A stretch of 64,000 nucleotides of DNA from Alistipes sp. Zagget8 (lineage in GTDB: Bacteria; Bacteroidota; Bacteroidia; Bacteroidales; Rikenellaceae): the NCBI GenBank assembly GCA_001941065.1, contig MSHJ01000009.1:1-64000 (forward strand), in the 5' to 3' direction. The notes beneath the pieces are model-generated. The model was not told the origin of the DNA. It did no database searches and saw only the letters and a program-made list of their open reading frames with translations. Shown here piece by piece: positions 1-64,000 of this stretch (within the stretch, counting starts at the first letter, position 1; each line of letters begins with the position of its first letter). A program made the translations under genes and the position numbers.

Positions 1-67
1 TTTGGATTGCGGCGTCTGTCATTTCATTCATATTGCCGCTGCTGAATCGAAAACAAAAAACAGAAGC

Positions 68-1150
68 ATGAAAAAATTGATATACCCGCTCCTCTGCCTG
101 CTGATACCGGCCATGGCCACCGCAGAAAATGCGCCGGTAAAATATACGGATGCGGCAAACCTCACGATCGTCAACAAGGCCCAGCCGGGCGGTCCGGCGT
201 TTCAGCGCATAGACGTGGCCCGTTATCCGGAGTTGACCCCGATGGTCACGAAATATTACCGTTATTCCACGGGGCTGGCCGTGGCATTCCGCACCGACAG
301 TCGCAGCATCCGCGCCCGGTGGAGGACCGTCAACAAACTCCCGGGAGCGAACACGACGCTTATCGCCCAGCGCGGGCTCGACCTCTACATCCGCCGCGGC
401 GGCAAATGGATGTTCGCCGGGGTAGGGGTGCCGAAAAACTCCGGAACGGAGCACGAAGCCACCATCGTCGAACAGATGGACACGACGATGAAGGAGTGCC
501 TGCTGTACCTCCCGCTGTACGACGAAATCGCCGGTCTCGAAATCGGGACCGATGAAAGTGCGCTGCTGGAAGCCGCGCCCGACCCCTTCCGCCACCGGAT
601 CGTGGTGATCGGGTCGAGCATCACCCACGGCACCTCGGCAAGTCGTCCGGGAATGACCTACGCAGCACGCTTGGGCCGCACCCTGGGATTCGGATTCATC
701 AACCTCGGGGCCAGCGGGCAATGCAAACTCGATACATTCTTCGCCCGCATCGCCGCGGAGACCCAGGCCGACGCCTTTGTGTTCGACGTCTTCTCGAACC
801 CTTCGCCGCAGCAGATCGAAGAGCGGCTGGAGCCGTTCGTCCGGCGCATCCGCGAAAGCCATCCCGCAACGCCGCTGATCTTCCTCCAGACCGAGGTGCG
901 CGAAAGCGGGAATTTCGACCTGAAGAAACGGGCTTTCGAGGCCGACAAACGGCAGGCGGCCCGGAAGGGGATGGAAAAAATCCTCGAAACGGACAGCAAC
1001 ATCTGGTTCATCGACCCCGGCATGGATTTGGGAAACGACCACGAAGCCACCGTCGACGGCGTACACCCCACGGACCTCGGATTCGAACGGATGCTGGACG
1101 CACTCACGCCCCGAATCGCCCGCATCCTCCGGAAATACGGCATCGAGTAG
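68..1150 (+). CDS. Secreted SGNH/GDSL-family hydrolase
   Basis: Signal peptide MKKLIYPLLCLLIPAMATA; GSSITHG block, NLGASGQ, and GVHPTDLGFERM (catalytic D-x-x-H-type) near the C-terminus; ATG at 68 preferred over the ORF-track start at 2. Confidence 0.85.
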   Translation: MKKLIYPLLCLLIPAMATAENAPVKYTDAANLTIVNKAQPGGPAFQRIDVARYPELTPMVTKYYRYSTGLAVAFRTDSRSIRARWRTVNKLPGANTTLIAQRGLDLYIRRGGKWMFAGVGVPKNSGTEHEATIVEQMDTTMKECLLYLPLYDEIAGLEIGTDESALLEAAPDPFRHRIVVIGSSITHGTSASRPGMTYAARLGRTLGFGFINLGASGQCKLDTFFARIAAETQADAFVFDVFSNPSPQQIEERLEPFVRRIRESHPATPLIFLQTEVRESGNFDLKKRAFEADKRQAARKGMEKILETDSNIWFIDPGMDLGNDHEATVDGVHPTDLGFERMLDALTPRIARILRKYGIE

Positions 1151-1169
1151 AACGGCGGCAAAAAAATCG

Positions 1170-1177
1170 TATCTTTG
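1170..1177 (+). promoter_or_regulatory. Bacteroidota -7 promoter element TATCTTTG upstream of the aldo/keto reductase
   Basis: Exact TAnnTTTG match 26 bp upstream of the ATG; no clear -33 TTTG. Confidence 0.5.
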
Positions 1178-1202
1178 TCTTGAAATCTGAAATCGGACAG
1201 CC

Positions 1203-2207
1203 ATGATCGAACCCGTCTATCAACCCGCGCCGTCGCGTTACGACAACGGCCTGGTTTTCCGCCGCGCCGGACGCAGCGGCGTGCAGCTGCCGGCCCTGTC
1301 GCTGGGCATGTGGCACAATTTCGGCAGCGAACAGACCTTTTCCAACGTGCAGAAGATGGCCCACTACGCCTTCGACCACGGAATCGTGCATTTCGATCTT
1401 GCAAACAACTACGGCCCGGCCTACGGAACCGCCGAGGAGAATTTCGGACGCCTGATGGAGCGGTCGTTCCGCCCCTACCGCGACGAAATGTTCATCGCCA
1501 CCAAAGCCGGGTACGACATGTGGCCGGGGCCTTACGGCAACTGGGGTTCGCGCAAATACCTTATGGCGAGCCTCGACCAGAGCCTCCGGCGCATGAAACT
1601 CGACTATGCGGACATCTTCTACTCGCACCGATACGACCCCGAAACGCCGCTCGAAGAGACGCTTCAGGCCCTGGTGGACATCGTCCGCAGCGGCAAGGCA
1701 CTCTACGTCGGGCTGTCGCGCTATCCGCTTGCAGCGGCGCGCTTCGCATTCCGCTACCTGGCCGAACGCGACGTGCCGTGCCTGCTGTTTCAGGACAAAT
1801 ACAACCTCTTCGACCGCGAACCCGCGACATCGGGCGTGCTGTCGCTGGCCGCCGAGGCGGGTTCGGGATTCGTGGCCTTCTCACCGCTGGCGCAGGGACT
1901 GCTGACGGGGCGTTACCTCGACGGCATTCCGCAGGATTCGCGCATGGCCGAGGGCCGCTCGCTGCGGCCCGACGTGCTGACCGATGCGATGCTGGCACGC
2001 ATCCGCGGACTGAACGACCTCGCCCGGCAGCGCGGTCAGACGCTGGCCGAAATGGCGCTGGCGTGGCTGCTGCACGACAGGCGCGTCACGTCGGTCATCA
2101 TCGGAGCCAGCTCGACGGCCCAGATCGCAGACAACCTGCGGGCGCTGGAAAACGGCGCGTTCTCCGACGAGGAACTGGCGCAGATCGACGCCCTCTCGCG
2201 GGGATGA
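1203..2207 (+). CDS. Aldo/keto reductase (YghZ-like, L-glyceraldehyde-3-phosphate reductase type)
   Basis: Family motifs FDLANNYGPAYGTAEENFGRLM, GSRKYLMASLDQSLRRMKLDYADIFYSHRYDPETPLEET, SVIIGASSTAQI. Confidence 0.93.
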   Translation: MIEPVYQPAPSRYDNGLVFRRAGRSGVQLPALSLGMWHNFGSEQTFSNVQKMAHYAFDHGIVHFDLANNYGPAYGTAEENFGRLMERSFRPYRDEMFIATKAGYDMWPGPYGNWGSRKYLMASLDQSLRRMKLDYADIFYSHRYDPETPLEETLQALVDIVRSGKALYVGLSRYPLAAARFAFRYLAERDVPCLLFQDKYNLFDREPATSGVLSLAAEAGSGFVAFSPLAQGLLTGRYLDGIPQDSRMAEGRSLRPDVLTDAMLARIRGLNDLARQRGQTLAEMALAWLLHDRRVTSVIIGASSTAQIADNLRALENGAFSDEELAQIDALSRG

Positions 2208-2223
2208 TCCCGGCACGAAAAAG

Positions 2224-2255
2224 AGAGGTCCGCTTTCCGATGAAAGCGGACCTCT
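2224..2255. terminator. Bidirectional intrinsic terminator between convergent genes
   Basis: Perfect 14-bp inverted repeat AGAGGTCCGCTTTC-cgat-GAAAGCGGACCTCT. Confidence 0.8.
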
Positions 2256-2274
2256 TCACATAATGACGGCGGGG

Positions 2275-3054
2275 TCACTCTTCGGGTTTTTGCCCGATGT
2301 AGAAGACGTATCCGTAGTCCGTTCCGTGGACGCGGTAGTGTTCGACCTCCTCACGCATCAGCGCCGCCATCCGGACGGCTGCCGGGCTGTGCCCCTGCTC
2401 CTCCAGGAAGACGGGGATGCGTGCGGCCACAAGGGCAAAATAATTCTCCGTCCAGCAATGCTGCGGCAGCACGAAATGCGCCAGCGGCACATAGCCGGCC
2501 TTTTCGAGGATGCGCACTTTGGCCGAAGGGGTGTCGATGTCGGGGAAATTCTCCCGGATATACGCCGTCGCCGGGGACCGCAGGGGCGACAGCCACGAGC
2601 ACTCCGTAACGGCAATCGCGCCGCCGGGTTTGAGGAATCTTCGCCACTCGGTCAGCCCCCGTTCGAAGCCGATGTTGTAGATCGACCCTTCGGCCCAGAT
2701 CAAGTCGAACTCCCCGTCCCGGAAAGGCAGGTCGTCCATCGACCTGACAAGGGTCGTGACCCGGTCGCCCAAACCCGCACGCTGCAGACGTGCCCCGAGT
2801 TCTTCGATCATCCCGGGCAGCAGGTCCACGGCCGTGATCGAGGCGTCGAGATGCCGCGCGAGCACCTCGGTCTGATGCCCGGTGCCGCAGCCGATGTCGG
2901 CAACGCGGAGGCCGGGGTGGATATTCGGAATGAATTCCAGCGCCCGGAGGGTCTGTTCGTCGCCGCCGGGGCCCTGTCGTTCGAGGGCGCGGAAAAAGTC
3001 GGTTATCAGGGTGAAATCGAATTCGAAAATCGGTTCTTTATTTTCTTTGTTCAT
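2275..3054 (-). CDS. Class I SAM-dependent methyltransferase
   Basis: GLRVADIGCGTGHQTEVLA motif I, ITAVDLLPGMI, DLIWAEGSIYNIG, LKPGGAIAVTE. Confidence 0.9.
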   Translation of the reverse strand: MNKENKEPIFEFDFTLITDFFRALERQGPGGDEQTLRALEFIPNIHPGLRVADIGCGTGHQTEVLARHLDASITAVDLLPGMIEELGARLQRAGLGDRVTTLVRSMDDLPFRDGEFDLIWAEGSIYNIGFERGLTEWRRFLKPGGAIAVTECSWLSPLRSPATAYIRENFPDIDTPSAKVRILEKAGYVPLAHFVLPQHCWTENYFALVAARIPVFLEEQGHSPAAVRMAALMREEVEHYRVHGTDYGYVFYIGQKPEE

Positions 3055-3259
3055 GGTTTCGGATGTTTGTGCCGTCCTGTCGGACGGCTGAAAAAGGATA
3101 TGTGAAAATACGGCCGGACAGACTTGTCCGGATGTGCTGAGAAAACGGAATCCATTTACGGCATGGACTCCTACGCTGCCGAATCCTTTTTAAACATCCA
3201 CTGATTTTGGTCCTGCAAGATAGGTCTTTAAAACGGAACCGCCAAATCCGGGCACGTGA

Positions 3260-3292
3260 AAACGCCGGACCCTGCATGAAGGTCCGGCGTTT
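3260..3292 (-). terminator. Intrinsic terminator downstream of the beta-barrel gene
   Basis: 12-bp inverted repeat AAACGCCGGACC...GGTCCGGCGTTT. Confidence 0.7.
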
Positions 3293-3316
3293 CCGGTGAG
3301 GCGTCACCCAATGGCG

Positions 3317-3943
3317 TCAGAAGGAGATACCGACGCGAATACCGAAATTGTTGATGTTGTTGATCGAGTAGGTCAGCACATCGCCGCTGTTGGTGGCGTA
3401 GCTGTAATAGAGCGCCACGTGGAAGCCCAGCCGGTAGTCGGGGCGCGGGAAAATCGAGATGCCGATCTCCGGCGAAACGAAGAATCCCCACGTGTCGGTG
3501 TACTGCTTGACGACATAATAGTAGGACGACATTTCAGCGTAGCTGGCGCCCAGTTTCAGCCCGGCATAGGGTTGGAATACACTGTCGGTAAGCCAGTTGT
3601 AACGTCCCGTAACACCGAACGGCAGTTGGAACAGGGCGTGTTTCTGGTTGGTGGTCAGCGCCGAGCCGCCGCCCAGGTCGAGCGTCTGGCGCGAAATGCT
3701 TTGCAGATTAGTCTGGTAGGAGATGAACGGACCCACGGTGATGGCCGGCGTCACGAAATAGCCGCCTTCGAAGTTCATGCCCCAGCCCGAGGTCTTGTCG
3801 GCGAAATCGGAGCCCAGAGGCACACCCAGCTGCCAGTCGATGTTGATGTAGGTGTTGGGAAATATCTGCGCCTTGCCCGGCAGGGCCGCGGCGAGCATAA
3901 CGGCGCAGACAGCGATGGTTTTAATGTATTTCGATGTTTTCAT
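3317..3943 (-). CDS. Outer-membrane beta-barrel-type protein
   Basis: Signal peptide MKTSKYIKTIAVCAVMLAAALPGKAQ, alternating beta-strand pattern, C-terminal aromatic FGIRVGISF; start taken at the internal Met (cat at 3941-3943). Confidence 0.7.
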   Translation of the reverse strand: MKTSKYIKTIAVCAVMLAAALPGKAQIFPNTYINIDWQLGVPLGSDFADKTSGWGMNFEGGYFVTPAITVGPFISYQTNLQSISRQTLDLGGGSALTTNQKHALFQLPFGVTGRYNWLTDSVFQPYAGLKLGASYAEMSSYYYVVKQYTDTWGFFVSPEIGISIFPRPDYRLGFHVALYYSYATNSGDVLTYSINNINNFGIRVGISF

Positions 3944-3968
3944 AATCGGACGAATTTTTGCTGTTAAA

Positions 3969-4610
3969 CTATTTTGCCAGATAAGGCGACTGCTCGAAAG
4001 CCTGCTCGACGCCGGCGACCGTGCGCTGTTGGTTGAGTTCCGCATCGGAAGTCAGCAGACCGCCGATGAAGCTGTCCCAAACGACGGGCAGTTTCTTGCC
4101 GGTCTCCTGGTCGGCCTCGAGGTCCAGCATCTCCAGCAGCAGCGATCCGGCCGTGTATCCGTAGTAAACGCTGTAAGGATAGTGCCAGCCGACCCAGTCG
4201 CCCCAGTATCCGGGAGCCCAGTAGTAGGGGTAGTACCACCACCAGTAGGGATAGTCGTAACCCACGAAATAGGTCACTTTCTGGACATAGCTGAGCTGGA
4301 TACCCACGTTGGCGGCATCCTTGTCATCGGTGCGGGTATATCCGGCATCGTTCATCCTGCCGGCGACCGTGTTGATGATCTCCAGGGCGTCGGCGTCTTT
4401 CCAGTATTCGGTTTTGTCGCTGTTCCCGATCACCAGGATGCTGTCGGGAACATAGTAAGTGTCGATGGCGGCGAAATCGGTGTCGGTGTCGTGGGCGGTG
4501 TAGACCAGATAATCCCGGTGAAGGTCCGACGTCGAAGGCTCCTTCTGACACGCGCAGAACGCAACTGCAATGAGTGCGAACGCAAAGTAACGTAATTTTT
4601 TGACGTTCAT
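3969..4610 (-). CDS. DUF4136-type lipoprotein
   Basis: Lipobox AFCACQK; Tyr/Trp-rich YDYPYWWWYYPYYWAPGYWGDWVGWHYP region typical of DUF4136. Confidence 0.75.
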   Translation of the reverse strand: MNVKKLRYFAFALIAVAFCACQKEPSTSDLHRDYLVYTAHDTDTDFAAIDTYYVPDSILVIGNSDKTEYWKDADALEIINTVAGRMNDAGYTRTDDKDAANVGIQLSYVQKVTYFVGYDYPYWWWYYPYYWAPGYWGDWVGWHYPYSVYYGYTAGSLLLEMLDLEADQETGKKLPVVWDSFIGGLLTSDAELNQQRTVAGVEQAFEQSPYLAK

Positions 4611-4889
4611 GGTTGTTTAAATTTTTTTGGTTTGCTGTCCCGACCATCGTTTCAAATTCCGTTCCCCGCGCGTGAGTTTCCCGAAACAGAGCCTGAATCG
4701 TGTATAAAAAAGCCGTTTCCGAGACACAAAAAACCGGAGGAGTTCCAGCCCGTTCCGGCAGCGGACATTCGCAACATACGGGGGAACTGTTTCAGAGAGA
4801 ATCCGGTTGATTTACAGCGGCAAGGACGATGATTTTCAGCGTTTCCGGAAATTTTGTCGCATACGTCGTTTTTCCTGCGCCCAAATTGT

Positions 4890-4897
4890 TATCTTTG
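4890..4897 (+). promoter_or_regulatory. Bacteroidota -7 promoter element TATCTTTG upstream of the hybrid kinase
   Basis: Exact TAnnTTTG, 36 bp upstream of ATG 4933. Confidence 0.5.
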
Positions 4898-4932
4898 TCT
4901 GTTGCGCAGTGTATAATCTTCAATCAACAAAT

Positions 4933-7257
4933 ATGGGCCGATATGACAACTGCTCCCGCGAGGAGTTGATTCGCCGGATCGAGGAGCTCGAACGGCTGCA
5001 GGGAGCGGAATCCAAAACCCCGGTACGGTTCCGGGAGCGGTTCGCCCGTGAAATCCTCGATTCGATCCCCGACATGCTCACCGTGCTCGACCGGAACGGA
5101 ACGCTCGTCGAGCTGGTCTCCGCCGAAGCATCCAACCACGTCGGGGTCTCGAGCAGCGAGTTCATCGGCCGGAACATTCAGGCAGTGCTCTCGCCGGAGG
5201 CTTGCCGCAACGTGCGCAATAACCTCGACAACGTCTTCGCCACGGGGCACGGCTCCGCGTCGCACCACGACATCACGCTCGACGGCGAAACCCGCAACTA
5301 CGAGAACCGCATCCTGCCGCTCGACGACGAGCATGCGCTCTGCATCTGCCGCGACATCACCGAGGCCGAGAAGGCCAAGTACGAGCTGGATATGGTCAAA
5401 TATGCCCTGAACAACGTCGAAGAGGAGATTTACGCCTGCGACCTCGACGGTACGATGGAGTATGCCAACGAGCAGTACCGCGTACACCACGGCATCACCG
5501 ACGAACTGTCGTCACACAAGGTCTACGATTTCTGGTCGTTCCGGGGCACGAAGGCCCAGTGGGAGGAGCGGCTCCGGAAAATCCGCCGCGACAACGGCTC
5601 GCACAAATACACCGTGCGTTTCAAGAACGACCTGGGGAACATCGTGGCGTGGGACATCGTCGCCTACATCATCTACGACCATTTCAAGGAGCGCGAGATC
5701 GTCTGGTTCTTCGGCCGCGACGTGACGCTGCGCATCCAGCACGAAAACAAGGTCAAGGAGATGAATTCGGTGCTCGACAGCATCCTGAACAACATCCCGG
5801 TCTACCTCTTCGTCAAAGACCCCGGCAACGAGTTCCGCTACCTCTACTGGAACAGCGCGTTCGAGGAGTATTCGGGCATTCCGGCCGAACGGGCGCTGGG
5901 ACATACCGACCTGGAGATCTTCCCCAATCCGAAGGACTCCGAACGCTTCCGCCGCGACGACCTCGAACTGCTGCGCACGGGCGAACGCGTGACCTTTGTC
6001 GAGGAGTATGTCAACGTCGCGGGCGAGACGCGCATCGTCAACACCTCCAAATCGCTGGTCCCGGTCGAGAACCGCCTGCCGCTGATCATCGGCGTGTCGT
6101 GGGACATCACCGACGAGAAAAATGCCGAGCTGGAGATTGTCGAGGCACGCATCCGCGCCGAGGAGTCGGACAAGCTCAAATCGGCCTTCCTGGCCAACAT
6201 GAGCCACGAGATACGCACGCCGCTCAACGCCATCGTGGGTTTTGCGAAGCTGATCGGATCGGCCGAAACCGAAGAGGAGAAGCGGCAGTTCGCCGACATC
6301 ATCGACACCAATTCCGAATTGCTGCTGCAGTTGATCAACGACATTCTCGACATTTCGAAAATCGAGGCCGGTACCCTCGAATTCCGGTTCCGGCCGATAA
6401 ACCTCAACGACCTATGCCGCTCGGAGTTCGAGGTGCACAAGACCCGCGTGAAGCCCGGTGTGAAGCTCGTTTTCGAGAAGAAATACGACGACGTGCAGAT
6501 CGTCTGCGACCAGAACCGCCTCGCACAGGTCATCACCAACCTGCTGAACAACGCCGCGAAATTCACCGAGCAGGGCTCGATTCGCTTCGGCTTCGACCTG
6601 AAAGGCGACCGCGTGGAGTTCTATGTCGAGGATACGGGCGTGGGCATTCCCGAAGAGAAGGTCCGCGACGTTTTCGACCGCTTCGTCAAACTCAACGATT
6701 TCGCCGCCGGTACCGGACTGGGGCTGGCCATTTCGAAGATGATCGTGGAACGCATGGACGGCACGATCGGCGTGGACTCCGAGGAGGGCCGGGGAACCCG
6801 TTTCCATTTCTCGATTCCAGTGGAACCCCGGGGATCATTGGATGCCGACGGCTGCGACGCCGCACAGGGAAAGGCCGCGCAGGGGAACGGCTGGACGCTG
6901 CTCGTGGCGGAGGATTCGGACATGAATTTCAGGCTGATCGAGGCGGTGCTGGGACGGCGTTTCAACCTGGTGCGGGCCGTCACGGGTGCGGAAGCCGTGG
7001 AGCAATTCAGGAACGTGCAGCCGGATGCCGTGCTGATGGACGTCCGGATGCCGGTGATGGACGGTCTGGAGGCCACGCGCCAAATCCGCAAGATAGCGCC
7101 CGCCGTCCCCGTAATCGCCATGTCCGCCTATTCCTACGGCAACGAACCCGAACTGGCCCGGGAAGCCGGGTGCAACGATTTCCTGACCAAACCCCTGTCG
7201 CAGCATGCGCTCTGCAAGACGCTGAACAGCCTCCTGATCGGCCTGAAACGGGAATAA
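4933..7257 (+). CDS. Hybrid sensor histidine kinase/response regulator with about three PAS domains
   Basis: PAS-like segments; H-box FLANMSHEIRTPLNAIVGF; G-box DTGVGIPEEK; receiver domain DAVLMDVRMPVMDGLEA. Confidence 0.93.
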   Translation: MGRYDNCSREELIRRIEELERLQGAESKTPVRFRERFAREILDSIPDMLTVLDRNGTLVELVSAEASNHVGVSSSEFIGRNIQAVLSPEACRNVRNNLDNVFATGHGSASHHDITLDGETRNYENRILPLDDEHALCICRDITEAEKAKYELDMVKYALNNVEEEIYACDLDGTMEYANEQYRVHHGITDELSSHKVYDFWSFRGTKAQWEERLRKIRRDNGSHKYTVRFKNDLGNIVAWDIVAYIIYDHFKEREIVWFFGRDVTLRIQHENKVKEMNSVLDSILNNIPVYLFVKDPGNEFRYLYWNSAFEEYSGIPAERALGHTDLEIFPNPKDSERFRRDDLELLRTGERVTFVEEYVNVAGETRIVNTSKSLVPVENRLPLIIGVSWDITDEKNAELEIVEARIRAEESDKLKSAFLANMSHEIRTPLNAIVGFAKLIGSAETEEEKRQFADIIDTNSELLLQLINDILDISKIEAGTLEFRFRPINLNDLCRSEFEVHKTRVKPGVKLVFEKKYDDVQIVCDQNRLAQVITNLLNNAAKFTEQGSIRFGFDLKGDRVEFYVEDTGVGIPEEKVRDVFDRFVKLNDFAAGTGLGLAISKMIVERMDGTIGVDSEEGRGTRFHFSIPVEPRGSLDADGCDAAQGKAAQGNGWTLLVAEDSDMNFRLIEAVLGRRFNLVRAVTGAEAVEQFRNVQPDAVLMDVRMPVMDGLEATRQIRKIAPAVPVIAMSAYSYGNEPELAREAGCNDFLTKPLSQHALCKTLNSLLIGLKRE

Positions 7258-7272
7258 GGTCCGGGCCTGAAA

Positions 7273-7306
7273 AAAAAGTCCGCACAGACAGCTGTGCGGA
7301 CTTTTT
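7273..7306. terminator. Intrinsic terminator between convergent kinase and folE genes
   Basis: AAAAAGTCCGCACAG-acag-CTGTGCGGACTTTTT, perfect 15-bp stem. Confidence 0.85.
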
Positions 7307-7324
7307 ATGGATGTGTATTCCGGA

Positions 7325-7933
7325 TTAACGGTACCGGTGCGAAATGAGGGTCATAAACTCCTCGCGGGTCCGCTGGCTGGAGAGGAAAACGCCCGTGAAG
7401 GCCGAGGTCGTGGTGGCCGACTGCTGTTTTTCGATGCCGCGCATCTGCATGCACATATGGCTGGCCTCGATCACCACGGCCACGCCCATCGGGTTCAGCG
7501 CCTCCTGAATGCAGTCGCGAATCTGCACCGTCAGCCGCTCCTGCACCTGCAGGCGGCGGGCGAAGCACTCCACCACGCGGGCCACCTTCGAGAGGCCCGT
7601 GATGTAGCCGTTGGGGATATAGGCCACATGGGCCTTGCCGTAGAACGGCAGCATGTGGTGCTCGCACAGCGAGTAGAGTTCGATGTCCTTGACCAGCACC
7701 ATCTGCCGGTATTCTTCGCGGAACGTCGCCGAGCGGATGATCTCGAGCGGATTCTCGTCGTAACCCTTCGTCAGGAACGACATGGCCTTAGCCACACGTT
7801 CGGGGGTCTTGAGCAGTCCTTCGCGCGAGGGGTCTTCCCCCAGCAGGCGCAGGATTTCCGTATAATGGAGCTTCAGCGCCTCGACGGTCGCAGGGTCGAA
7901 ACGCTCCTCCTTGTCGTAATTCTTCGTTTCCAT
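7325..7933 (-). CDS. folE: GTP cyclohydrolase I
   Basis: [57 protein letters not shown]. Confidence 0.96.
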
Positions 7934-7952
7934 AGGGCACAAAGATAACGTT

Positions 7953-8930
7953 TTATTCTTTCATTATTTCATCCATCACCCGGGAAGTTCGCGCCGCGGA
8001 GGTTCCCGTGGAGGGGCACACCCCCTCGCCGCGCAGCTCCCGGACGATCGTTTCGATCAGGGGGCCCTGAATATGCTCCGGAGGTGCGATTTCGAATCGT
8101 TCGACGCCCTGCGCCGTCACCAGTTCGACGGGCGAGAAAGCGAACGTGCTGAACCGCACCGACCCCTTGCGCCCCGTAATGGCCACCGTATCCTCGGCCG
8201 CGGACGGCGGAGCGACGAAGCACCATGCCCCCGTGCCAAGGACTCCCGAGCGGAACCGGAATGCCGCCGTCACGGTGTCCGCCACGTCGTAAAATCCTCC
8301 CCGGTTGGCCCTGTGTCCCCGGGCATCGGCGATCTCCCCGAGCAGGAAATCGAGGATGTCGAGCGTATGGGGCGCCATGTCATAGAAATAGCCCTCCCCG
8401 CCGACCTCCCGGCGCAGCCGCCACGGAAGGCGGGCCGAATCGCGGTCCCCGGGACTCTCCGGGCGGAAATAGCGCACCTCGACGCACTGCGGATCGCCGA
8501 TGGCCCCGTCGTCGATGAGCTCCTTCACTTTCAGGAAATAGGGCAGCGCCCGGCGGTAGTAGGCGACGAAGAGCTTCTGCCCGGACTGTTCCGCCGCGGC
8601 CATCATGTCGAGGCACTCCGCATGGCTCATGGCCATCGGTTTCTCGACGTAGACCGGTTTTCCGGCGGCCAGCACCTTCAGGGCGAGTTCCCGGTGGCTG
8701 TCGGGCGGGGTGGCGATGTAGACGATGTCCACGCCGGGGTCGGCGATCAGCGCATCGGCATCGCCATAGCTCCTCGGAACACCGTGCCGGCGGGCGAAAT
8801 CGGCGGCCTTCGCGGCGTCGCGGCGCATGACGGCCGCAAGGGCGGAATGCGGGGTCTTGTACATCGGCGGACCGCTCTTGCGTTCGCAGACGTCGCCGCA
8901 GCCCAGGATTCCCCAGTTGACGTTTTTCAT
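7953..8930 (-). CDS. Gfo/Idh/MocA-family oxidoreductase
   Basis: [53 protein letters not shown]. Confidence 0.92.
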
Positions 8931-8934
8931 ACGG

Positions 8935-9516
8935 CTATTTTTCAATCGAATGGAGGAATTCGGCCAGTTTGCGCACGGCGCGGGCGCGGTGCGAGACGGC
9001 GTTTTTCTCGTCGGTGGTCATCTCGGCGAAGGTCTTCGCATAGCCGTCGGGGATGAACAGCGGGTCGAAACCGAAACCTTCGTGCCCGGTTTCGCGGTCG
9101 ATGATCCGGCCCTCGACGATGCCTTCGAAAAGGTGCTCCTCGCCGCCGAGAAGCAGCGAAATGACCGTGCGGAAACGCGCCCGGCGGTTTTCCACGCCTT
9201 CGAGGTTTTTCAGCAGCAGGCGGTTGTTGGCCTCGAAATCGTGGCCGTCGGTGGCGTAGCGGGCCGAATGCACGCCCGGGGCGCCGCCCAGCGCCTCGAC
9301 CTCCAGTCCCGTGTCGTCGGCGAAGCAGTCGAGTCCGGTGCGGTCGCGCAGGTAGTGCGACTTTTGCGAGGCGTTGCCCTCGAGGGTCTCCTGTTCTTCG
9401 GGAATCTCCTCCGTGACGCCGCAGTCGCGGGGCGTCAGCAGCGTGTAGGCGTCGCCCAGCACGGCCTGTACCTCCATGAGCTTGTGGGCGTTATTCGTGG
9501 CGAAAACAATTTTCAT
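8935..9516 (-). CDS. rdgB: RdgB/HAM1-family XTP/dITP pyrophosphatase
   Basis: [59 protein letters not shown]. Confidence 0.95.
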
Positions 9517-9541
9517 GGGGTGAAATTTTTCGTAAAAATAC

Positions 9542-10192
9542 TTATTTTTCCGCAATCCCCGAAGCGGTCGCTTCCCGGACCGCCCGGGCAAATTCGTAGT
9601 GTTCGTAACGTCCGCGGACAACGCCGCCGCCGAGGAGGTAAAAGTCGTCGCAGATACCGTCGAGCTCCGCCAGCCGGGCGGCGGCGAGCACCGTGCGGCC
9701 GTCCGATCCGAGCTGCAGAATCAGCTGCCGGAGCATGAAGGCGCTCTCGACGTCGAGTCCGCGAAAGGGTTCGTCGAGCAACAGGACCCGTTTGCGGGAC
9801 ATCAGCAGCAGGACCAGCGCCAGCCGTTTCCGCTCCGCTTCGGGGAGCGCCGCGGCTTCCGTGTCGAGGGGCACCGGGAAACGCCGGAGCATGGACGCAG
9901 GGTCCGATTCGGGGTTATGACGCCGCACAAGATCGAGGTGGTCGCGGACGGTCAGCCCGGGCCAGAAGCGGGGTTCGGCCTCCAGAAAGGCCACGTCGCA
10001 CCGCCGCAGGGGGTGTCCGCCGGATGTTATGCGTCCCGCGTCGGGGCTGACGAGTCCGTACAACGCTTTCAGCAGGACGCTCCGCCCTTCGCCCGCGATG
10101 CCGTGGACGGCATTTGCCGGAAGGTGCATCGTCACCCCGTCGAGAAGCGTCCGCTCCCCGTCGCAAATCCGGAGGGCGTCAATTGTAATCAT
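9542..10192 (-). CDS. ABC-type ATP-binding protein with degenerate motifs
   Basis: Walker A position reads GIAGEGRS, Walker [16 protein letters not shown] ATPase-like layout. Confidence 0.75.
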
Positions 10193-10769
10193 AGAGGTAG
10201 CGGTTGAGGTTGCGTTCGGCCCGGAGGAGATAGCTCACCATGAGGCAGAGGCTCAGCGGCAGCAGGGGCGGGACCAGGAATCCCGCGGCGCCCAGCCTTG
10301 CGGCCAGCGGCCAGCGCGGGGATTCGTCCGCCGCATCGTAGCGGGCGTATTTGGCCGTGACGAAATAGAGCAGTGCCAGCGCCGCGAGCGGGGCCCATGC
10401 CGCGGCCATCCAGGCCGAGCGGGGCTGTGCGAGGAGGGTCAGCGCAGCAAAAGGCGCTGTCAGAAGGAAATAGTTGCGCCAGGCCGTGAGGACCTTGCGG
10501 GTAAGAAAGCGGGCGGCGCCCTTTTCGGGCAGCAGCAGGAGTTGCAGGGGCTCGTTCGCGGCGTAGAACGCCCCGCAGGCCACCGCTGCGAGGCAGAGCG
10601 CCGGAAATCCGGCATAAGGAATGCAGGCGCAGACGGCCAGCACGACGGCCGCGGCAACGACCGCGGCAGGGTGTCGGCGCAGACCGGCGGTCCACTCGGG
10701 CGACCCGCCGAACACGCCCGGGCGCACCAGTCGCCCGGAGTAGATATGCCGCACTTTTTCGGAAGGCAT
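10179..10769 (-). CDS. Predicted multi-pass membrane protein, possibly partner of the adjacent ABC-like ATPase
   Basis: Several hydrophobic segments; overlaps the start of the ATPase ORF. Confidence 0.55.
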   Translation of the reverse strand: MPSEKVRHIYSGRLVRPGVFGGSPEWTAGLRRHPAAVVAAAVVLAVCACIPYAGFPALCLAAVACGAFYAANEPLQLLLLPEKGAARFLTRKVLTAWRNYFLLTAPFAALTLLAQPRSAWMAAAWAPLAALALLYFVTAKYARYDAADESPRWPLAARLGAAGFLVPPLLPLSLCLMVSYLLRAERNLNRYLYDYN

Positions 10770-10771
10770 GG

Positions 10772-11611
10772 TTATCGGACGACCTCCAGTTTTTCGAGTT
10801 TGTCGTCGAGGTCGATTTTGTCGATGATGGTCTTTACAAGCACGTCCATCTCCGAATCGGCCCTGTAATCGGCCGGGCAGACATGGCTCACGCGGTTGTC
10901 GTGAATCAGCGAGGCCATCTCTTTGCGGGCGCCTTTCTGGTCGGGGTTGTAGACCGCGATCGAGTGGCCCCCGGAGTTCTTGACCAGCCGCATGCAGGGG
11001 ATGTCGGTGGTTCCGTCGCCCACGTAGATCATGTGCGTGAACGGCACGGGACGCTCGTTCTCGGGGATGTAACGGTTGACCATCTTCGAATCGAAAACCG
11101 ACTCGACGCCCTTGTTGATCTTGAAGATAAACTGCGTCTTGTTGGTGTAGTTGACCGCCACGGCAGGCCAGTAGGCGATGCCGTCCACGTCGTAAAGGAA
11201 CGAGCAGGCGTAAATCTTACGGAATTCGTGGGCGATCTCCGTGCCTTCGATAATCTCCTTCATCCCCGAAGAGTTGATGTAGTGCAGGATGCGGATACCC
11301 CGCTCGGCGCCGTAGGCGTTGATGCGGGAAAACCACTCCTTGACCCCGGCGAAGAGCGTCACGCGGCGTCCCGAATCCTGAAACGCCTCGCGGCGCAGCG
11401 ACAATCCCTTCGACTTGGCCTCCTGGATCATCCGGGCCATGTACGTCAGAACCATGTCGGCGTCCTGCTCCTCGGCCAGCGTGTTGGCCTCGGTCCAGAA
11501 CTCCTTGTTGCTCTTGCCGACGGCCGGAATGAAATCGTACTCCTGCATATTGCCCGGAGCCAGCGTGCCGTCGAAATCGTAGATGAGTGCTATGGTGAAT
11601 CTGAATTCCAT
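10772..11611 (-). CDS. HAD-family hydrolase
   Basis: Motif I IALIYDFDGTLAPGN, motif II-like YINSSG, C-terminal MIYVGDGTTDIPCM. Confidence 0.85.
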   Translation of the reverse strand: MEFRFTIALIYDFDGTLAPGNMQEYDFIPAVGKSNKEFWTEANTLAEEQDADMVLTYMARMIQEAKSKGLSLRREAFQDSGRRVTLFAGVKEWFSRINAYGAERGIRILHYINSSGMKEIIEGTEIAHEFRKIYACSFLYDVDGIAYWPAVAVNYTNKTQFIFKINKGVESVFDSKMVNRYIPENERPVPFTHMIYVGDGTTDIPCMRLVKNSGGHSIAVYNPDQKGARKEMASLIHDNRVSHVCPADYRADSEMDVLVKTIIDKIDLDDKLEKLEVVR

Positions 11612-11643
11612 CGGTTTCAAGATTTTGATTCTAACTAATAAAA

Positions 11644-11672
11644 GGGTCGTTACGACCCCGACACCAAAGATA
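11644..11672 (-). promoter_or_regulatory. Promoter (TATCTTTG at 11672-11665, minus) with downstream palindrome GGGTCGTTACGACCC (11644-11658)
   Basis: Direct reading; a near-identical element occurs at 58713-58734. Confidence 0.5.
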
Positions 11673-11720
11673 GGATTTTTTTACTACTTTTGCAAGAACC
11701 GTACGAAAACGCAAAAGATT

Positions 11721-12251
11721 ATGGAATTCAAGGAATTGATTGCAAAACGCCGCTCGGTGCGCAAATTCTCCGACCGACCGGTCCCCCGCGAGGTCGTGGA
11801 CCGCATCCTCGCCGAAGCCCTCACGGCCCCTTCGGCCCGCAATACACGTTCGACACGTCTCCTGGTGGTCGACGATCCCGCGCTGGTGGCCCGCATGGCC
11901 GACATGCGCGACTACGGGTCGGGATTCCTGACGGGTGCGCCGCTGGCCATCGTGGTGCTGGGCGACACCGCGTCGAGCGACCTGTGGCGCGAGAACGCCG
12001 CGATCACGGCAACGGTGGTGCAGCTGGCCTGCGTCGACGAGGGGCTGGCATCGTGCTGGGTGCACATCAACGGACGCCCCCGCCGCAAGGACGCTCCCGA
12101 AGGGGAGAAGGCCGCCGATTACCTGCGGACATTCCTACCCATCCCCGACGGCTGTGAACCCCTCTGCGCCATCGCCGCGGGGTATTCGGATTTCACGCCC
12201 GCTCCGCTGCCCGCTGCGGACGACGAGGCGCGAATTATCCGCCTGAAATAG
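11721..12251 (+). CDS. Nitroreductase-family protein
   Basis: MEFKELIAKRRSVRKFSDRPVPREVVDRILAEALTAPSARNTRS, ITATVVQLACVDEGLASCWVHI. Confidence 0.93.
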   Translation: MEFKELIAKRRSVRKFSDRPVPREVVDRILAEALTAPSARNTRSTRLLVVDDPALVARMADMRDYGSGFLTGAPLAIVVLGDTASSDLWRENAAITATVVQLACVDEGLASCWVHINGRPRRKDAPEGEKAADYLRTFLPIPDGCEPLCAIAAGYSDFTPAPLPAADDEARIIRLK

Positions 12252-12261
12252 CCCCTGACAA

Positions 12262-12290
12262 AAAATCGCCCTCCGGAAGAGGGCGATTTT
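12262..12290. terminator. Bidirectional intrinsic terminator between nitroreductase and polA
   Basis: AAAATCGCCCTC-cggaa-GAGGGCGATTTT, perfect 12-bp stem. Confidence 0.85.
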
Positions 12291-12309
12291 CAGTTTCAAT
12301 ATACTGCGG

Positions 12310-15186
12310 TCAATGCGCTTCGAGCCAGTTATCGCCGACCCCGGCGTCGGCGATGAGCCGCACCTTGAGCTTCGCCGCGGACTCCATACACTCGGTGACG
12401 ATGGCCGTGACGCGCTCCTGCTCCGAGCGGAGCATATCCACGACCAATTCGTCATGCACCTGCAGGATCACCCGCGAGCGGATGCCCTCGGCGGCAAAAC
12501 GACGGTGGACGTCGATCATGGCAATCTTCATGATGTCGGCCGCGGAGCCCTGAATCGGGGCGTTCACGGCATTGCGCTCGGCCAGGCCGCGTGCCACGGC
12601 GTTGTGCGACGAAATATCGTTGAGGTAGCGGCGGCGGCCGAAGATCGTCGACACGAAGCCCTCCTCCCGGGCCTTTTCGACCACGTTGTCCATATACTCC
12701 TTGACCTTGGGATAGGAGGCAAAATAACCGTCGATAATGTCCTTGGCCTCCTTGCGGGGAATTTCGAGCCGCTGGCTCAGTCCGAAGGCCGAGATGCCGT
12801 AGATGATGCCGAAATTGGCCGTTTTGGCCCGTCTTCGCTCCTCGGAGGTCACCTCTTCCAACGTCTTGTTGAACAGTTTGGCAGCCGTGGCCGAATGGAT
12901 GTCCTCGCCGTGCTCGAAGGCCGCGATCAGCGACTCGTCGCCCGAAAGGTGGGCCATCAGGCGCAGTTCGACCTGGCTGTAGTCGGCCGAAAGCAGCAGG
13001 TGGTCGTCGTCCGAAGGAATGAACGCCTTGCGGATGCGGCGGCCCATGTCGTCGCGAACGGGGATGTTCTGCAGGTTGGGATTCGTCGACGAAAGGCGTC
13101 CGGTGGCCGTCACGGCCTGGTTGAACGAGGTGTGGATGCGCCCCGTGGAGCGGTTGACCAGCTGGGGCAGCGCCTCGACATAGGTCGAAAGCAGTTTCTT
13201 GACGCCCCGGTACTCGAGGATCAGGTCCACGATGCGGTGTTTGCGGGCGAACGACTGGAGGTAGTCCTCGTCGGTGCAGAACTGCTTGGTCTTGGTCATC
13301 TTGGGCTTCTCGGCGATGCGCATCTTCGCAAACAGCACCTCGCCCAGCTGGCGGGCGGAATTGATGTTCAGGTTGGATTCGCCCGCTTCGGTGCGAATCG
13401 CCGCCTCCAGTTCGGCCAGCTTGCGGTTCAGTTCGACGGCATAGACGGCCAGCGCCCCGGTGTCGATCCTTACGCCCGCCATCTCGATGTCGGCCAGCAC
13501 GGCGATCATCGGCTCCTCGACCTCGAAATAGAGGTGCTGGAGGCCGATCTGCTCGACCATGGGGTAGAGCACCTGCTTGAGCCGGAACGTCACGTCGGCA
13601 TCCTCGGCGGCATACTCCTTGACGCGCTCGATGTTCACCAGGTCCATCGTCAGCTGCTTCGAGCCCTTGCCGATCAGCGATTCGATCTCGATGGGCTTGT
13701 AGTTGAGATACCGCTCCGAAAGGGCGTTCATATTATGGCGCGACTCGGGGTCGAGCAGGTAGTGGAGAATCATCGTGTCGTACTTGCGGCCCCGGATCTC
13801 GATCCCCAGCCGGCGCAGCACCATCAAATCGAATTTGATGTTCTGGCCGATCTTGGCGACGTTTTCATTCTCGAACAGCGGCCGCACGATCTCCGTATAT
13901 TCGGGCGTGTCCTCCTCCCTGAAGGGGACGTACCACGCCTTATGCGGCTCCACGGCGAGCGACAGACCCACAATGCGGTCGTTGAAGATGTCAAGCCCGG
14001 TGGTCTCCGTGTCGAAGCAGAACTCCGCATACCGCCCGACCTCGGCAATCACCTCGCGCAGCTGTGCGGCGCTCTCGACGAGCGTATATTCGTGGGGCGT
14101 GGTCTGAGCCGTCGCCAGCTGCATCGCATCGGCTTCGGCCTGCAGTTCGGCGACGGGAACCTCCCGGACCTCGGGCATCTGCACCACGGGATCGCCGAAC
14201 AGGTTGCCCTGGCCCACCAGCGCGGCCTTCTTCGCGGCGGCGGATTTGGCACGGGCCATTTCGGCCAGCTGGGTCTGCGCCTCCTGCCGGGGGCCTTCGG
14301 GAAGCGCCTCGGGCGGCGCGAGGTTGGCAAGGTCGTTCATGAAAGCCTTGAAATCGAGCTCGGCAAAGACCCCGCGCAGTTCGTCGATATGCGGTTCGCA
14401 GACCGTGAGGTCCTCCTCGCGGAAGGGAATCGGCACGTCGAGACAAATCGTCGTCAGACGCTTGGCCAGCCGCAGGTTATCGGCCCATTCGGCGATCTTC
14501 TCGCCCTGCTTTCCCTTGATTTTCGAGACGTTGTCGAGGATATTCTCGACCGTTCCCCACTCCTGCACCAGTTTGCAGGCGCTCTTTTCGCCGATGCCCG
14601 GCACACCGGGGATGTTGTCCGAGGCGTCGCCCCACAGCGCGAGGATGTCGCGCACCAGTTGGGGATCGTCGATGCCGTATTTCTCGCGGATGGCCTCGCG
14701 GCCCACGATCTCGATGCTTCCCTCGGCGCCCCGCTGCTTGTAGATGTGGCAGTTGTCACGCACGAGCTGGCCGTAGTCCTTGTCGGGAGTCACCATATAA
14801 ACATCGTATCCCGCTTCGACGCCCTTTTGTGAAAGGGTTCCGATCACGTCGTCGGCCTCGTAGCCCGCAACCTCGAGAATCGGAATGCACATCGCCTCGA
14901 GCACCCGCTTGACATAGGGCACCGAAAGCAGGATGTCTTCGGGCGTCTCGGAACGATTCGCCTTGTATTCCGGAAAGATGTCGCGGCGGAAACTGCCGCC
15001 CTTGGGGTCGAAGGCCACGCCCAGCAGGTCGGGCCTCTCGCGTTTCTGGATGTCGCGCAGGAATTTCACGAATCCGAACACCACGGAGGTGTTCATCCCC
15101 GCGCGGTTGCGCATGGGGCGTCCCAGAAAAGCATAGTAATACTTGAAAATCAACGCATAGGCGTCGACCAGAAAGAGTTTTTTCAT
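12310..15186 (-). CDS. polA: DNA polymerase I
   Basis: 5'-3' exonuclease, 3'-5' exonuclease (FDTETTGLD) and polymerase motifs (DYSQVELRLMAHLS, RRRAKTANFGIIYGISAFGLS, LQVHDELV). Confidence 0.98.
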   Translation of the reverse strand: MKKLFLVDAYALIFKYYYAFLGRPMRNRAGMNTSVVFGFVKFLRDIQKRERPDLLGVAFDPKGGSFRRDIFPEYKANRSETPEDILLSVPYVKRVLEAMCIPILEVAGYEADDVIGTLSQKGVEAGYDVYMVTPDKDYGQLVRDNCHIYKQRGAEGSIEIVGREAIREKYGIDDPQLVRDILALWGDASDNIPGVPGIGEKSACKLVQEWGTVENILDNVSKIKGKQGEKIAEWADNLRLAKRLTTICLDVPIPFREEDLTVCEPHIDELRGVFAELDFKAFMNDLANLAPPEALPEGPRQEAQTQLAEMARAKSAAAKKAALVGQGNLFGDPVVQMPEVREVPVAELQAEADAMQLATAQTTPHEYTLVESAAQLREVIAEVGRYAEFCFDTETTGLDIFNDRIVGLSLAVEPHKAWYVPFREEDTPEYTEIVRPLFENENVAKIGQNIKFDLMVLRRLGIEIRGRKYDTMILHYLLDPESRHNMNALSERYLNYKPIEIESLIGKGSKQLTMDLVNIERVKEYAAEDADVTFRLKQVLYPMVEQIGLQHLYFEVEEPMIAVLADIEMAGVRIDTGALAVYAVELNRKLAELEAAIRTEAGESNLNINSARQLGEVLFAKMRIAEKPKMTKTKQFCTDEDYLQSFARKHRIVDLILEYRGVKKLLSTYVEALPQLVNRSTGRIHTSFNQAVTATGRLSSTNPNLQNIPVRDDMGRRIRKAFIPSDDDHLLLSADYSQVELRLMAHLSGDESLIAAFEHGEDIHSATAAKLFNKTLEEVTSEERRRAKTANFGIIYGISAFGLSQRLEIPRKEAKDIIDGYFASYPKVKEYMDNVVEKAREEGFVSTIFGRRRYLNDISSHNAVARGLAERNAVNAPIQGSAADIMKIAMIDVHRRFAAEGIRSRVILQVHDELVVDMLRSEQERVTAIVTECMESAAKLKVRLIADAGVGDNWLEAH

Positions 15187-15223
15187 ATTAGATTAAGTTG
15201 CGTCACTTGTGTTCGGAGAGGGG

Positions 15224-15676
15224 TCACTCATTGTCTTCCGCAAACCACTCGGCAAATGAGGTTGCGGTTTCGTGCAGCTTGAGCGAATGGAGCGCAACAC
15301 CTTCGGGAAGCCGGACAGCGATGCGGCGGGCGAAATCGGCGAGCATGTTCTCGCACGTGGGCTGGTAATCCACCGTCAGGATGTTGCCGAACCGCGCGGC
15401 AAGCACCCGCCGCAGTTCCGCACCCGACGCCGAATCGCGGAGCACCAGCGCATGGTCGAAACGCGAGACGATCTCCTCGTTCACAATCCGCTTCAGCACC
15501 CCGAAGTCCATCACCATCCCGCACTTGGGATTTTCCACATCTTCGGCCGGAGCGCCTTTCACCGTCACGAACAACCGGTAGGAGTGCCCGTGAATCTCGC
15601 GGCACGGCCCGTCGTACCCGTCGAGGGCGTGCGCCGCCTCGAATGAAAATTCCTTGGTCAATCTGATCACTGTCAT
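15224..15676 (-). CDS. queD: 6-pyruvoyl-tetrahydropterin synthase/6-carboxytetrahydropterin synthase family
   Basis: FSFEAAHALDGYDGPCREIHGHSYRLFVTVKG, GMVMDFGVLKRIV, FDHALVL, PTCENMLADFARRI. Confidence 0.9.
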   Translation of the reverse strand: MTVIRLTKEFSFEAAHALDGYDGPCREIHGHSYRLFVTVKGAPAEDVENPKCGMVMDFGVLKRIVNEEIVSRFDHALVLRDSASGAELRRVLAARFGNILTVDYQPTCENMLADFARRIAVRLPEGVALHSLKLHETATSFAEWFAEDNE

Positions 15677-15680
15677 ATTG

Positions 15681-15688
15681 CAAAGATA
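15681..15688 (-). promoter_or_regulatory. Bacteroidota -7 element TATCTTTG (minus) for the queD-like gene
   Basis: + strand CAAAGATA a few bp upstream of the ATG; TTG about 20 nt upstream. Confidence 0.55.
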
Positions 15689-15701
15689 GTGCAAGCCGAG
15701 C

Positions 15702-15728
15702 GCAAAAGCAAGTTTACTTGCATTTTGC
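15702..15728. repeat. Imperfect inverted repeat GCAAAAGCAAG-TTTA-CTTGCATTTTGC
   Basis: 11-nt arms with a single bulge. Confidence 0.7.
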
Positions 15729-15753
15729 CGAGGCGCAGCCTGTCTAAGACGAT

Positions 15754-15804
15754 GCAGGCCGCGGGCAAAACCAACCAATTTGTCGGCTTTTGCCTGCGGC
15801 CTGC
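15754..15804. repeat. 17-bp inverted repeat (16/17) around a 17-nt spacer
   Basis: GCAGGCCGCGGGCAAAA (15754-15770) vs TTTTGCCTGCGGCCTGC (15788-15804); the one mismatch is a G-U wobble on the + strand transcript. Confidence 0.8.
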
Positions 15805-15830
15805 GGCTTTTATCGATCCGGAACACCCGT

Positions 15831-17456
15831 TTAACGACGCCCTCCGAGTTTCAGATAACGGTCATAAAGACGGTCGTAAATCGCGTGACGTTCCATATCG
15901 GGGAGATATTCGTCCGAGGAACCGGGACACATCGCCCGCTGGGCCTCCGACACCGACCCGTAGAGCCCGGCGGCAACCGCGGCGAACATCGCCGCACCCA
16001 GGGCGCAGGCCTGGTCGCTGGCCACCACCCGGATCGGAACGCCGATGACGTCGGCCATCGTCTGCATCACGAAAGGCGATTTGCGGGCGATGCCGCCGAT
16101 GGCGAGGATGTTGTCGATGGGCACTCCCTCTTCGAGCATCCGTTCGTTGATGGCCCGGGACCCGAAGACCGTCGCTTCGACCAGTGCCTTGTAAATCGCC
16201 GGCGCCGACGTCGCAAGGGTCAGTCCGTCCAGCGCACCCCGCACCCGGGGGTCGGCATCGGGCGTCCGGCGTCCGTTGTGCCAATCGAGCGCCACGGGGT
16301 CCTCGTCCGTCAGGGGCAGCTGTTCGGCTTCGAGGGTCAATTGCTGGAGAATCCGCTCCTCCAGAGCGGCATCGGCGTGCGCCACCTGCCGCAGCGGCCA
16401 CGCCATCACCCTCCGGAACCAGGCATACAAGTCTCCGAAGGCAGCCTGCCCGGCCTCGAAACCGATATATCCGGGCAGCACCGAACCGTCGACCTGGCCG
16501 CAGATGCCGTGCACGGTCCGGTCGCCGACCTCTTCGTAAGTGCCTACCACGATGTCGCACGTCGAGGTTCCCATCACCTTGACCAGCGTTCCGGGGACAA
16601 TCCCGGCTCCGACAGCCCCGACATGGCAGTCGATGGCCCCCACGCCGACGGCAATACCCGCCTTCAGCCCCAGCCGGGCCGCCCACTCGCTGCACAATCG
16701 GCCGACACACGCATCGCCCGTGACGGTCCGGGAGTAGAGGTGCCCACGGAAGATGCCCAGCAACGGATCGACCGCCTCCAGGAATTCCGGTGCGGGAAGC
16801 CCGCCCCACGAGGCGTGCCACATCGCCTTATGCCCCGCCACACAGCGGCTGCGGGCGATGGTTTCGGGCGTCGTGTCGCCGACCAGCAGGGCGCTGATCC
16901 AGTCGCAATGCTCCACCCACGAATAGGTCGCGGCCCGCAGTCCGGGCGAATGGCGCAGGCAATGGAGCATCTTAGCCCACACCCATTCGCAGGAGTAGGT
17001 ACCGCCGCTGTAACGGGTATAGTCGATTTTCCATTTCTTTGCTAAATCGTTTATTTCATCCGCTTCGGCAAGGGCCGTATGGTCTTTCCAGAGGACGAAC
17101 ATCGCATCGGGTTCTTCGGCGAACTCCGGCAGCAGGGCCAGCGGCGTGCCTTTGGCATCGGTCAGCGCCGGGGTCGAGGCCGTGGTGTCGAAGGAGATGC
17201 CGCAAACGGCGTCGGCGACATCGCGTCCGCAAGCCGCCAACGCCTGACGGACAGACGCTTCCAAAGATTCGACGTAATCGAGCGGATGCTGGCGGTAACG
17301 GTTGTGCGCGGGATCGCAGTAAAGCCGTTCGGCCCATCGGGGATAGGCCACCACCGCCGAGGCGAGTTCCGACCCGTCGGCGGCATCGACAACGAGGCAC
17401 CGCACGGAATCGCTCCCGAAATCGACGCCCAAAAGATAGTTGGTTCGAGGTTGCAT
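15831..17456 (-). CDS. araB: Ribulokinase (FGGY family)
   Basis: LLGVDFGSDSVRCLVVDAADG, AYPRWAERLYCDPAHNRYRQHPLDYVESLEASV, MFVLWKDHTALAEADEI, VKVMGTSTCDIVVG, LDWHNGRRTPDADPRVRGAL; collinear with remembered E. coli AraB. Confidence 0.93.
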   Translation of the reverse strand: MQPRTNYLLGVDFGSDSVRCLVVDAADGSELASAVVAYPRWAERLYCDPAHNRYRQHPLDYVESLEASVRQALAACGRDVADAVCGISFDTTASTPALTDAKGTPLALLPEFAEEPDAMFVLWKDHTALAEADEINDLAKKWKIDYTRYSGGTYSCEWVWAKMLHCLRHSPGLRAATYSWVEHCDWISALLVGDTTPETIARSRCVAGHKAMWHASWGGLPAPEFLEAVDPLLGIFRGHLYSRTVTGDACVGRLCSEWAARLGLKAGIAVGVGAIDCHVGAVGAGIVPGTLVKVMGTSTCDIVVGTYEEVGDRTVHGICGQVDGSVLPGYIGFEAGQAAFGDLYAWFRRVMAWPLRQVAHADAALEERILQQLTLEAEQLPLTDEDPVALDWHNGRRTPDADPRVRGALDGLTLATSAPAIYKALVEATVFGSRAINERMLEEGVPIDNILAIGGIARKSPFVMQTMADVIGVPIRVVASDQACALGAAMFAAVAAGLYGSVSEAQRAMCPGSSDEYLPDMERHAIYDRLYDRYLKLGGRR

Positions 17457-17467
17457 AGTTATTTCGG

Positions 17468-18607
17468 TTAATAGTTAAACGCTTCTTTCACAGCCCGCAG
17501 GCCCCCGGGTATCAGGCCGCGGAGGAGTTCTTCGAGCTGCGCTTCATCCCCCTGCAGGTGGAAGACCTCCTGCGTGTGGCACAGCGTCTCGCCGGGCCGC
17601 AGGAAAGCCGCCGGCGAGGAGGTTTCGATTTCATAGAACGGGCCCATCACCTCGCCGGTCTCGGTCGGCCCGTCGTTATAGGCATTGACGACATCCCCGC
17701 CGAACGGATCGGCCTGCGCACCCCAGCGGCTCTCCACATAGCGGTCGCCCGCCGCGGAACGCCGGTAGCGCACCAGCGTCACGTGGTGCGACGCCGCGTC
17801 GTAACTGCCGCAAAGTCCCGTATCGCGGCCCGCGGGCAGTCCGATTTTCGACCGGAAGGCGCCGTCGATCCGCAGGCATACGAGCCCTCCGGCCACGGAG
17901 AGCCGGTCGTCCGGAAGCGTTCCGAAATAGTCGCTGTTGACGGCCGCCCGCACGTCCTCGCCGTCGCAGGGCAGAAAAACGGTGGTCGTCGGCGACGGTG
18001 TGAACATCCCGAGCATCCAGACCGACGGAGCGCCGCCTGCGGGCGTCCAGGCATCCGGACCGCAGTTCCCGATCCGGTTCTCGCTCCGGTAGGCCACCAC
18101 CGCAAGTTCCGGCGACAGGGCACGCCCCAACGACACCTCGGCCTGTCGGTGCGAGAGGAGTTCGACCCGCCGCTCCACCCCGACCTCAAAACGGGTTCCG
18201 GCAGCATTCCGGAGCGACATACGGGCCTCGAGACGCACCTGCCGGGCATCGTGCCCGACCACCCGGAAAGGCTCGGTGTCCAGCGCCGCCGGGACCTGCC
18301 AGTTGGCATAGACCTGCTCGGCGCCGGGTGCAAAGTAGAGCGAGAAGGGACCGCCCTCGGGCCCGAGCCAGAGGCGCTCCTCGCCGCCGAAAGGGTTGAA
18401 TTGGGTTTTCCGGACCCCCGAAGCGATCAGCGAACGGTTTATCCAGCCGTAGCCGGGTCCTTCGGTTCCGGTCGCCGTCGAGGTCATCACCCGTCCCTGC
18501 CAGTCCGGAACCAGATAGACCCGGGACCGCCCGGTTTCGTCAGACAGTTCCAGGCCACGAACCCCGTAAGTCTCCATAAATGAACGCGCTTCACCGTAAG
18601 TTTTCAT
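17468..18607 (-). CDS. DUF6786-like family protein
   Basis: YLVPDWQGRVMTSTATGTEGPGYGWINRSLIASG, FNPFGGEERLWLGPEGGPFSLYFAPG; family name from memory. Confidence 0.6.
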   Translation of the reverse strand: MKTYGEARSFMETYGVRGLELSDETGRSRVYLVPDWQGRVMTSTATGTEGPGYGWINRSLIASGVRKTQFNPFGGEERLWLGPEGGPFSLYFAPGAEQVYANWQVPAALDTEPFRVVGHDARQVRLEARMSLRNAAGTRFEVGVERRVELLSHRQAEVSLGRALSPELAVVAYRSENRIGNCGPDAWTPAGGAPSVWMLGMFTPSPTTTVFLPCDGEDVRAAVNSDYFGTLPDDRLSVAGGLVCLRIDGAFRSKIGLPAGRDTGLCGSYDAASHHVTLVRYRRSAAGDRYVESRWGAQADPFGGDVVNAYNDGPTETGEVMGPFYEIETSSPAAFLRPGETLCHTQEVFHLQGDEAQLEELLRGLIPGGLRAVKEAFNY

Positions 18608-18645
18608 ATTTCGAAAGGGATAAAATCAAAAAATTCGCAAAAAAA

Positions 18646-18676
18646 TTTGTTTATTAAAACGTTTTAATTACTTTTG
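18646..18676 (+). promoter_or_regulatory. Complete Bacteroidota promoter: TTTG (18646-18649), N19, TACTTTTG (18669-18676), driving lacI
   Basis: Matches TTTG-N19-TAnnTTTG; lacI ATG at 18723. Confidence 0.75.
18653..18668. promoter_or_regulatory. LacI-family operator candidate ATTAAAACGTTTTAAT
   Basis: 16-bp perfect palindrome with central CG, in the spacer of the lacI promoter. Confidence 0.75.
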
Positions 18677-18722
18677 CAAAAGTAACAGAAAATCCCAGAT
18701 ATTGCAAAAAATCGCAAAAAAT

Positions 18723-19781
18723 ATGCGGACAAAGCGGGTAACCATAAAAGATATAGCCACCGAGGCGGGTGTTTCGATCGCCCTGGTCTCGTTCGTGATG
18801 AACAACAAGGCCGACGGCAAGGATACCTACCGCGTGAACAAGGAAACCGCCCAGCGTATCCTGGAGGTCGCACAGAAGCTTAACTATCAACCCAATAACG
18901 CCGCACGCACCCTGCGCAGCGGCAAAACGAACACCATCGGCGTCATCGTTTCGGACATCTCGAACAAGTTTTTCGCCGACATCGCCCGGTGCATCGAGAA
19001 TCACGCCTATAAACATAAGTATACCGTGCTGTTCGGCAGTACGGACGAGAATCCGCAGAAGCTGGAGAACCTGATCGAGGTCTTCCGCAACAAGGGTATC
19101 GACGGTCTGGTGGTCGTTCCGTGCGAAGGCGCCGACGAAATCATCCGCGACATCGCCCGCCAGAACATCCCCCTCGTGCTGCTCGACCGCGAAGTCTCCG
19201 ACCTGGAGGTCAGCAGTGTCGTGCTGAACAACCGCCGCGCCGGGTACGAAACGACCGAGGCGCTGATCCGGCGCGGATTCACCCGCATCGAGATGATCTC
19301 CTACTCGATGGGCCTCTCGAACATTCGCGAGCGCGAAGAGGGCTACCGCCGCTGCATGCAGGCGCACGGGAAAGGCGAAAACGCCGTCATACACCACCTG
19401 CGCCACGACAAACTCGCTAAAATCGAGGATCTTATCCGCGAGGCTCGGCAGCGCCGCGTCGAGGCTTTCCTCTTCGCCACCAACACCCTGGCAGGTCAGG
19501 GACTGAGCGCCATCTTCCGCAACGGCTGGCGCGTGCCGCAGGATTTCGCCATCGCCTGCTTCGACACCAACGAAGCCTTCGACATCTATAAAACCGCCAT
19601 CGCCTACGTCCGCCAGCCTATCGAACAGTTCGGGACCGAAGCCCTCGACCTGCTGATCAAGAGCATCGAACAACGCGACAAACCCGGGAGTTGCACGCGC
19701 ATCGTGCTGACGCCCGAGATCGTCGAGAGCGCCCCCGAAGAGGAACTGCGGAGTGCGGAACAGGCAATAGCGGAAGGCTAA
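18723..19781 (+). CDS. LacI-family transcriptional regulator
   Basis: N-terminal HTH KRVTIKDIATEAGVSIALVSFVMNNKADGKDTYRVNKETAQRILEVAQKLNYQPNNAARTLRSGKTNTIGVIV and periplasmic-binding-like effector domain. Confidence 0.96.
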   Translation: MRTKRVTIKDIATEAGVSIALVSFVMNNKADGKDTYRVNKETAQRILEVAQKLNYQPNNAARTLRSGKTNTIGVIVSDISNKFFADIARCIENHAYKHKYTVLFGSTDENPQKLENLIEVFRNKGIDGLVVVPCEGADEIIRDIARQNIPLVLLDREVSDLEVSSVVLNNRRAGYETTEALIRRGFTRIEMISYSMGLSNIREREEGYRRCMQAHGKGENAVIHHLRHDKLAKIEDLIREARQRRVEAFLFATNTLAGQGLSAIFRNGWRVPQDFAIACFDTNEAFDIYKTAIAYVRQPIEQFGTEALDLLIKSIEQRDKPGSCTRIVLTPEIVESAPEEELRSAEQAIAEG

Positions 19782-19812
19782 AAACATTTACCCTGCGGCT
19801 AAAACGATTTAC
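19778..19812. promoter_or_regulatory. Two degenerate operator-like 14-mers, CTAAAAACATTTAC (19778-19791) and CTAAAACGATTTAC (19799-19812), offset 21 bp
   Basis: Second copy matches the lacI-promoter palindrome core at 11/14 positions; lies between lacI and the VCBS gene. Confidence 0.4.
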
Positions 19813-19831
19813 AAGAAACCAACATAAAACC

Positions 19832-21884
19832 ATGAACCCGGCAACCCATCTGCTTCACAGGGCAAGCGCCCTCGCCACCTGCAGCGCCGCACTGGCCGCC
19901 GCACTCCTCGTCACGACACCGGCATCGGCCCAGGCGTCACATACGGCCGATCGCAAGGGGGGGGGGTGACGCCCCGTCCCAATCCGACCCGGACATCCTG
20001 CGATACAACAATCCGGACCTCACGGTCGACCTGGGGGTCGGACTGTGGGGTATTCCGCTGCCCGTCGACTACGACGGCGACGGGCTGAAAGACCTGCTGG
20101 TCTCCTGCCCCGACCGCCCGTACAAAGGGCTCTATTTCTTTAAAAACATCGGAACGCCGCGCCATCCCCATTTCGCCGCCGCAGTGCGCATCAGCGAGAA
20201 GGGGATGAACAACATCCGCCTCTCGGAGGTGGACGGCAAACCCTACGTCCTCTCGAAGAATTTCGAATATCCCGATTTCTTCAAGGCCCCCTACGCCAAA
20301 AAACGCCGCCTGCACTACGAAGGCGAGGAGCTCGGCGCCACCTACAACAAGTCGCGGAGCAATATGTGGAACTACGTCGACTGGGACGGCGACGGCGACA
20401 AGGACATCGTCGTGGGCATCGACACGTGGGACGACTACGGCTGGGACAATGCCTTCGACAGCCTCGGACGCTGGACCCGGGGTCCGCTGCACGGCTACGT
20501 CTACCTGCTGGAAAACACCGGCAAGGGATACGTCAACCGCGGCAAGGTGGAGGCCGCAGGCGCCCCGATCGACGTCTACGGAGCGCCGAATCCGTGTATC
20601 GCCGATTTCGACGGCGACGGCGACCTGGACCTGATCTGCGGCGAGTTCGTCGACGGACTGACCTGGTTCGAGAACATCGGAAGCCGCACGGAACCCCGCT
20701 TCGCGGCGGGACGTCCGCTTGCGAATAAACACGGGGAGATTCGCCTGCATCTGGAGATGATCGTCCCGGTGGTTTCGGATTTCGACGGCGACGGACATCC
20801 CGACCTCATCGTCGGCGACGAGGACGGCCGCGTGGCCTGGGTGCGCCACACGGGGAAGGTCAAAAAAGGCATGCCCCAATTCGAATCGCCCCTCTATTTC
20901 ACCCAGCAGGCCGATCTGGTCAAATTCGGAGCCCTCTCGACCCCCTGCGCCTACGACTGGGACGGCGACGGACGGCAGGACATCGTGGCCGGGAACTCGG
21001 CCGGCGAACTGGCTTTGATCCGCAACCTCTCGGGCGGCGATAATCCCGTATGGGACGCCCCGCGCCTCTTCACCGTCAACGGTGCACCCATCCGCATCCA
21101 GGCGGGGGAGAACGGCTCGATACAAGGTCCTGCCGAACGCAAATGGGGCTACACGGTGCTCTCCGTGGCCGACTGGGACGGCGACGGGCTTCCCGACATC
21201 ATTGTCAACTCGATCTGGGGCAAGATCGAATGGTTCCGCAACCTCGGCAGCAAAGACGGACTGAAACTCGCTCCGGCGCAGCCCGTGCGCGTGGCCTGGG
21301 AGGGCGAAGCCCCCAAACCCGCCTGGAACTGGTGGACGCCGGAACCCGGCACGCTCGTCACGCAATGGCGCACGACGCCCGTGGCGACGGACTGGAACGG
21401 CGACGGACTGACGGACCTCATCGTCCTCGACCAGGAGGGCTACCTCGCCTATTACGAACGTTTCCGCACACCCGGCGGCGAGCTGCTGCTCCGTCCCGGA
21501 CGCCGCATCTTCCACGCCACGAACTGCTCGCTTTACAGCGCCAAGAACGGGGTGGTGGAGGCATCCGAAGGGCTTCTGCGCCTGAACGACGGGATCGGCG
21601 GGCAATCCGGACGCCGCAAAATCTGCTTCATCGACTGGGACGGCGACGGACGGCTCGACCTGATCGTCGACAGCCAGAACGCCGCCTGGTTCCGCAACGT
21701 CCGCGAGGAGCGGGGCGAGGTGTGGTACGAATACATGGGCAACGTCAACGAACGCATACTGGCCGGCCACACGACCTGCCCGACACCCATCGACTGGCGG
21801 GGCGACGGTACGCCGGAGCTGCTGTTGGGAGCCGAGGACGGCCATTTCTACCGAATGGCGAACCAGCAAAAACAGACGCGATGA
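19832..21884 (+). CDS. Secreted FG-GAP/VCBS-repeat protein, interrupted by a frameshift at a G10 tract (OFF frame as given)
   Basis: Signal peptide MNPATHLLHRASALATCSAALAAALLVTTPASAQA from ATG 19832 ends at TGA 19967; body APSQSDPDILRYNNPDLTVDLGVGLWGIPLPVDYDGDGLKDLLVSC... continues in another frame from 19971; repeated DWDGDG-type motifs. Confidence 0.85.
19957..19966 (+). repeat. Homopolymeric G10 tract at the frameshift junction
   Basis: Direct reading of tcgcaaggggggggggtgac. Confidence 0.9.
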
Positions 21885-22756
21885 AAACGGGGCTCACGAC
21901 TCTCTGCGCCGTATTGCTGACCGTTGCCGTATCGCAGGCCGCCGAGCCGCTGCACGTCAAACTCTTCCCGGAGGGAACCCCGACGAAGAGCGGACTGGAG
22001 GAGCAACCCGAAGGCGTGAACGACAAGGGCTACTGCATCCGGGTCAGCGACCCCGAGCTGCTGGTCTGCCTCCCCGATCCGGCCCGCGCCACGGGACAGG
22101 CCATGCTGGTCGTGCCGGGCGGGAGTTACGAGAAGGTCTGCATCACGCACGAGGGTTACAAGACCGCCGAATGGCTCAACGAACACGGCATCGCCGCGAT
22201 GATCCTCAAATACCGAATGCCGAACGGCCATCCCGGGATTCCGCTGGAGGACGGCGAGCAGGCAATGCGCGTCATCCGCCGGAACGCCGCACAATGGGGT
22301 GTCGATCCTCACAATGTGGGAATTATCGGCTTCTCGGCCGGAGGCCATTTCGCCTCGACGCTCATCACGGAATACACGAGCGAGGAGACACGCCCCGATT
22401 TCGCCGTCCTGGTCTACCCGGTCGTCTCGATGAAATATTCCAGCGTCCGGACCCGGGAGAACCTCCTCGGAGCACGCAGCGAAGAGGAGGCATTGCGCAA
22501 ACGTCACTCCACTTTCGGACAGGTGCACGAAGGGATGCCCGAGGTGATGCTCCTGCTGTGCAACGACGACAAAGCGGTGGTCCCGGACAACTCCATCGCC
22601 TTCTACCGGGCCCTCAACCGCCGCAGAGTGAAGGCCGAAATGCACATCTATCCCGAAGGAGGCCACGGCTTCTGGATGCGCGAACGCTACAGGTACGGCG
22701 ACGAAACCTATCCGGCCGTCATCCGGTGGATCGAACGACACAAGACAACCAACTGA
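21881..22756 (+). CDS. Secreted alpha/beta hydrolase (polyacetyl/xylan-esterase-like)
   Basis: Signal peptide; VVPGGSYEKVCITHEGYKTAEWLNEHGI, NVGIIGFSAGGHFAST (nucleophile elbow GFSAGG), GGHGFWM. Confidence 0.88.
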   Translation: MKTGLTTLCAVLLTVAVSQAAEPLHVKLFPEGTPTKSGLEEQPEGVNDKGYCIRVSDPELLVCLPDPARATGQAMLVVPGGSYEKVCITHEGYKTAEWLNEHGIAAMILKYRMPNGHPGIPLEDGEQAMRVIRRNAAQWGVDPHNVGIIGFSAGGHFASTLITEYTSEETRPDFAVLVYPVVSMKYSSVRTRENLLGARSEEEALRKRHSTFGQVHEGMPEVMLLLCNDDKAVVPDNSIAFYRALNRRRVKAEMHIYPEGGHGFWMRERYRYGDETYPAVIRWIERHKTTN

Positions 22757-22778
22757 TCAAACACAAAAACATAAAAAA

Positions 22779-23690
22779 ATGAAGACTATCAAAGGGATCA
22801 TTCCCCCGATGATTACCCCCTTGAAGGGTGACGACCAGATCGACCGCGAAGGCACTGTACGGCTCACGGAGCACATCCTCGCCGGCGGCGTCCACGCACT
22901 TTTCCTCCTCGGCACCACCGGCGAGGCGCAGAGCCTCTCCTACAAATGCCGCTACGATTTCGTCGAACTGGTCTGCCGTCAGGTCGCCGGGCGCGTTCCC
23001 ATCCTGGTGGGCGTCACCGACACGTCGCTCGACGAGAGCGTCAAGCTGGCCGCCCACGCCGCAACGTGCGGCGCCGTGGCAGTCGTGGCCGCCGCACCCT
23101 ATTATTTCGCACCCTCGCAGCAGGAGCTGATCGAGTATTACACGGCGCTGGCCGACGCGCTGCCGCTGCCGCTCTTCCTCTACAACATGCCGTCGCACGT
23201 GAAGGTGTTTCTCGAACCCGCGACCGTCAAGACGCTGGCCGACCATCCGAACATCGTCGGGCTCAAGGACAGTTCGGCCAACATGACCTATTTCCAGACG
23301 CTGCTCTACCACCTGGGCGACCGCGAGGATTTCGCCCTCTACGTGGGTCCCGAGGAGCTGACGGGCGAAAGCGTGGTGATGGGAGCCGACGGCGGCGTGA
23401 ACGGCGGCGCCAACATCTTCCCCGAACTCTACGTGCAGATGTACTACGCCGCCTGCAACCACGACGTGAACACGATGCACACGCTTCAGCAGAAGATCAT
23501 GCAGATCAGCACGTCGCTCTACACCGTCGGGAAATACGGCTCCAGTTACCTCAAGGGCGTCAAATGCACCCTCTCGCTGCTGGGTATCTGCGACGACTAC
23601 ATGTCCTACCCCTACCGGAAATTCCGCGCCGAGGAGCGTGCCCGCATCCGCAAGGCCCTCGAAGCCCTGGGAACCGAATGCGGCGAATAA
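22779..23690 (+). CDS. Dihydrodipicolinate synthase/N-acetylneuraminate lyase family aldolase
   Basis: IKGIIPPMITPLKGDDQID, FLLGTTGEAQSL, FLYNMPSHV, IVGLKDSSANM (Schiff-base Lys). Confidence 0.92.
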   Translation: MKTIKGIIPPMITPLKGDDQIDREGTVRLTEHILAGGVHALFLLGTTGEAQSLSYKCRYDFVELVCRQVAGRVPILVGVTDTSLDESVKLAAHAATCGAVAVVAAAPYYFAPSQQELIEYYTALADALPLPLFLYNMPSHVKVFLEPATVKTLADHPNIVGLKDSSANMTYFQTLLYHLGDREDFALYVGPEELTGESVVMGADGGVNGGANIFPELYVQMYYAACNHDVNTMHTLQQKIMQISTSLYTVGKYGSSYLKGVKCTLSLLGICDDYMSYPYRKFRAEERARIRKALEALGTECGE

Positions 23691-23721
23691 CACACAACCA
23701 AATCCCCTAACCCGATAAAAA

Positions 23722-25230
23722 ATGGAGATAACCTTACTCGATTACCTCGTCTTCTTTATCTTCGTAGGCGGTGTCGCCCTCTTCGGCTGCTCGTTCTACT
23801 TCCGCAGCCGCAAGGGCGCCGCGGCATTCACCGCCGCCGAAGGATCGCTGCCCACCTGGGTCGTGGGCATGTCGATCTTCGCGACGTTCGTCAGCAGCAT
23901 CAGCTTCCTCGGACTCCCCGGCGACGCCTACAAGGGCAACTGGAACCCGTTCGTATTCAGCCTCTCGATCCCCATCGCTACGTGGCTCGCGGCCAAGGTC
24001 TTCATTCCGCTCTACCGCGGGATCAACAGCGTCTCGGCCTACCACTACCTCGAAATGCGTTTCGGGTACTGGGCCCGCTGTTACGTCGCCGTCTGCTACC
24101 TGCTGACGCAGCTGGCCCGTGTGGGCTCGATCCTGCTGCTGGCCCTGCCGCTGAACACGATGTTCGGCTGGGACATCCAGACCATCATCATCTGCACGGG
24201 TATCGCCACGCTGATCTACACCCTGCTGGGCGGTATCGCCGCCGTGGTCTGGACCGACGCCATCCAGGGCATCATCCTTATCGTCGGCGCCATTGCCTGC
24301 GCCGCGATTCTCACCTTCTCGATGCCCGAAGGCCCCGGACAGCTCTTCGAAATCGCCTCGGCCCACGGCAAATTCAGCCTCGGCAGCTTCGGCGCGAGCC
24401 TGACCGAACCGACGTTCTGGGTCGTGCTCATCTACGGCCTGTTCGTCAACATGCAGAACTACGGCATCGACCAGAACTACGTGCAGCGCTACATGACGAC
24501 CAAATCGACGGCCGACGCCGTGAAATCGACCCTTTTCGGCGGACTGCTCTACATCCCCGTATCGCTCGTCTTCGTCTACATCGGCACGGCGCTTTTCTCC
24601 TACTATACGGCGCGTCCCGAACTGCTGCCCGCCGGCACGCCGTCGGACCAGGTCTTTCCGTGGTTCATCGTCCACGGACTGCCCACGGGACTCACCGGAC
24701 TCGTGATCGCCTCGCTCTTCTCGGCCGGTATGTCGACCATCGCCACGAGCATCAACTCCTCGGCGACGATCGTGCTGACGGATTTCGCCAAACGGCTCTC
24801 GAAAAAGGAGCTCTCCGAAAAGAAGAGCATGCGGGTGCTCTACGCCACGTCGTTCGTCGTGGGAGCGCTGGGCATCGTCATGGGACTGATGATGATGCGT
24901 ATCGACGGCGTGCTGGACGCCTGGTGGAAGCTGGCGTCGATCTTCAGCGGCGGCATGCTCGGGCTGTTCCTGCTGGGCGTCGTCTGCAAGACGGTGCGTC
25001 GGGCCCATGCGGTCATCGCCGTGATCCTCGGACTGCTGACCATCGCCTGGATGAGTCTCTCGCCGCTGATCAACGAAGGTTCGCCCTTCTACCGTTTCCA
25101 CAGCCCGCTGCACACCTACCTCACCATCGTCTTCGGAACGACGGTCATCTTCCTCGTCGGATTCATCCTGACAAAATTCACCGGAGGAAAAGACAAGACC
25201 CCGACCCCGGAGATGCCCGCAGGCAGATAA
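23722..25230 (+). CDS. Sodium:solute symporter family transporter
   Basis: Multi-TM protein with SSS motifs; FSAGMSTIATSINSSATIVLTDF. Confidence 0.92.
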   Translation: MEITLLDYLVFFIFVGGVALFGCSFYFRSRKGAAAFTAAEGSLPTWVVGMSIFATFVSSISFLGLPGDAYKGNWNPFVFSLSIPIATWLAAKVFIPLYRGINSVSAYHYLEMRFGYWARCYVAVCYLLTQLARVGSILLLALPLNTMFGWDIQTIIICTGIATLIYTLLGGIAAVVWTDAIQGIILIVGAIACAAILTFSMPEGPGQLFEIASAHGKFSLGSFGASLTEPTFWVVLIYGLFVNMQNYGIDQNYVQRYMTTKSTADAVKSTLFGGLLYIPVSLVFVYIGTALFSYYTARPELLPAGTPSDQVFPWFIVHGLPTGLTGLVIASLFSAGMSTIATSINSSATIVLTDFAKRLSKKELSEKKSMRVLYATSFVVGALGIVMGLMMMRIDGVLDAWWKLASIFSGGMLGLFLLGVVCKTVRRAHAVIAVILGLLTIAWMSLSPLINEGSPFYRFHSPLHTYLTIVFGTTVIFLVGFILTKFTGGKDKTPTPEMPAGR

Positions 25231-25294
25231 TCCGACCGCAAACCGGGCACACTCCGCCCTTGAGAAACCGACCGAAACCAAAAATCAACCTATC

Positions 25295-25617
25295 ATGAGC
25301 AGACATCCGAAATTTTCAGGACCATCGGTGACCGGACACGGCCGCCGGCATGGTCCGCACCCCGGCTGACAGGACACGGACTTTTCCGGGACCTATACCC
25401 GGTCATGAACTGTCGGGGCGCCCGCCACGGCGCCATGCGCTTCGGATACATCGGAGCGGAGATCATAACCCTCGCGGCCATGCTCCGGATTCCTGCATGC
25501 ATACACAACGCCGACGACCATCCTATTTTCAGGCTTTCCGCATGGAACGCCTTCGCAGAAAAACCCGAAAACGCAGGCTTCCGGGCTTGTGACACATTCG
25601 GTCCATTAGACAAATAA
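25295..25617 (+). pseudogene. Internally deleted L-fucose isomerase (fucI) remnant
   Basis: From about 25339 the frame reads [86 protein letters not shown], collinear with the C-terminus of FucI at 39858-41633; a possible N-terminal scrap (MSRHPKF...GRRHG) lies just upstream in another frame. Confidence 0.8.
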
Positions 25618-25652
25618 AAGTATATTCCCTAACAACCCTAATGCACTAACCT

Positions 25653-28600
25653 ATGAATAAAATTCTATTCAGTACATGGAGGAGGAATATCCTGCGACGC
25701 ATCCTGTCAGGCATATTTCTGATCGGGATATTCGTTACCGCAGCGGCCCAGCAAAGCCGTCAGGGAACGGTCAAAGGCACCATCCTCGACGACAAGCAGA
25801 CGCCCGCCGTAGGAGCGACTGTCGTAGTAAAAGGCACGAACCGGGGAACGATTGCCGACGGGCAAGGAAAATTCTCGATCGAAGCCGCCTCGCGAGATAC
25901 CCTGCAAATCAGCCTGATCGGGTATCTTCCCCAAGAAATACCGGTAGGCAGCCAGAGCGATGTGACCATCTGGCTGAAAGAAAACCTGCTTTCGATCGAA
26001 GACGTGGTCGTGGTCGGTTTCGGCGTCCAGCGGAAAGAAACCGTCACCGGCGCCATCAACAGCATCGGCTCCAAAGAGATCCTGCGCTCGCCGACGGCCA
26101 ACGTCACCAACGCGCTGGCCGGTAAAATGGCCGGCCTGACCGCCGTGCAGCGTGGCGGAGAGCCCGGCAAGGACGGAGCCACGTTCAAAATCCGCGGAGT
26201 CGGAACGCTGAACGACGGCAATGAATCCGCCCCGCTGATCCTGATCGACGGCATCGAACGAACCTCGCTGGACGTGATCGACCCGAACGAAATCGAAACC
26301 ATCAACATCCTCAAAGACGCTTCCGCAACCGCGGTATACGGCGTCCGGGGCGCCAACGGAGTCATCCTCGTAACGACCAAAACGGGCCAACCCGGACGCG
26401 CCCAGGTCACGCTGACCTCCAATTTCGGCTGGCAGTCCTACACCATGATGCCCGAACTGGTCAACGCCTACGAATGGGCGACCCTTTACAACGAGGGACT
26501 CGCACACGAGCAGAGCACCAAGGCGCCGTTCCCGCAGGAGGCACTCGACGCCTGGAAAAACCATACGAACCCGATACTCTACCCGGACGTAGACTGGGTG
26601 GACAAACTGCTCCGCAAATCGGCTCCCCAGCAACAATACAACATCAATGTGAGCGGCGGAAGCGAGAGGACCAGGTATTTCATCTCCTTCGGTATGCTCC
26701 ACCAGGAGGGTATCTACAAGGAATACGACATCGACGGCGTGGATTTCTCGGTCAATCCGGATTACCGCCGGTTCAACCTGCGTGCCAACCTGGACATCGA
26801 CGTGATGAAGGGCATGACGCTCGGGCTCCGGCTCGGTTCCGTCTTCACGGACGGCAACTACCCGAATGCATCCACCTCCAATATCTTCGACTATCTGTTA
26901 CGCACGGTGCCGGGAGGAGGTCCGGGCCTGATCAACGGCAAGCTCGTCACCGGCTATTCGGGCGACGATCCGCTCGAAAACTACGAGCGCCGGGTATCCA
27001 ACCCGATCTTCGACATTCTCGAACAGGGGTATCAGGAATACAATACCAGCACCTACAACCTGAGCGCAGACCTGAACTACGACCTCGGGTTCCTCGTCAA
27101 GGGACTCTCGGTACGGGGAAAAGTGGCCTACGACGACTACGGCACCCACCGGGTCACCTACACCACCGGAAGCATCCCGCAATACACCGTCGTGGTGGAC
27201 AACGACCACGATGACGGGTACCGCCTGGTCAAGGCTTCCGACGAAACGGCCTTCGGCGCCAAGGAGACTTATAGTACCCGTTACCGCAACGTATACCTGG
27301 AAGGCGGCATCAGCTACGCCGGCCAGTTCGGCCGCCACAGCGTCACCGCCCTAGCCCTCTACAACCAGCGGGTGCAGGACAACCCCTCGTTCCAGTACGA
27401 CCTGCCCAAAGGCCTGCTGGGATTCGTGGGGCGCGTCACCTACAATTTCGACAACCGCTACCTGGCCGAATTCAACGCCGGCTACAACGGCTCGGAAAAT
27501 TTCGCCGAGGGCAAGCGGTTCGGATTCTTCCCCGCGTTCTCCCTGGGCTGGATCCTGACCGAAGAGAAATTCGTTCCCCGCAATAGATTCCTGACCTACG
27601 CCAAAATCCGCGGATCATACGGAGAGGTCGGAAACGACCAGATCGGCGGAGACCGCTATCTCTACCTGCCCCCGACCTTCGTATACGGCTCCAACGGATA
27701 CAATTTCGGAACCTACGGACAAAACTCACAGTACTATCCCGCCTCCGCCGAAGGGACCGTCGGCAATTCCGACGTGACGTGGGAAAGGGCCAAGAAGGCC
27801 AATATCGGCCTCGACCTGAAAATGTTCGACGACCAACTGAGCTTCACGGGAGACTATTTCTGGGAAAAACGCGACAACATCCTCTGGGATTACGGAACCG
27901 TTCCCTCCATCGTGGGTACGACCCTCTCGGCCTCCAATCTGGGCCGCGTGGACAACAAAGGCTTTGAACTCGAACTGGGCTGGAACTCCAAAGTCCGGAA
28001 TTTCGAATACTGGGTCTCCGGCGTATTTTCCTATGCCAAAAACAAGATCGTCTACATGGACGAAGCCAAACAGGCTTATCCCTACCTGGCGCAAACGGGC
28101 TACTCCGTGGGCCAGTACAAAGGTTACATCAACGAAGGGTTCATCAATACGGACGCCGATCTCGAAAACCAGCCCGCACACGGCTGGGGCGGCGACCGGT
28201 GGGCCAAAGGCGAGCTGAATTTCATCGATGTCAACGGCGACGGCATCGTCGATACGAACGACCGGGTGACAATCGGTTACGGGTCCTATCCCGAAATCAC
28301 GTTCGGCGTGAACCTCGGGTTCCAATGGAAAGGCTTCGAAGTCAGCGCCCTGCTGCAGGGTGCCGCAAACGTCTCGCTCTACCTGAAACAGAGTGCCGTC
28401 TGCCCGCTGTATTACACCCGGAGCGCCCAGAAATGGCACATGGGACGCTGGACCGAAGAGCGGTATCTCGCCGGTGAGAAGATCACCTATCCGCGCATTC
28501 TGTCCGACAACGTGTCGTCTCCCTCGTTCCTCGACCAGAACCCGCTCTCCACGTTCTGGCTCTACGACGCCTCCTACCTGCGCCTGCGCAACCTGGAGAT

Positions 28601-28787
28601 CGCCTACACGCTGAAATCGAAAACACTCAAGAATGCGGGCATCACCTCCGTCCGGTTCTATGTCAGCGGCACCAACCTGTTCACGATCACGGGCATGGAT
28701 AATTTCGACCCGGAGGCACCCTCCGGCATCGGAAGTTTCTACCCGATGCAGAAGGTCTACAACGTAGGTGTCAAACTTGTTTTCTAA
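25653..28787 (+). CDS. SusC/RagA-family TonB-linked outer membrane protein (pair 1)
   Basis: CarboxypepD_reg-like domain, VVVGFGVQRKETVTGAI, plug ATAVYGVRGANGVILVTTK, C-terminal aromatic VGVKLVF. Confidence 0.96.
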   Translation: MNKILFSTWRRNILRRILSGIFLIGIFVTAAAQQSRQGTVKGTILDDKQTPAVGATVVVKGTNRGTIADGQGKFSIEAASRDTLQISLIGYLPQEIPVGSQSDVTIWLKENLLSIEDVVVVGFGVQRKETVTGAINSIGSKEILRSPTANVTNALAGKMAGLTAVQRGGEPGKDGATFKIRGVGTLNDGNESAPLILIDGIERTSLDVIDPNEIETINILKDASATAVYGVRGANGVILVTTKTGQPGRAQVTLTSNFGWQSYTMMPELVNAYEWATLYNEGLAHEQSTKAPFPQEALDAWKNHTNPILYPDVDWVDKLLRKSAPQQQYNINVSGGSERTRYFISFGMLHQEGIYKEYDIDGVDFSVNPDYRRFNLRANLDIDVMKGMTLGLRLGSVFTDGNYPNASTSNIFDYLLRTVPGGGPGLINGKLVTGYSGDDPLENYERRVSNPIFDILEQGYQEYNTSTYNLSADLNYDLGFLVKGLSVRGKVAYDDYGTHRVTYTTGSIPQYTVVVDNDHDDGYRLVKASDETAFGAKETYSTRYRNVYLEGGISYAGQFGRHSVTALALYNQRVQDNPSFQYDLPKGLLGFVGRVTYNFDNRYLAEFNAGYNGSENFAEGKRFGFFPAFSLGWILTEEKFVPRNRFLTYAKIRGSYGEVGNDQIGGDRYLYLPPTFVYGSNGYNFGTYGQNSQYYPASAEGTVGNSDVTWERAKKANIGLDLKMFDDQLSFTGDYFWEKRDNILWDYGTVPSIVGTTLSASNLGRVDNKGFELELGWNSKVRNFEYWVSGVFSYAKNKIVYMDEAKQAYPYLAQTGYSVGQYKGYINEGFINTDADLENQPAHGWGGDRWAKGELNFIDVNGDGIVDTNDRVTIGYGSYPEITFGVNLGFQWKGFEVSALLQGAANVSLYLKQSAVCPLYYTRSAQKWHMGRWTEERYLAGEKITYPRILSDNVSSPSFLDQNPLSTFWLYDASYLRLRNLEIAYTLKSKTLKNAGITSVRFYVSGTNLFTITGMDNFDPEAPSGIGSFYPMQKVYNVGVKLVF

Positions 28788-28806
28788 CTCCGTAACCAGA
28801 AAACCC

Positions 28807-30633
28807 ATGAAAAGCAAAATCCACCTGTTCGTCGTTGCGGCACTGTTTCTCTCGAGTTTGTTCACGACGACATCGTGCCTCGACATTCTGGAAAAACCGA
28901 CCAGTTCCGAAATCACGATCGATACGATCTTTTCCAAAAGGCTTTATGCGGAAAGTTATCTGTATCAGGTCTATCACACCTTGATCCCCCGCGGATTCCC
29001 GTTCACCAACGGAAATCCCGCCGCCACCCAGTTCAGCACGGAGTTCGCCCGTTCGACCCTGGCCAGCATCACCGACGAGGGCTGCAATGTCCGCGGCGCC
29101 AGCTGGGGCTGGTATGTCAACACGTCCGGTTTCGACCCGACGAGCAGCGCCAAGAACCAGGAAGACGGATTCGGATTCCGCTGGAAAGGAATCCGCGCCG
29201 CCTACGTATTCCTCGAAAACCTCGACAAGGTTCCCGACTCCGAAATCGGCGATACCGAGAAATCGCAGATGAAGGCCGAAGCCAAAACCCTGATCGCGCT
29301 GGCTTATCAGGAGATGCTCGTGCGTTACGGCGGCGTGCCGATCGTCCGCGAATCGTTCAGCACCGGCGTGGCTCCCAGCGAAATGGCCATTTCCCGGAGC
29401 AGCGTGCAAGACGTGATCGACTTTATCCTGTCTCTCTGCGACGAAGCCAAGGAGATCCTTCCCGACGTCTACTCTTCCGACAAACGGGGCCGGATCACCA
29501 AAGGGGTCGCGCTGGCCATCAGATCGAGGGTGCTGCTCTTCGCAGCGAGCCCGTTCTTCAACAGCGGTGCGGCGGACATGGTGCTCTCCTATGACCACCC
29601 CGAATACGTCTGCCTCGGCGGATACAGCAAAGAACGCTGGCTGGAAGCGGCCAAAGCGGCCAACGACGTGCTGGTATGGGCGTCCACGAAGGGCGGCGTA
29701 TCGCTCGTCATGCCCGAGGACATCGAGGGCGGAGAGACCGACGCCAAGCACAATGCCTACGGCTACGCGACCTCCGTCAAGGACAACAAGGAGATCATCC
29801 TGGCCAACAAGGGTTACAGCGACAGCAACAACGGATTTACGGATGGCATCTACTGGAAATTCACCAGCCGCGGCCTTTCCGTCATGCAGAGCATCATCTA
29901 CAATTTCCGCAAAGCGGACGGTTCCGACCAGACATGGCCCACCTCGTTCCAGGAACGCCACCCGTTCTCCGAATACACGGAAAAAGTCAACGAGATGGAA
30001 CCCCGTTTCACGCAATGCTGCTGGCCGGTCGGACAAGCTGCGCCCAATTTCTCGGCAACCGGAAACTATGCCAAATGGCCGTTCAATTCGATCGACGACA
30101 ACATGGGCACCTCCGACATGTACGGAGCCTGCCCGATGGTCAAGTTCCACTACAATTACAGCAGTTCCACCAAGATGCAGGATTGGATCGTGTTCCGCCT
30201 GGCCGAATTCTACCTCAACTACGCCGAAGCCGTGAACGAATACTACGGACCGACCGGCCGGGTGGAAGGCGCCCGGTACACGGCTATCGAAGCCCTGAAC
30301 GTGATCCGCAACCGCGGCGGCCTGCGCAATCTGAATACGGAGGAGAGCAAGGACGACATCGCTTTCCGGGCCCAGGTGCGCCGGGAGCGGGCCGTGGAAC
30401 TTTTCGCCGAAGGGCAGCGCTTCTTCGACTGCCGCCGATGGAAAATCGCGGACGAAAAGTTCGGACAGCAGCTCCACACCCTGCGCTACGTGCAGAACGC
30501 CTCGAAAACCGGCTACGATTTCTATTATCTGGCCCTGCACGACAAACGAACATGGTCGAAAGCCATGTACCTGCACCCCTTCCCCCAGGAAGAGGTGGAC
30601 AAGGGGTATCTGCAACAGAATCCCGGTTATTAA
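28807..30633 (+). CDS. SusD/RagB-family lipoprotein (pair 1)
   Basis: Lipobox TTSCLDIL; RRERAVELFAEGQRFFDCRRWKIAD; follows susC. Confidence 0.95.
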   Translation: MKSKIHLFVVAALFLSSLFTTTSCLDILEKPTSSEITIDTIFSKRLYAESYLYQVYHTLIPRGFPFTNGNPAATQFSTEFARSTLASITDEGCNVRGASWGWYVNTSGFDPTSSAKNQEDGFGFRWKGIRAAYVFLENLDKVPDSEIGDTEKSQMKAEAKTLIALAYQEMLVRYGGVPIVRESFSTGVAPSEMAISRSSVQDVIDFILSLCDEAKEILPDVYSSDKRGRITKGVALAIRSRVLLFAASPFFNSGAADMVLSYDHPEYVCLGGYSKERWLEAAKAANDVLVWASTKGGVSLVMPEDIEGGETDAKHNAYGYATSVKDNKEIILANKGYSDSNNGFTDGIYWKFTSRGLSVMQSIIYNFRKADGSDQTWPTSFQERHPFSEYTEKVNEMEPRFTQCCWPVGQAAPNFSATGNYAKWPFNSIDDNMGTSDMYGACPMVKFHYNYSSSTKMQDWIVFRLAEFYLNYAEAVNEYYGPTGRVEGARYTAIEALNVIRNRGGLRNLNTEESKDDIAFRAQVRRERAVELFAEGQRFFDCRRWKIADEKFGQQLHTLRYVQNASKTGYDFYYLALHDKRTWSKAMYLHPFPQEEVDKGYLQQNPGY

Positions 30634-30665
30634 CGGACCATGTGTAACCAATAGAAACCAATTCG

Positions 30666-33600
30666 ATGAACACATATAAAATCAACCTCAGGACCACGAT
30701 ATGCGGCGTCTTGACGGGTCTGATGCTGCTGGTGGGCGGCCAGGCCTATGCACAACGTGCCGCACAGGGACATGTCGTGGACGAATCGGGCTTCCCGATC
30801 GTAGGAGCCGTCGTCACATCCGGCGGCAAAACAGCAACGACGGACGACAAAGGGCGGTTCCGCATCGAAGATGCAACCTCCCTGCGGATCGAAATGCCGG
30901 GATACATACCCCAGACCCTCGGGCGCCTCTCGGATAAAATGACCGTCACGCTGAAAGAGGACGACCTCCAGCGCAATCTCACCATTCCCTCCGGCTTCCG
31001 GAATCGCTTCAGCATGGCATCCGCCGTTTCGACCATACAGGGCGACGACCTGAACGATGAGTTCGTGTCGAATGCGGGCCGGATTCTCTCCGGGAAGCTC
31101 TCCGGACTGACCGTGGAACAGACCTCCGGCGAACCCGGCAACGATTCCCCCACGTTTTATATCCGCGGCCTCGGGTCGTGGAACACCAGCAAGCCGCTGA
31201 TCTACGTCGACGGATTCGAAGCCCCCATGGACCGCCTCTCCCCGATGGAGATCGAGTCCATCTCGGTACTCAAGGACGCCGGGGCGCTGGCCCAGTTCGG
31301 CATCAAGGGAGCCAACGGCGTGATCTGGGTCACGACCAAACGCGGCACGATCGGGAAACCCAAAGTGAAAGTGAGCCTGAACCGGGGATGGCAGGAGGCG
31401 GTATCGCTGCCCAAATTCATCGACTCGTATACCTATGCCTCGCTGTACAACGAGGCCGTCAGCAACGATATGGGCAAATGGAATCCCTACTACACCGAAG
31501 CGCAGCTCAACGCCTATAAGAACGGAAACGACGGTACGATCGAACATTACGACCAGCTCTACCCCAACGTAAACTGGCACGACGAGGTGCTCCGCTCCTT
31601 CGCCCCGGCAACCAACGCCGACGTCAGTTTCTCCGGCGGAAGCAAAACGGCCCGTTATTTTCTCGCACTGGGCTACCAGAACATCGACGGTCTGTACAAA
31701 AACACGGACAAGGACCGCGACGTGAATTCCAATCTCAATTTCCAGAAATTCAACTACCGGGCGAATATCGACGCCCGGCTGGGAAAGATTTTCGACGTCT
31801 CGGCATCGGTGGGCGGCGACATCTCCGACCGTTACACACCCAATTATTCGACCGAAACCCTGTGGACCAACATGGTGAAATATCCGGCCAATGCCTTCCC
31901 GGCCCGGACTCCCGGCGGATACGGCGGAACGGTCATCTATCCCGACAACCCGATCGGCTCGGTACTGGAGACCGGATTCCAGCATTTCCACTACCGCAAT
32001 ATACAGGCCACCATCACTATCGGTGAAGACCTGGGTTTCATCACCAAGGGCCTGCGGCTGACGGAGACGATTTCGCTTTACAACCACCAGGGTCAGTACT
32101 CCTACAAAACCAAAGACTATCAGCGTTTCGCACCCTACATCTCCGACGGAAAGCTCCAGTATTCCACCATAGGCACGCAGGACACCGATTTCACCATCTC
32201 CAATACCGGCAACAACCGCAACGCGGCCCAGAGCCGGCTCAACACGGAGATCGCGCTGACCTATGAACGGGAGTTCGGCAAGCACCATGTGTCGGGTTCA
32301 TTCGGGTACCACGGCGACAAATACACCATCGAGGGGACCCAGGTGCCGACCTACACCCGCGGATTCTCCGGACACTTCAGCTACAACTACGATTCGCGGT
32401 ATTTTGCAGAGATCGGGTACGCCGTCAACGGCATGTCGCCCTACGCCCCGAAGAACAACATAGGATGGTTCCCCTCCCTTTCGCTGGCATGGGTGGCTTC
32501 CAATGAAAACTTCCTGAAAAAGACCGGTTGGATCGACTATCTGAAAGTGAGGGGATCGGTAGGACTGGTCGGAATGGCCGACCTGGAAACGGCATCCAAC
32601 TATTTCATGTACCAACAGTACTACAAGAGCAAAACCATCGGTCCCCATTTCGGCTGGGAAGGAACCGCCACGAACAGCGTGCTCTACGAGTACTATATCG
32701 CCAATCCCGACGCGGCGTGGGAAAAACTCCTGCGTGCGAATATCGGAATCGACGGACGTTTCTTCTCCAACCGGCTGAACGCTTCGGTCGACGTGTTCTA
32801 CGACCGGCGTTACGACATCCTCACGAAAGCCAACGTCCCGGAGTATTTCGGTATCCTTTCGGACACGAACATCAACCAGGGCAAGGCTTCCAACCACGGT
32901 GTCGAAATCAGCCTCGACTGGAGCGACCGGATCGGTGAATTCTCGTATTACGTCAATCCCGTCTTCTCGTACGCCCGCAACAAGATCCTCAACATGAACG
33001 AAGCCCCGACCGCTTACGCATACCAGCGCCTGACGGGCCATCCCATCGGGACGTTCAACGTGCTGCAGGCCGACGGACTGTACCAGTCCTGGGACGAGGT
33101 CAACGCCCCCGGAGCGCCCCAGTCGCTCTACGCCAATGTACAGCCGGGCGACATCCGTTACATGGACCTGAACAAGGACGGTTATATCGACGACAACGAC
33201 ATCGCCTACCAGGGAGGGCGCTACACGGCCGTTCCCGAAATCACCTACGGCATCACCCTCGGCGCGGCCTACAAGGGTTTCGACCTCAAAATCTCCGGCT
33301 ACGGGGCCGCCCACCGCACCGTCGGCGTGATGAATACCCGCAACAACGCCTTCCAGAACGGCACGGGCAATGTCACGGAATGGGCGCTCGAACGCTGGGC
33401 CTACTATCCCGAGCAGGGAATCGACACGCGCAAAAGCGCCACCTATCCCCGTCTTTCCGCCGGTTCCAACACCCACAACTGGCAGAATTCGACCTTCTGG
33501 CTGCGCAACGGCAATTTCTTCCGCCTGAGCGACATCACGCTGGGATACACCCTTCCCAGGCATTTGCTCGGCCGGATCGGGATCGACAAGATACGCCTCT

Positions 33601-33716
33601 ATTTCACGGGGACGAACCTCTGCGTGGCGGACCACCTCAAGGCCGGGGACGCCGAAGTCCAGACGGGGTATCCGCTGATGAGGACATTTAAAATCGGGTT
33701 GAACCTTAATTTCTGA
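30666..33716 (+). CDS. SusC/RagA-family TonB-linked outer membrane protein (pair 2)
   Basis: LIYVDGFEAPMDRLSPMEIESISVLKDAGALAQFGIKGANGVIWVTTKRG; C-terminal KIGLNLNF. Confidence 0.95.
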   Translation: MNTYKINLRTTICGVLTGLMLLVGGQAYAQRAAQGHVVDESGFPIVGAVVTSGGKTATTDDKGRFRIEDATSLRIEMPGYIPQTLGRLSDKMTVTLKEDDLQRNLTIPSGFRNRFSMASAVSTIQGDDLNDEFVSNAGRILSGKLSGLTVEQTSGEPGNDSPTFYIRGLGSWNTSKPLIYVDGFEAPMDRLSPMEIESISVLKDAGALAQFGIKGANGVIWVTTKRGTIGKPKVKVSLNRGWQEAVSLPKFIDSYTYASLYNEAVSNDMGKWNPYYTEAQLNAYKNGNDGTIEHYDQLYPNVNWHDEVLRSFAPATNADVSFSGGSKTARYFLALGYQNIDGLYKNTDKDRDVNSNLNFQKFNYRANIDARLGKIFDVSASVGGDISDRYTPNYSTETLWTNMVKYPANAFPARTPGGYGGTVIYPDNPIGSVLETGFQHFHYRNIQATITIGEDLGFITKGLRLTETISLYNHQGQYSYKTKDYQRFAPYISDGKLQYSTIGTQDTDFTISNTGNNRNAAQSRLNTEIALTYEREFGKHHVSGSFGYHGDKYTIEGTQVPTYTRGFSGHFSYNYDSRYFAEIGYAVNGMSPYAPKNNIGWFPSLSLAWVASNENFLKKTGWIDYLKVRGSVGLVGMADLETASNYFMYQQYYKSKTIGPHFGWEGTATNSVLYEYYIANPDAAWEKLLRANIGIDGRFFSNRLNASVDVFYDRRYDILTKANVPEYFGILSDTNINQGKASNHGVEISLDWSDRIGEFSYYVNPVFSYARNKILNMNEAPTAYAYQRLTGHPIGTFNVLQADGLYQSWDEVNAPGAPQSLYANVQPGDIRYMDLNKDGYIDDNDIAYQGGRYTAVPEITYGITLGAAYKGFDLKISGYGAAHRTVGVMNTRNNAFQNGTGNVTEWALERWAYYPEQGIDTRKSATYPRLSAGSNTHNWQNSTFWLRNGNFFRLSDITLGYTLPRHLLGRIGIDKIRLYFTGTNLCVADHLKAGDAEVQTGYPLMRTFKIGLNLNF

Positions 33717-33720
33717 CAAC

Positions 33721-35424
33721 ATGAAACTGACCATATTCACCAAAACGATACGCGCGGCGCTTCCCGGACTGGCCGTATTCTCCCTGTTCGCCTGTGAAGG
33801 CCTGTTGCCCGACAACAAGGTAGACCTCGATCTGACCGACAAAAACGTTTCGCAGGCATATGCCAACCTCAGGGACCAGGGCATGGCGCTTTACGACTAT
33901 CTCCCCGCGGGCTACAACCGCATCGACGGAGCCATGCTCGCCGCGGCGACCGACGAAGCGGATCATGCCCCGATCGGGTCCGACATCGAGAAATTCCAGC
34001 TCGGCACGTGGAACGCAGTCACCAATCCGGACAACAACTGGGGCGACTGCTACCGGGCCATCCGGCTCTCGGCCCTGTTCCTCCAGAACAGCGAGAACTA
34101 CGAAGAGATCATCCTGCGCGATACCTCCACGGCTTCGAAGCTCAACAACTACAAAACCCAGTGCGCCGATTTGAAAGCGCTGCGGGCGGAGGCACGCGTG
34201 CTGAATGCCTACATGTATTTCGAACTGCTGAAACGATTCGGCGGAGTGCCTCTCACCGACAAGCTCTACAGCCTGGAATCGCATCCGGACCTGGAACGAA
34301 GCACCTACGACCAGGTCGTAAAGCACATCGTCGGGGAGATCGACGAGGTGCTGGACAACGACGAACTGAGAGACGACTGGTACGCTTACGACCAGAAATT
34401 GTACGGCCGTTTCACACAGGGCGCCGCCCTTGCGCTGAAATCACGCATCCTGCTCTATTGGGCCAGCCCGCAGAACAACCCCACGGACGACCAGGAGCGC
34501 TGGGAAGAGGCTGCGCAGGCCGCCCACGACCTGATCGAACTCACCAAGTACTCGTTGGAAGGCAATTACGGCAACCTGTTTTCCGGCACGACTTCGCACC
34601 AGAGCAAAGAGGTGATCCTCGCCTATATGACCGGAGCGAACAATACGCCCGAGACCGACAATTATCCCATCTCCACAAACGGCGGCAAGACCGGCACATG
34701 CCCTTCGGCCAATCTGGTGGACGCCTACGAAAACGCGGACGGAACCCCCTTCGACTGGAATGCGCTGGCCCCGGGAGCCGATCCCTACGCCGACCGTGAT
34801 CCGAGGCTGCAATACAGCATCGTCGTGAACAATTCGCAGTGGAACGGACGTACCATGCAATGTTACGACGGAGGAACGGACGGCAGCGGCGTGACGCAGG
34901 CGACGACCACCGGCTATTACCTGAAGAAATTCCTGACCGACGGACTCGACCTCGAAAAGAACCAGACCTCGGTTCACTCCTGGATTCTGTTCCGCTATGC
35001 CGAAATCCTCCTGAATTACGCCGAGGCGATGAACGAGGCCTACGGACCCGACGCCGATCCGTTCGGAGACGGCAAAACGGCCCGCTGGGCCGTGAACGAA
35101 GTGCGGGGTCGCGTCGGAATGCCTCCCGTAGCGGCATCGGACGAGACGGAGATGCGCGGCCGGATCAAGCACGAACGCCGGATCGAACTGGCCTTCGAAG
35201 ACCACCGTTTCTGGGATGTGCGGCGCTGGGGCAAGGCAGATGCCGAATCCGCCCTGAAAGCGCCCATCATGGGTGTAAGCATCACGAAAACCCAAACGGG
35301 ATTCACCTATGCGGCCAAAACCGTCGGGTCCCGCACGTTCCAGGAAAAAATGATGCTCTATCCGATTCCCCAGAGCGAGATTCTCCGGTCTGCCGGAAAA
35401 ATCAAGCAGAACCCGGGCTGGTAA
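33721..35424 (+). CDS. SusD/RagB-family lipoprotein (pair 2)
   Basis: Lipobox SLFACEGL; IKHERRIELAFEDHRFWDVRRWGKAD. Confidence 0.95.
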   Translation: MKLTIFTKTIRAALPGLAVFSLFACEGLLPDNKVDLDLTDKNVSQAYANLRDQGMALYDYLPAGYNRIDGAMLAAATDEADHAPIGSDIEKFQLGTWNAVTNPDNNWGDCYRAIRLSALFLQNSENYEEIILRDTSTASKLNNYKTQCADLKALRAEARVLNAYMYFELLKRFGGVPLTDKLYSLESHPDLERSTYDQVVKHIVGEIDEVLDNDELRDDWYAYDQKLYGRFTQGAALALKSRILLYWASPQNNPTDDQERWEEAAQAAHDLIELTKYSLEGNYGNLFSGTTSHQSKEVILAYMTGANNTPETDNYPISTNGGKTGTCPSANLVDAYENADGTPFDWNALAPGADPYADRDPRLQYSIVVNNSQWNGRTMQCYDGGTDGSGVTQATTTGYYLKKFLTDGLDLEKNQTSVHSWILFRYAEILLNYAEAMNEAYGPDADPFGDGKTARWAVNEVRGRVGMPPVAASDETEMRGRIKHERRIELAFEDHRFWDVRRWGKADAESALKAPIMGVSITKTQTGFTYAAKTVGSRTFQEKMMLYPIPQSEILRSAGKIKQNPGW

Positions 35425-35471
35425 TACCATACAAATAGCTTATTTACAGATACGTTATAAAGATTGACCTC

Positions 35472-36044
35472 ATGAAAAAGATTCTGATATTCCTCTGTGC
35501 CGTCGCATCGACCTTCGGCTATGTATCGTGTTCCGATTCGGCAATCGGGGACGAATACGGTTCCACGCTGATTTACATGCCCCAGGCCACCCACAATCTC
35601 GGAACGGACAACAACCTCACGCTGAAGCTGAGCAAGGAGACGGCTGAGGCCACTCCCGGCAAACGCACGCAGACGACGCTCGGCATCTACCGGGCCGGCA
35701 CGGCGCCCAAGGAATCGGCGACCGTCGATCTGCTGATCGACCGGGACTCCCTCGCCTCGGCCCAGCAATACGCCCAGAGCGGGGATGCCGGCAGCAAATA
35801 CGACATCTACAAGACGGGCGTGCTGCTCGACAAGAAATACTACGACAAACTGCCGGCAACGCTGACCATTCCGGAAGGCAGCCGCGAAGCGAAGACACAG
35901 CTTGTCCTGCACAACGCGGAGATCTTTGCAGACTATCCCGTCGGACAAATCCTGCTGCTGCCCGTCCGGATCGCAAACCCGACGCGTTACACCCTGAACC
36001 ATTCGCTGTCGCTCACCATGGTCGTCATCACGCTGGCCGATTAA
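35472..36044 (+). CDS. DUF1735 (BT_3987-like N-terminal) lipoprotein
   Basis: Lipobox SCSDS; IYMPQATHN...VDLLIDRDSL...LPATLTIPEGS pattern; position after susCD. Confidence 0.75.
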   Translation: MKKILIFLCAVASTFGYVSCSDSAIGDEYGSTLIYMPQATHNLGTDNNLTLKLSKETAEATPGKRTQTTLGIYRAGTAPKESATVDLLIDRDSLASAQQYAQSGDAGSKYDIYKTGVLLDKKYYDKLPATLTIPEGSREAKTQLVLHNAEIFADYPVGQILLLPVRIANPTRYTLNHSLSLTMVVITLAD

Positions 36045-36060
36045 CGAAAAGACAAAAACG

Positions 36061-38019
36061 ATGAAGATTCCGATCAAACTCCTGTTTACGGCGGTTCTCG
36101 GCCTATGGGCCGGGACCGCCGTCCAGGCAGCCAACCCCGAGGTGCTGGAGTGTCGTCTGCACGTAACCGGCACCGGGGATTTCGCCCTGCACAGCATCTC
36201 GGCCCGAATACTCGGGACAGCCTTCCTGGACGATCCGAAACACCCCGACCTGTTCATGCTCGGCGACAAATATTACAAGAACGAATGTTTCCGTTACAGC
36301 TTCGTCGACCGGGGAGAGGACGGCGTCCCCGTCTTCGAACGCAAAGAGCCGGTGAAGCTGCCCGACGGCGCCCTCACCAAAGTGCGCATCCGTCAACGCG
36401 GAAAACAAATCTATCTCTTCTGGTGCTCCGGCGAAGAGCTGAAATACGCGGAATACGATGCGAAAAAGGCGGCATTCCTCGAAAAAGGCGCTTTGCCCCT
36501 GCCCGAAATGAAATGGAACCCGAAAAACATCACGGTCGAACTGCCGGATGACGGTTCGCTGCGGGTCAATGCATCCTGCACCATCGTATCTTCGACGAAA
36601 GCCCCGGGACACTGGCGTGCGGCCGACTATTTCCCGTACGACGGGACGGGCGTATGGCGGGGGCGTTTCGGTGCGGACGGATTCTTTTCATTCAGTTACC
36701 CGAAATTCCCGGGCGGCAAGGCTTCCGAACCGCTGTTCATCGCCGCCTCCGAAAAAGAGATTTTCGGGTCCTCGAACGGCATCGACGTGATCCGCTACCC
36801 GGGACAGGACGGAATCATCACCGGCTCGTCCTACGGAGGGCTCTATTTCCTGAAACGAAAGGCCGACGGAACCTGTGAGCCCAAACGCCATATCGTGGAT
36901 GAAAAGTTCAACGCGCTGCGCCATCCGACCATTTGGCCGACGCCCGTCGTCTACCCGAACGAACAGGGAGAGTACGTGGACTTGCTGGCGACGGGCGAAG
37001 GCGGGGCCTTCTATTACCGCTTCACGGGAAAATTCACCCCCGACGGACGCCCCGTATATGCCAATCCCGTCACCCTGAAAGAGAAAAACCCGGCCCTGTA
37101 TGCCGGTTCGCTCGTCACCCCGACACTCGTCGATTGGGACGGCGACGGCCAACTGGACATCGTTTGCGGCAATTCTGCGGGACATATCCTCTTTTTCCGC
37201 AACACGGGCACGAACCGGAATCCCTCGTTTCACGCGGGAACCTACCTGAAGGCCGGCGGCGAGGTCATCCACATTCAGCCGGGTTACGGCGAGGATATAC
37301 AGGGACCCGGCGAATCCCGGTGGGGTTATGTCGGCGCCAATGTATTCGACTGGAACAACGACGGGAAACCCGACATCCTGACCAACGATTCACGCGGCAA
37401 ACACACCGTGTTCATGCAGGGCGCTAACGGCCTGGAAGCGGGGAAATCCATCTATCTGAACGATCTCGAACTCCACGGCATGTGGCGCTGCCGTCCGGGC
37501 GTCGGGACGATGTCCGGCAAATACGTCTATTTCACGCTCGACGACCAGGACGAAATCCACCGCTATTTCCGGGAGGACGACTACAACCTCACCGACGGCG
37601 GCAAGATGAAGCTGACCGACGGTTCGTCCATCAAGGCCAACTGGCTCGAAGCCGGCGGCAAGGGACGCCTGCGGTTCGAGGTCGTGGACTGGGACGGCGA
37701 CGGAGTCAAGGACCTGCTGCTGGCGACCAACATGCACCACATGATTCCGGATACGGTCCGGGGTATTCCCTGGAGCCATCCCAAACCGCTCCGAGGCGCC
37801 ACGCTGCTGTTCCTGCGCAATGCGGGCACGGAAGCGGACCCGGTCTTCGAATTCCCGAAACAACTGAAATACAAGGGAGAACTCGTGCGTTTCGGCCACC
37901 ACGGATGCGGAGCCTCCACCGGCATGATCGGTAAAATCACGGACGGACTGCCCAACGTGGTCGTCGGCGACGAACGCGGAAGCCTTTATCTCCTGGAACG
38001 TGAATATTTAACCTGGTAG
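36061..38019 (+). CDS. Secreted FG-GAP/VCBS-repeat protein
   Basis: Signal peptide; DWDGDGQLDIVCGNSAGHILFFRNTGTN, DWNNDGKPDIL, DWDGDGVKDLLLATN. Confidence 0.88.
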   Translation: MKIPIKLLFTAVLGLWAGTAVQAANPEVLECRLHVTGTGDFALHSISARILGTAFLDDPKHPDLFMLGDKYYKNECFRYSFVDRGEDGVPVFERKEPVKLPDGALTKVRIRQRGKQIYLFWCSGEELKYAEYDAKKAAFLEKGALPLPEMKWNPKNITVELPDDGSLRVNASCTIVSSTKAPGHWRAADYFPYDGTGVWRGRFGADGFFSFSYPKFPGGKASEPLFIAASEKEIFGSSNGIDVIRYPGQDGIITGSSYGGLYFLKRKADGTCEPKRHIVDEKFNALRHPTIWPTPVVYPNEQGEYVDLLATGEGGAFYYRFTGKFTPDGRPVYANPVTLKEKNPALYAGSLVTPTLVDWDGDGQLDIVCGNSAGHILFFRNTGTNRNPSFHAGTYLKAGGEVIHIQPGYGEDIQGPGESRWGYVGANVFDWNNDGKPDILTNDSRGKHTVFMQGANGLEAGKSIYLNDLELHGMWRCRPGVGTMSGKYVYFTLDDQDEIHRYFREDDYNLTDGGKMKLTDGSSIKANWLEAGGKGRLRFEVVDWDGDGVKDLLLATNMHHMIPDTVRGIPWSHPKPLRGATLLFLRNAGTEADPVFEFPKQLKYKGELVRFGHHGCGASTGMIGKITDGLPNVVVGDERGSLYLLEREYLTW

Positions 38020-38097
38020 AATCAGTTTACGGGCGGTGTCGCAAACGGTTCCGCCACCGGAAAACGGGACAAGTAATTCCGCAGTAACCGAACAAAC

Positions 38098-39747
38098 ATG
38101 AAAAAACGCAATATCAAACTGATTGCTCTTTTTGCGCTGACAATCCTTTTCGCAGGCTCTTCGGCGGCAGCGCAGCAAACGCCTGCCGCCGACAGGGTCG
38201 CCATGTACACGTTCAGCGACAAATTGCCCGAACAGCTGCAGCAGCTCGTCGGGAATCCGCTCCTGCACCGTTATGCCGAAACGCGGAACAAACTTTCGTC
38301 GGGCAAATATCGCCCGCTCTACCATTTTTCCGCTCCGGAAGGGCGGCTGAACGACCCCAACGGACTCTGCTACTGGGACGGCAACTGGCATCTTTTCTAC
38401 CAGGCCTATCCGATCGAGAACCCGATCGCCCACTGGGGTCACGCCTACAGTCCCGACCTGATCCACTGGAAAGACCTTCCGATCGCCATCGCCCCTTCCA
38501 TCGAAGAACGGGTATATTCCGGTTCGACGCTGATTCAGGGCGACAGCGTCATCGCCATGTACCGGGGTGTCGGGCAGGGGGAAATGGTCGCCGTCTCGCG
38601 CGACCCCCTGCTGCTGAACTGGCGCAAACCGGCAGCCAATCCCGTCATTCCGGATCCCGATCCCGAAAAAGAACAGCCGGTCTTCGCCCGGGGCGGCGAT
38701 CCGTTCCTGTGGCGCTGCGACAACTACTATTATGCCGTCTTAGGCGGCTATTCGGACTCCGGGCCCGGCGGCAAGCGCGTGTTTGCCGAATACCTCTACC
38801 GGTCGTCCGACCTTCTCCGCTGGGAGTACCTCCATCCGTTCATCGATGCCAATCCTTATGCTTTCGTGGGCGACGACGGAGCCTGCCCCTATTTTTATCC
38901 CATCGGCAGCGAAGGCAAATACATCCTTTTTTATTTCAGCCACAAAAGCGGCGGCAAATACCTGATCGGCGACTACGACACCCGGCGCCAGAAATTCATC
39001 GTCACGGACGGCGGAAATTTCAATCACGGGCCCGCCAAAGGAGGAGGCATACATGCACCGTCGGCCTATCCGGACGGAAAAGGGGGCATCGTCGTCCTGT
39101 TCAACACGAATCCGGGATTCCCCCGCAAGGACGATTTCTCGGAGACGATGACCCTTCCGCGCCTGCTGACCTGGGAAAAGGGCGCCCTGCACGTCCGTCC
39201 CTGGGACGCCGTGGAATCGCTGCGCCGCGACCATGTCCGGCTGGAACATATCGCCGTGCCGGCCAATCAGGAAATCGTATTGGACAAAATAACGGGTGAC
39301 GCCCTGGAAATTTCGATGGAAATCGACCTCGGAAAAACCAAGACCTTCGAACTGTCGGTCCTCCGCTCCCCGGACAGGCAGGAATACACCCGGATTCTTT
39401 TCCAGCGGGACATGGGAAAACCGACCCGGGAATACGAAAACCATACGCCCACCAGTACCGTCACGATAGACAATACCTATGGTTCCCGTTCACCCCTTTT
39501 CACGCCCCGGCCTCCGGAAACGGCCGAATTGCCGTTCGCCAAAGGAGAAAAACTGAAACTGCGGGTATTCATCGATCGCAGCATCGTCGAAGTCTTCGTC
39601 AACGACCGGCAAAGCGTCACGCTGCGCACCTATCCCGAACGGGACGACAGCCGGGGAATATCGGTCCGCGCCGCAGGCAACAGTGCCGAAATAGGTTCGC
39701 TCGACGCCTGGCGGATGGAAAGTATCTGGACCGATACGCCCCGGTAG
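38098..39747 (+). CDS. GH32-like five-bladed propeller protein
   Basis: YHFSAPEGRLNDPNGLCYWDGNWHLFYQAYP, WGHAYSPDLIHWKDLPIAIAP, YSGSTL; C-terminal LRVFIDRSIVEVFVNDRQSVTLRTYP; second and third active-site motifs deviate. Confidence 0.88.
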   Translation: MKKRNIKLIALFALTILFAGSSAAAQQTPAADRVAMYTFSDKLPEQLQQLVGNPLLHRYAETRNKLSSGKYRPLYHFSAPEGRLNDPNGLCYWDGNWHLFYQAYPIENPIAHWGHAYSPDLIHWKDLPIAIAPSIEERVYSGSTLIQGDSVIAMYRGVGQGEMVAVSRDPLLLNWRKPAANPVIPDPDPEKEQPVFARGGDPFLWRCDNYYYAVLGGYSDSGPGGKRVFAEYLYRSSDLLRWEYLHPFIDANPYAFVGDDGACPYFYPIGSEGKYILFYFSHKSGGKYLIGDYDTRRQKFIVTDGGNFNHGPAKGGGIHAPSAYPDGKGGIVVLFNTNPGFPRKDDFSETMTLPRLLTWEKGALHVRPWDAVESLRRDHVRLEHIAVPANQEIVLDKITGDALEISMEIDLGKTKTFELSVLRSPDRQEYTRILFQRDMGKPTREYENHTPTSTVTIDNTYGSRSPLFTPRPPETAELPFAKGEKLKLRVFIDRSIVEVFVNDRQSVTLRTYPERDDSRGISVRAAGNSAEIGSLDAWRMESIWTDTPR

Positions 39748-39802
39748 GCACGAATGTCCGTCGGTGAAACACGAATGCCGCAATCTGCCGACGGTCTTCC
39801 AA

Positions 39803-39829
39803 CTCACGAAACTCACAAATCTCACAAAA
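39803..39829 (+). repeat. Three tandem 9-bp units CTCACGAAA/CTCACAAAT/CTCACAAAA upstream of fucI
   Basis: Direct reading. Confidence 0.7.
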
Positions 39830-39857
39830 AACAAATAAAATCTTAAAACGTACAATC

Positions 39858-41633
39858 ATGAAAAATTCACATCCCAGAATCGGTATCCGTCCGATCATCG
39901 ACGGCCGCCGCGGCGGTATCCGCGAATCCCTCGAAGAGATGACCATGGGCATGGCCCAAAGCGTCGCGAAACTCTATGCCGAGAAGCTGCGCTATGCCGA
40001 CGGCACCCCCGTCGAATGCGTCATCGCCGACCGCACCATCGGCGGCGTGGAGGAGGCCGCCATGGCCGCCGCGAAATTCGCCGCGAACAACGTCGGGGCC
40101 GTCCTCTCGGTGACGCCCTGCTGGTGCTACGGCTCCGAAACCATCGATATGGACCCGCTGATGCCCAAAGCCATCTGGGGCTTCAACAAAACCCAGCGTC
40201 CGGGAGCCGTCTACCTCGCCTCGGCGCTGGCCGGCCACAACCAGAAGGGACTGCCCGCATTCGGCATCTACGGCTCCGAGGTGCAGGAGCAGGACGACAA
40301 CAGCATTACGCCCGACGTGGAGGAGAAGCTGCTGCGTTTCGGCCGCGCCGCCGTCGCCGTCATGCAGATGAAGGGTAAATCCTACCTCTCCATCGGTTCG
40401 GTGTCGATGGGAATTGCCGGCTCGACGCCCAATCCCGATTTCTTCCAGGAATACCTGGGCATGCGCAACGAGTATGTCGACTGCTCCGAGATCGCCCGCC
40501 GCATCGAGCTCGGGATCTTCGACCAGGAGGAGTTCAAACGGGCGATGGCCTGGACCGAGAAATACTGCAAGACGCACGAAGGCGAGGACCTGAACCCCGC
40601 ACACCTCCGCTATTCACGCGAGAAAAAAGACGAGGTGTGGGAATATGTCGTCAAGATGACCATCATCTTCCGCGACCTGATGATCGGCAACCCCGTCCTC
40701 ACCGGGATGGGCTTCGAGGAGGAGGCCATGGGCCACAACGCCATAGCCGGCGGTTTCCAGGGACAGCGCCAATGGACCGATTTCCGTCCCGACGGCGATT
40801 TCTCGGAGGCTATCCTCACCACGTCGTTCGACTGGAACGGCATCCGCGAGGCCTTCACCTTCGCCACCGAAAACGACACGCTGAACGGCGTTTCGATGCT
40901 CTTCATGCACCTGCTGACCAACCAGGCGCAGCTCTTCTCCGACGTGCGCTCCTACTGGAGCCCCGAGGCCGTAGAGCGTGCCACGGGTAAAAAACTGACG
41001 GGCAAGGCCGCAAACGGCATCATCCACCTCATCAACTCGGGAAGCAGCGCGCTGGACGCCTCGGGCGCGATGTCCGACGCCGAAGGCAATCCCGTGATGA
41101 AACCCTTCTGGGAGATCACCGAACAGGATGCCGAGCGGTGTCTCGAAGCGACGACCTGGCACCCGGCCGGCCGCGAGTATATGCGCGGCGGCGGTTTCTC
41201 GTCGAAATTCTTCACGCGCGGCGACATGCCGGTCACGATGTGCCGCCTGAACCTGATAAAAGGGCAGGGCCCGGTCCTGCAGATCGCCGAAGGATGGGCC
41301 GTGAACGTCGACCGCGCGATCTTCGAGCACATCGACAAACGCACCGACCCCTCGTGGCCGACGACTTATTTCGCACCCCGGCTTACGGGCAAGGGAGCCT
41401 TCCGAAGCGTCTACAACGTGATGAACAACTGGGGTGCCAACCACGGAGCCATCACCTACGGCCACGTCGGAGCCGACCTCATCACGCTCGCCGCGATGCT
41501 CCGCATTCCGGTCTGCATGCACAACATCGACGAGGAGAAAATCTTCCGACCCTCGGCCTGGGCCGCCTTCGGCTCCGATCCCGAAGGGAGCGATTTCCGC
41601 GCCTGCGACAACTACGGGCCCGTCTATCGCTAA
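39858..41633 (+). CDS. fucI: L-fucose isomerase (L-fucose/D-arabinose)
   Basis: [103 protein letters not shown]. Confidence 0.97.
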
Positions 41634-41667
41634 CGAACCGACAATCCTAACCTACAACCATCGATCC

Positions 41668-44600
41668 ATGAAACGCATACAGATGATATGCCGTGCCGTG
41701 CTGATCCTCCTGCTCTTCGCAGGAGGCAGCCCGACGCCGCTATCGGCACAGGCACCTCGCAAAGTCGAAGGCAAGGTGACCAATCCGGGCAAACAGCCCA
41801 TCGCCGGAGCCGTCGTCCTCGTGAAAGGAACGACGCACGGAACGACCACGCTCGGCGACGGCAGTTACTCCATTCAGGCGTCGGCCCGCGACGTGCTGGT
41901 ATTTTCGCTGCTGGGTTACACCGAACAGGAGGTCGCCGTGAATAACCGCACCCGCATCGATGTCACCCTCGAAGAGTCGGCCAGCGCCATCGACGAGGTC
42001 GTCATCGAAATCGGTTACGGCGGGCAGGCCCGCAAAGACATCACTGGAACGCTGAGCAGCGTGAAGATGGAGGACCTGGTGAAAGCCCCGGTCATGAACT
42101 TCGACCAGGCGCTTCAGGGTCGTCTGGCCGGTGTCTCGGTTTCGTCCTCCGACGGACAGCCCGGAGCCGAGATGGACATCGTCATCCGCGGTGCCAACTC
42201 GCTCACCCAAAGCAACGCACCGCTCTACGTCATCGACGGATTCCCCATCGAGGATTTCTCGAACGCCGCCATCAACTCGGCGGACATCGCCTCGATCACG
42301 GTATTGAAGGATGCCTCGGCAACCGCCATTTACGGAGCCCGCGGCGCCAACGGCGTCATCATCATCGAGACGAAAAAGGGAGTCGAGGGCAAACCCGTCA
42401 TCACCTACTCGGGAACCTACGGATTCCAGACCGTGACCAAGAAAATGGATATGATGGACGCCTACGATTTCGTCACTTACCAGATCGAGCGCCAGCCGTC
42501 GAGCGTCGACACCTACCTGAACAACCTCGACCGCACGCTCGAAGACTACAAGCGCATGGGCCAGGGCATCGACTGGCAGGACAAGCTCTTCCGCAACGCC
42601 GCCATCCACATGCACAACCTCTCGATGACGGGCGGAACGAAGCAGACCAAGTATGCCGTTTCCATTTCGATGGCCGACCAGAAGGGTGTGATTCTCAACT
42701 CGGGGTACGAAAAGTACCAGGGCCGCATCTCGCTGACCCAGCAGCTGAACAAGAACGCCAAAGTGACGGTCAACGCCAGCTACATGGGCGACAAGACCTA
42801 CGGGCAGACCTCGTCGGCCGCCCTGACGACGAGCAATGCCTACGCCTCGTACCTGATGTACCGCACATGGGCCTACCGCCCGGTCATCACCAACGTCAAC
42901 TCGGAAGAGGAGCTCTTCGACGACTATTTCGACGGCAGCAGTTCGTCGACGATGAACCCCATCCTGTCGAGTAAGAACGAAGACAAGGTCACGCGCAAAC
43001 AGACCTTCATCTCCAATGCCAAATTGGATTACAACCTGCACAAGAACCTCCGTCTGAGCATCAGCGGCGGTTACTCACGCTTCCTCACCGAAGCCACCGA
43101 GTTCAACAACTCCAAAACCTACAAGGGTTATCCGACGCTCACCAACTCCAAGGGCGTCAACGGCTCGGTGATGAACACCACCCGGACCGACTGGATGAAC
43201 GAGAACATGCTGACCTACAAGAAGGATTGGAAAAACGGCCGCCACAAATTCAACGCCGTGGCCGGATTCACGCTGCAGGGCACCGACCAGCGGCGCTTCG
43301 GCTATTCGAGCATGCAGATTCCCAACGAGTCGCTGGGCATCAGCGGCATCGACGACGGCCTGCCCAGCTCGATGACGGCGCTGCTCACGGAAAACTACCT
43401 AATGTCGTGGCTCGGGCGTGTCAATTACAGTTTCCGGTCGCGCTACATGTTCACCGTTTCGTTCCGCGCCGACGGATCGTCGAAATTTTCGCCCGACAAC
43501 CGCTGGGGCTATTTCCCCTCGGGAGCCTTCGCCTGGCGTCTGGGCGAGGAGAAATTCATGCGCCGCCTGCGCTTCATCGACGACGCCAAACTGCGCATCA
43601 GCTACGGCGTCACCGGCAACAACCGCATCGGCGACTACTCGGTACACCCGTCGCTGACCCTTTCGGACTACTATTCGTTCAACAACGGACAGCCCTCCGA
43701 CGCCATCGTCACCAGCAGCCTGGGCAATCAGGACCTGATCTGGGAGAGCACCGAACAAATCGACGCCGGCCTGGACCTGCGCCTCTTCAAGAACCGCATC
43801 AGCCTGACGGTCGACTGGTACCAGAAGAAGACCCGCGACCTGCTGCTGAACGCCAATCTGCCTTACAGTTCGGGATACCGCTCGGTCTTCAAGAACATCG
43901 GCAAGGTTCGCAACCGCGGACTGGAGATTTCGCTGAGCACGGTGAACGTCAAGACGCGCCATTTCGAGTGGAGCTCCGATTTCAACATCAGCTTCAACCG
44001 CAGCCGGGTGCTGGCGCTCTCCGAAGGCGAGGAAAACTACCTCTCGAAAATCAGCTTCACGGGTGATTTCAACTCCACCTACCTCTATCTGGCCAAGGTC
44101 GGACAGCCCGTCGCGCAATTCTACGGCGTCGAATGGGCCGGGGTCTACGGCTACGAGGATTTCGATCAGGACGCCGCCGGCAACTACACGCTGAAGAAAG
44201 GCGTCACGACCAACGGCAACGACCGCAATTCCATCCAGCCCGGCGACATCAAGTACGTCGACCAGAACGGCGACGGCGTGGTCAACGACCAGGATATGGT
44301 GGTCATCGGACGCTGCGAACCGATCCATCAGGGCGGATTCAACAACAACTTCACCTACAAGAACCTGAGCCTGAACGTCTTCTTCCAGTGGCGCTACGGC
44401 TCCGACGTGATGAACGCCAACCGCATCATCTTCGAAGGCAACTACGCCAACAAATCCATCAACCAGTACAAGAGTTACGTCGACCGCTGGTCGCCGACGA
44501 ACACCGACAGCAAGAATTTCCGCGTCGGCGGCCGCGGCCCTTCGGGCGTATACAGTTCGCGGACCATCGAGGACGGTTCGTTCCTGCGGCTGAAGACCCT

Positions 44601-44817
44601 TCAGCTGAGTTACACCCTGCCCAAGAAATTCACCCGGAAAATACACCTGAACCAGGTGCAGGTCTTCATCGCCGGGCAGAACCTCTGGACCTGGACCTCC
44701 TATTCGGGCCTCGACCCCGAGGTCTCGACCCGCAATTCGGCCCTGACGCCCAATTTCGACTACTCGGCCTATGCACGCAACCGGATTTACACGGCCGGCA
44801 TCAAGGTCACTTTCTAA
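41668..44817 (+). CDS. SusC/RagA-family TonB-linked outer membrane protein (pair 3)
   Basis: VVIEIGYGGQARKDITGTLSSV, LYVIDGFPIEDFSNAAINSADIASITVLKDASATAIYGARGANGVIIIETKKG; start moved to ATG 41668 from the ORF-track start inside fucI. Confidence 0.96.
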   Translation: MKRIQMICRAVLILLLFAGGSPTPLSAQAPRKVEGKVTNPGKQPIAGAVVLVKGTTHGTTTLGDGSYSIQASARDVLVFSLLGYTEQEVAVNNRTRIDVTLEESASAIDEVVIEIGYGGQARKDITGTLSSVKMEDLVKAPVMNFDQALQGRLAGVSVSSSDGQPGAEMDIVIRGANSLTQSNAPLYVIDGFPIEDFSNAAINSADIASITVLKDASATAIYGARGANGVIIIETKKGVEGKPVITYSGTYGFQTVTKKMDMMDAYDFVTYQIERQPSSVDTYLNNLDRTLEDYKRMGQGIDWQDKLFRNAAIHMHNLSMTGGTKQTKYAVSISMADQKGVILNSGYEKYQGRISLTQQLNKNAKVTVNASYMGDKTYGQTSSAALTTSNAYASYLMYRTWAYRPVITNVNSEEELFDDYFDGSSSSTMNPILSSKNEDKVTRKQTFISNAKLDYNLHKNLRLSISGGYSRFLTEATEFNNSKTYKGYPTLTNSKGVNGSVMNTTRTDWMNENMLTYKKDWKNGRHKFNAVAGFTLQGTDQRRFGYSSMQIPNESLGISGIDDGLPSSMTALLTENYLMSWLGRVNYSFRSRYMFTVSFRADGSSKFSPDNRWGYFPSGAFAWRLGEEKFMRRLRFIDDAKLRISYGVTGNNRIGDYSVHPSLTLSDYYSFNNGQPSDAIVTSSLGNQDLIWESTEQIDAGLDLRLFKNRISLTVDWYQKKTRDLLLNANLPYSSGYRSVFKNIGKVRNRGLEISLSTVNVKTRHFEWSSDFNISFNRSRVLALSEGEENYLSKISFTGDFNSTYLYLAKVGQPVAQFYGVEWAGVYGYEDFDQDAAGNYTLKKGVTTNGNDRNSIQPGDIKYVDQNGDGVVNDQDMVVIGRCEPIHQGGFNNNFTYKNLSLNVFFQWRYGSDVMNANRIIFEGNYANKSINQYKSYVDRWSPTNTDSKNFRVGGRGPSGVYSSRTIEDGSFLRLKTLQLSYTLPKKFTRKIHLNQVQVFIAGQNLWTWTSYSGLDPEVSTRNSALTPNFDYSAYARNRIYTAGIKVTF

Positions 44818-44836
44818 CCTAACGGAGCCTACGAAT

Positions 44837-46465
44837 ATGAAAAAAATAACCATTATATCAAGTCTCTGCGCGCTCTTCCTGGCTTCGTGCAGCCTGCTGG
44901 ACACCGAGCCGCAGGATTTCGTCACCCCATCGAATTACTACAACAACGAAACCGAGATGAACACGGCGCTCAACGGGGTCTACGCCACGCTGGCCAACTC
45001 GACGCTCTACGGCGGCAATATGCTGGGACGTATGGGACTGTCGGCCGACATCGGTTACGAAAGTTACGCCTCGGATTTCGGTTCGGTGGGCGACTACGAC
45101 GTTTCTCCCGCCGACGCGAAGGTCCTCACCTTCTGGCGCGACCTCTACGACGGCATCGGCCGGGCTAACATGCTCATCAAATACATCGACAAACCGCAGC
45201 TCGACGAGACCACCCGCAACAACATCTACGGGCAGGCGCTCTTCCTGCGGGCCTACTACCATTTCATGCTGGTCGTCCGGTTCCACAACATCCCGCTGAT
45301 TCTCTCGGTCCCCGAAGACGGCAACCGCGAAAGCGTGCAGACGCCGCAGAGCAGCACGCGCGATGTCTACCTGCAGATTATCAGGGACATGGAGGAAGCG
45401 GCTCCGCTGGTCCGCACGGCCGCCGAGCTGCAGTCGCCGGGCCGTGTCAGCCAGTCGACCGTCTACGGGATGCTGGCACGCGTGGCCCTCTACATGGCGG
45501 GCTACCCCGTGAAGGAGCCGGGCATGTACGCCAAGGCCAGGGAGTACGCCCAGAAGGTCATCGACACGGGAAGCCACGCGCTGAACGCCTCCTATGAGCA
45601 GGTCTTCGTCAACTACATCCAAGACAAGTACGACGTGGGCGAAAGCCTCTTCGAAGTGGAGTTCTGGGGCACGAACGAGGGGACCTACACCACGACGGCC
45701 GGGATGGTCGGCCGCAACAACGGCATCGGCTGTTCGAGCACGAACATCATCGGCGACACCGGGAAATCGGTCGTCGACCTCTACGGTTACTCCATCGGCA
45801 CGATCCGCACGACGCCCTATTTCTTCTCGCTCTTCGAGACCGGCGACCTGCGGCGCGACTGGACCATCGCCCCCTTCACCTACAACACCACGACGGGCAC
45901 CAAGACCGAACTGACGAGTTCCTACATCTGGACCCGCTATTGCGGCAAATTCCGCCGCGAATACGAGCTCAGCGAACCGCGGTCGACCAACTACACGCCC
46001 ATCAATTTCCCGCTGCTGCGCTACTCCGACATCCTGCTGATCTGGGCCGAAGGCGTCGCCGCCGACCCCGACAACCACAGCGCCGACGACCTGAAGCAGG
46101 CTTACGAATACGTCAACCAAATCCGCCGCCGCGGCTTCGGAAAGGACATCAACACGCCGGATACGGGCGTCGACCTCGAAACGGGCGACAAGAACTACCT
46201 GCTGGAAGCCATCAAGGACGAACGTCCGCGCGAACTGGGCTTCGAACTGCTCCGCAAGGACGACATCGTGCGCTGGGGCGAATTCTACGACCGGATGCGC
46301 TACGCCCGCAGCCTCGCGGCAGCCATTCCCGACAGTTATACCTCTTCGTACTACGTAAGCGCCCGGCGCACCTACAACAGCGTCAACCGGCGCGACGAAA
46401 TCTGGCCGATCCCCACCTATGAACTGGGTGTCAACCGCGCACTGGTGCAGAATCCCGGATGGTAA
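44837..46465 (+). CDS. SusD/RagB-family lipoprotein (pair 3)
   Basis: Lipobox LASCSLLD; AINDERPRELGFELLRKDDIVRWGEF-type C-terminal region. Confidence 0.95.
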   Translation: MKKITIISSLCALFLASCSLLDTEPQDFVTPSNYYNNETEMNTALNGVYATLANSTLYGGNMLGRMGLSADIGYESYASDFGSVGDYDVSPADAKVLTFWRDLYDGIGRANMLIKYIDKPQLDETTRNNIYGQALFLRAYYHFMLVVRFHNIPLILSVPEDGNRESVQTPQSSTRDVYLQIIRDMEEAAPLVRTAAELQSPGRVSQSTVYGMLARVALYMAGYPVKEPGMYAKAREYAQKVIDTGSHALNASYEQVFVNYIQDKYDVGESLFEVEFWGTNEGTYTTTAGMVGRNNGIGCSSTNIIGDTGKSVVDLYGYSIGTIRTTPYFFSLFETGDLRRDWTIAPFTYNTTTGTKTELTSSYIWTRYCGKFRREYELSEPRSTNYTPINFPLLRYSDILLIWAEGVAADPDNHSADDLKQAYEYVNQIRRRGFGKDINTPDTGVDLETGDKNYLLEAIKDERPRELGFELLRKDDIVRWGEFYDRMRYARSLAAAIPDSYTSSYYVSARRTYNSVNRRDEIWPIPTYELGVNRALVQNPGW

Positions 46466-46486
46466 GGTACAAACGATCAAACGATT

Positions 46487-47482
46487 ATGAAAAAGACAAT
46501 GAAATATCTTCTGTTGTTTGCGGCATTCGCGGCGCTGGCGACCGGATGCCGTAAGAACCTCGACGATGTCGACGACGTGCATTTCGACGTCTCGCTCGAC
46601 AGCGAAACCTTCAAGGTCGGCGAACCCGTCCGGTTCCATTTCAGCGGCAACCCCGACTTTATCATCTTCTACTCGGGCGAGAAGGGCAACGACTATTCCT
46701 ACAAGGATACCAACCGGATTTCGGAGAGCGAGATGACCTTCTCCTTCACCACCACCACCGCCGGAACGGCCGGAATCCCCAACCCGTCGCGCGTCCCGGT
46801 TTGCTACTCCACCGATTTCTCGGGCGAATACACCGAGGAAGCCGTGCGGGCCGCCACGTGGATCGACATCACCGACCGTTTCAAGATGCCGACCGACACC
46901 GGGATAACCGCTCTGCTGTCGGGCGACGTGAATGTCACCGAGTATTTCTCCGACCCGGAAACCCCGCTCTATTTCAGTTTCCACTGGGTCGTCGCGCCCT
47001 ATGACCCCGTGATAAAGAACGGCCGCACGCAATGGAACATCCAGGCCACGAAATTCAACGGCATCGCCGGGGAGTCGGTCTCCACGCTCTACGATTTCGC
47101 CGACATGCGCTGGCAGATCGTGCAGGCGGCTTCGTTCGAAGGGGCCTCCTCGCTGCCCGACGTCAACGCCTCGCGCATCCTCTTCCGCAGCGAATTCCAG
47201 CCCACGGTCTCCCGTGAATGCTGGGCCGTCAGCGGCCCCATCTACCGGATGGACCAGATCAACGACGGCCCCGATTTCGGCGTCGGCATCAAGGCGATGG
47301 CCGAGGCTTCGCTGAGCAGCTATGCCTATACTTACACCGAACCGGGCGATTATGAAATCGCCTTCGTGGCGGCCAACGCCAACGTCTACGGCCGCAAAGA
47401 GGTCATCCGAAAGGTCTCGGTCCGGATTATCGAGGACGAAGGCGGCATCACGCCGCCGCAGCCCGGAGAGTGGAATCAATAA
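46487..47482 (+). CDS. DUF5017-like lipoprotein
   Basis: Lipobox ATGCRKN; FKVGEPVRFHFSGNPDFIIFYSGEKGNDYSYKD...VCYSTDFSGEYT; position after susD. Confidence 0.75.
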   Translation: MKKTMKYLLLFAAFAALATGCRKNLDDVDDVHFDVSLDSETFKVGEPVRFHFSGNPDFIIFYSGEKGNDYSYKDTNRISESEMTFSFTTTTAGTAGIPNPSRVPVCYSTDFSGEYTEEAVRAATWIDITDRFKMPTDTGITALLSGDVNVTEYFSDPETPLYFSFHWVVAPYDPVIKNGRTQWNIQATKFNGIAGESVSTLYDFADMRWQIVQAASFEGASSLPDVNASRILFRSEFQPTVSRECWAVSGPIYRMDQINDGPDFGVGIKAMAEASLSSYAYTYTEPGDYEIAFVAANANVYGRKEVIRKVSVRIIEDEGGITPPQPGEWNQ

Positions 47483-47488
47483 AACGAC

Positions 47489-49435
47489 ATGACCATGACG
47501 AACCGCATAACCTTTATGATCATCGCTGCATCGCTGCTCCTGGCGGCCTGCAGCCAGGACGATACCGCGCCGCGCGAAGAGCTCCCCGCCGGGGAACAGA
47601 CGGTACGCTTCTCCGCAGGCGAACCGACGACGACCCGGACCGAGGTGGGGACCAACGACGACCGGACGCTCGCCATCACCTGGGCCGAGGGCGACGAGGT
47701 GGGTATCTATGGCCGCAATGACGACCGTTCCTCGGGCGACAACTATGCCTACACCGCCACCCCCTACAAGAGCGACGCCGCACGCTGCTCGTTCTCGGCA
47801 TCGGACACCTACCAGCTCTTCACGTGGACGAAAAACGCCGCACAGAGTTACTACGCCTACTATCCCTACACCAAAGTCACGGACCGCACGCCGAACCCCG
47901 AAGCTCATCCCTTCTCGCTCCCGGCCCTGCAAACCCAGTCGGAGGGGAACTCCCCGGCCCATATCGCCCGCTACGGGCTGATGACGACCGCACCGGTGAA
48001 CATCCCCGCGGGAAGCGTGAGCGAAGGTGCAATCCAGTTCAATTTCGCCAACGTTTTCTCCATCGTCGAACTGCGCTTCAAAATGACCGCTGACTGCGCC
48101 ATCGTTTCGGTGCCGGTCAAGCAGGTCCGCCTGATCTCCGACGCCGCAACGCTCGCCATCCCTGCCGGAACCATCGACCTGACCCGGGCCGTAGATCCTG
48201 CGGCGGAGCTGCCCGTCGTCATCGAAGACGAGGAGGGTTCGAAAAGCCTCGCGCTGACCTTCGACACGAATCCCGGCATCACCAAGACGGATTATCTCAG
48301 CACCTACCTGGTGGCGGCCCCCGGGACCCATCCCGCCGGCACGCTCCGCCTCGAAGTGACGGCCATCGACAATTCGACCTACAGTTACACCATCCCCGAA
48401 CAGGTCGTACTGCGCCCGAACCGCCACTACACCCAATCTTACGAGCTTTCGCTCGACGAGTTCGTGCTATCCGACGAATTCGAAGCCGAAATTCCCACGT
48501 TGAGCTGCAAGGCAGGGGAGCCGCTGACAGTCTCCATGACGGGCATCGCCGACCGCGTGGATTTCTGGTCGGGCGAGGAGGGCCACGACTACGCCTATGC
48601 GGAAAAAGACCGGATGCAGGAACCCGATATGACGATGAATTTCATGATGCTGCTCAACAGCGGTACACAACGCCATCCCGCCAAGGTGATGTACTCGACC
48701 GATTTCGACGGCACGATGACGCAGACAGGGGTTCTCTCCGCCACATGGACCGATGTTTCCGACAAGTTTAACATGACGCATCCCATACACGGCGTCGATA
48801 CGGGGTATCCTGCCGCCACAGCCTCGACCAAGCCCAATGATGCAGGCACGGCCGATTGTACGGACTGGTTCTCGGGCGAAGGCAACAGTTGCTGGATCGC
48901 CTTTTTCTACCACGTAGACAAATTCGATGCCGACTACGTCGATGCCCAAACGGGCACAGTCGGCAACGGCCGCACCTATTTCTATTCTTACGATATGTGG
49001 GTACGGGCCCGGTACAAGTCGGAGAGCTCCTACACGGAAATCTACCGCCAGAAATATGCGGACGGTGTGAGCGACCCGGACTATCCGACCTTCGTTCAGG
49101 GCTCGACCTTCGATTCCGGCGACGGAACCAATCCGTTCCGGCTCTTCACCAACTACACGGGTTATTCCTGCGTCCTGCGCCTCGGCGCCGCATTCAGGCC
49201 GACGGTCGACAAGGATTCCTACCTGGTGATGCCGAAGCTGACGCGCCCCGAGGCAAAGAATGTGGGCAAGGACAGCCCCTTCGTGGTCAAGGACTCCGGC
49301 GACGAACAGCCCGCAAGTTACCAATACACGTTTACCGCACCCGGCATCTACGAGGTAGCAGTGGTCGGCACGGTGCAGACCCTGGCCGGAGAAAAACAAA
49401 TCCTGCTCCGGAAGAGCGTCACCGTCACCGAATAA
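47489..49435 (+). CDS. Fimbrillin-like plus DUF5017-like fusion lipoprotein
   Basis: N-terminus LAACSQDD...TTTRTEVGTNDDRTLAITWAEGDEVGIYG (fimbrillin-like); C-terminus from about LSCKAGEPLTVSMTGIADRVDFWSGEEGHDYAYAEKD parallels the upstream DUF5017 gene. Confidence 0.75.
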   Translation: MTMTNRITFMIIAASLLLAACSQDDTAPREELPAGEQTVRFSAGEPTTTRTEVGTNDDRTLAITWAEGDEVGIYGRNDDRSSGDNYAYTATPYKSDAARCSFSASDTYQLFTWTKNAAQSYYAYYPYTKVTDRTPNPEAHPFSLPALQTQSEGNSPAHIARYGLMTTAPVNIPAGSVSEGAIQFNFANVFSIVELRFKMTADCAIVSVPVKQVRLISDAATLAIPAGTIDLTRAVDPAAELPVVIEDEEGSKSLALTFDTNPGITKTDYLSTYLVAAPGTHPAGTLRLEVTAIDNSTYSYTIPEQVVLRPNRHYTQSYELSLDEFVLSDEFEAEIPTLSCKAGEPLTVSMTGIADRVDFWSGEEGHDYAYAEKDRMQEPDMTMNFMMLLNSGTQRHPAKVMYSTDFDGTMTQTGVLSATWTDVSDKFNMTHPIHGVDTGYPAATASTKPNDAGTADCTDWFSGEGNSCWIAFFYHVDKFDADYVDAQTGTVGNGRTYFYSYDMWVRARYKSESSYTEIYRQKYADGVSDPDYPTFVQGSTFDSGDGTNPFRLFTNYTGYSCVLRLGAAFRPTVDKDSYLVMPKLTRPEAKNVGKDSPFVVKDSGDEQPASYQYTFTAPGIYEVAVVGTVQTLAGEKQILLRKSVTVTE

Positions 49436-49458
49436 CTCCACTCCGAAAACTCACGATT

Positions 49459-51051
49459 ATGAAAAACAACATCAAAACAGCGCTTTTGTTCCTTCTCGCC
49501 GGATTCCTTTTCGGCGCCTGCGAGAAAGACGACGACGGCGCCGCGGAGACGCCCCTGCCCGCCGGGGCCATAGAGGTCCGCGGAACGCTCGTCGACATCC
49601 GCACGTTCGCTGCCGGGAAAGAGGCATTCCCCCAGCAATCCGACTATATCTTCACGGCAGACATCGAAACACTCTTCGATATGCCGCTCTCCTATGCCAC
49701 CGGGCTCCTGAAATCCCGCGGCGCCGAGGCGTTCCGCTGCGGCAGCGCCCAAACGGTCTATATGGCTACCACCTCCTCCGGACTGAACGCCGCGGGGTGG
49801 AGCCCTGCGGAGAAGAGTTTCGAGGTGAACGACCTCACCTACCACCTCTACTCCTATGCCTGCCGCACTCCGGGACAATGGGTCGAGATTCCCGACCCGG
49901 CCGACCGCGAATATGCCACGATGCTCTTCGCCGAGACCCTGAGCGTCGCCTGCGACCCCGTACCGGGAACCGTCATCGCCCAGGTCCCCGAGCTGCGCGG
50001 AACCACCGTCAGCAACGCCTCGATCGCCATCCTTCCCAACGGCGACTACATCGCTTCGTGCACCGGGGTCACGGAAGGTGCGGCGCTCTTCGTGTCGAAG
50101 GACCGCGGCGCCACCTGGTCGACCCTCGTGGAGAATGTCACGGCCCTCAACGGCATCCGCAACTACTACAACCTCTTCGTCTTCGAAGGCGCGCTCTATA
50201 TGATGGGTGCCGGCATCGGGAACCAGGACCTGCTGATTTCGCGCTCGGAGGACAACGGAGTGACCTGGACCGAGCCCACCGACGCCACGAACGGCATACT
50301 GCTCACCGGAGGTTTCCACTCGGCCGCCGGGCCTGTGGTGGTCTGCGACGGCCGCCTCTGGCGGGCCTGCGAGACCGCCGGCAGCGACACCTCGATCAAA
50401 CGTCCGTTCGTCATCTCCGCACCCGTCGATGCCGACCTGCTCGACGCCTCGAGCTGGACGAAATCCGACAACCTGATAACCGACAATGAAATAATCGTCA
50501 ACGACAAGACCGTCACCGAGCTGATCGAGGGCAACATGGTCGCCACCCCCAACGGCCTCTACAACATCCTCCGGGCCAGCAGCAAACAGACCAGCCAGCT
50601 GGCGGCCAAAGTCACCGTCACCAGTCCGTCGAAACTCACCTTTTCCGTTTCCAACGATTTCATCACCTTCCCCGGAGGCGGCAAGAAATTCACCATCCGT
50701 TACGACGAACAGAGCCGCCGCTACTGGACCCTCTCCAACCCCGCGGCCTCGAAATACGTCGGGATGAAAAACGACGGCCTCTACCTGAACGGCATCACCC
50801 ACGACCTGGTCCGCAACCGGCTGGTGCTGTGCTATTCGACCGATCTGACCACGTGGGTTCCCTACAAGGTCGTCCTCGAGGACGAAGACCCCTTCTTCCA
50901 CGGATTCCAGTACGTCGACTGGCAGTTCGACGGCAACGACCTCGTGGCCGTATGCCGCATGGCCTGCCCCGAACACCGCGGTCTGCCTTACCGCCAGCAC
51001 GACGCCAATATCCTGAGCTTCCTGCGCATCGCCAATTTCCGAAACCTCTGA
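49459..51051 (+). CDS. Sialidase-fold (Asp-box) lipoprotein
   Basis: Lipobox FGACEKDDD; Asp boxes SKDRGATW and SEDNGVTW. Confidence 0.8.
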   Translation: MKNNIKTALLFLLAGFLFGACEKDDDGAAETPLPAGAIEVRGTLVDIRTFAAGKEAFPQQSDYIFTADIETLFDMPLSYATGLLKSRGAEAFRCGSAQTVYMATTSSGLNAAGWSPAEKSFEVNDLTYHLYSYACRTPGQWVEIPDPADREYATMLFAETLSVACDPVPGTVIAQVPELRGTTVSNASIAILPNGDYIASCTGVTEGAALFVSKDRGATWSTLVENVTALNGIRNYYNLFVFEGALYMMGAGIGNQDLLISRSEDNGVTWTEPTDATNGILLTGGFHSAAGPVVVCDGRLWRACETAGSDTSIKRPFVISAPVDADLLDASSWTKSDNLITDNEIIVNDKTVTELIEGNMVATPNGLYNILRASSKQTSQLAAKVTVTSPSKLTFSVSNDFITFPGGGKKFTIRYDEQSRRYWTLSNPAASKYVGMKNDGLYLNGITHDLVRNRLVLCYSTDLTTWVPYKVVLEDEDPFFHGFQYVDWQFDGNDLVAVCRMACPEHRGLPYRQHDANILSFLRIANFRNL

Positions 51052-51056
51052 TCGCC

Positions 51057-52667
51057 ATGCGCCGAATCCGACTGCTCGTTCCGCTGCTCCTGCTCCTCTG
51101 CACGGGAAATCCGCAACTCCTTGCGGCCTCCCCGCGCGGGGAGGGGAGCATCGAGGTTCGGGGACGGCTGATCGACATCCGCCAGGCGCTGCCCGGTGCG
51201 GAGGTCTTCCCCCAATACAAGCGCAACCGCTTCGGCAGGAGCCTCCCCGCACGGCTCGAAGGGATGACCTACGCCGTCAGCCTGCGGGAGTTCCGAGGTC
51301 CCGAGGCGGTGCGGGCGTCGCAGCCCTGCGAACTGCTGCTGGCACTCTCCGGCACCCGGCCCGACACGACGCAATGGCGCCCCACGGGCGAAGGATTCTT
51401 CGTCAACAAGACCCGCTACCGGCTCTACCGAAGATATTACGATACACCGGGCCGCTGGCTGGAGCTTCCGGCAACGCCGCAGGAAGGTCCCTCCTGCCTG
51501 CTTTTCGCCGAAAATCTCCGCGTCGCCGGCACGGCAGCCATCCCCGGAGTCGTCATCGCACAGGTCCGGGAGCTGCACCGCACGCACATCACCAATCCCA
51601 ACCTGCTGATCCTTCCCGACGGCAGTTACCTGGCGGCCTGCAGCGGCGTGAGCCTCCAGCGCGACGTCGATTTCTACCGCTCGACGGACCGGGGTGCGAC
51701 TTGGAAACACTGGTCGCGGGGACGCTATCCGATCAATTTCTACACGGTGTTTCTCCATCGGGGAACGCTTTACATGATGGGGACGGCCACGCCCCAGGGC
51801 AACGTCATCATCTGCCGCTCGGACGACAGGGGACGCACGTGGAGTTTCCCCGACGAAACGCGCTCCGACGAGGGCATCCTCCTGCGCGGCAAATACCATT
51901 CGGCACCGGTTCCAGTCGTCGTGCACGGAGGGCGCATCTGGCGTGCCATGGAGACCAACACGCTGGGTGAGCGACGCCGGGCGTTCGTCCTGTCGGCACC
52001 CGTCGAAGCCGATCTGATGCAGGCTTCGAGCTGGAGCCGCTCCAAACAGCTCGACTACGACCCCGCGTGGATCGACGGAAACGGGTTCCGACAGTGGATC
52101 GAGGGCAACATCGTCGTCGCCCCCGACCAATCGCTGGTCAACGTCCTGCGGGTGGACGAGCACACCTACGGCCGCTCGGCGGCCATCGTCCGCGTGTCAA
52201 GTCCCGAACGGCTCGCGTTCGATCCCCGCAGGGACATCGTCGAAATGCCGGGCGGCGGCAAGAAATTCACCATCCGCTACGACTCGCTGTCGCAGCGCTA
52301 CTGGTCACTCACCTCCGCCGTCTGCGAAGAGTTCCGGGGCCTCGCCCACGGAGGCATCTACGCCGACGGCATTCATTGCGGACTGATTCGCAACACCCTG
52401 ACGCTCATCAGTTCGGAGGACCTCCGCCATTGGAAGGTCGAACGTACCGTCATCCAGAGCGACGATCCCTTTTTCGACGGTTTCCAGTACGTCGACTGGC
52501 AGTTCGACGGCGACGACCTCATCGCCGTCATCCGGCTGGCCATGGAGGAACCCCGCGGCCTGCCGAACCGGCAGCACGACGCCAACTTTCTCGTATTCAA
52601 ACGCATCGAGCGGTTCCGGGAACCCGGAGCCGCCCCCGACTACATTCAAACCCTGCAGAAACCTTAA
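51057..52667 (+). CDS. Sialidase-fold (Asp-box) secreted protein, paralog of the upstream gene
   Basis: Asp boxes STDRGATW and SDDRGRTW; shares PGGGKKFTIRYD and FQYVDWQFDGxDLxAVxRxA...RGLPxRQHDAN. Confidence 0.8.
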   Translation: MRRIRLLVPLLLLLCTGNPQLLAASPRGEGSIEVRGRLIDIRQALPGAEVFPQYKRNRFGRSLPARLEGMTYAVSLREFRGPEAVRASQPCELLLALSGTRPDTTQWRPTGEGFFVNKTRYRLYRRYYDTPGRWLELPATPQEGPSCLLFAENLRVAGTAAIPGVVIAQVRELHRTHITNPNLLILPDGSYLAACSGVSLQRDVDFYRSTDRGATWKHWSRGRYPINFYTVFLHRGTLYMMGTATPQGNVIICRSDDRGRTWSFPDETRSDEGILLRGKYHSAPVPVVVHGGRIWRAMETNTLGERRRAFVLSAPVEADLMQASSWSRSKQLDYDPAWIDGNGFRQWIEGNIVVAPDQSLVNVLRVDEHTYGRSAAIVRVSSPERLAFDPRRDIVEMPGGGKKFTIRYDSLSQRYWSLTSAVCEEFRGLAHGGIYADGIHCGLIRNTLTLISSEDLRHWKVERTVIQSDDPFFDGFQYVDWQFDGDDLIAVIRLAMEEPRGLPNRQHDANFLVFKRIERFREPGAAPDYIQTLQKP

Positions 52668-52682
52668 AAACAAACAGATAGC

Positions 52683-54557
52683 ATGAAACACAGCATTCGA
52701 AAAGCGCTCCTTCTCGCGGGAGTCTGCCTGCTGACCGCCCTTTCCGCGGCGGCACAACCGATCCTCCGGCTGCCGGCCATCATCGGCGACCACATGGTCC
52801 TCCAGGAAAAGTCCACCGTCAAATTGCACGGCTGGGCCGACCCCAACGGCACGCTGACGATTACCCCTTCGTGGGGCGAACCCGTGACGGTCAAAGTGGG
52901 CTATGACACGGCCTGGAGCGTCGAGCTGACCACCCCCGCCGCTTCGGCGGAGCCCCGCTCGATCACCTTCGCAACCAATAAAAAAGCGGTCCGCAAAGTC
53001 GACGACATCCTCATCGGCCAGGTGTGGCTCTGCAGCGGACAGTCGAATATGAACTGGAGCGCGGCCAACGGCATCGTCGATATGAAAAAGGAGCTCGAAG
53101 GTCCGATGAACCCCCAAATCCGGCTCTTCACCGTCACGAAGAACAGCACCCCGTATCCGCAGGACGACTGCGAAGGCCGCTGGCAGGTGTGCGACCCCAA
53201 GAGCGCCCTCTATTTCAGCGCCGTGGGCTATTTCTTCGGCAAACGCCTCGCCGACGAACTCCAACAGCCCGTCGGACTGGTCAACTCCTCGTGGGGCGGA
53301 ACTCCCGTCGAGGTGTGGACCCCTGTCAACGTCATGGGCAAAAATGCGCAGATGGTCGCCTCGTGGAAGGAGCAGCCGAAGAGCAAATTCTGGCAGATCG
53401 GCTCGCTCTACAACGCCATGATCCATCCGCTGCGCCACACGACTTTCGCCGGAGCCGTCTGGTACCAGGGCGAGGCCAACAAAGTGAACGCCGCACTCTA
53501 CGGCGACGAATTCACGATGATGATCGAGTCGTGGCGCAAGGTCTTCCGACAGACGCTGCCTTTCTATTTCGTGCAGATAGCTCCCCACGCCCGTACCGAG
53601 GGCGGTACATCGGGCGCCGTGGTCCGCGAGCAGCAGGCCCGTGTCGCCGCAACGGTCCCGTCGACGGGTATGGTGGTTATCTCCGACCTGGTGGACGACG
53701 TGACGAACATCCATCCCCGCTACAAACAAGGCGTCGGCGACCGGCTGGCCGGATTCGCCCTCGCCGAGGTCTACGGCAAGAGCGGCCGGAAATACAAGAG
53801 CCCTACCTTCCGGCAGGCCGAGTTTAAAAAATCGCAGGTCTATGTCACGTTCGACAACGCCGAAGGGGGCATCGTCTGCAAGGACGACGCCATCCGCGGG
53901 CTGGAGGTGTGCGACGCCTCGATGAAATTCGTCCCGGCGCAGGGAATGATCGACGACAAGAGCAACCGGCTGGTCGTATGGAGCAAGCAGGTGGCCCGCC
54001 CGACGGCCGTGCGTTACTGCTTCAGCGACGGCGCCATCGGCAATCTCTTCGATACGGCCGGACTGCCCGTAGCTCCCTTCCGCAGCGATGCCGACGACAA
54101 GGCCGCACCGGCCCGCCAGCCCGTCGAGTCGCTCTCGGGCGCCGCCGTGACAGCCTCGGGCAAAGGTTTCACGGTGGGTAGCTTCCGCCTCGGCGAAAAG
54201 TTCTTCACCAACCGCGTCTATCCGTTGACCAAAATCCCCGAGCGCTTTGCCGGCTATGAAATGCTGATGCACGACGCCGGTCTGGGCGACGAGATGCTCA
54301 CCTGCAAGGTAACCGCCCGGGAGAAATGCCGCATCTACATCGCCGTGCGCCGCAACAGCCACACGACCGACGTATTGAACGGCTGGAAACCCGAACGCGA
54401 CGACGAAATTCGCTACACCACGCACGACAAGAACAAACCCGGCATCCTCGGCATCTACTACCGCGACGTGAAGGCCGGAGAGAGCGTCACGCTCCCCCGC
54501 ACCAAGGATTTCGCCGGCGTGACGCTCCTGGCACCGAAAATCGCCTACACGAAATAG
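52683..54557 (+). CDS. Sialate O-acetylesterase-like (SGNH/SASA) protein
   Basis: LPAIIGDHMVLQEKSTVKLHGWADPN, ILIGQVWLCSGQSNMNW, GLVNSSWGGTPVEVWTP, VWYQGEANK. Confidence 0.92.
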   Translation: MKHSIRKALLLAGVCLLTALSAAAQPILRLPAIIGDHMVLQEKSTVKLHGWADPNGTLTITPSWGEPVTVKVGYDTAWSVELTTPAASAEPRSITFATNKKAVRKVDDILIGQVWLCSGQSNMNWSAANGIVDMKKELEGPMNPQIRLFTVTKNSTPYPQDDCEGRWQVCDPKSALYFSAVGYFFGKRLADELQQPVGLVNSSWGGTPVEVWTPVNVMGKNAQMVASWKEQPKSKFWQIGSLYNAMIHPLRHTTFAGAVWYQGEANKVNAALYGDEFTMMIESWRKVFRQTLPFYFVQIAPHARTEGGTSGAVVREQQARVAATVPSTGMVVISDLVDDVTNIHPRYKQGVGDRLAGFALAEVYGKSGRKYKSPTFRQAEFKKSQVYVTFDNAEGGIVCKDDAIRGLEVCDASMKFVPAQGMIDDKSNRLVVWSKQVARPTAVRYCFSDGAIGNLFDTAGLPVAPFRSDADDKAAPARQPVESLSGAAVTASGKGFTVGSFRLGEKFFTNRVYPLTKIPERFAGYEMLMHDAGLGDEMLTCKVTAREKCRIYIAVRRNSHTTDVLNGWKPERDDEIRYTTHDKNKPGILGIYYRDVKAGESVTLPRTKDFAGVTLLAPKIAYTK

Positions 54558-54566
54558 CCCGCCGCC

Positions 54567-56579
54567 ATGAAAAAACCGTTTCTTATCCTCACGGTCCTCT
54601 GCGCCCTGACGCTGCAAAGCCTTTGGGCGGCCCGGCCGCTGCAACACGCACAGCCCATCGCGGCCGGCGGCGAAGAGGGACTCTCCCCGATGTCGTTCGG
54701 ACTGACTTACAGCAACGCCCCGCGCGGATTCGCCTACATCTCCTCGGAAGAGTATCCCGATCTTTTCGTCTTTATCGCGAGCGGGATGCCCGACGCCCGG
54801 GGATTCTGGCGTTGCCCCTACGACCGGACCACGCCGGAGGGCGAACTCGTCTATGCCACACCCATCCGCATAGCCACCCCCTGGGACAAGGAGCAAAAAT
54901 TCCCCTCGCAGGTCCGCATCTTCCAGGACGGCAAGGAGGTCTACCTCCTGCGCCTCTCCACGAAACGCCTCGTCGTCACCCGCTGGGACGGCCGGGCGTT
55001 CACGACGGTCGCCGAAAGCGTGTTGAAGGGAATTCCCTATCCGATAGCGTCGTTCGACTGCATCCGCCGCGGCAAACGCGACATCGAGCTGGCGATTCTC
55101 TGCCACGACGGGCAGTCCTACCGTCCCGAAACGTTCAAAGGCGACCGCCAGTCCTACTACGACGGCGCCGAAATCTACCGCGGGGCGCTGCCCGGCTCGG
55201 GGCTTTTCCGTATGACGCTGGACGCCGGCAACTGGAACCAGATCACCGACGTCGAACAGGTGGGGTGTAGCATGAACCTCGTCATCGGGGCCAGCGAACT
55301 GGCCTGCGTGCGCTCGGCGGACGGCAGTTACGACGGCTACCTCTTTACCAACAAACTGGGAAGCATGAAATTCATCCCCTACCGGAAAAAGATTCCGACC
55401 GGGGGATTGCCGCCGCTCCATGCCATGCGCGACAACGAACACGTCCGCGTACATACGGCTTACAGCTCGCGCGTCATTCCCTATCCCTCGGGCCGGGACA
55501 ACCAACAGGACCTGATTATCGGCGGCGAAGCAGCCATGTATCACTACCGCTTCCTGGGCTCCACGCCCGAAGGGGCTCCGATCTATTCCGACCCGGCGCC
55601 GGTGCTGCAACGCAACGCCCCGCTCTACGGAGGTTCGCTGACGGTGCCCAATGTCGTGGACTGGGACGGCGACGGCGTGCTGGACATCGTGGCCGGCAAC
55701 TCGGAGGGACGGCTGCTCTTCTTCAAAAACCGCGGCACGAACGCCGAGCCTGATTTCGCCCGTTCGGAGGAGGTCTGCGCCGGAGGCAGCCCGATCCTGC
55801 TGCGCCCGGGCTATCACGTCGTGCAGGGTCCTTTCGAGGCTTCGTGGGGCTATCTCTGCCCGACGGTCTGCGACTGGAACGGCGACGGACTGCTTGACGT
55901 CGTGGTCTCGGGTTCACGGGCCAAATTCGAGGTGATGCTCAACCGCGGCACCCGCGAAAAACCCGAACTCGACGCTCCCGTGGCCCTGAGTGTGGATAAC
56001 CTCGAACTTTACGGCACCTGGCGCGTCCGCCCGGCCATCGCCCGGATCGGCGACAGCAACCGCATCGTCATCATGGACAAAGACAACGCCCTGCACATGT
56101 ACCGCCAGATCGACGATTTCAACGTCGAGGACATGGGCAAACTCCGCCTGACGGACGGTTCGCAGATTACCGGCCACAACAATGCGATGGAGTCGCTCGG
56201 ACAGATGGGGCGCGGCAAACTGCGCTTCGTGGACTGGGACGGCGACGGAAAACTCGACCTGCTGATCGGCTCGATCAAGCGGTCGTCGTACCCCTCGCCC
56301 GAGCGGGGGCTTCCCTACAACCGGTTCAAAAAGAAGGAGATCGGTCTGCAGGTCATGCTGCTGATCAACGTCGGGAGCAACGAAAAGATGGTTTTCAAAG
56401 AACCCGTCCAGCTGCAGATCGACGGCAAGGATTTCTACCTCGGCGCCCATTCGAACGCCCCCGAACCCTGTCTGCTGGGCGACACGTCGAAGGGTCCGAA
56501 TCTGGTGGTCGGATGCGAAAGCGGCAAATATTTCTTCTTCGAGCACGACCGGATCACGACCGTCGGAATCGACGACTGA
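54567..56579 (+). CDS. Secreted FG-GAP/VCBS-repeat protein
   Basis: Signal peptide; DWDGDGVLDIVAGNSEGRLLFFKNRGTN, DWNGDGLLDVVVSG, DWDGDGKLDLLIGS. Confidence 0.88.
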   Translation: MKKPFLILTVLCALTLQSLWAARPLQHAQPIAAGGEEGLSPMSFGLTYSNAPRGFAYISSEEYPDLFVFIASGMPDARGFWRCPYDRTTPEGELVYATPIRIATPWDKEQKFPSQVRIFQDGKEVYLLRLSTKRLVVTRWDGRAFTTVAESVLKGIPYPIASFDCIRRGKRDIELAILCHDGQSYRPETFKGDRQSYYDGAEIYRGALPGSGLFRMTLDAGNWNQITDVEQVGCSMNLVIGASELACVRSADGSYDGYLFTNKLGSMKFIPYRKKIPTGGLPPLHAMRDNEHVRVHTAYSSRVIPYPSGRDNQQDLIIGGEAAMYHYRFLGSTPEGAPIYSDPAPVLQRNAPLYGGSLTVPNVVDWDGDGVLDIVAGNSEGRLLFFKNRGTNAEPDFARSEEVCAGGSPILLRPGYHVVQGPFEASWGYLCPTVCDWNGDGLLDVVVSGSRAKFEVMLNRGTREKPELDAPVALSVDNLELYGTWRVRPAIARIGDSNRIVIMDKDNALHMYRQIDDFNVEDMGKLRLTDGSQITGHNNAMESLGQMGRGKLRFVDWDGDGKLDLLIGSIKRSSYPSPERGLPYNRFKKKEIGLQVMLLINVGSNEKMVFKEPVQLQIDGKDFYLGAHSNAPEPCLLGDTSKGPNLVVGCESGKYFFFEHDRITTVGIDD

Positions 56580-56597
56580 CACGATTCCGGCACACGG

Positions 56598-56633
56598 AAA
56601 AGGGCTCTCTGAACGAATCAGAGAGCCCTTTTT
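56598..56633. terminator. Bidirectional intrinsic terminator at the right end of the PUL
   Basis: AAAAGGGCTCTCTGA-acgaa-TCAGAGAGCCCTTTT, perfect 15-bp stem, then T-run. Confidence 0.88.
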
Positions 56634-56653
56634 CTATTTGAAAAGCAGCCATA

Positions 56654-58420
56654 CTACCGTATCTCGACCTTGTAGGGCGAGTACATCAGCACGCCCTGCT
56701 GGCGGAAGGCTTCGCGGACGGTGTTGTACTCCTTCATCATCAGCCCCAGCTCCGAACGGGTGAAAGCCTCGCGGACACTCACGTTGAGCGACGCGATGAA
56801 GGCCGCGAATCCCGTCGGGGTTTCAGTCACCTCGGTCACCCGGTAGTTGTCGCCCAGGTCGGCCTTGTCCACCGCCAGCGCAATGGCCGTCTTCAGGCCG
56901 CCGTAGGTGTCGATCAGGCCGATGCCCAGTGCATCCGCACCCGACCAGACCCGTCCGCCGGCAATGTCGAGAACCTTCTCGATGGGCAGGTTGCGGCCTT
57001 CGGCCACGTCGTTGGTGAAGGTCGTGTAGACCTTGTCCACGCCGCGCATGATCATCGACCGCTGGATGGGCGTGAGGGGTTCCGTGGCGAGGAAACTCGA
57101 CGAAGCGTTGCTCTGCACGCCGTCGATGGTGATGCCTAATTTATTCTTCAGCGCCTCGCGCGTGTCGAGGATCATGCCGAAGACCCCGATCGAACCCGTG
57201 AGGGTCAGTTTGTCGGCCACGATCACGTCCGCCGGGCAGGAGATGTAGTAACCGCCGCTGGCGGCATAGGAGCCCATCGACACGACGACGGGTTTCTCGG
57301 CCTTGAGTAGCTCGATTTCCCGCCAGATGACGTCCGAAGCCAGTGCGCTGCCGCCGGGGGAGTTGACCCGCAGCACCACGGCCTTGACCTTCTCGTCGTC
57401 GCGCACGCCGGCGATCTTCGCGGCCAGCGTGTTGCCGTAAATCTCCTTGCCGTAGCCCTCGCCGTCGACGATCTGGCCGTCGGCATAGACGATGGCCACC
57501 TGGTCGGCGGAGATGTTCTTCAGGTCGGCGCCGACCTGCGAAGCGTAGTCGCCCAGCGTTATGAAGGCATAGTCGTCGGAAACCCCTAATTCGGCGAAGA
57601 CCTCCTCCATCTGGTCTTCGTAGACCAGGCTGTCCACGAATCCGTATTGGAGCGCCTCCTCGGGAAGCGTCACCTGCAGGTTGTCGGTAATGCGCCGCAT
57701 CTGCACCGAATCGATGCCGCGGGATTCGCAGACGGCACCCGAAATGGTTCCCCACATCGAATTCACCAACGCCTGCATCTGCTCGCGGTTCGCGGGCGAC
57801 ATCTTATTGAGGATAAACGGTTCCACGGCGCTCTTGTATTTGCAGGCCGTGGGGCGGAACACCTCGGCACGAAGGTCCAGTTTGTCCAGCAGGCCCTTGT
57901 AGAACATCACGTTCGAAGCCATTCCGGACCAGTCCATGCCGCCTTCAGGCTGCAGGTAGATCTTGTCGGCGACCGAGGCGAGGTAATACTGCCCCTGGGA
58001 ATAGGTCTCGTTGTAGGCGACGACGAATTTGCCGCTCTGCTTGAATTCGAGCAACGCTTCGCGCAGCTCTTCCAGCAGCGCCGATCCCGTGACGCCGCCT
58101 TCGCCGTTCATGCGCAGGTAGATACCTTTGATCCGGCTGTCGGCGGCAGCGGCCTCGATGGCCCGGAGCGCCTTCAACAGCGGCAGCTGCCGCGTGGTCT
58201 GCAGCGTCATCAGGTCGATGCCGGCCAGCGGATCGGACGAGGGAGCGTCGGTCAGCACCTCGGAAAAATCGATCTTCAGGATCGATTCGGAATGCACCGC
58301 AACACTTTTATCCATCGACCCGGCGATACCCAGCAGAATGAAAATCCAGAGGAAAAACACCAGGAACGTCCCCACGACCACCGCAAGCAGTCCGGCCAGA
58401 AAAGTCTTTACAAAATTCAT
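56654..58420 (-). CDS. sppA: Signal peptide peptidase SppA (67K type)
   Basis: N-terminal TM; KAVVLRVNSPGGSALASDVIWREIELLKAEKPVVVSMGSYAASGGYYISCPADVIVADKLTLTGSIGVFG; two S49 repeats. Confidence 0.95.
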   Translation of the reverse strand: MNFVKTFLAGLLAVVVGTFLVFFLWIFILLGIAGSMDKSVAVHSESILKIDFSEVLTDAPSSDPLAGIDLMTLQTTRQLPLLKALRAIEAAAADSRIKGIYLRMNGEGGVTGSALLEELREALLEFKQSGKFVVAYNETYSQGQYYLASVADKIYLQPEGGMDWSGMASNVMFYKGLLDKLDLRAEVFRPTACKYKSAVEPFILNKMSPANREQMQALVNSMWGTISGAVCESRGIDSVQMRRITDNLQVTLPEEALQYGFVDSLVYEDQMEEVFAELGVSDDYAFITLGDYASQVGADLKNISADQVAIVYADGQIVDGEGYGKEIYGNTLAAKIAGVRDDEKVKAVVLRVNSPGGSALASDVIWREIELLKAEKPVVVSMGSYAASGGYYISCPADVIVADKLTLTGSIGVFGMILDTREALKNKLGITIDGVQSNASSSFLATEPLTPIQRSMIMRGVDKVYTTFTNDVAEGRNLPIEKVLDIAGGRVWSGADALGIGLIDTYGGLKTAIALAVDKADLGDNYRVTEVTETPTGFAAFIASLNVSVREAFTRSELGLMMKEYNTVREAFRQQGVLMYSPYKVEIR

Positions 58421-58479
58421 AATACGTCTATTTTTTGTTTATTCTTTGTTGTTTGCCTTCCATTTCCGAAGGGTGTATT

Positions 58480-58540
58480 CGCGGCTTTCAGCCGCGTTTA
58501 CAAATCCGACCCACCCCCAAACCCCCGCCCCAGGCGGGGG
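58480..58540. repeat. Two adjacent inverted repeats upstream of sppA
   Basis: CGCGGCT-ttc-AGCCGCG (58480-58496) and CCCCCGCC-cca-GGCGGGGG (58522-58540). Confidence 0.7.
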
Positions 58541-58712
58541 CTTGTCGCAACGCAACCGGGTTGTCTCCCGAAATTACATCAAACTATCAATCAAAAATCC
58601 CTTCTTTGTCCGCAAATATAACGATATTCTACGAAAAACAAATAAAATTTATCGTTTTTCGATAAAAAAAGACCGTGTCCTATATTTATTGTCCAAAATA
58701 TGCGTTATCTTT

Positions 58713-58734
58713 AGTGTCGTAACGACACTTTTAT
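58713..58734 (+). promoter_or_regulatory. Palindrome AGTGTCGT-A-ACGACACT followed by TTTTATTA, downstream of TATCTTTA
   Basis: Direct reading; near-identical to the element upstream of the HAD gene (11644-11672, minus). Confidence 0.5.
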
Positions 58735-58771
58735 TAATCGGAACGTTTTGCCGGACCGCACGCAGTTCGGT

Positions 58772-58802
58772 TTTGAACCCGTTCCGCTTTTTGCTATCTT
58801 TG
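58772..58802 (+). promoter_or_regulatory. Complete Bacteroidota promoter TTTG-N19-TATCTTTG for mrp
   Basis: TTTG 58772-58775, TATCTTTG 58795-58802; mrp ATG 58826. Confidence 0.75.
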
Positions 58803-58825
58803 CGAACGATAAAGCGTTTTTGTCC

Positions 58826-59878
58826 ATGGAAGAAAAAATCAAACACCTCCTTGCGGCGGTCGTCCATCCCGAAACGGGACAGGACATCGTCACGAGCGGA
58901 TTCATCGAACATACGGCGGCCGCAAACGGAAAAGTCACGGTCGTCCTGCGCTTCGCCAAGGCCCGCGACCCGTTCGCGGTGAAGATCAAGAACCAGGCCG
59001 AAGCCCTTTTGCGCGAGGCGTTTCCGGACGCCGAAGTGCTGGTTGTCATCAAGGAAGGCGGGGCCGCACCGCGTCCCGAACCTAAGCAGAACACCACTAC
59101 GGGCGGCATCGCCAAGGTGATTGCCGTGGCTTCGGGCAAGGGCGGGGTAGGCAAGTCCACCGTCACGGCCAACCTGGCCGTTGCGCTGCGGAACATGGGT
59201 TTCCGCGTGGGGATTCTCGACGCCGACATTTACGGACCTTCGCAGCCCAAGATGTTCGGCGTGGAAGGCTATGTCCCCGAAGCCGTCGCCGAGGACGGGG
59301 TGGACCGCATCGTGCCGGCCGAATCGATGGACATCCGGCTGATGTCGATCGGCTTCTTCATCAAACCCACCGACGCCCTGCTGTGGCGCGGGGCCATGGC
59401 CGTCAGCGCCCTGAAGCAGATGATCCACCAGACCCGGTGGGGTACGCTGGATTTTCTGCTGGCAGACCTGCCTCCCGGCACGGGCGACGTGCACCTCTCG
59501 ATCATCGGGGAGTTGAAGATAGACGCCGCGGTGATCGTCTCGACGCCCCAGCAGATTGCCGTGGCCGATGTCGTGCGCGGCGTGGAGATGTTCCGCAACG
59601 AAAATGTCAACATCCCCGTGGCGGGCATCATCGAGAACATGGCGTGGTTCACCCCCGCCGAGCTGCCCGAAAACCGCTACTACATCTTCGGACACGGCGG
59701 AGCCCGCGCCTTCGCCGCGCAGAGCGGCGTGGATTTCCTGGGCGAAATACCCATCGTACAGTCGATTATGGAAGGCGGGGAGGAGGGACGCCCCGCAGCA
59801 GGGATCGATCCGCGCGTCGAGGAGAACTACCGGGAAATCGCCGAAAAGATCGTTTCAAAAGTGATGAAAAACGGTTGA
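58826..59878 (+). CDS. mrp: Mrp/NBP35-family iron-sulfur cluster carrier ATPase
   Basis: N-terminal DUF59/MIP18-like domain; VIAVASGKGGVGKSTVTANLAVALRNMGFRVGILDADIYGPSQPKMFG. Confidence 0.95.
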   Translation: MEEKIKHLLAAVVHPETGQDIVTSGFIEHTAAANGKVTVVLRFAKARDPFAVKIKNQAEALLREAFPDAEVLVVIKEGGAAPRPEPKQNTTTGGIAKVIAVASGKGGVGKSTVTANLAVALRNMGFRVGILDADIYGPSQPKMFGVEGYVPEAVAEDGVDRIVPAESMDIRLMSIGFFIKPTDALLWRGAMAVSALKQMIHQTRWGTLDFLLADLPPGTGDVHLSIIGELKIDAAVIVSTPQQIAVADVVRGVEMFRNENVNIPVAGIIENMAWFTPAELPENRYYIFGHGGARAFAAQSGVDFLGEIPIVQSIMEGGEEGRPAAGIDPRVEENYREIAEKIVSKVMKNG

Positions 59879-60266
59879 TAACTCCGACAACAACCTGTCG
59901 ATAAACGTTGGAAAAATAGTGAAAAGTCAGGGCCCGAAAATTTGCTTTTTGAAAATGAGGAAAGGTATATACGGCTTTTCACCGAAACCAAATTTTTTTA
60001 TGACAAGTTATGCCGGGGTCAATCAGGTCGGAAACGGCATGGAATGTTAAAAACAAATGGCTGTCAGTATGTCGACAACCTATTTCAACAACTGTTGATT
60101 ATTTTTCTATTTTTTTGATTTTTAATTAATTAAAACTTAAAATAAAAAACAAAAAAAGAAAAAAATGTTGATAGGAAAATAACACGCTCAGTTGTCAACA
60201 GTATCAACAGCTATTATATCTATTCTTCTTTATTATTTAAATTAATTAAAGGAATAAAAATAAAAA
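59879..60266. other. AT-rich intergenic region with DnaA-box-like clusters; candidate oriC
   Basis: TGTCGATAA, TGTTGATTA, TGTTGATAG, TTGTCAACA, GTATCAACA near a long A/T-only-like stretch. Confidence 0.4.
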
Positions 60267-61208
60267 ATGAAGGTCGAAAACTCAGCCGAACTCAGCCGCC
60301 GCATCGAGGAACTCAAGCGAGAGAAGAACGCCGTGATCCTGGCGCACTACTACACCACCCCCGAGGTGCAGGCCGTCGCCGACTACCTGGGCGACTCGCT
60401 CGCCCTGTCGGTGAGGGCGCAGTCGGTCGATGCCGACATCATCCTCTTCGCCGGGGTGCATTTTATGGCCGAGACCGCCAAGGTCCTCTGCCCCGAAAAG
60501 AAGGTGCTGATACCCTGCCCTGAGGCGGGCTGCTCGCTGGCCGAGTCGTGCGATGCCGCGGAGTTCGCGGCTTTCAAGGCGCAGCATCCCGGTCATACGG
60601 TGGTCTCCTACGTCAACACCACGGTCGGTGTCAAGGCCCTGACCGACATCTGCTGCACGTCGTCCAACGCCCTGAAGGTCGTGGAGTCCATCCCTGCCGA
60701 CCAGCCGGTCATCTTTGCCCCGGACCGTAACCTGGGAGCCTACATCCAGAAGCTGACCGGGCGGCAGAATATGGTGCTGTGGAACGGCGCCTGCCACGTT
60801 CATGAGGAATTTTCGCTCGAAAAGCTCCTGAAGCTCAAGCAGGAGCACCCCGAAGCCAAGGTCGTGGCGCACCCCGAATGCCGCGCCTATATCCTCGAGG
60901 CGGCCGATTATGTGGGTTCCACGGCGGGCATCCTGGAGTACTGCGGGCGGAGCGATGCGCAGGCGTTTATCGTCGTGACCGAGTCGGGGATTCTGGCCGA
61001 GATGAAAAAACGCTATCCTGCGAAGACTTTTATCCCGGCGCCTCCCGACGACGAGACCTGCGCCTGCAACAACTGCCGGTATATGAAGATGGTGACGCTG
61101 GAGAACATCTGCGCGTGCCTCGAGCGCGAAGCCCCCGAAATCGTGCTCGACGAAGAGGTGCGCCGCAGCGCCGAACGCTCGATCCTGAACATGATCGCCA
61201 TCAAATAG
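60267..61208 (+). CDS. nadA: Quinolinate synthase A
   Basis: AVILAHYYTTPEVQAVADYLGDSLALS, VLIPCPEAGCSLAESC, VVSYVNTTVGVKALTDICCTSSNA, CACNNCRYMKM. Confidence 0.97.
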   Translation: MKVENSAELSRRIEELKREKNAVILAHYYTTPEVQAVADYLGDSLALSVRAQSVDADIILFAGVHFMAETAKVLCPEKKVLIPCPEAGCSLAESCDAAEFAAFKAQHPGHTVVSYVNTTVGVKALTDICCTSSNALKVVESIPADQPVIFAPDRNLGAYIQKLTGRQNMVLWNGACHVHEEFSLEKLLKLKQEHPEAKVVAHPECRAYILEAADYVGSTAGILEYCGRSDAQAFIVVTESGILAEMKKRYPAKTFIPAPPDDETCACNNCRYMKMVTLENICACLEREAPEIVLDEEVRRSAERSILNMIAIK

Positions 61209-61290
61209 ATTTTTTCTTCTGTTAAATTTTAATTCTTTTTCTTTTTTTTATAAGCAAATCTAATTTTAAACAAAAAAATAATAAAAAAAC

Positions 61291-63387
61291 ATGAAAAAAC
61301 TCTTTTTACTGTTTGCCGCGGCGTGCGTCACCTTTTCGGCTGCGGCAGACGAGGGCATGTGGATGCTGCCTTACCTCCAGAAGATGAACGCCAAGGACAT
61401 GAAGGCCCGCGGCTGCAAACTTTCGGCCGAGGAGATTTACAGCATGAACAACTCCTCGCTGAAGGACGCCATCGTCATCTTCGGGGGCGGCTGCACGGGA
61501 GAGATCGTCTCGCCCGAAGGACTGCTCTTCACCAATCACCACTGCGGCTACGGGTCGATTCAGGCCCTCTCGTCCGTGGAGCATGACTACCTGAAGAACG
61601 GTTTCTGGGCCATGTCGCGGGCCGAGGAGATTCCCGCTCCGGGGCTCAAGGTGCGCTTTATCCGCAAGATCGTCGACGTGACGTCCGACATTTTGGGGGC
61701 CGTGCCCGACATCGCCGGCGGCGAGGAGCGTTCGCGGCTGGTTGCGGAGCATGCGGAGGCCGTGAAGAGCCGCTTCGAAACCGAGAACCCCGGGATGGAA
61801 ATTTCCGTGAAGCCTTTCTTCGGGGGCAACCAGTTCTTCGCCTTCGTGATCGAGGTCTTTTCGGACGTGCGCCTGGTCGGCACGCCGCCCACTTCGATCG
61901 GCAAGTTCGGCGGAGACACCGACAACTGGATGTGGCCGCGTCATACGGGCGATTTCTCGGTCTTTCGGGTCTATGCCGGACCCGATAACAAGCCGGCCGA
62001 ATACGCGCCCGAAAACCGCCCTTACAAGGCCGAAAAATTCCTGAAGGTTTCCCTGAACGGTTACGACGAAGCCGACTTTGCCATGATCATGGGTTTCCCG
62101 GGTTCGACGCAGCGTTACATGACCTCTTACGAGATCGACCGGATGCTGGAGGTGGAGAATCCCCAGCGCATCTTCATCCGCGGCGAACGGCAGGCGATCC
62201 TCAAAGAGGATATGGCCGCCAGCGACAAGGTCCGCATTCAGTATGCATCGAAATACGCCCAGTCGTCGAACTACTGGAAGAATTCGATCGGTATGTCGCG
62301 CGGTATCAAACGACTGGACGTGAAGGGCCGCAAGCAGGAGCAGGAGGCCGCGTTCCGGGCGTGGGCGGCTAAAAACACGCTGCCGACCGAAGGATATGTG
62401 GATGCGCTGGACAAGATCCGCGAATCGGTGGAGGAGACGCTTCCCAGCTTCGCTTCGCGGCAGTATCTGCAGGAGGCGTTCCTGAGGGCCGTGGAAATTC
62501 TCACGCCGGCGCGTTATGCGCTTATGCTGAAAGGCGCCGAGCTGGAGAAGGCCCTGAAGGGTTTCTATAAGGATTATAACAGGGCGACGGACCGCCGTGT
62601 CGCCAAACGGATGTTCCAGATTGTCAAGGAGAACTGCAAGGAACTGCCTTCGGTATTCGCCGAGGTGATCGAAGAGCGGTTCGGGGGCGATACGGATGCC
62701 TATGTGGATTACCTTTACGACAATTCGGTGTTGGCCGACGAAGGGAAGGCATTGGCGGCTGTCGCTTCGGGCGAGGACCTTTCGAAAGACCCCGCGGTGC
62801 TGCTCAACCGGTCCATCGCCAAAAAAATGCGTGCCCTGAGCGAGGCCCAGCAGGACGGACAGCAGAAATATGCCGACGGACACCGTCTTTATATCGCCGG
62901 CTTGATGCGTATGCAGCCCAAAAAGGCGTGGGCTTCGGATGCCAATTTCACGATTCGCCTGACCTATGGACGCGTACTGCCCTACAATCCCGCAGACGGT
63001 ATCCGTTACAACTATTACACGACGCTCAAGGGCGTGATGGAGAAGGAGAATCCCGAAAATCCGACGGAGTTCACCGTTCCCGAGAAGCTCAAGGAGCTTT
63101 ATGCCGCAAAGGATTTCGGCCGCTATGCCAATGCTGCGGGCGAGCTTCCCACGTGCTTCCTGGCCGACTGCGACATCACGGGCGGCAACTCGGGATCGCC
63201 GGTGCTGAATGCCAAGGGATCGCTGATCGGTCTGGCTTTCGACGGCAACTGGGAGGCGATGTCGGGCGACGTGGCTTTCGAACCCGAATTGCAGCGCACG
63301 ATCGCAGTCGATGTGCGTTACGTGCTGTTCGTCATCGACAAGTTCGCCGGTGCCGGATGGCTGCTCGACGAACTCCAGTTCGAGTAA
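61291..63387 (+). CDS. S46-family dipeptidyl-peptidase (DPP7/DPP11-like)
   Basis: DEGMWMLPYLQKMN, GGGCTGEIVSPEGLLFTNHHCGYGSIQ (His), TGGNSGSPVLNAKGSLIGLAFDGNWEAMSGD (Ser). Confidence 0.95.
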   Translation: MKKLFLLFAAACVTFSAAADEGMWMLPYLQKMNAKDMKARGCKLSAEEIYSMNNSSLKDAIVIFGGGCTGEIVSPEGLLFTNHHCGYGSIQALSSVEHDYLKNGFWAMSRAEEIPAPGLKVRFIRKIVDVTSDILGAVPDIAGGEERSRLVAEHAEAVKSRFETENPGMEISVKPFFGGNQFFAFVIEVFSDVRLVGTPPTSIGKFGGDTDNWMWPRHTGDFSVFRVYAGPDNKPAEYAPENRPYKAEKFLKVSLNGYDEADFAMIMGFPGSTQRYMTSYEIDRMLEVENPQRIFIRGERQAILKEDMAASDKVRIQYASKYAQSSNYWKNSIGMSRGIKRLDVKGRKQEQEAAFRAWAAKNTLPTEGYVDALDKIRESVEETLPSFASRQYLQEAFLRAVEILTPARYALMLKGAELEKALKGFYKDYNRATDRRVAKRMFQIVKENCKELPSVFAEVIEERFGGDTDAYVDYLYDNSVLADEGKALAAVASGEDLSKDPAVLLNRSIAKKMRALSEAQQDGQQKYADGHRLYIAGLMRMQPKKAWASDANFTIRLTYGRVLPYNPADGIRYNYYTTLKGVMEKENPENPTEFTVPEKLKELYAAKDFGRYANAAGELPTCFLADCDITGGNSGSPVLNAKGSLIGLAFDGNWEAMSGDVAFEPELQRTIAVDVRYVLFVIDKFAGAGWLLDELQFE

Positions 63388-63408
63388 ATCCGGATTTTCC
63401 GGCGGAAC

Positions 63409-63443
63409 AAAAGAGGCGTGCCTTTCGGGGTGCGCCTCTTTTT
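63409..63443 (+). terminator. Intrinsic terminator after the S46 peptidase gene
   Basis: AAAGAGGCG...CGCCTCTTTTT with T-run. Confidence 0.75.
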
Positions 63444-63499
63444 ATGGACGGTCTTTTACAAAATGTGGGCGTTTAGTTCCCGAATATCTCAAAATTTAG

Positions 63500-63507
63500 T
63501 AATTTTG
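63500..63507 (+). promoter_or_regulatory. -7 element TAATTTTG upstream of metG
   Basis: Exact TAnnTTTG, 30 bp upstream of ATG. Confidence 0.45.
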
Positions 63508-63536
63508 ACAGAAATTAGTAATACTGTATCTATTTT

Positions 63537-64000
63537 ATGGCAAAAGAGTTCAAACGCTACCTCGTGACATCGGCACTCCCCTACGCCAACGGTCCCGTGC
63601 ATATCGGCCACCTGGCGGGAGTTTACATACCTTCGGACATCTATACCCGTTACCTGCGGCTCAAAGGCTGCGATGTGATCTCGGTCTGCGGATCGGACGA
63701 ACACGGCGTGCCCATCACCATCAAGGCCCGCAAGGAGGGCGTGACGCCCCAGCAGATCGTGGACCGCTACCACGCGCTGATCAAGAAATCGTTCGAAGGG
63801 CTGGGAATGTCGTTCGACATCTATTCGCGGACCTCGTCGAAAACGCACGCCGAGACCGCTTCGGACTTTTTCCGGAAACTTTACGACGAGGGTAAGTTCA
63901 TCGAAAAGACCTCGATGCAGTATTACGACGAGGAGGCGCAGACCTTTCTGGCCGACCGTTACATCGTCGGCACGTGTCCCAAGTGCGGCAACGACCGTGC
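63537..64000 (+). CDS. metG: Methionyl-tRNA synthetase, 5' part, truncated by window end
   Basis: [64 protein letters not shown]...[10 protein letters not shown]; no stop in window so absent from the ORF track. Confidence 0.97.

Follow-up and report, generated by a model that had tools for sequence, protein, structure and literature searches.

Does a run of ten guanines that separates a signal peptide from the body of a surface protein represent a switch, a broken gene, a sequencing error, or the imprint of a process that acts on the chromosome as a whole? The question is raised by the gene that heads a polysaccharide-utilisation locus in Alistipes sp. Zagget8, located in a 64,000-nucleotide stretch of contig MSHJ01000009.1 that is here called the window. 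On the basis of sequence comparison we consider it probable that this G10 tract represents a slipped-strand contingency switch in its OFF state, and that it belongs to a genus-wide Alistipes class of runs of at least nine Gs that would toggle mainly between nine and ten.

The interrupted gene and its locus

The tract occupies positions 19957-19966 of the forward strand, to the base where the preliminary description had located it. Translation from ATG 19832 yields MNPATHLLHRASALATCSAALAAALLVTTPASAQASHTADRKGGG, i.e. a signal-peptide ORF (19832..19969, forward strand) with an OFF product of 45 aa, which is ended by the TGA at 19967-19969 that directly abuts the tract. The body lies in the +1 frame relative to the signal peptide and remains open for 638 codons, from 19968 to the TGA at 21882-21884 (19968..21884, forward strand), and it encodes FG-GAP repeats (Pfam FG-GAP_3, E-value 1e-35). 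Both the early stop of the signal-peptide ORF and the stop-free continuation in another frame, as described before, were thereby reproduced. Within the body frame of the G10 form the earliest in-frame ATG, GTG or TTG is the GTG at 20184, and no alternative start was found there that gives a secreted product. With nine Gs the signal peptide would be in frame with the body and a secreted protein would be made, while with ten Gs translation would stop at the TGA that touches the tract and no secreted product would result. Tract length would, we infer, affect expression, and its changes would be frequent and reversible within the population.

The tract gene directly follows a LacI-family regulator (18723..19781, forward strand; Pfam LacI and Peripla_BP_3; in-frame ATG at 18723, listed ORF from TTG 18702) and precedes an alpha/beta hydrolase (21881..22756, forward strand; Pfam Peptidase_S9/Abhydrolase_3). 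The ATG of the latter at 21881 overlaps the stop of the body as ATGA, and this overlap probably couples its translation to the switch, such that the OFF state would probably reduce the hydrolase as well. The rest of the locus encodes a DHDPS-family enzyme, a sodium:solute symporter, SusC/SusD pairs, GH32 and a fucose-isomerase-family enzyme, together with two FG-GAP paralogs (36061..38019 and 54567..56579, both forward strand). A scan of the 64-kb window recovered no second G/C run of at least 8, which agrees with the earlier remark that these paralogs lack such a tract. The rarity of the run relative to dinucleotide shuffles of the window was rejected as evidence (72 of 100 shuffles match or exceed it); its significance derives from the real run-length distribution in 3.5 Mb and from the occurrence of a tract at this junction in orthologues.

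The same junction in other species

The nearest named orthologues come from Alistipes, which identifies the source as a member of that genus. Orthologues were sought in 180 Alistipes genomes, with one genome per species compared, and 13 were recovered besides that of the source genome (3.5 Mb; our label G000). The nearest relative among the genomes compared, G070 (3.8 Mb in 5 contigs, with a chromosome contig of 3.79 Mb; ~90% DNA identity), has the same start and N-terminus and carries G9 at the aligned tract. It encodes a single intact protein, MNPAILPF...SASAATDIRQASPTTDPKGGGETPAQSDKDILRYNN, and no further frame-changing difference from the source genome is present in the aligned 5' part. 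The fusion of both ORFs by deletion of one G, which had been predicted for Zagget8, is therefore a naturally occurring form. The preliminary description had also proposed to compare tract lengths between related genomes, and outside G070 both states were found: A. muris (DSM 112343) has an out-of-frame C10 at the junction and its sister species G007 an in-frame C9, the two having in common a ctgaatt-C(n) tract, i.e. a C-type tract of their own, and G169 and G195 likewise have an in-frame C9. The eight other orthologues have no tract at the junction. In a tree of the bodies the tract carriers appear in three separate places, one G-type and two C-type. At ~80 tracts per 3.5 Mb, chance falls far short of explaining why they recur at this one junction. 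The G007 orthologue (L012, ~3700-4000) has in addition two in-frame copies of a repeat encoding ESKILR(C/Y)AQNDN inserted at the signal-peptide junction; the repeat resembles a small dispersed element.

The body has a dN/dS of 0.055 over 499 codons, by which measure it is under strong purifying selection. This bears on the view that the gene is a simple pseudogene, killed by a recent +1 slip that became fixed in the species. In the only available genome of the species the frame is indeed broken, and the absence of an alternative start for a secreted product fits that view too. We nevertheless judge it unlikely, because the downstream decay that had been named as the sign of a pseudogene was looked for and the 638 body codons contain no further lesion, because their dN/dS is low, and because the tract recurs at the same junction in other species. 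It also fails to account for the gene of a histidine-kinase-like sensor (L112 in the source genome, L300 in G070), where a C10 right after the signal peptide leaves the frame broken in both species and the body has a dN/dS of 0.085 despite this; a dead gene would hardly be expected to show such conservation. Genes that are out of frame in both species and stay conserved could also be expected under recoding, that is, steady low expression from the G10 form by RNA polymerase slippage or by +1 ribosomal frameshifting at GGG UGA C, where the TGA directly 3' of the run is followed by C in a poor stop context resembling that of prfB. This we regard as quite improbable, as other out-of-frame members lack a stop there, lengths differ by single units between species, and the natural G9 form needs no recoding.

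A genus-wide class of long G/C runs

The source genome contains 81 G/C runs of at least 9 (64 G9, 15 G10 and 2 G11), as against only 3 G7 and 18 G8, and a 0.86 Mb sample, composed of stretches picked mostly without regard to tracts, contains 16 G6, 2 G7, 8 G8 and 14 G9. That G7 is nearly absent is in keeping with a hypermutable class of the threshold type. An apparent excess of G9 windows in G007 was discarded as an assembly artefact, consisting mostly of long poly-G at contig ends; contigs C32 and C33 of that genome end in poly-G runs of up to ~70 bases, which inflate homopolymer counts.

The 17 runs of at least 10 were read by eye for frame, and ~14 of them lie out of frame in coding sequence. 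The genes concerned include those of three SusC-type receptors, lipoproteins, a glycosyltransferase, an MBOAT protein and Reg_prop/histidine-kinase sensors, the names being derived from sequence motifs and not from family searches. By a mechanical test, which asks for a signal peptide up to the run and a coding body behind it, 19 of the 81 tracts in the source genome and 17 of 79 in G070 lie at a signal-peptide junction, compared with 5.6% of random positions, i.e. tracts are four-fold enriched at such junctions (the automatic calls L148/L310, L270 and L137 are doubtful, involving membrane or overlapping ORFs). The coding G10s examined are brought back into frame by -1 and the six OFF G9 genes of the source genome all by +1, so the toggle would be mainly between 9 and 10. 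The two glycosyltransferase paralogs L099:1500 and L146:1500 both start with MIPKKIH-CWLGGG, the former with an out-of-frame G10 and the latter with an in-frame G9. As is expected of simple-sequence contingency loci, the window gene combines a slippable repeat in the coding region with a frame that toggles by one unit and a body that is intact and under selection. The states at the junctions speak against a switch to some extent: in the source genome 5 are ON and 14 OFF, more OFF than a neutral toggle would suggest.

This high share of out-of-frame genes in one assembly, together with the error-prone nature of long G runs, could indicate that the tract is in reality a G9 and the tenth G a sequencing or assembly error. 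We hold this to be unlikely as well, given that C10 occurs also in A. muris DSM 112343, that most tracts of the same genome are called as 9, that the other large ORFs of the window that were checked are intact, and that long forms are common to independent assemblies, since L112 and its partner L300 are both 10 and L151 and its partner L312 both 11. In the latter pair the frames differ by a flank base and not by tract length.

Altogether 32 of the 81 source-genome tracts could be aligned to G070 stretches, ~29 of them to a tract; as these stretches were mostly selected for carrying tracts, the rate of tract loss is not estimable from them. Many aligned orthologues have exactly 9 in both species. 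Length-discordant pairs (source/G070) are L090 (9/10), L115 (10/9), L118 (10/9), L119 (9/11), L130 (9/10), L138 (10/9) and L141 (10/9), and L090, L115, L118, L138 and L141 are signal-peptide-junction members (L118 by eye). In several orthologue pairs one additional or missing G separates the ON from the OFF form. Two candidate pairs were rejected: L101 and L300 are paralogs, and the alignment of L099 with L314 is to the orthologue of L146. Taken together, the G9 form, the conserved body and the orthologue pairs that differ by one G support the phase-switch reading of the tract that had been put forward from the window.

The class has properties that the switch reading does not anticipate. Most members, read in G orientation, are followed by an AT-rich, WAWTT-like 3' flank. 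The corresponding motif HG9WAW occurs 304 times in 37 Alistipes genomes (61 for the reversed control) and 21 times in 24 other families of the order (11 for the reversed control), and the class is largely restricted to Alistipes. In G070 the tract strands are 34+/3- on one arm and 4+/45- on the other (Fisher 4e-16), which means that 79 of 86 tracts, ~90%, are on the strand expected from replichore polarity. The strand flips at ~1.2 and ~2.9 Mb (contig C5, ~1.205 and 2.93 Mb), where the coding-strand-corrected GC skew flips too, and the G070 counterpart of the window gene adjoins the 1.2 Mb switch. Shorter runs have the opposite lean, with strand fractions of 0.47, 0.40, 0.34 and 0.25 for G3 to G6 as compared with 0.89 for G9, and the spacing of tracts in G070 is over-regular (gap CV 0.73 vs 0.99 for random, P 0.0004).

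GC skew and the direction of ribosomal L3 place the origin of G070 near 1.2 Mb, and on that placement the G form provisionally lies on the lagging strand and its C9 complement on the leading strand. The position of dnaA (G070:C5:2748039-2748245) does not support this origin call, the distance from the gene to the origin-like skew switch being 1.5 Mb and that to the terminus-like switch ~0.2 Mb. A strict search detected no dif-like site near the two switches, the DnaA boxes near them are single ones and uninformative for the origin, no ribosomal RNA that could fix it was found in the stretches searched, and the few tRNAs in the stretches examined are indecisive. One of the few wrong-strand G9 tracts (L296 ~19142, G070:C5:1936142) lies between tRNA-Thr and tRNA-Tyr genes. 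In the source genome the switch points fall at ~64 kb of contig C9 and ~64-123 kb of contig C13, and two are origin-like, one just past the right end of the window and one beside dnaA (C13:94139), which suggests a rearrangement or an unusual origin position.

Polarity, flank and spacing point to one of two things, a polar motif of the chromosome or slippage that is strand-specific. The runs could be primarily a replichore-polar motif (exact G9 plus WAWTT flank), analogous to KOPS or AIMS and serving a DNA-tracking or segregation machine, located where Gly-Gly-Gly or Pro-Pro-Pro is tolerated and breaking genes as a by-product of occasional slips to G10. We consider this possible, if somewhat less than probable. 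The strand, spacing and flank statistics favour it, as does the length of exactly 9 in both species at many orthologues; the tract density in G070 remains flat toward the presumed terminus (~16/15/18 tracts per third of one arm), the enrichment at signal-peptide junctions with mixed ON and OFF states is not explained by it, the window tract lacks the flank, and we know of no protein that binds a G9 motif. Simple contingency loci, for their part, do not predict polarity and regular spacing, so that part of the selection on the runs may be unrelated to switching, and the polar class may have a second or a different primary cause. A tentative synthesis, to which we give slightly less than even weight, is a genus-specific, replichore-polar, exact-G9 motif with an AT-rich 3' flank at ~1 per 30-45 kb, which a dedicated process, be it chromosome organisation or strand-specific hypermutation, would make or maintain and whose junction copies would double as genome-wide G9/G10 secretion switches. 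That runs of this kind interrupt many secreted-protein genes across the genus in like manner would fit a bank of reversible switches.

Relation to known systems

Most of the phase variation known in gut Bacteroidales relies on DNA inversion, and our literature search found no published case of poly-G phase variation in Alistipes or Bacteroidales. If the switch reading is true, a single Alistipes strain would be a mixed population with respect to many glycan-uptake and surface proteins, and such mixtures would be invisible in consensus genomes, where they would be annotated as pseudogenes. The polarity, which is reversed in shorter G runs, points in addition to an unrecognised chromosome motif or strand-specific slippage process. 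To our knowledge, replichore polarity and a shared 3' flank have not been described for the contingency loci of Campylobacter, Helicobacter and Neisseria. Those loci do resemble the Alistipes tracts in that G/C runs in surface genes cause ON/OFF changes by single-unit slips, but they belong to pathogens with proven switching (PMC8355987, PMC5084427). The phase-variable SusC/SusD and capsule systems of Bacteroides are likewise surface systems of Bacteroidales, related to glycan uptake, yet they involve site-specific inversion of promoters and not homopolymer slippage (PMC11868660). AIMS and KOPS motifs have in common with the Alistipes runs their replichore strand bias and genus-specificity, while the runs differ in being nine-base, sparse, on the presumed lagging strand and without the rise in abundance toward the terminus (PMC5993296).

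In the sortase-pilus loci bbr_0113 and bbr_1889 of Bifidobacterium breve UCC2003 a change in the number of Gs fuses ORFs and restores downstream genes (PMC9187656). There, too, the gene that heads a surface operon in a gut commensal consists of a Sec-signal ORF, a G-tract and a body ORF; the differences are that B. breve is an Actinobacterium, that two pilus loci are concerned, that slippage was measured experimentally, and that a genome-wide polar class, a feature of Alistipes, is not reported in the parts consulted (PMC9187656). Poly-G contingency loci are already known, and it is the genus-wide, replichore-polar set of them that is, as far as we have found, new.
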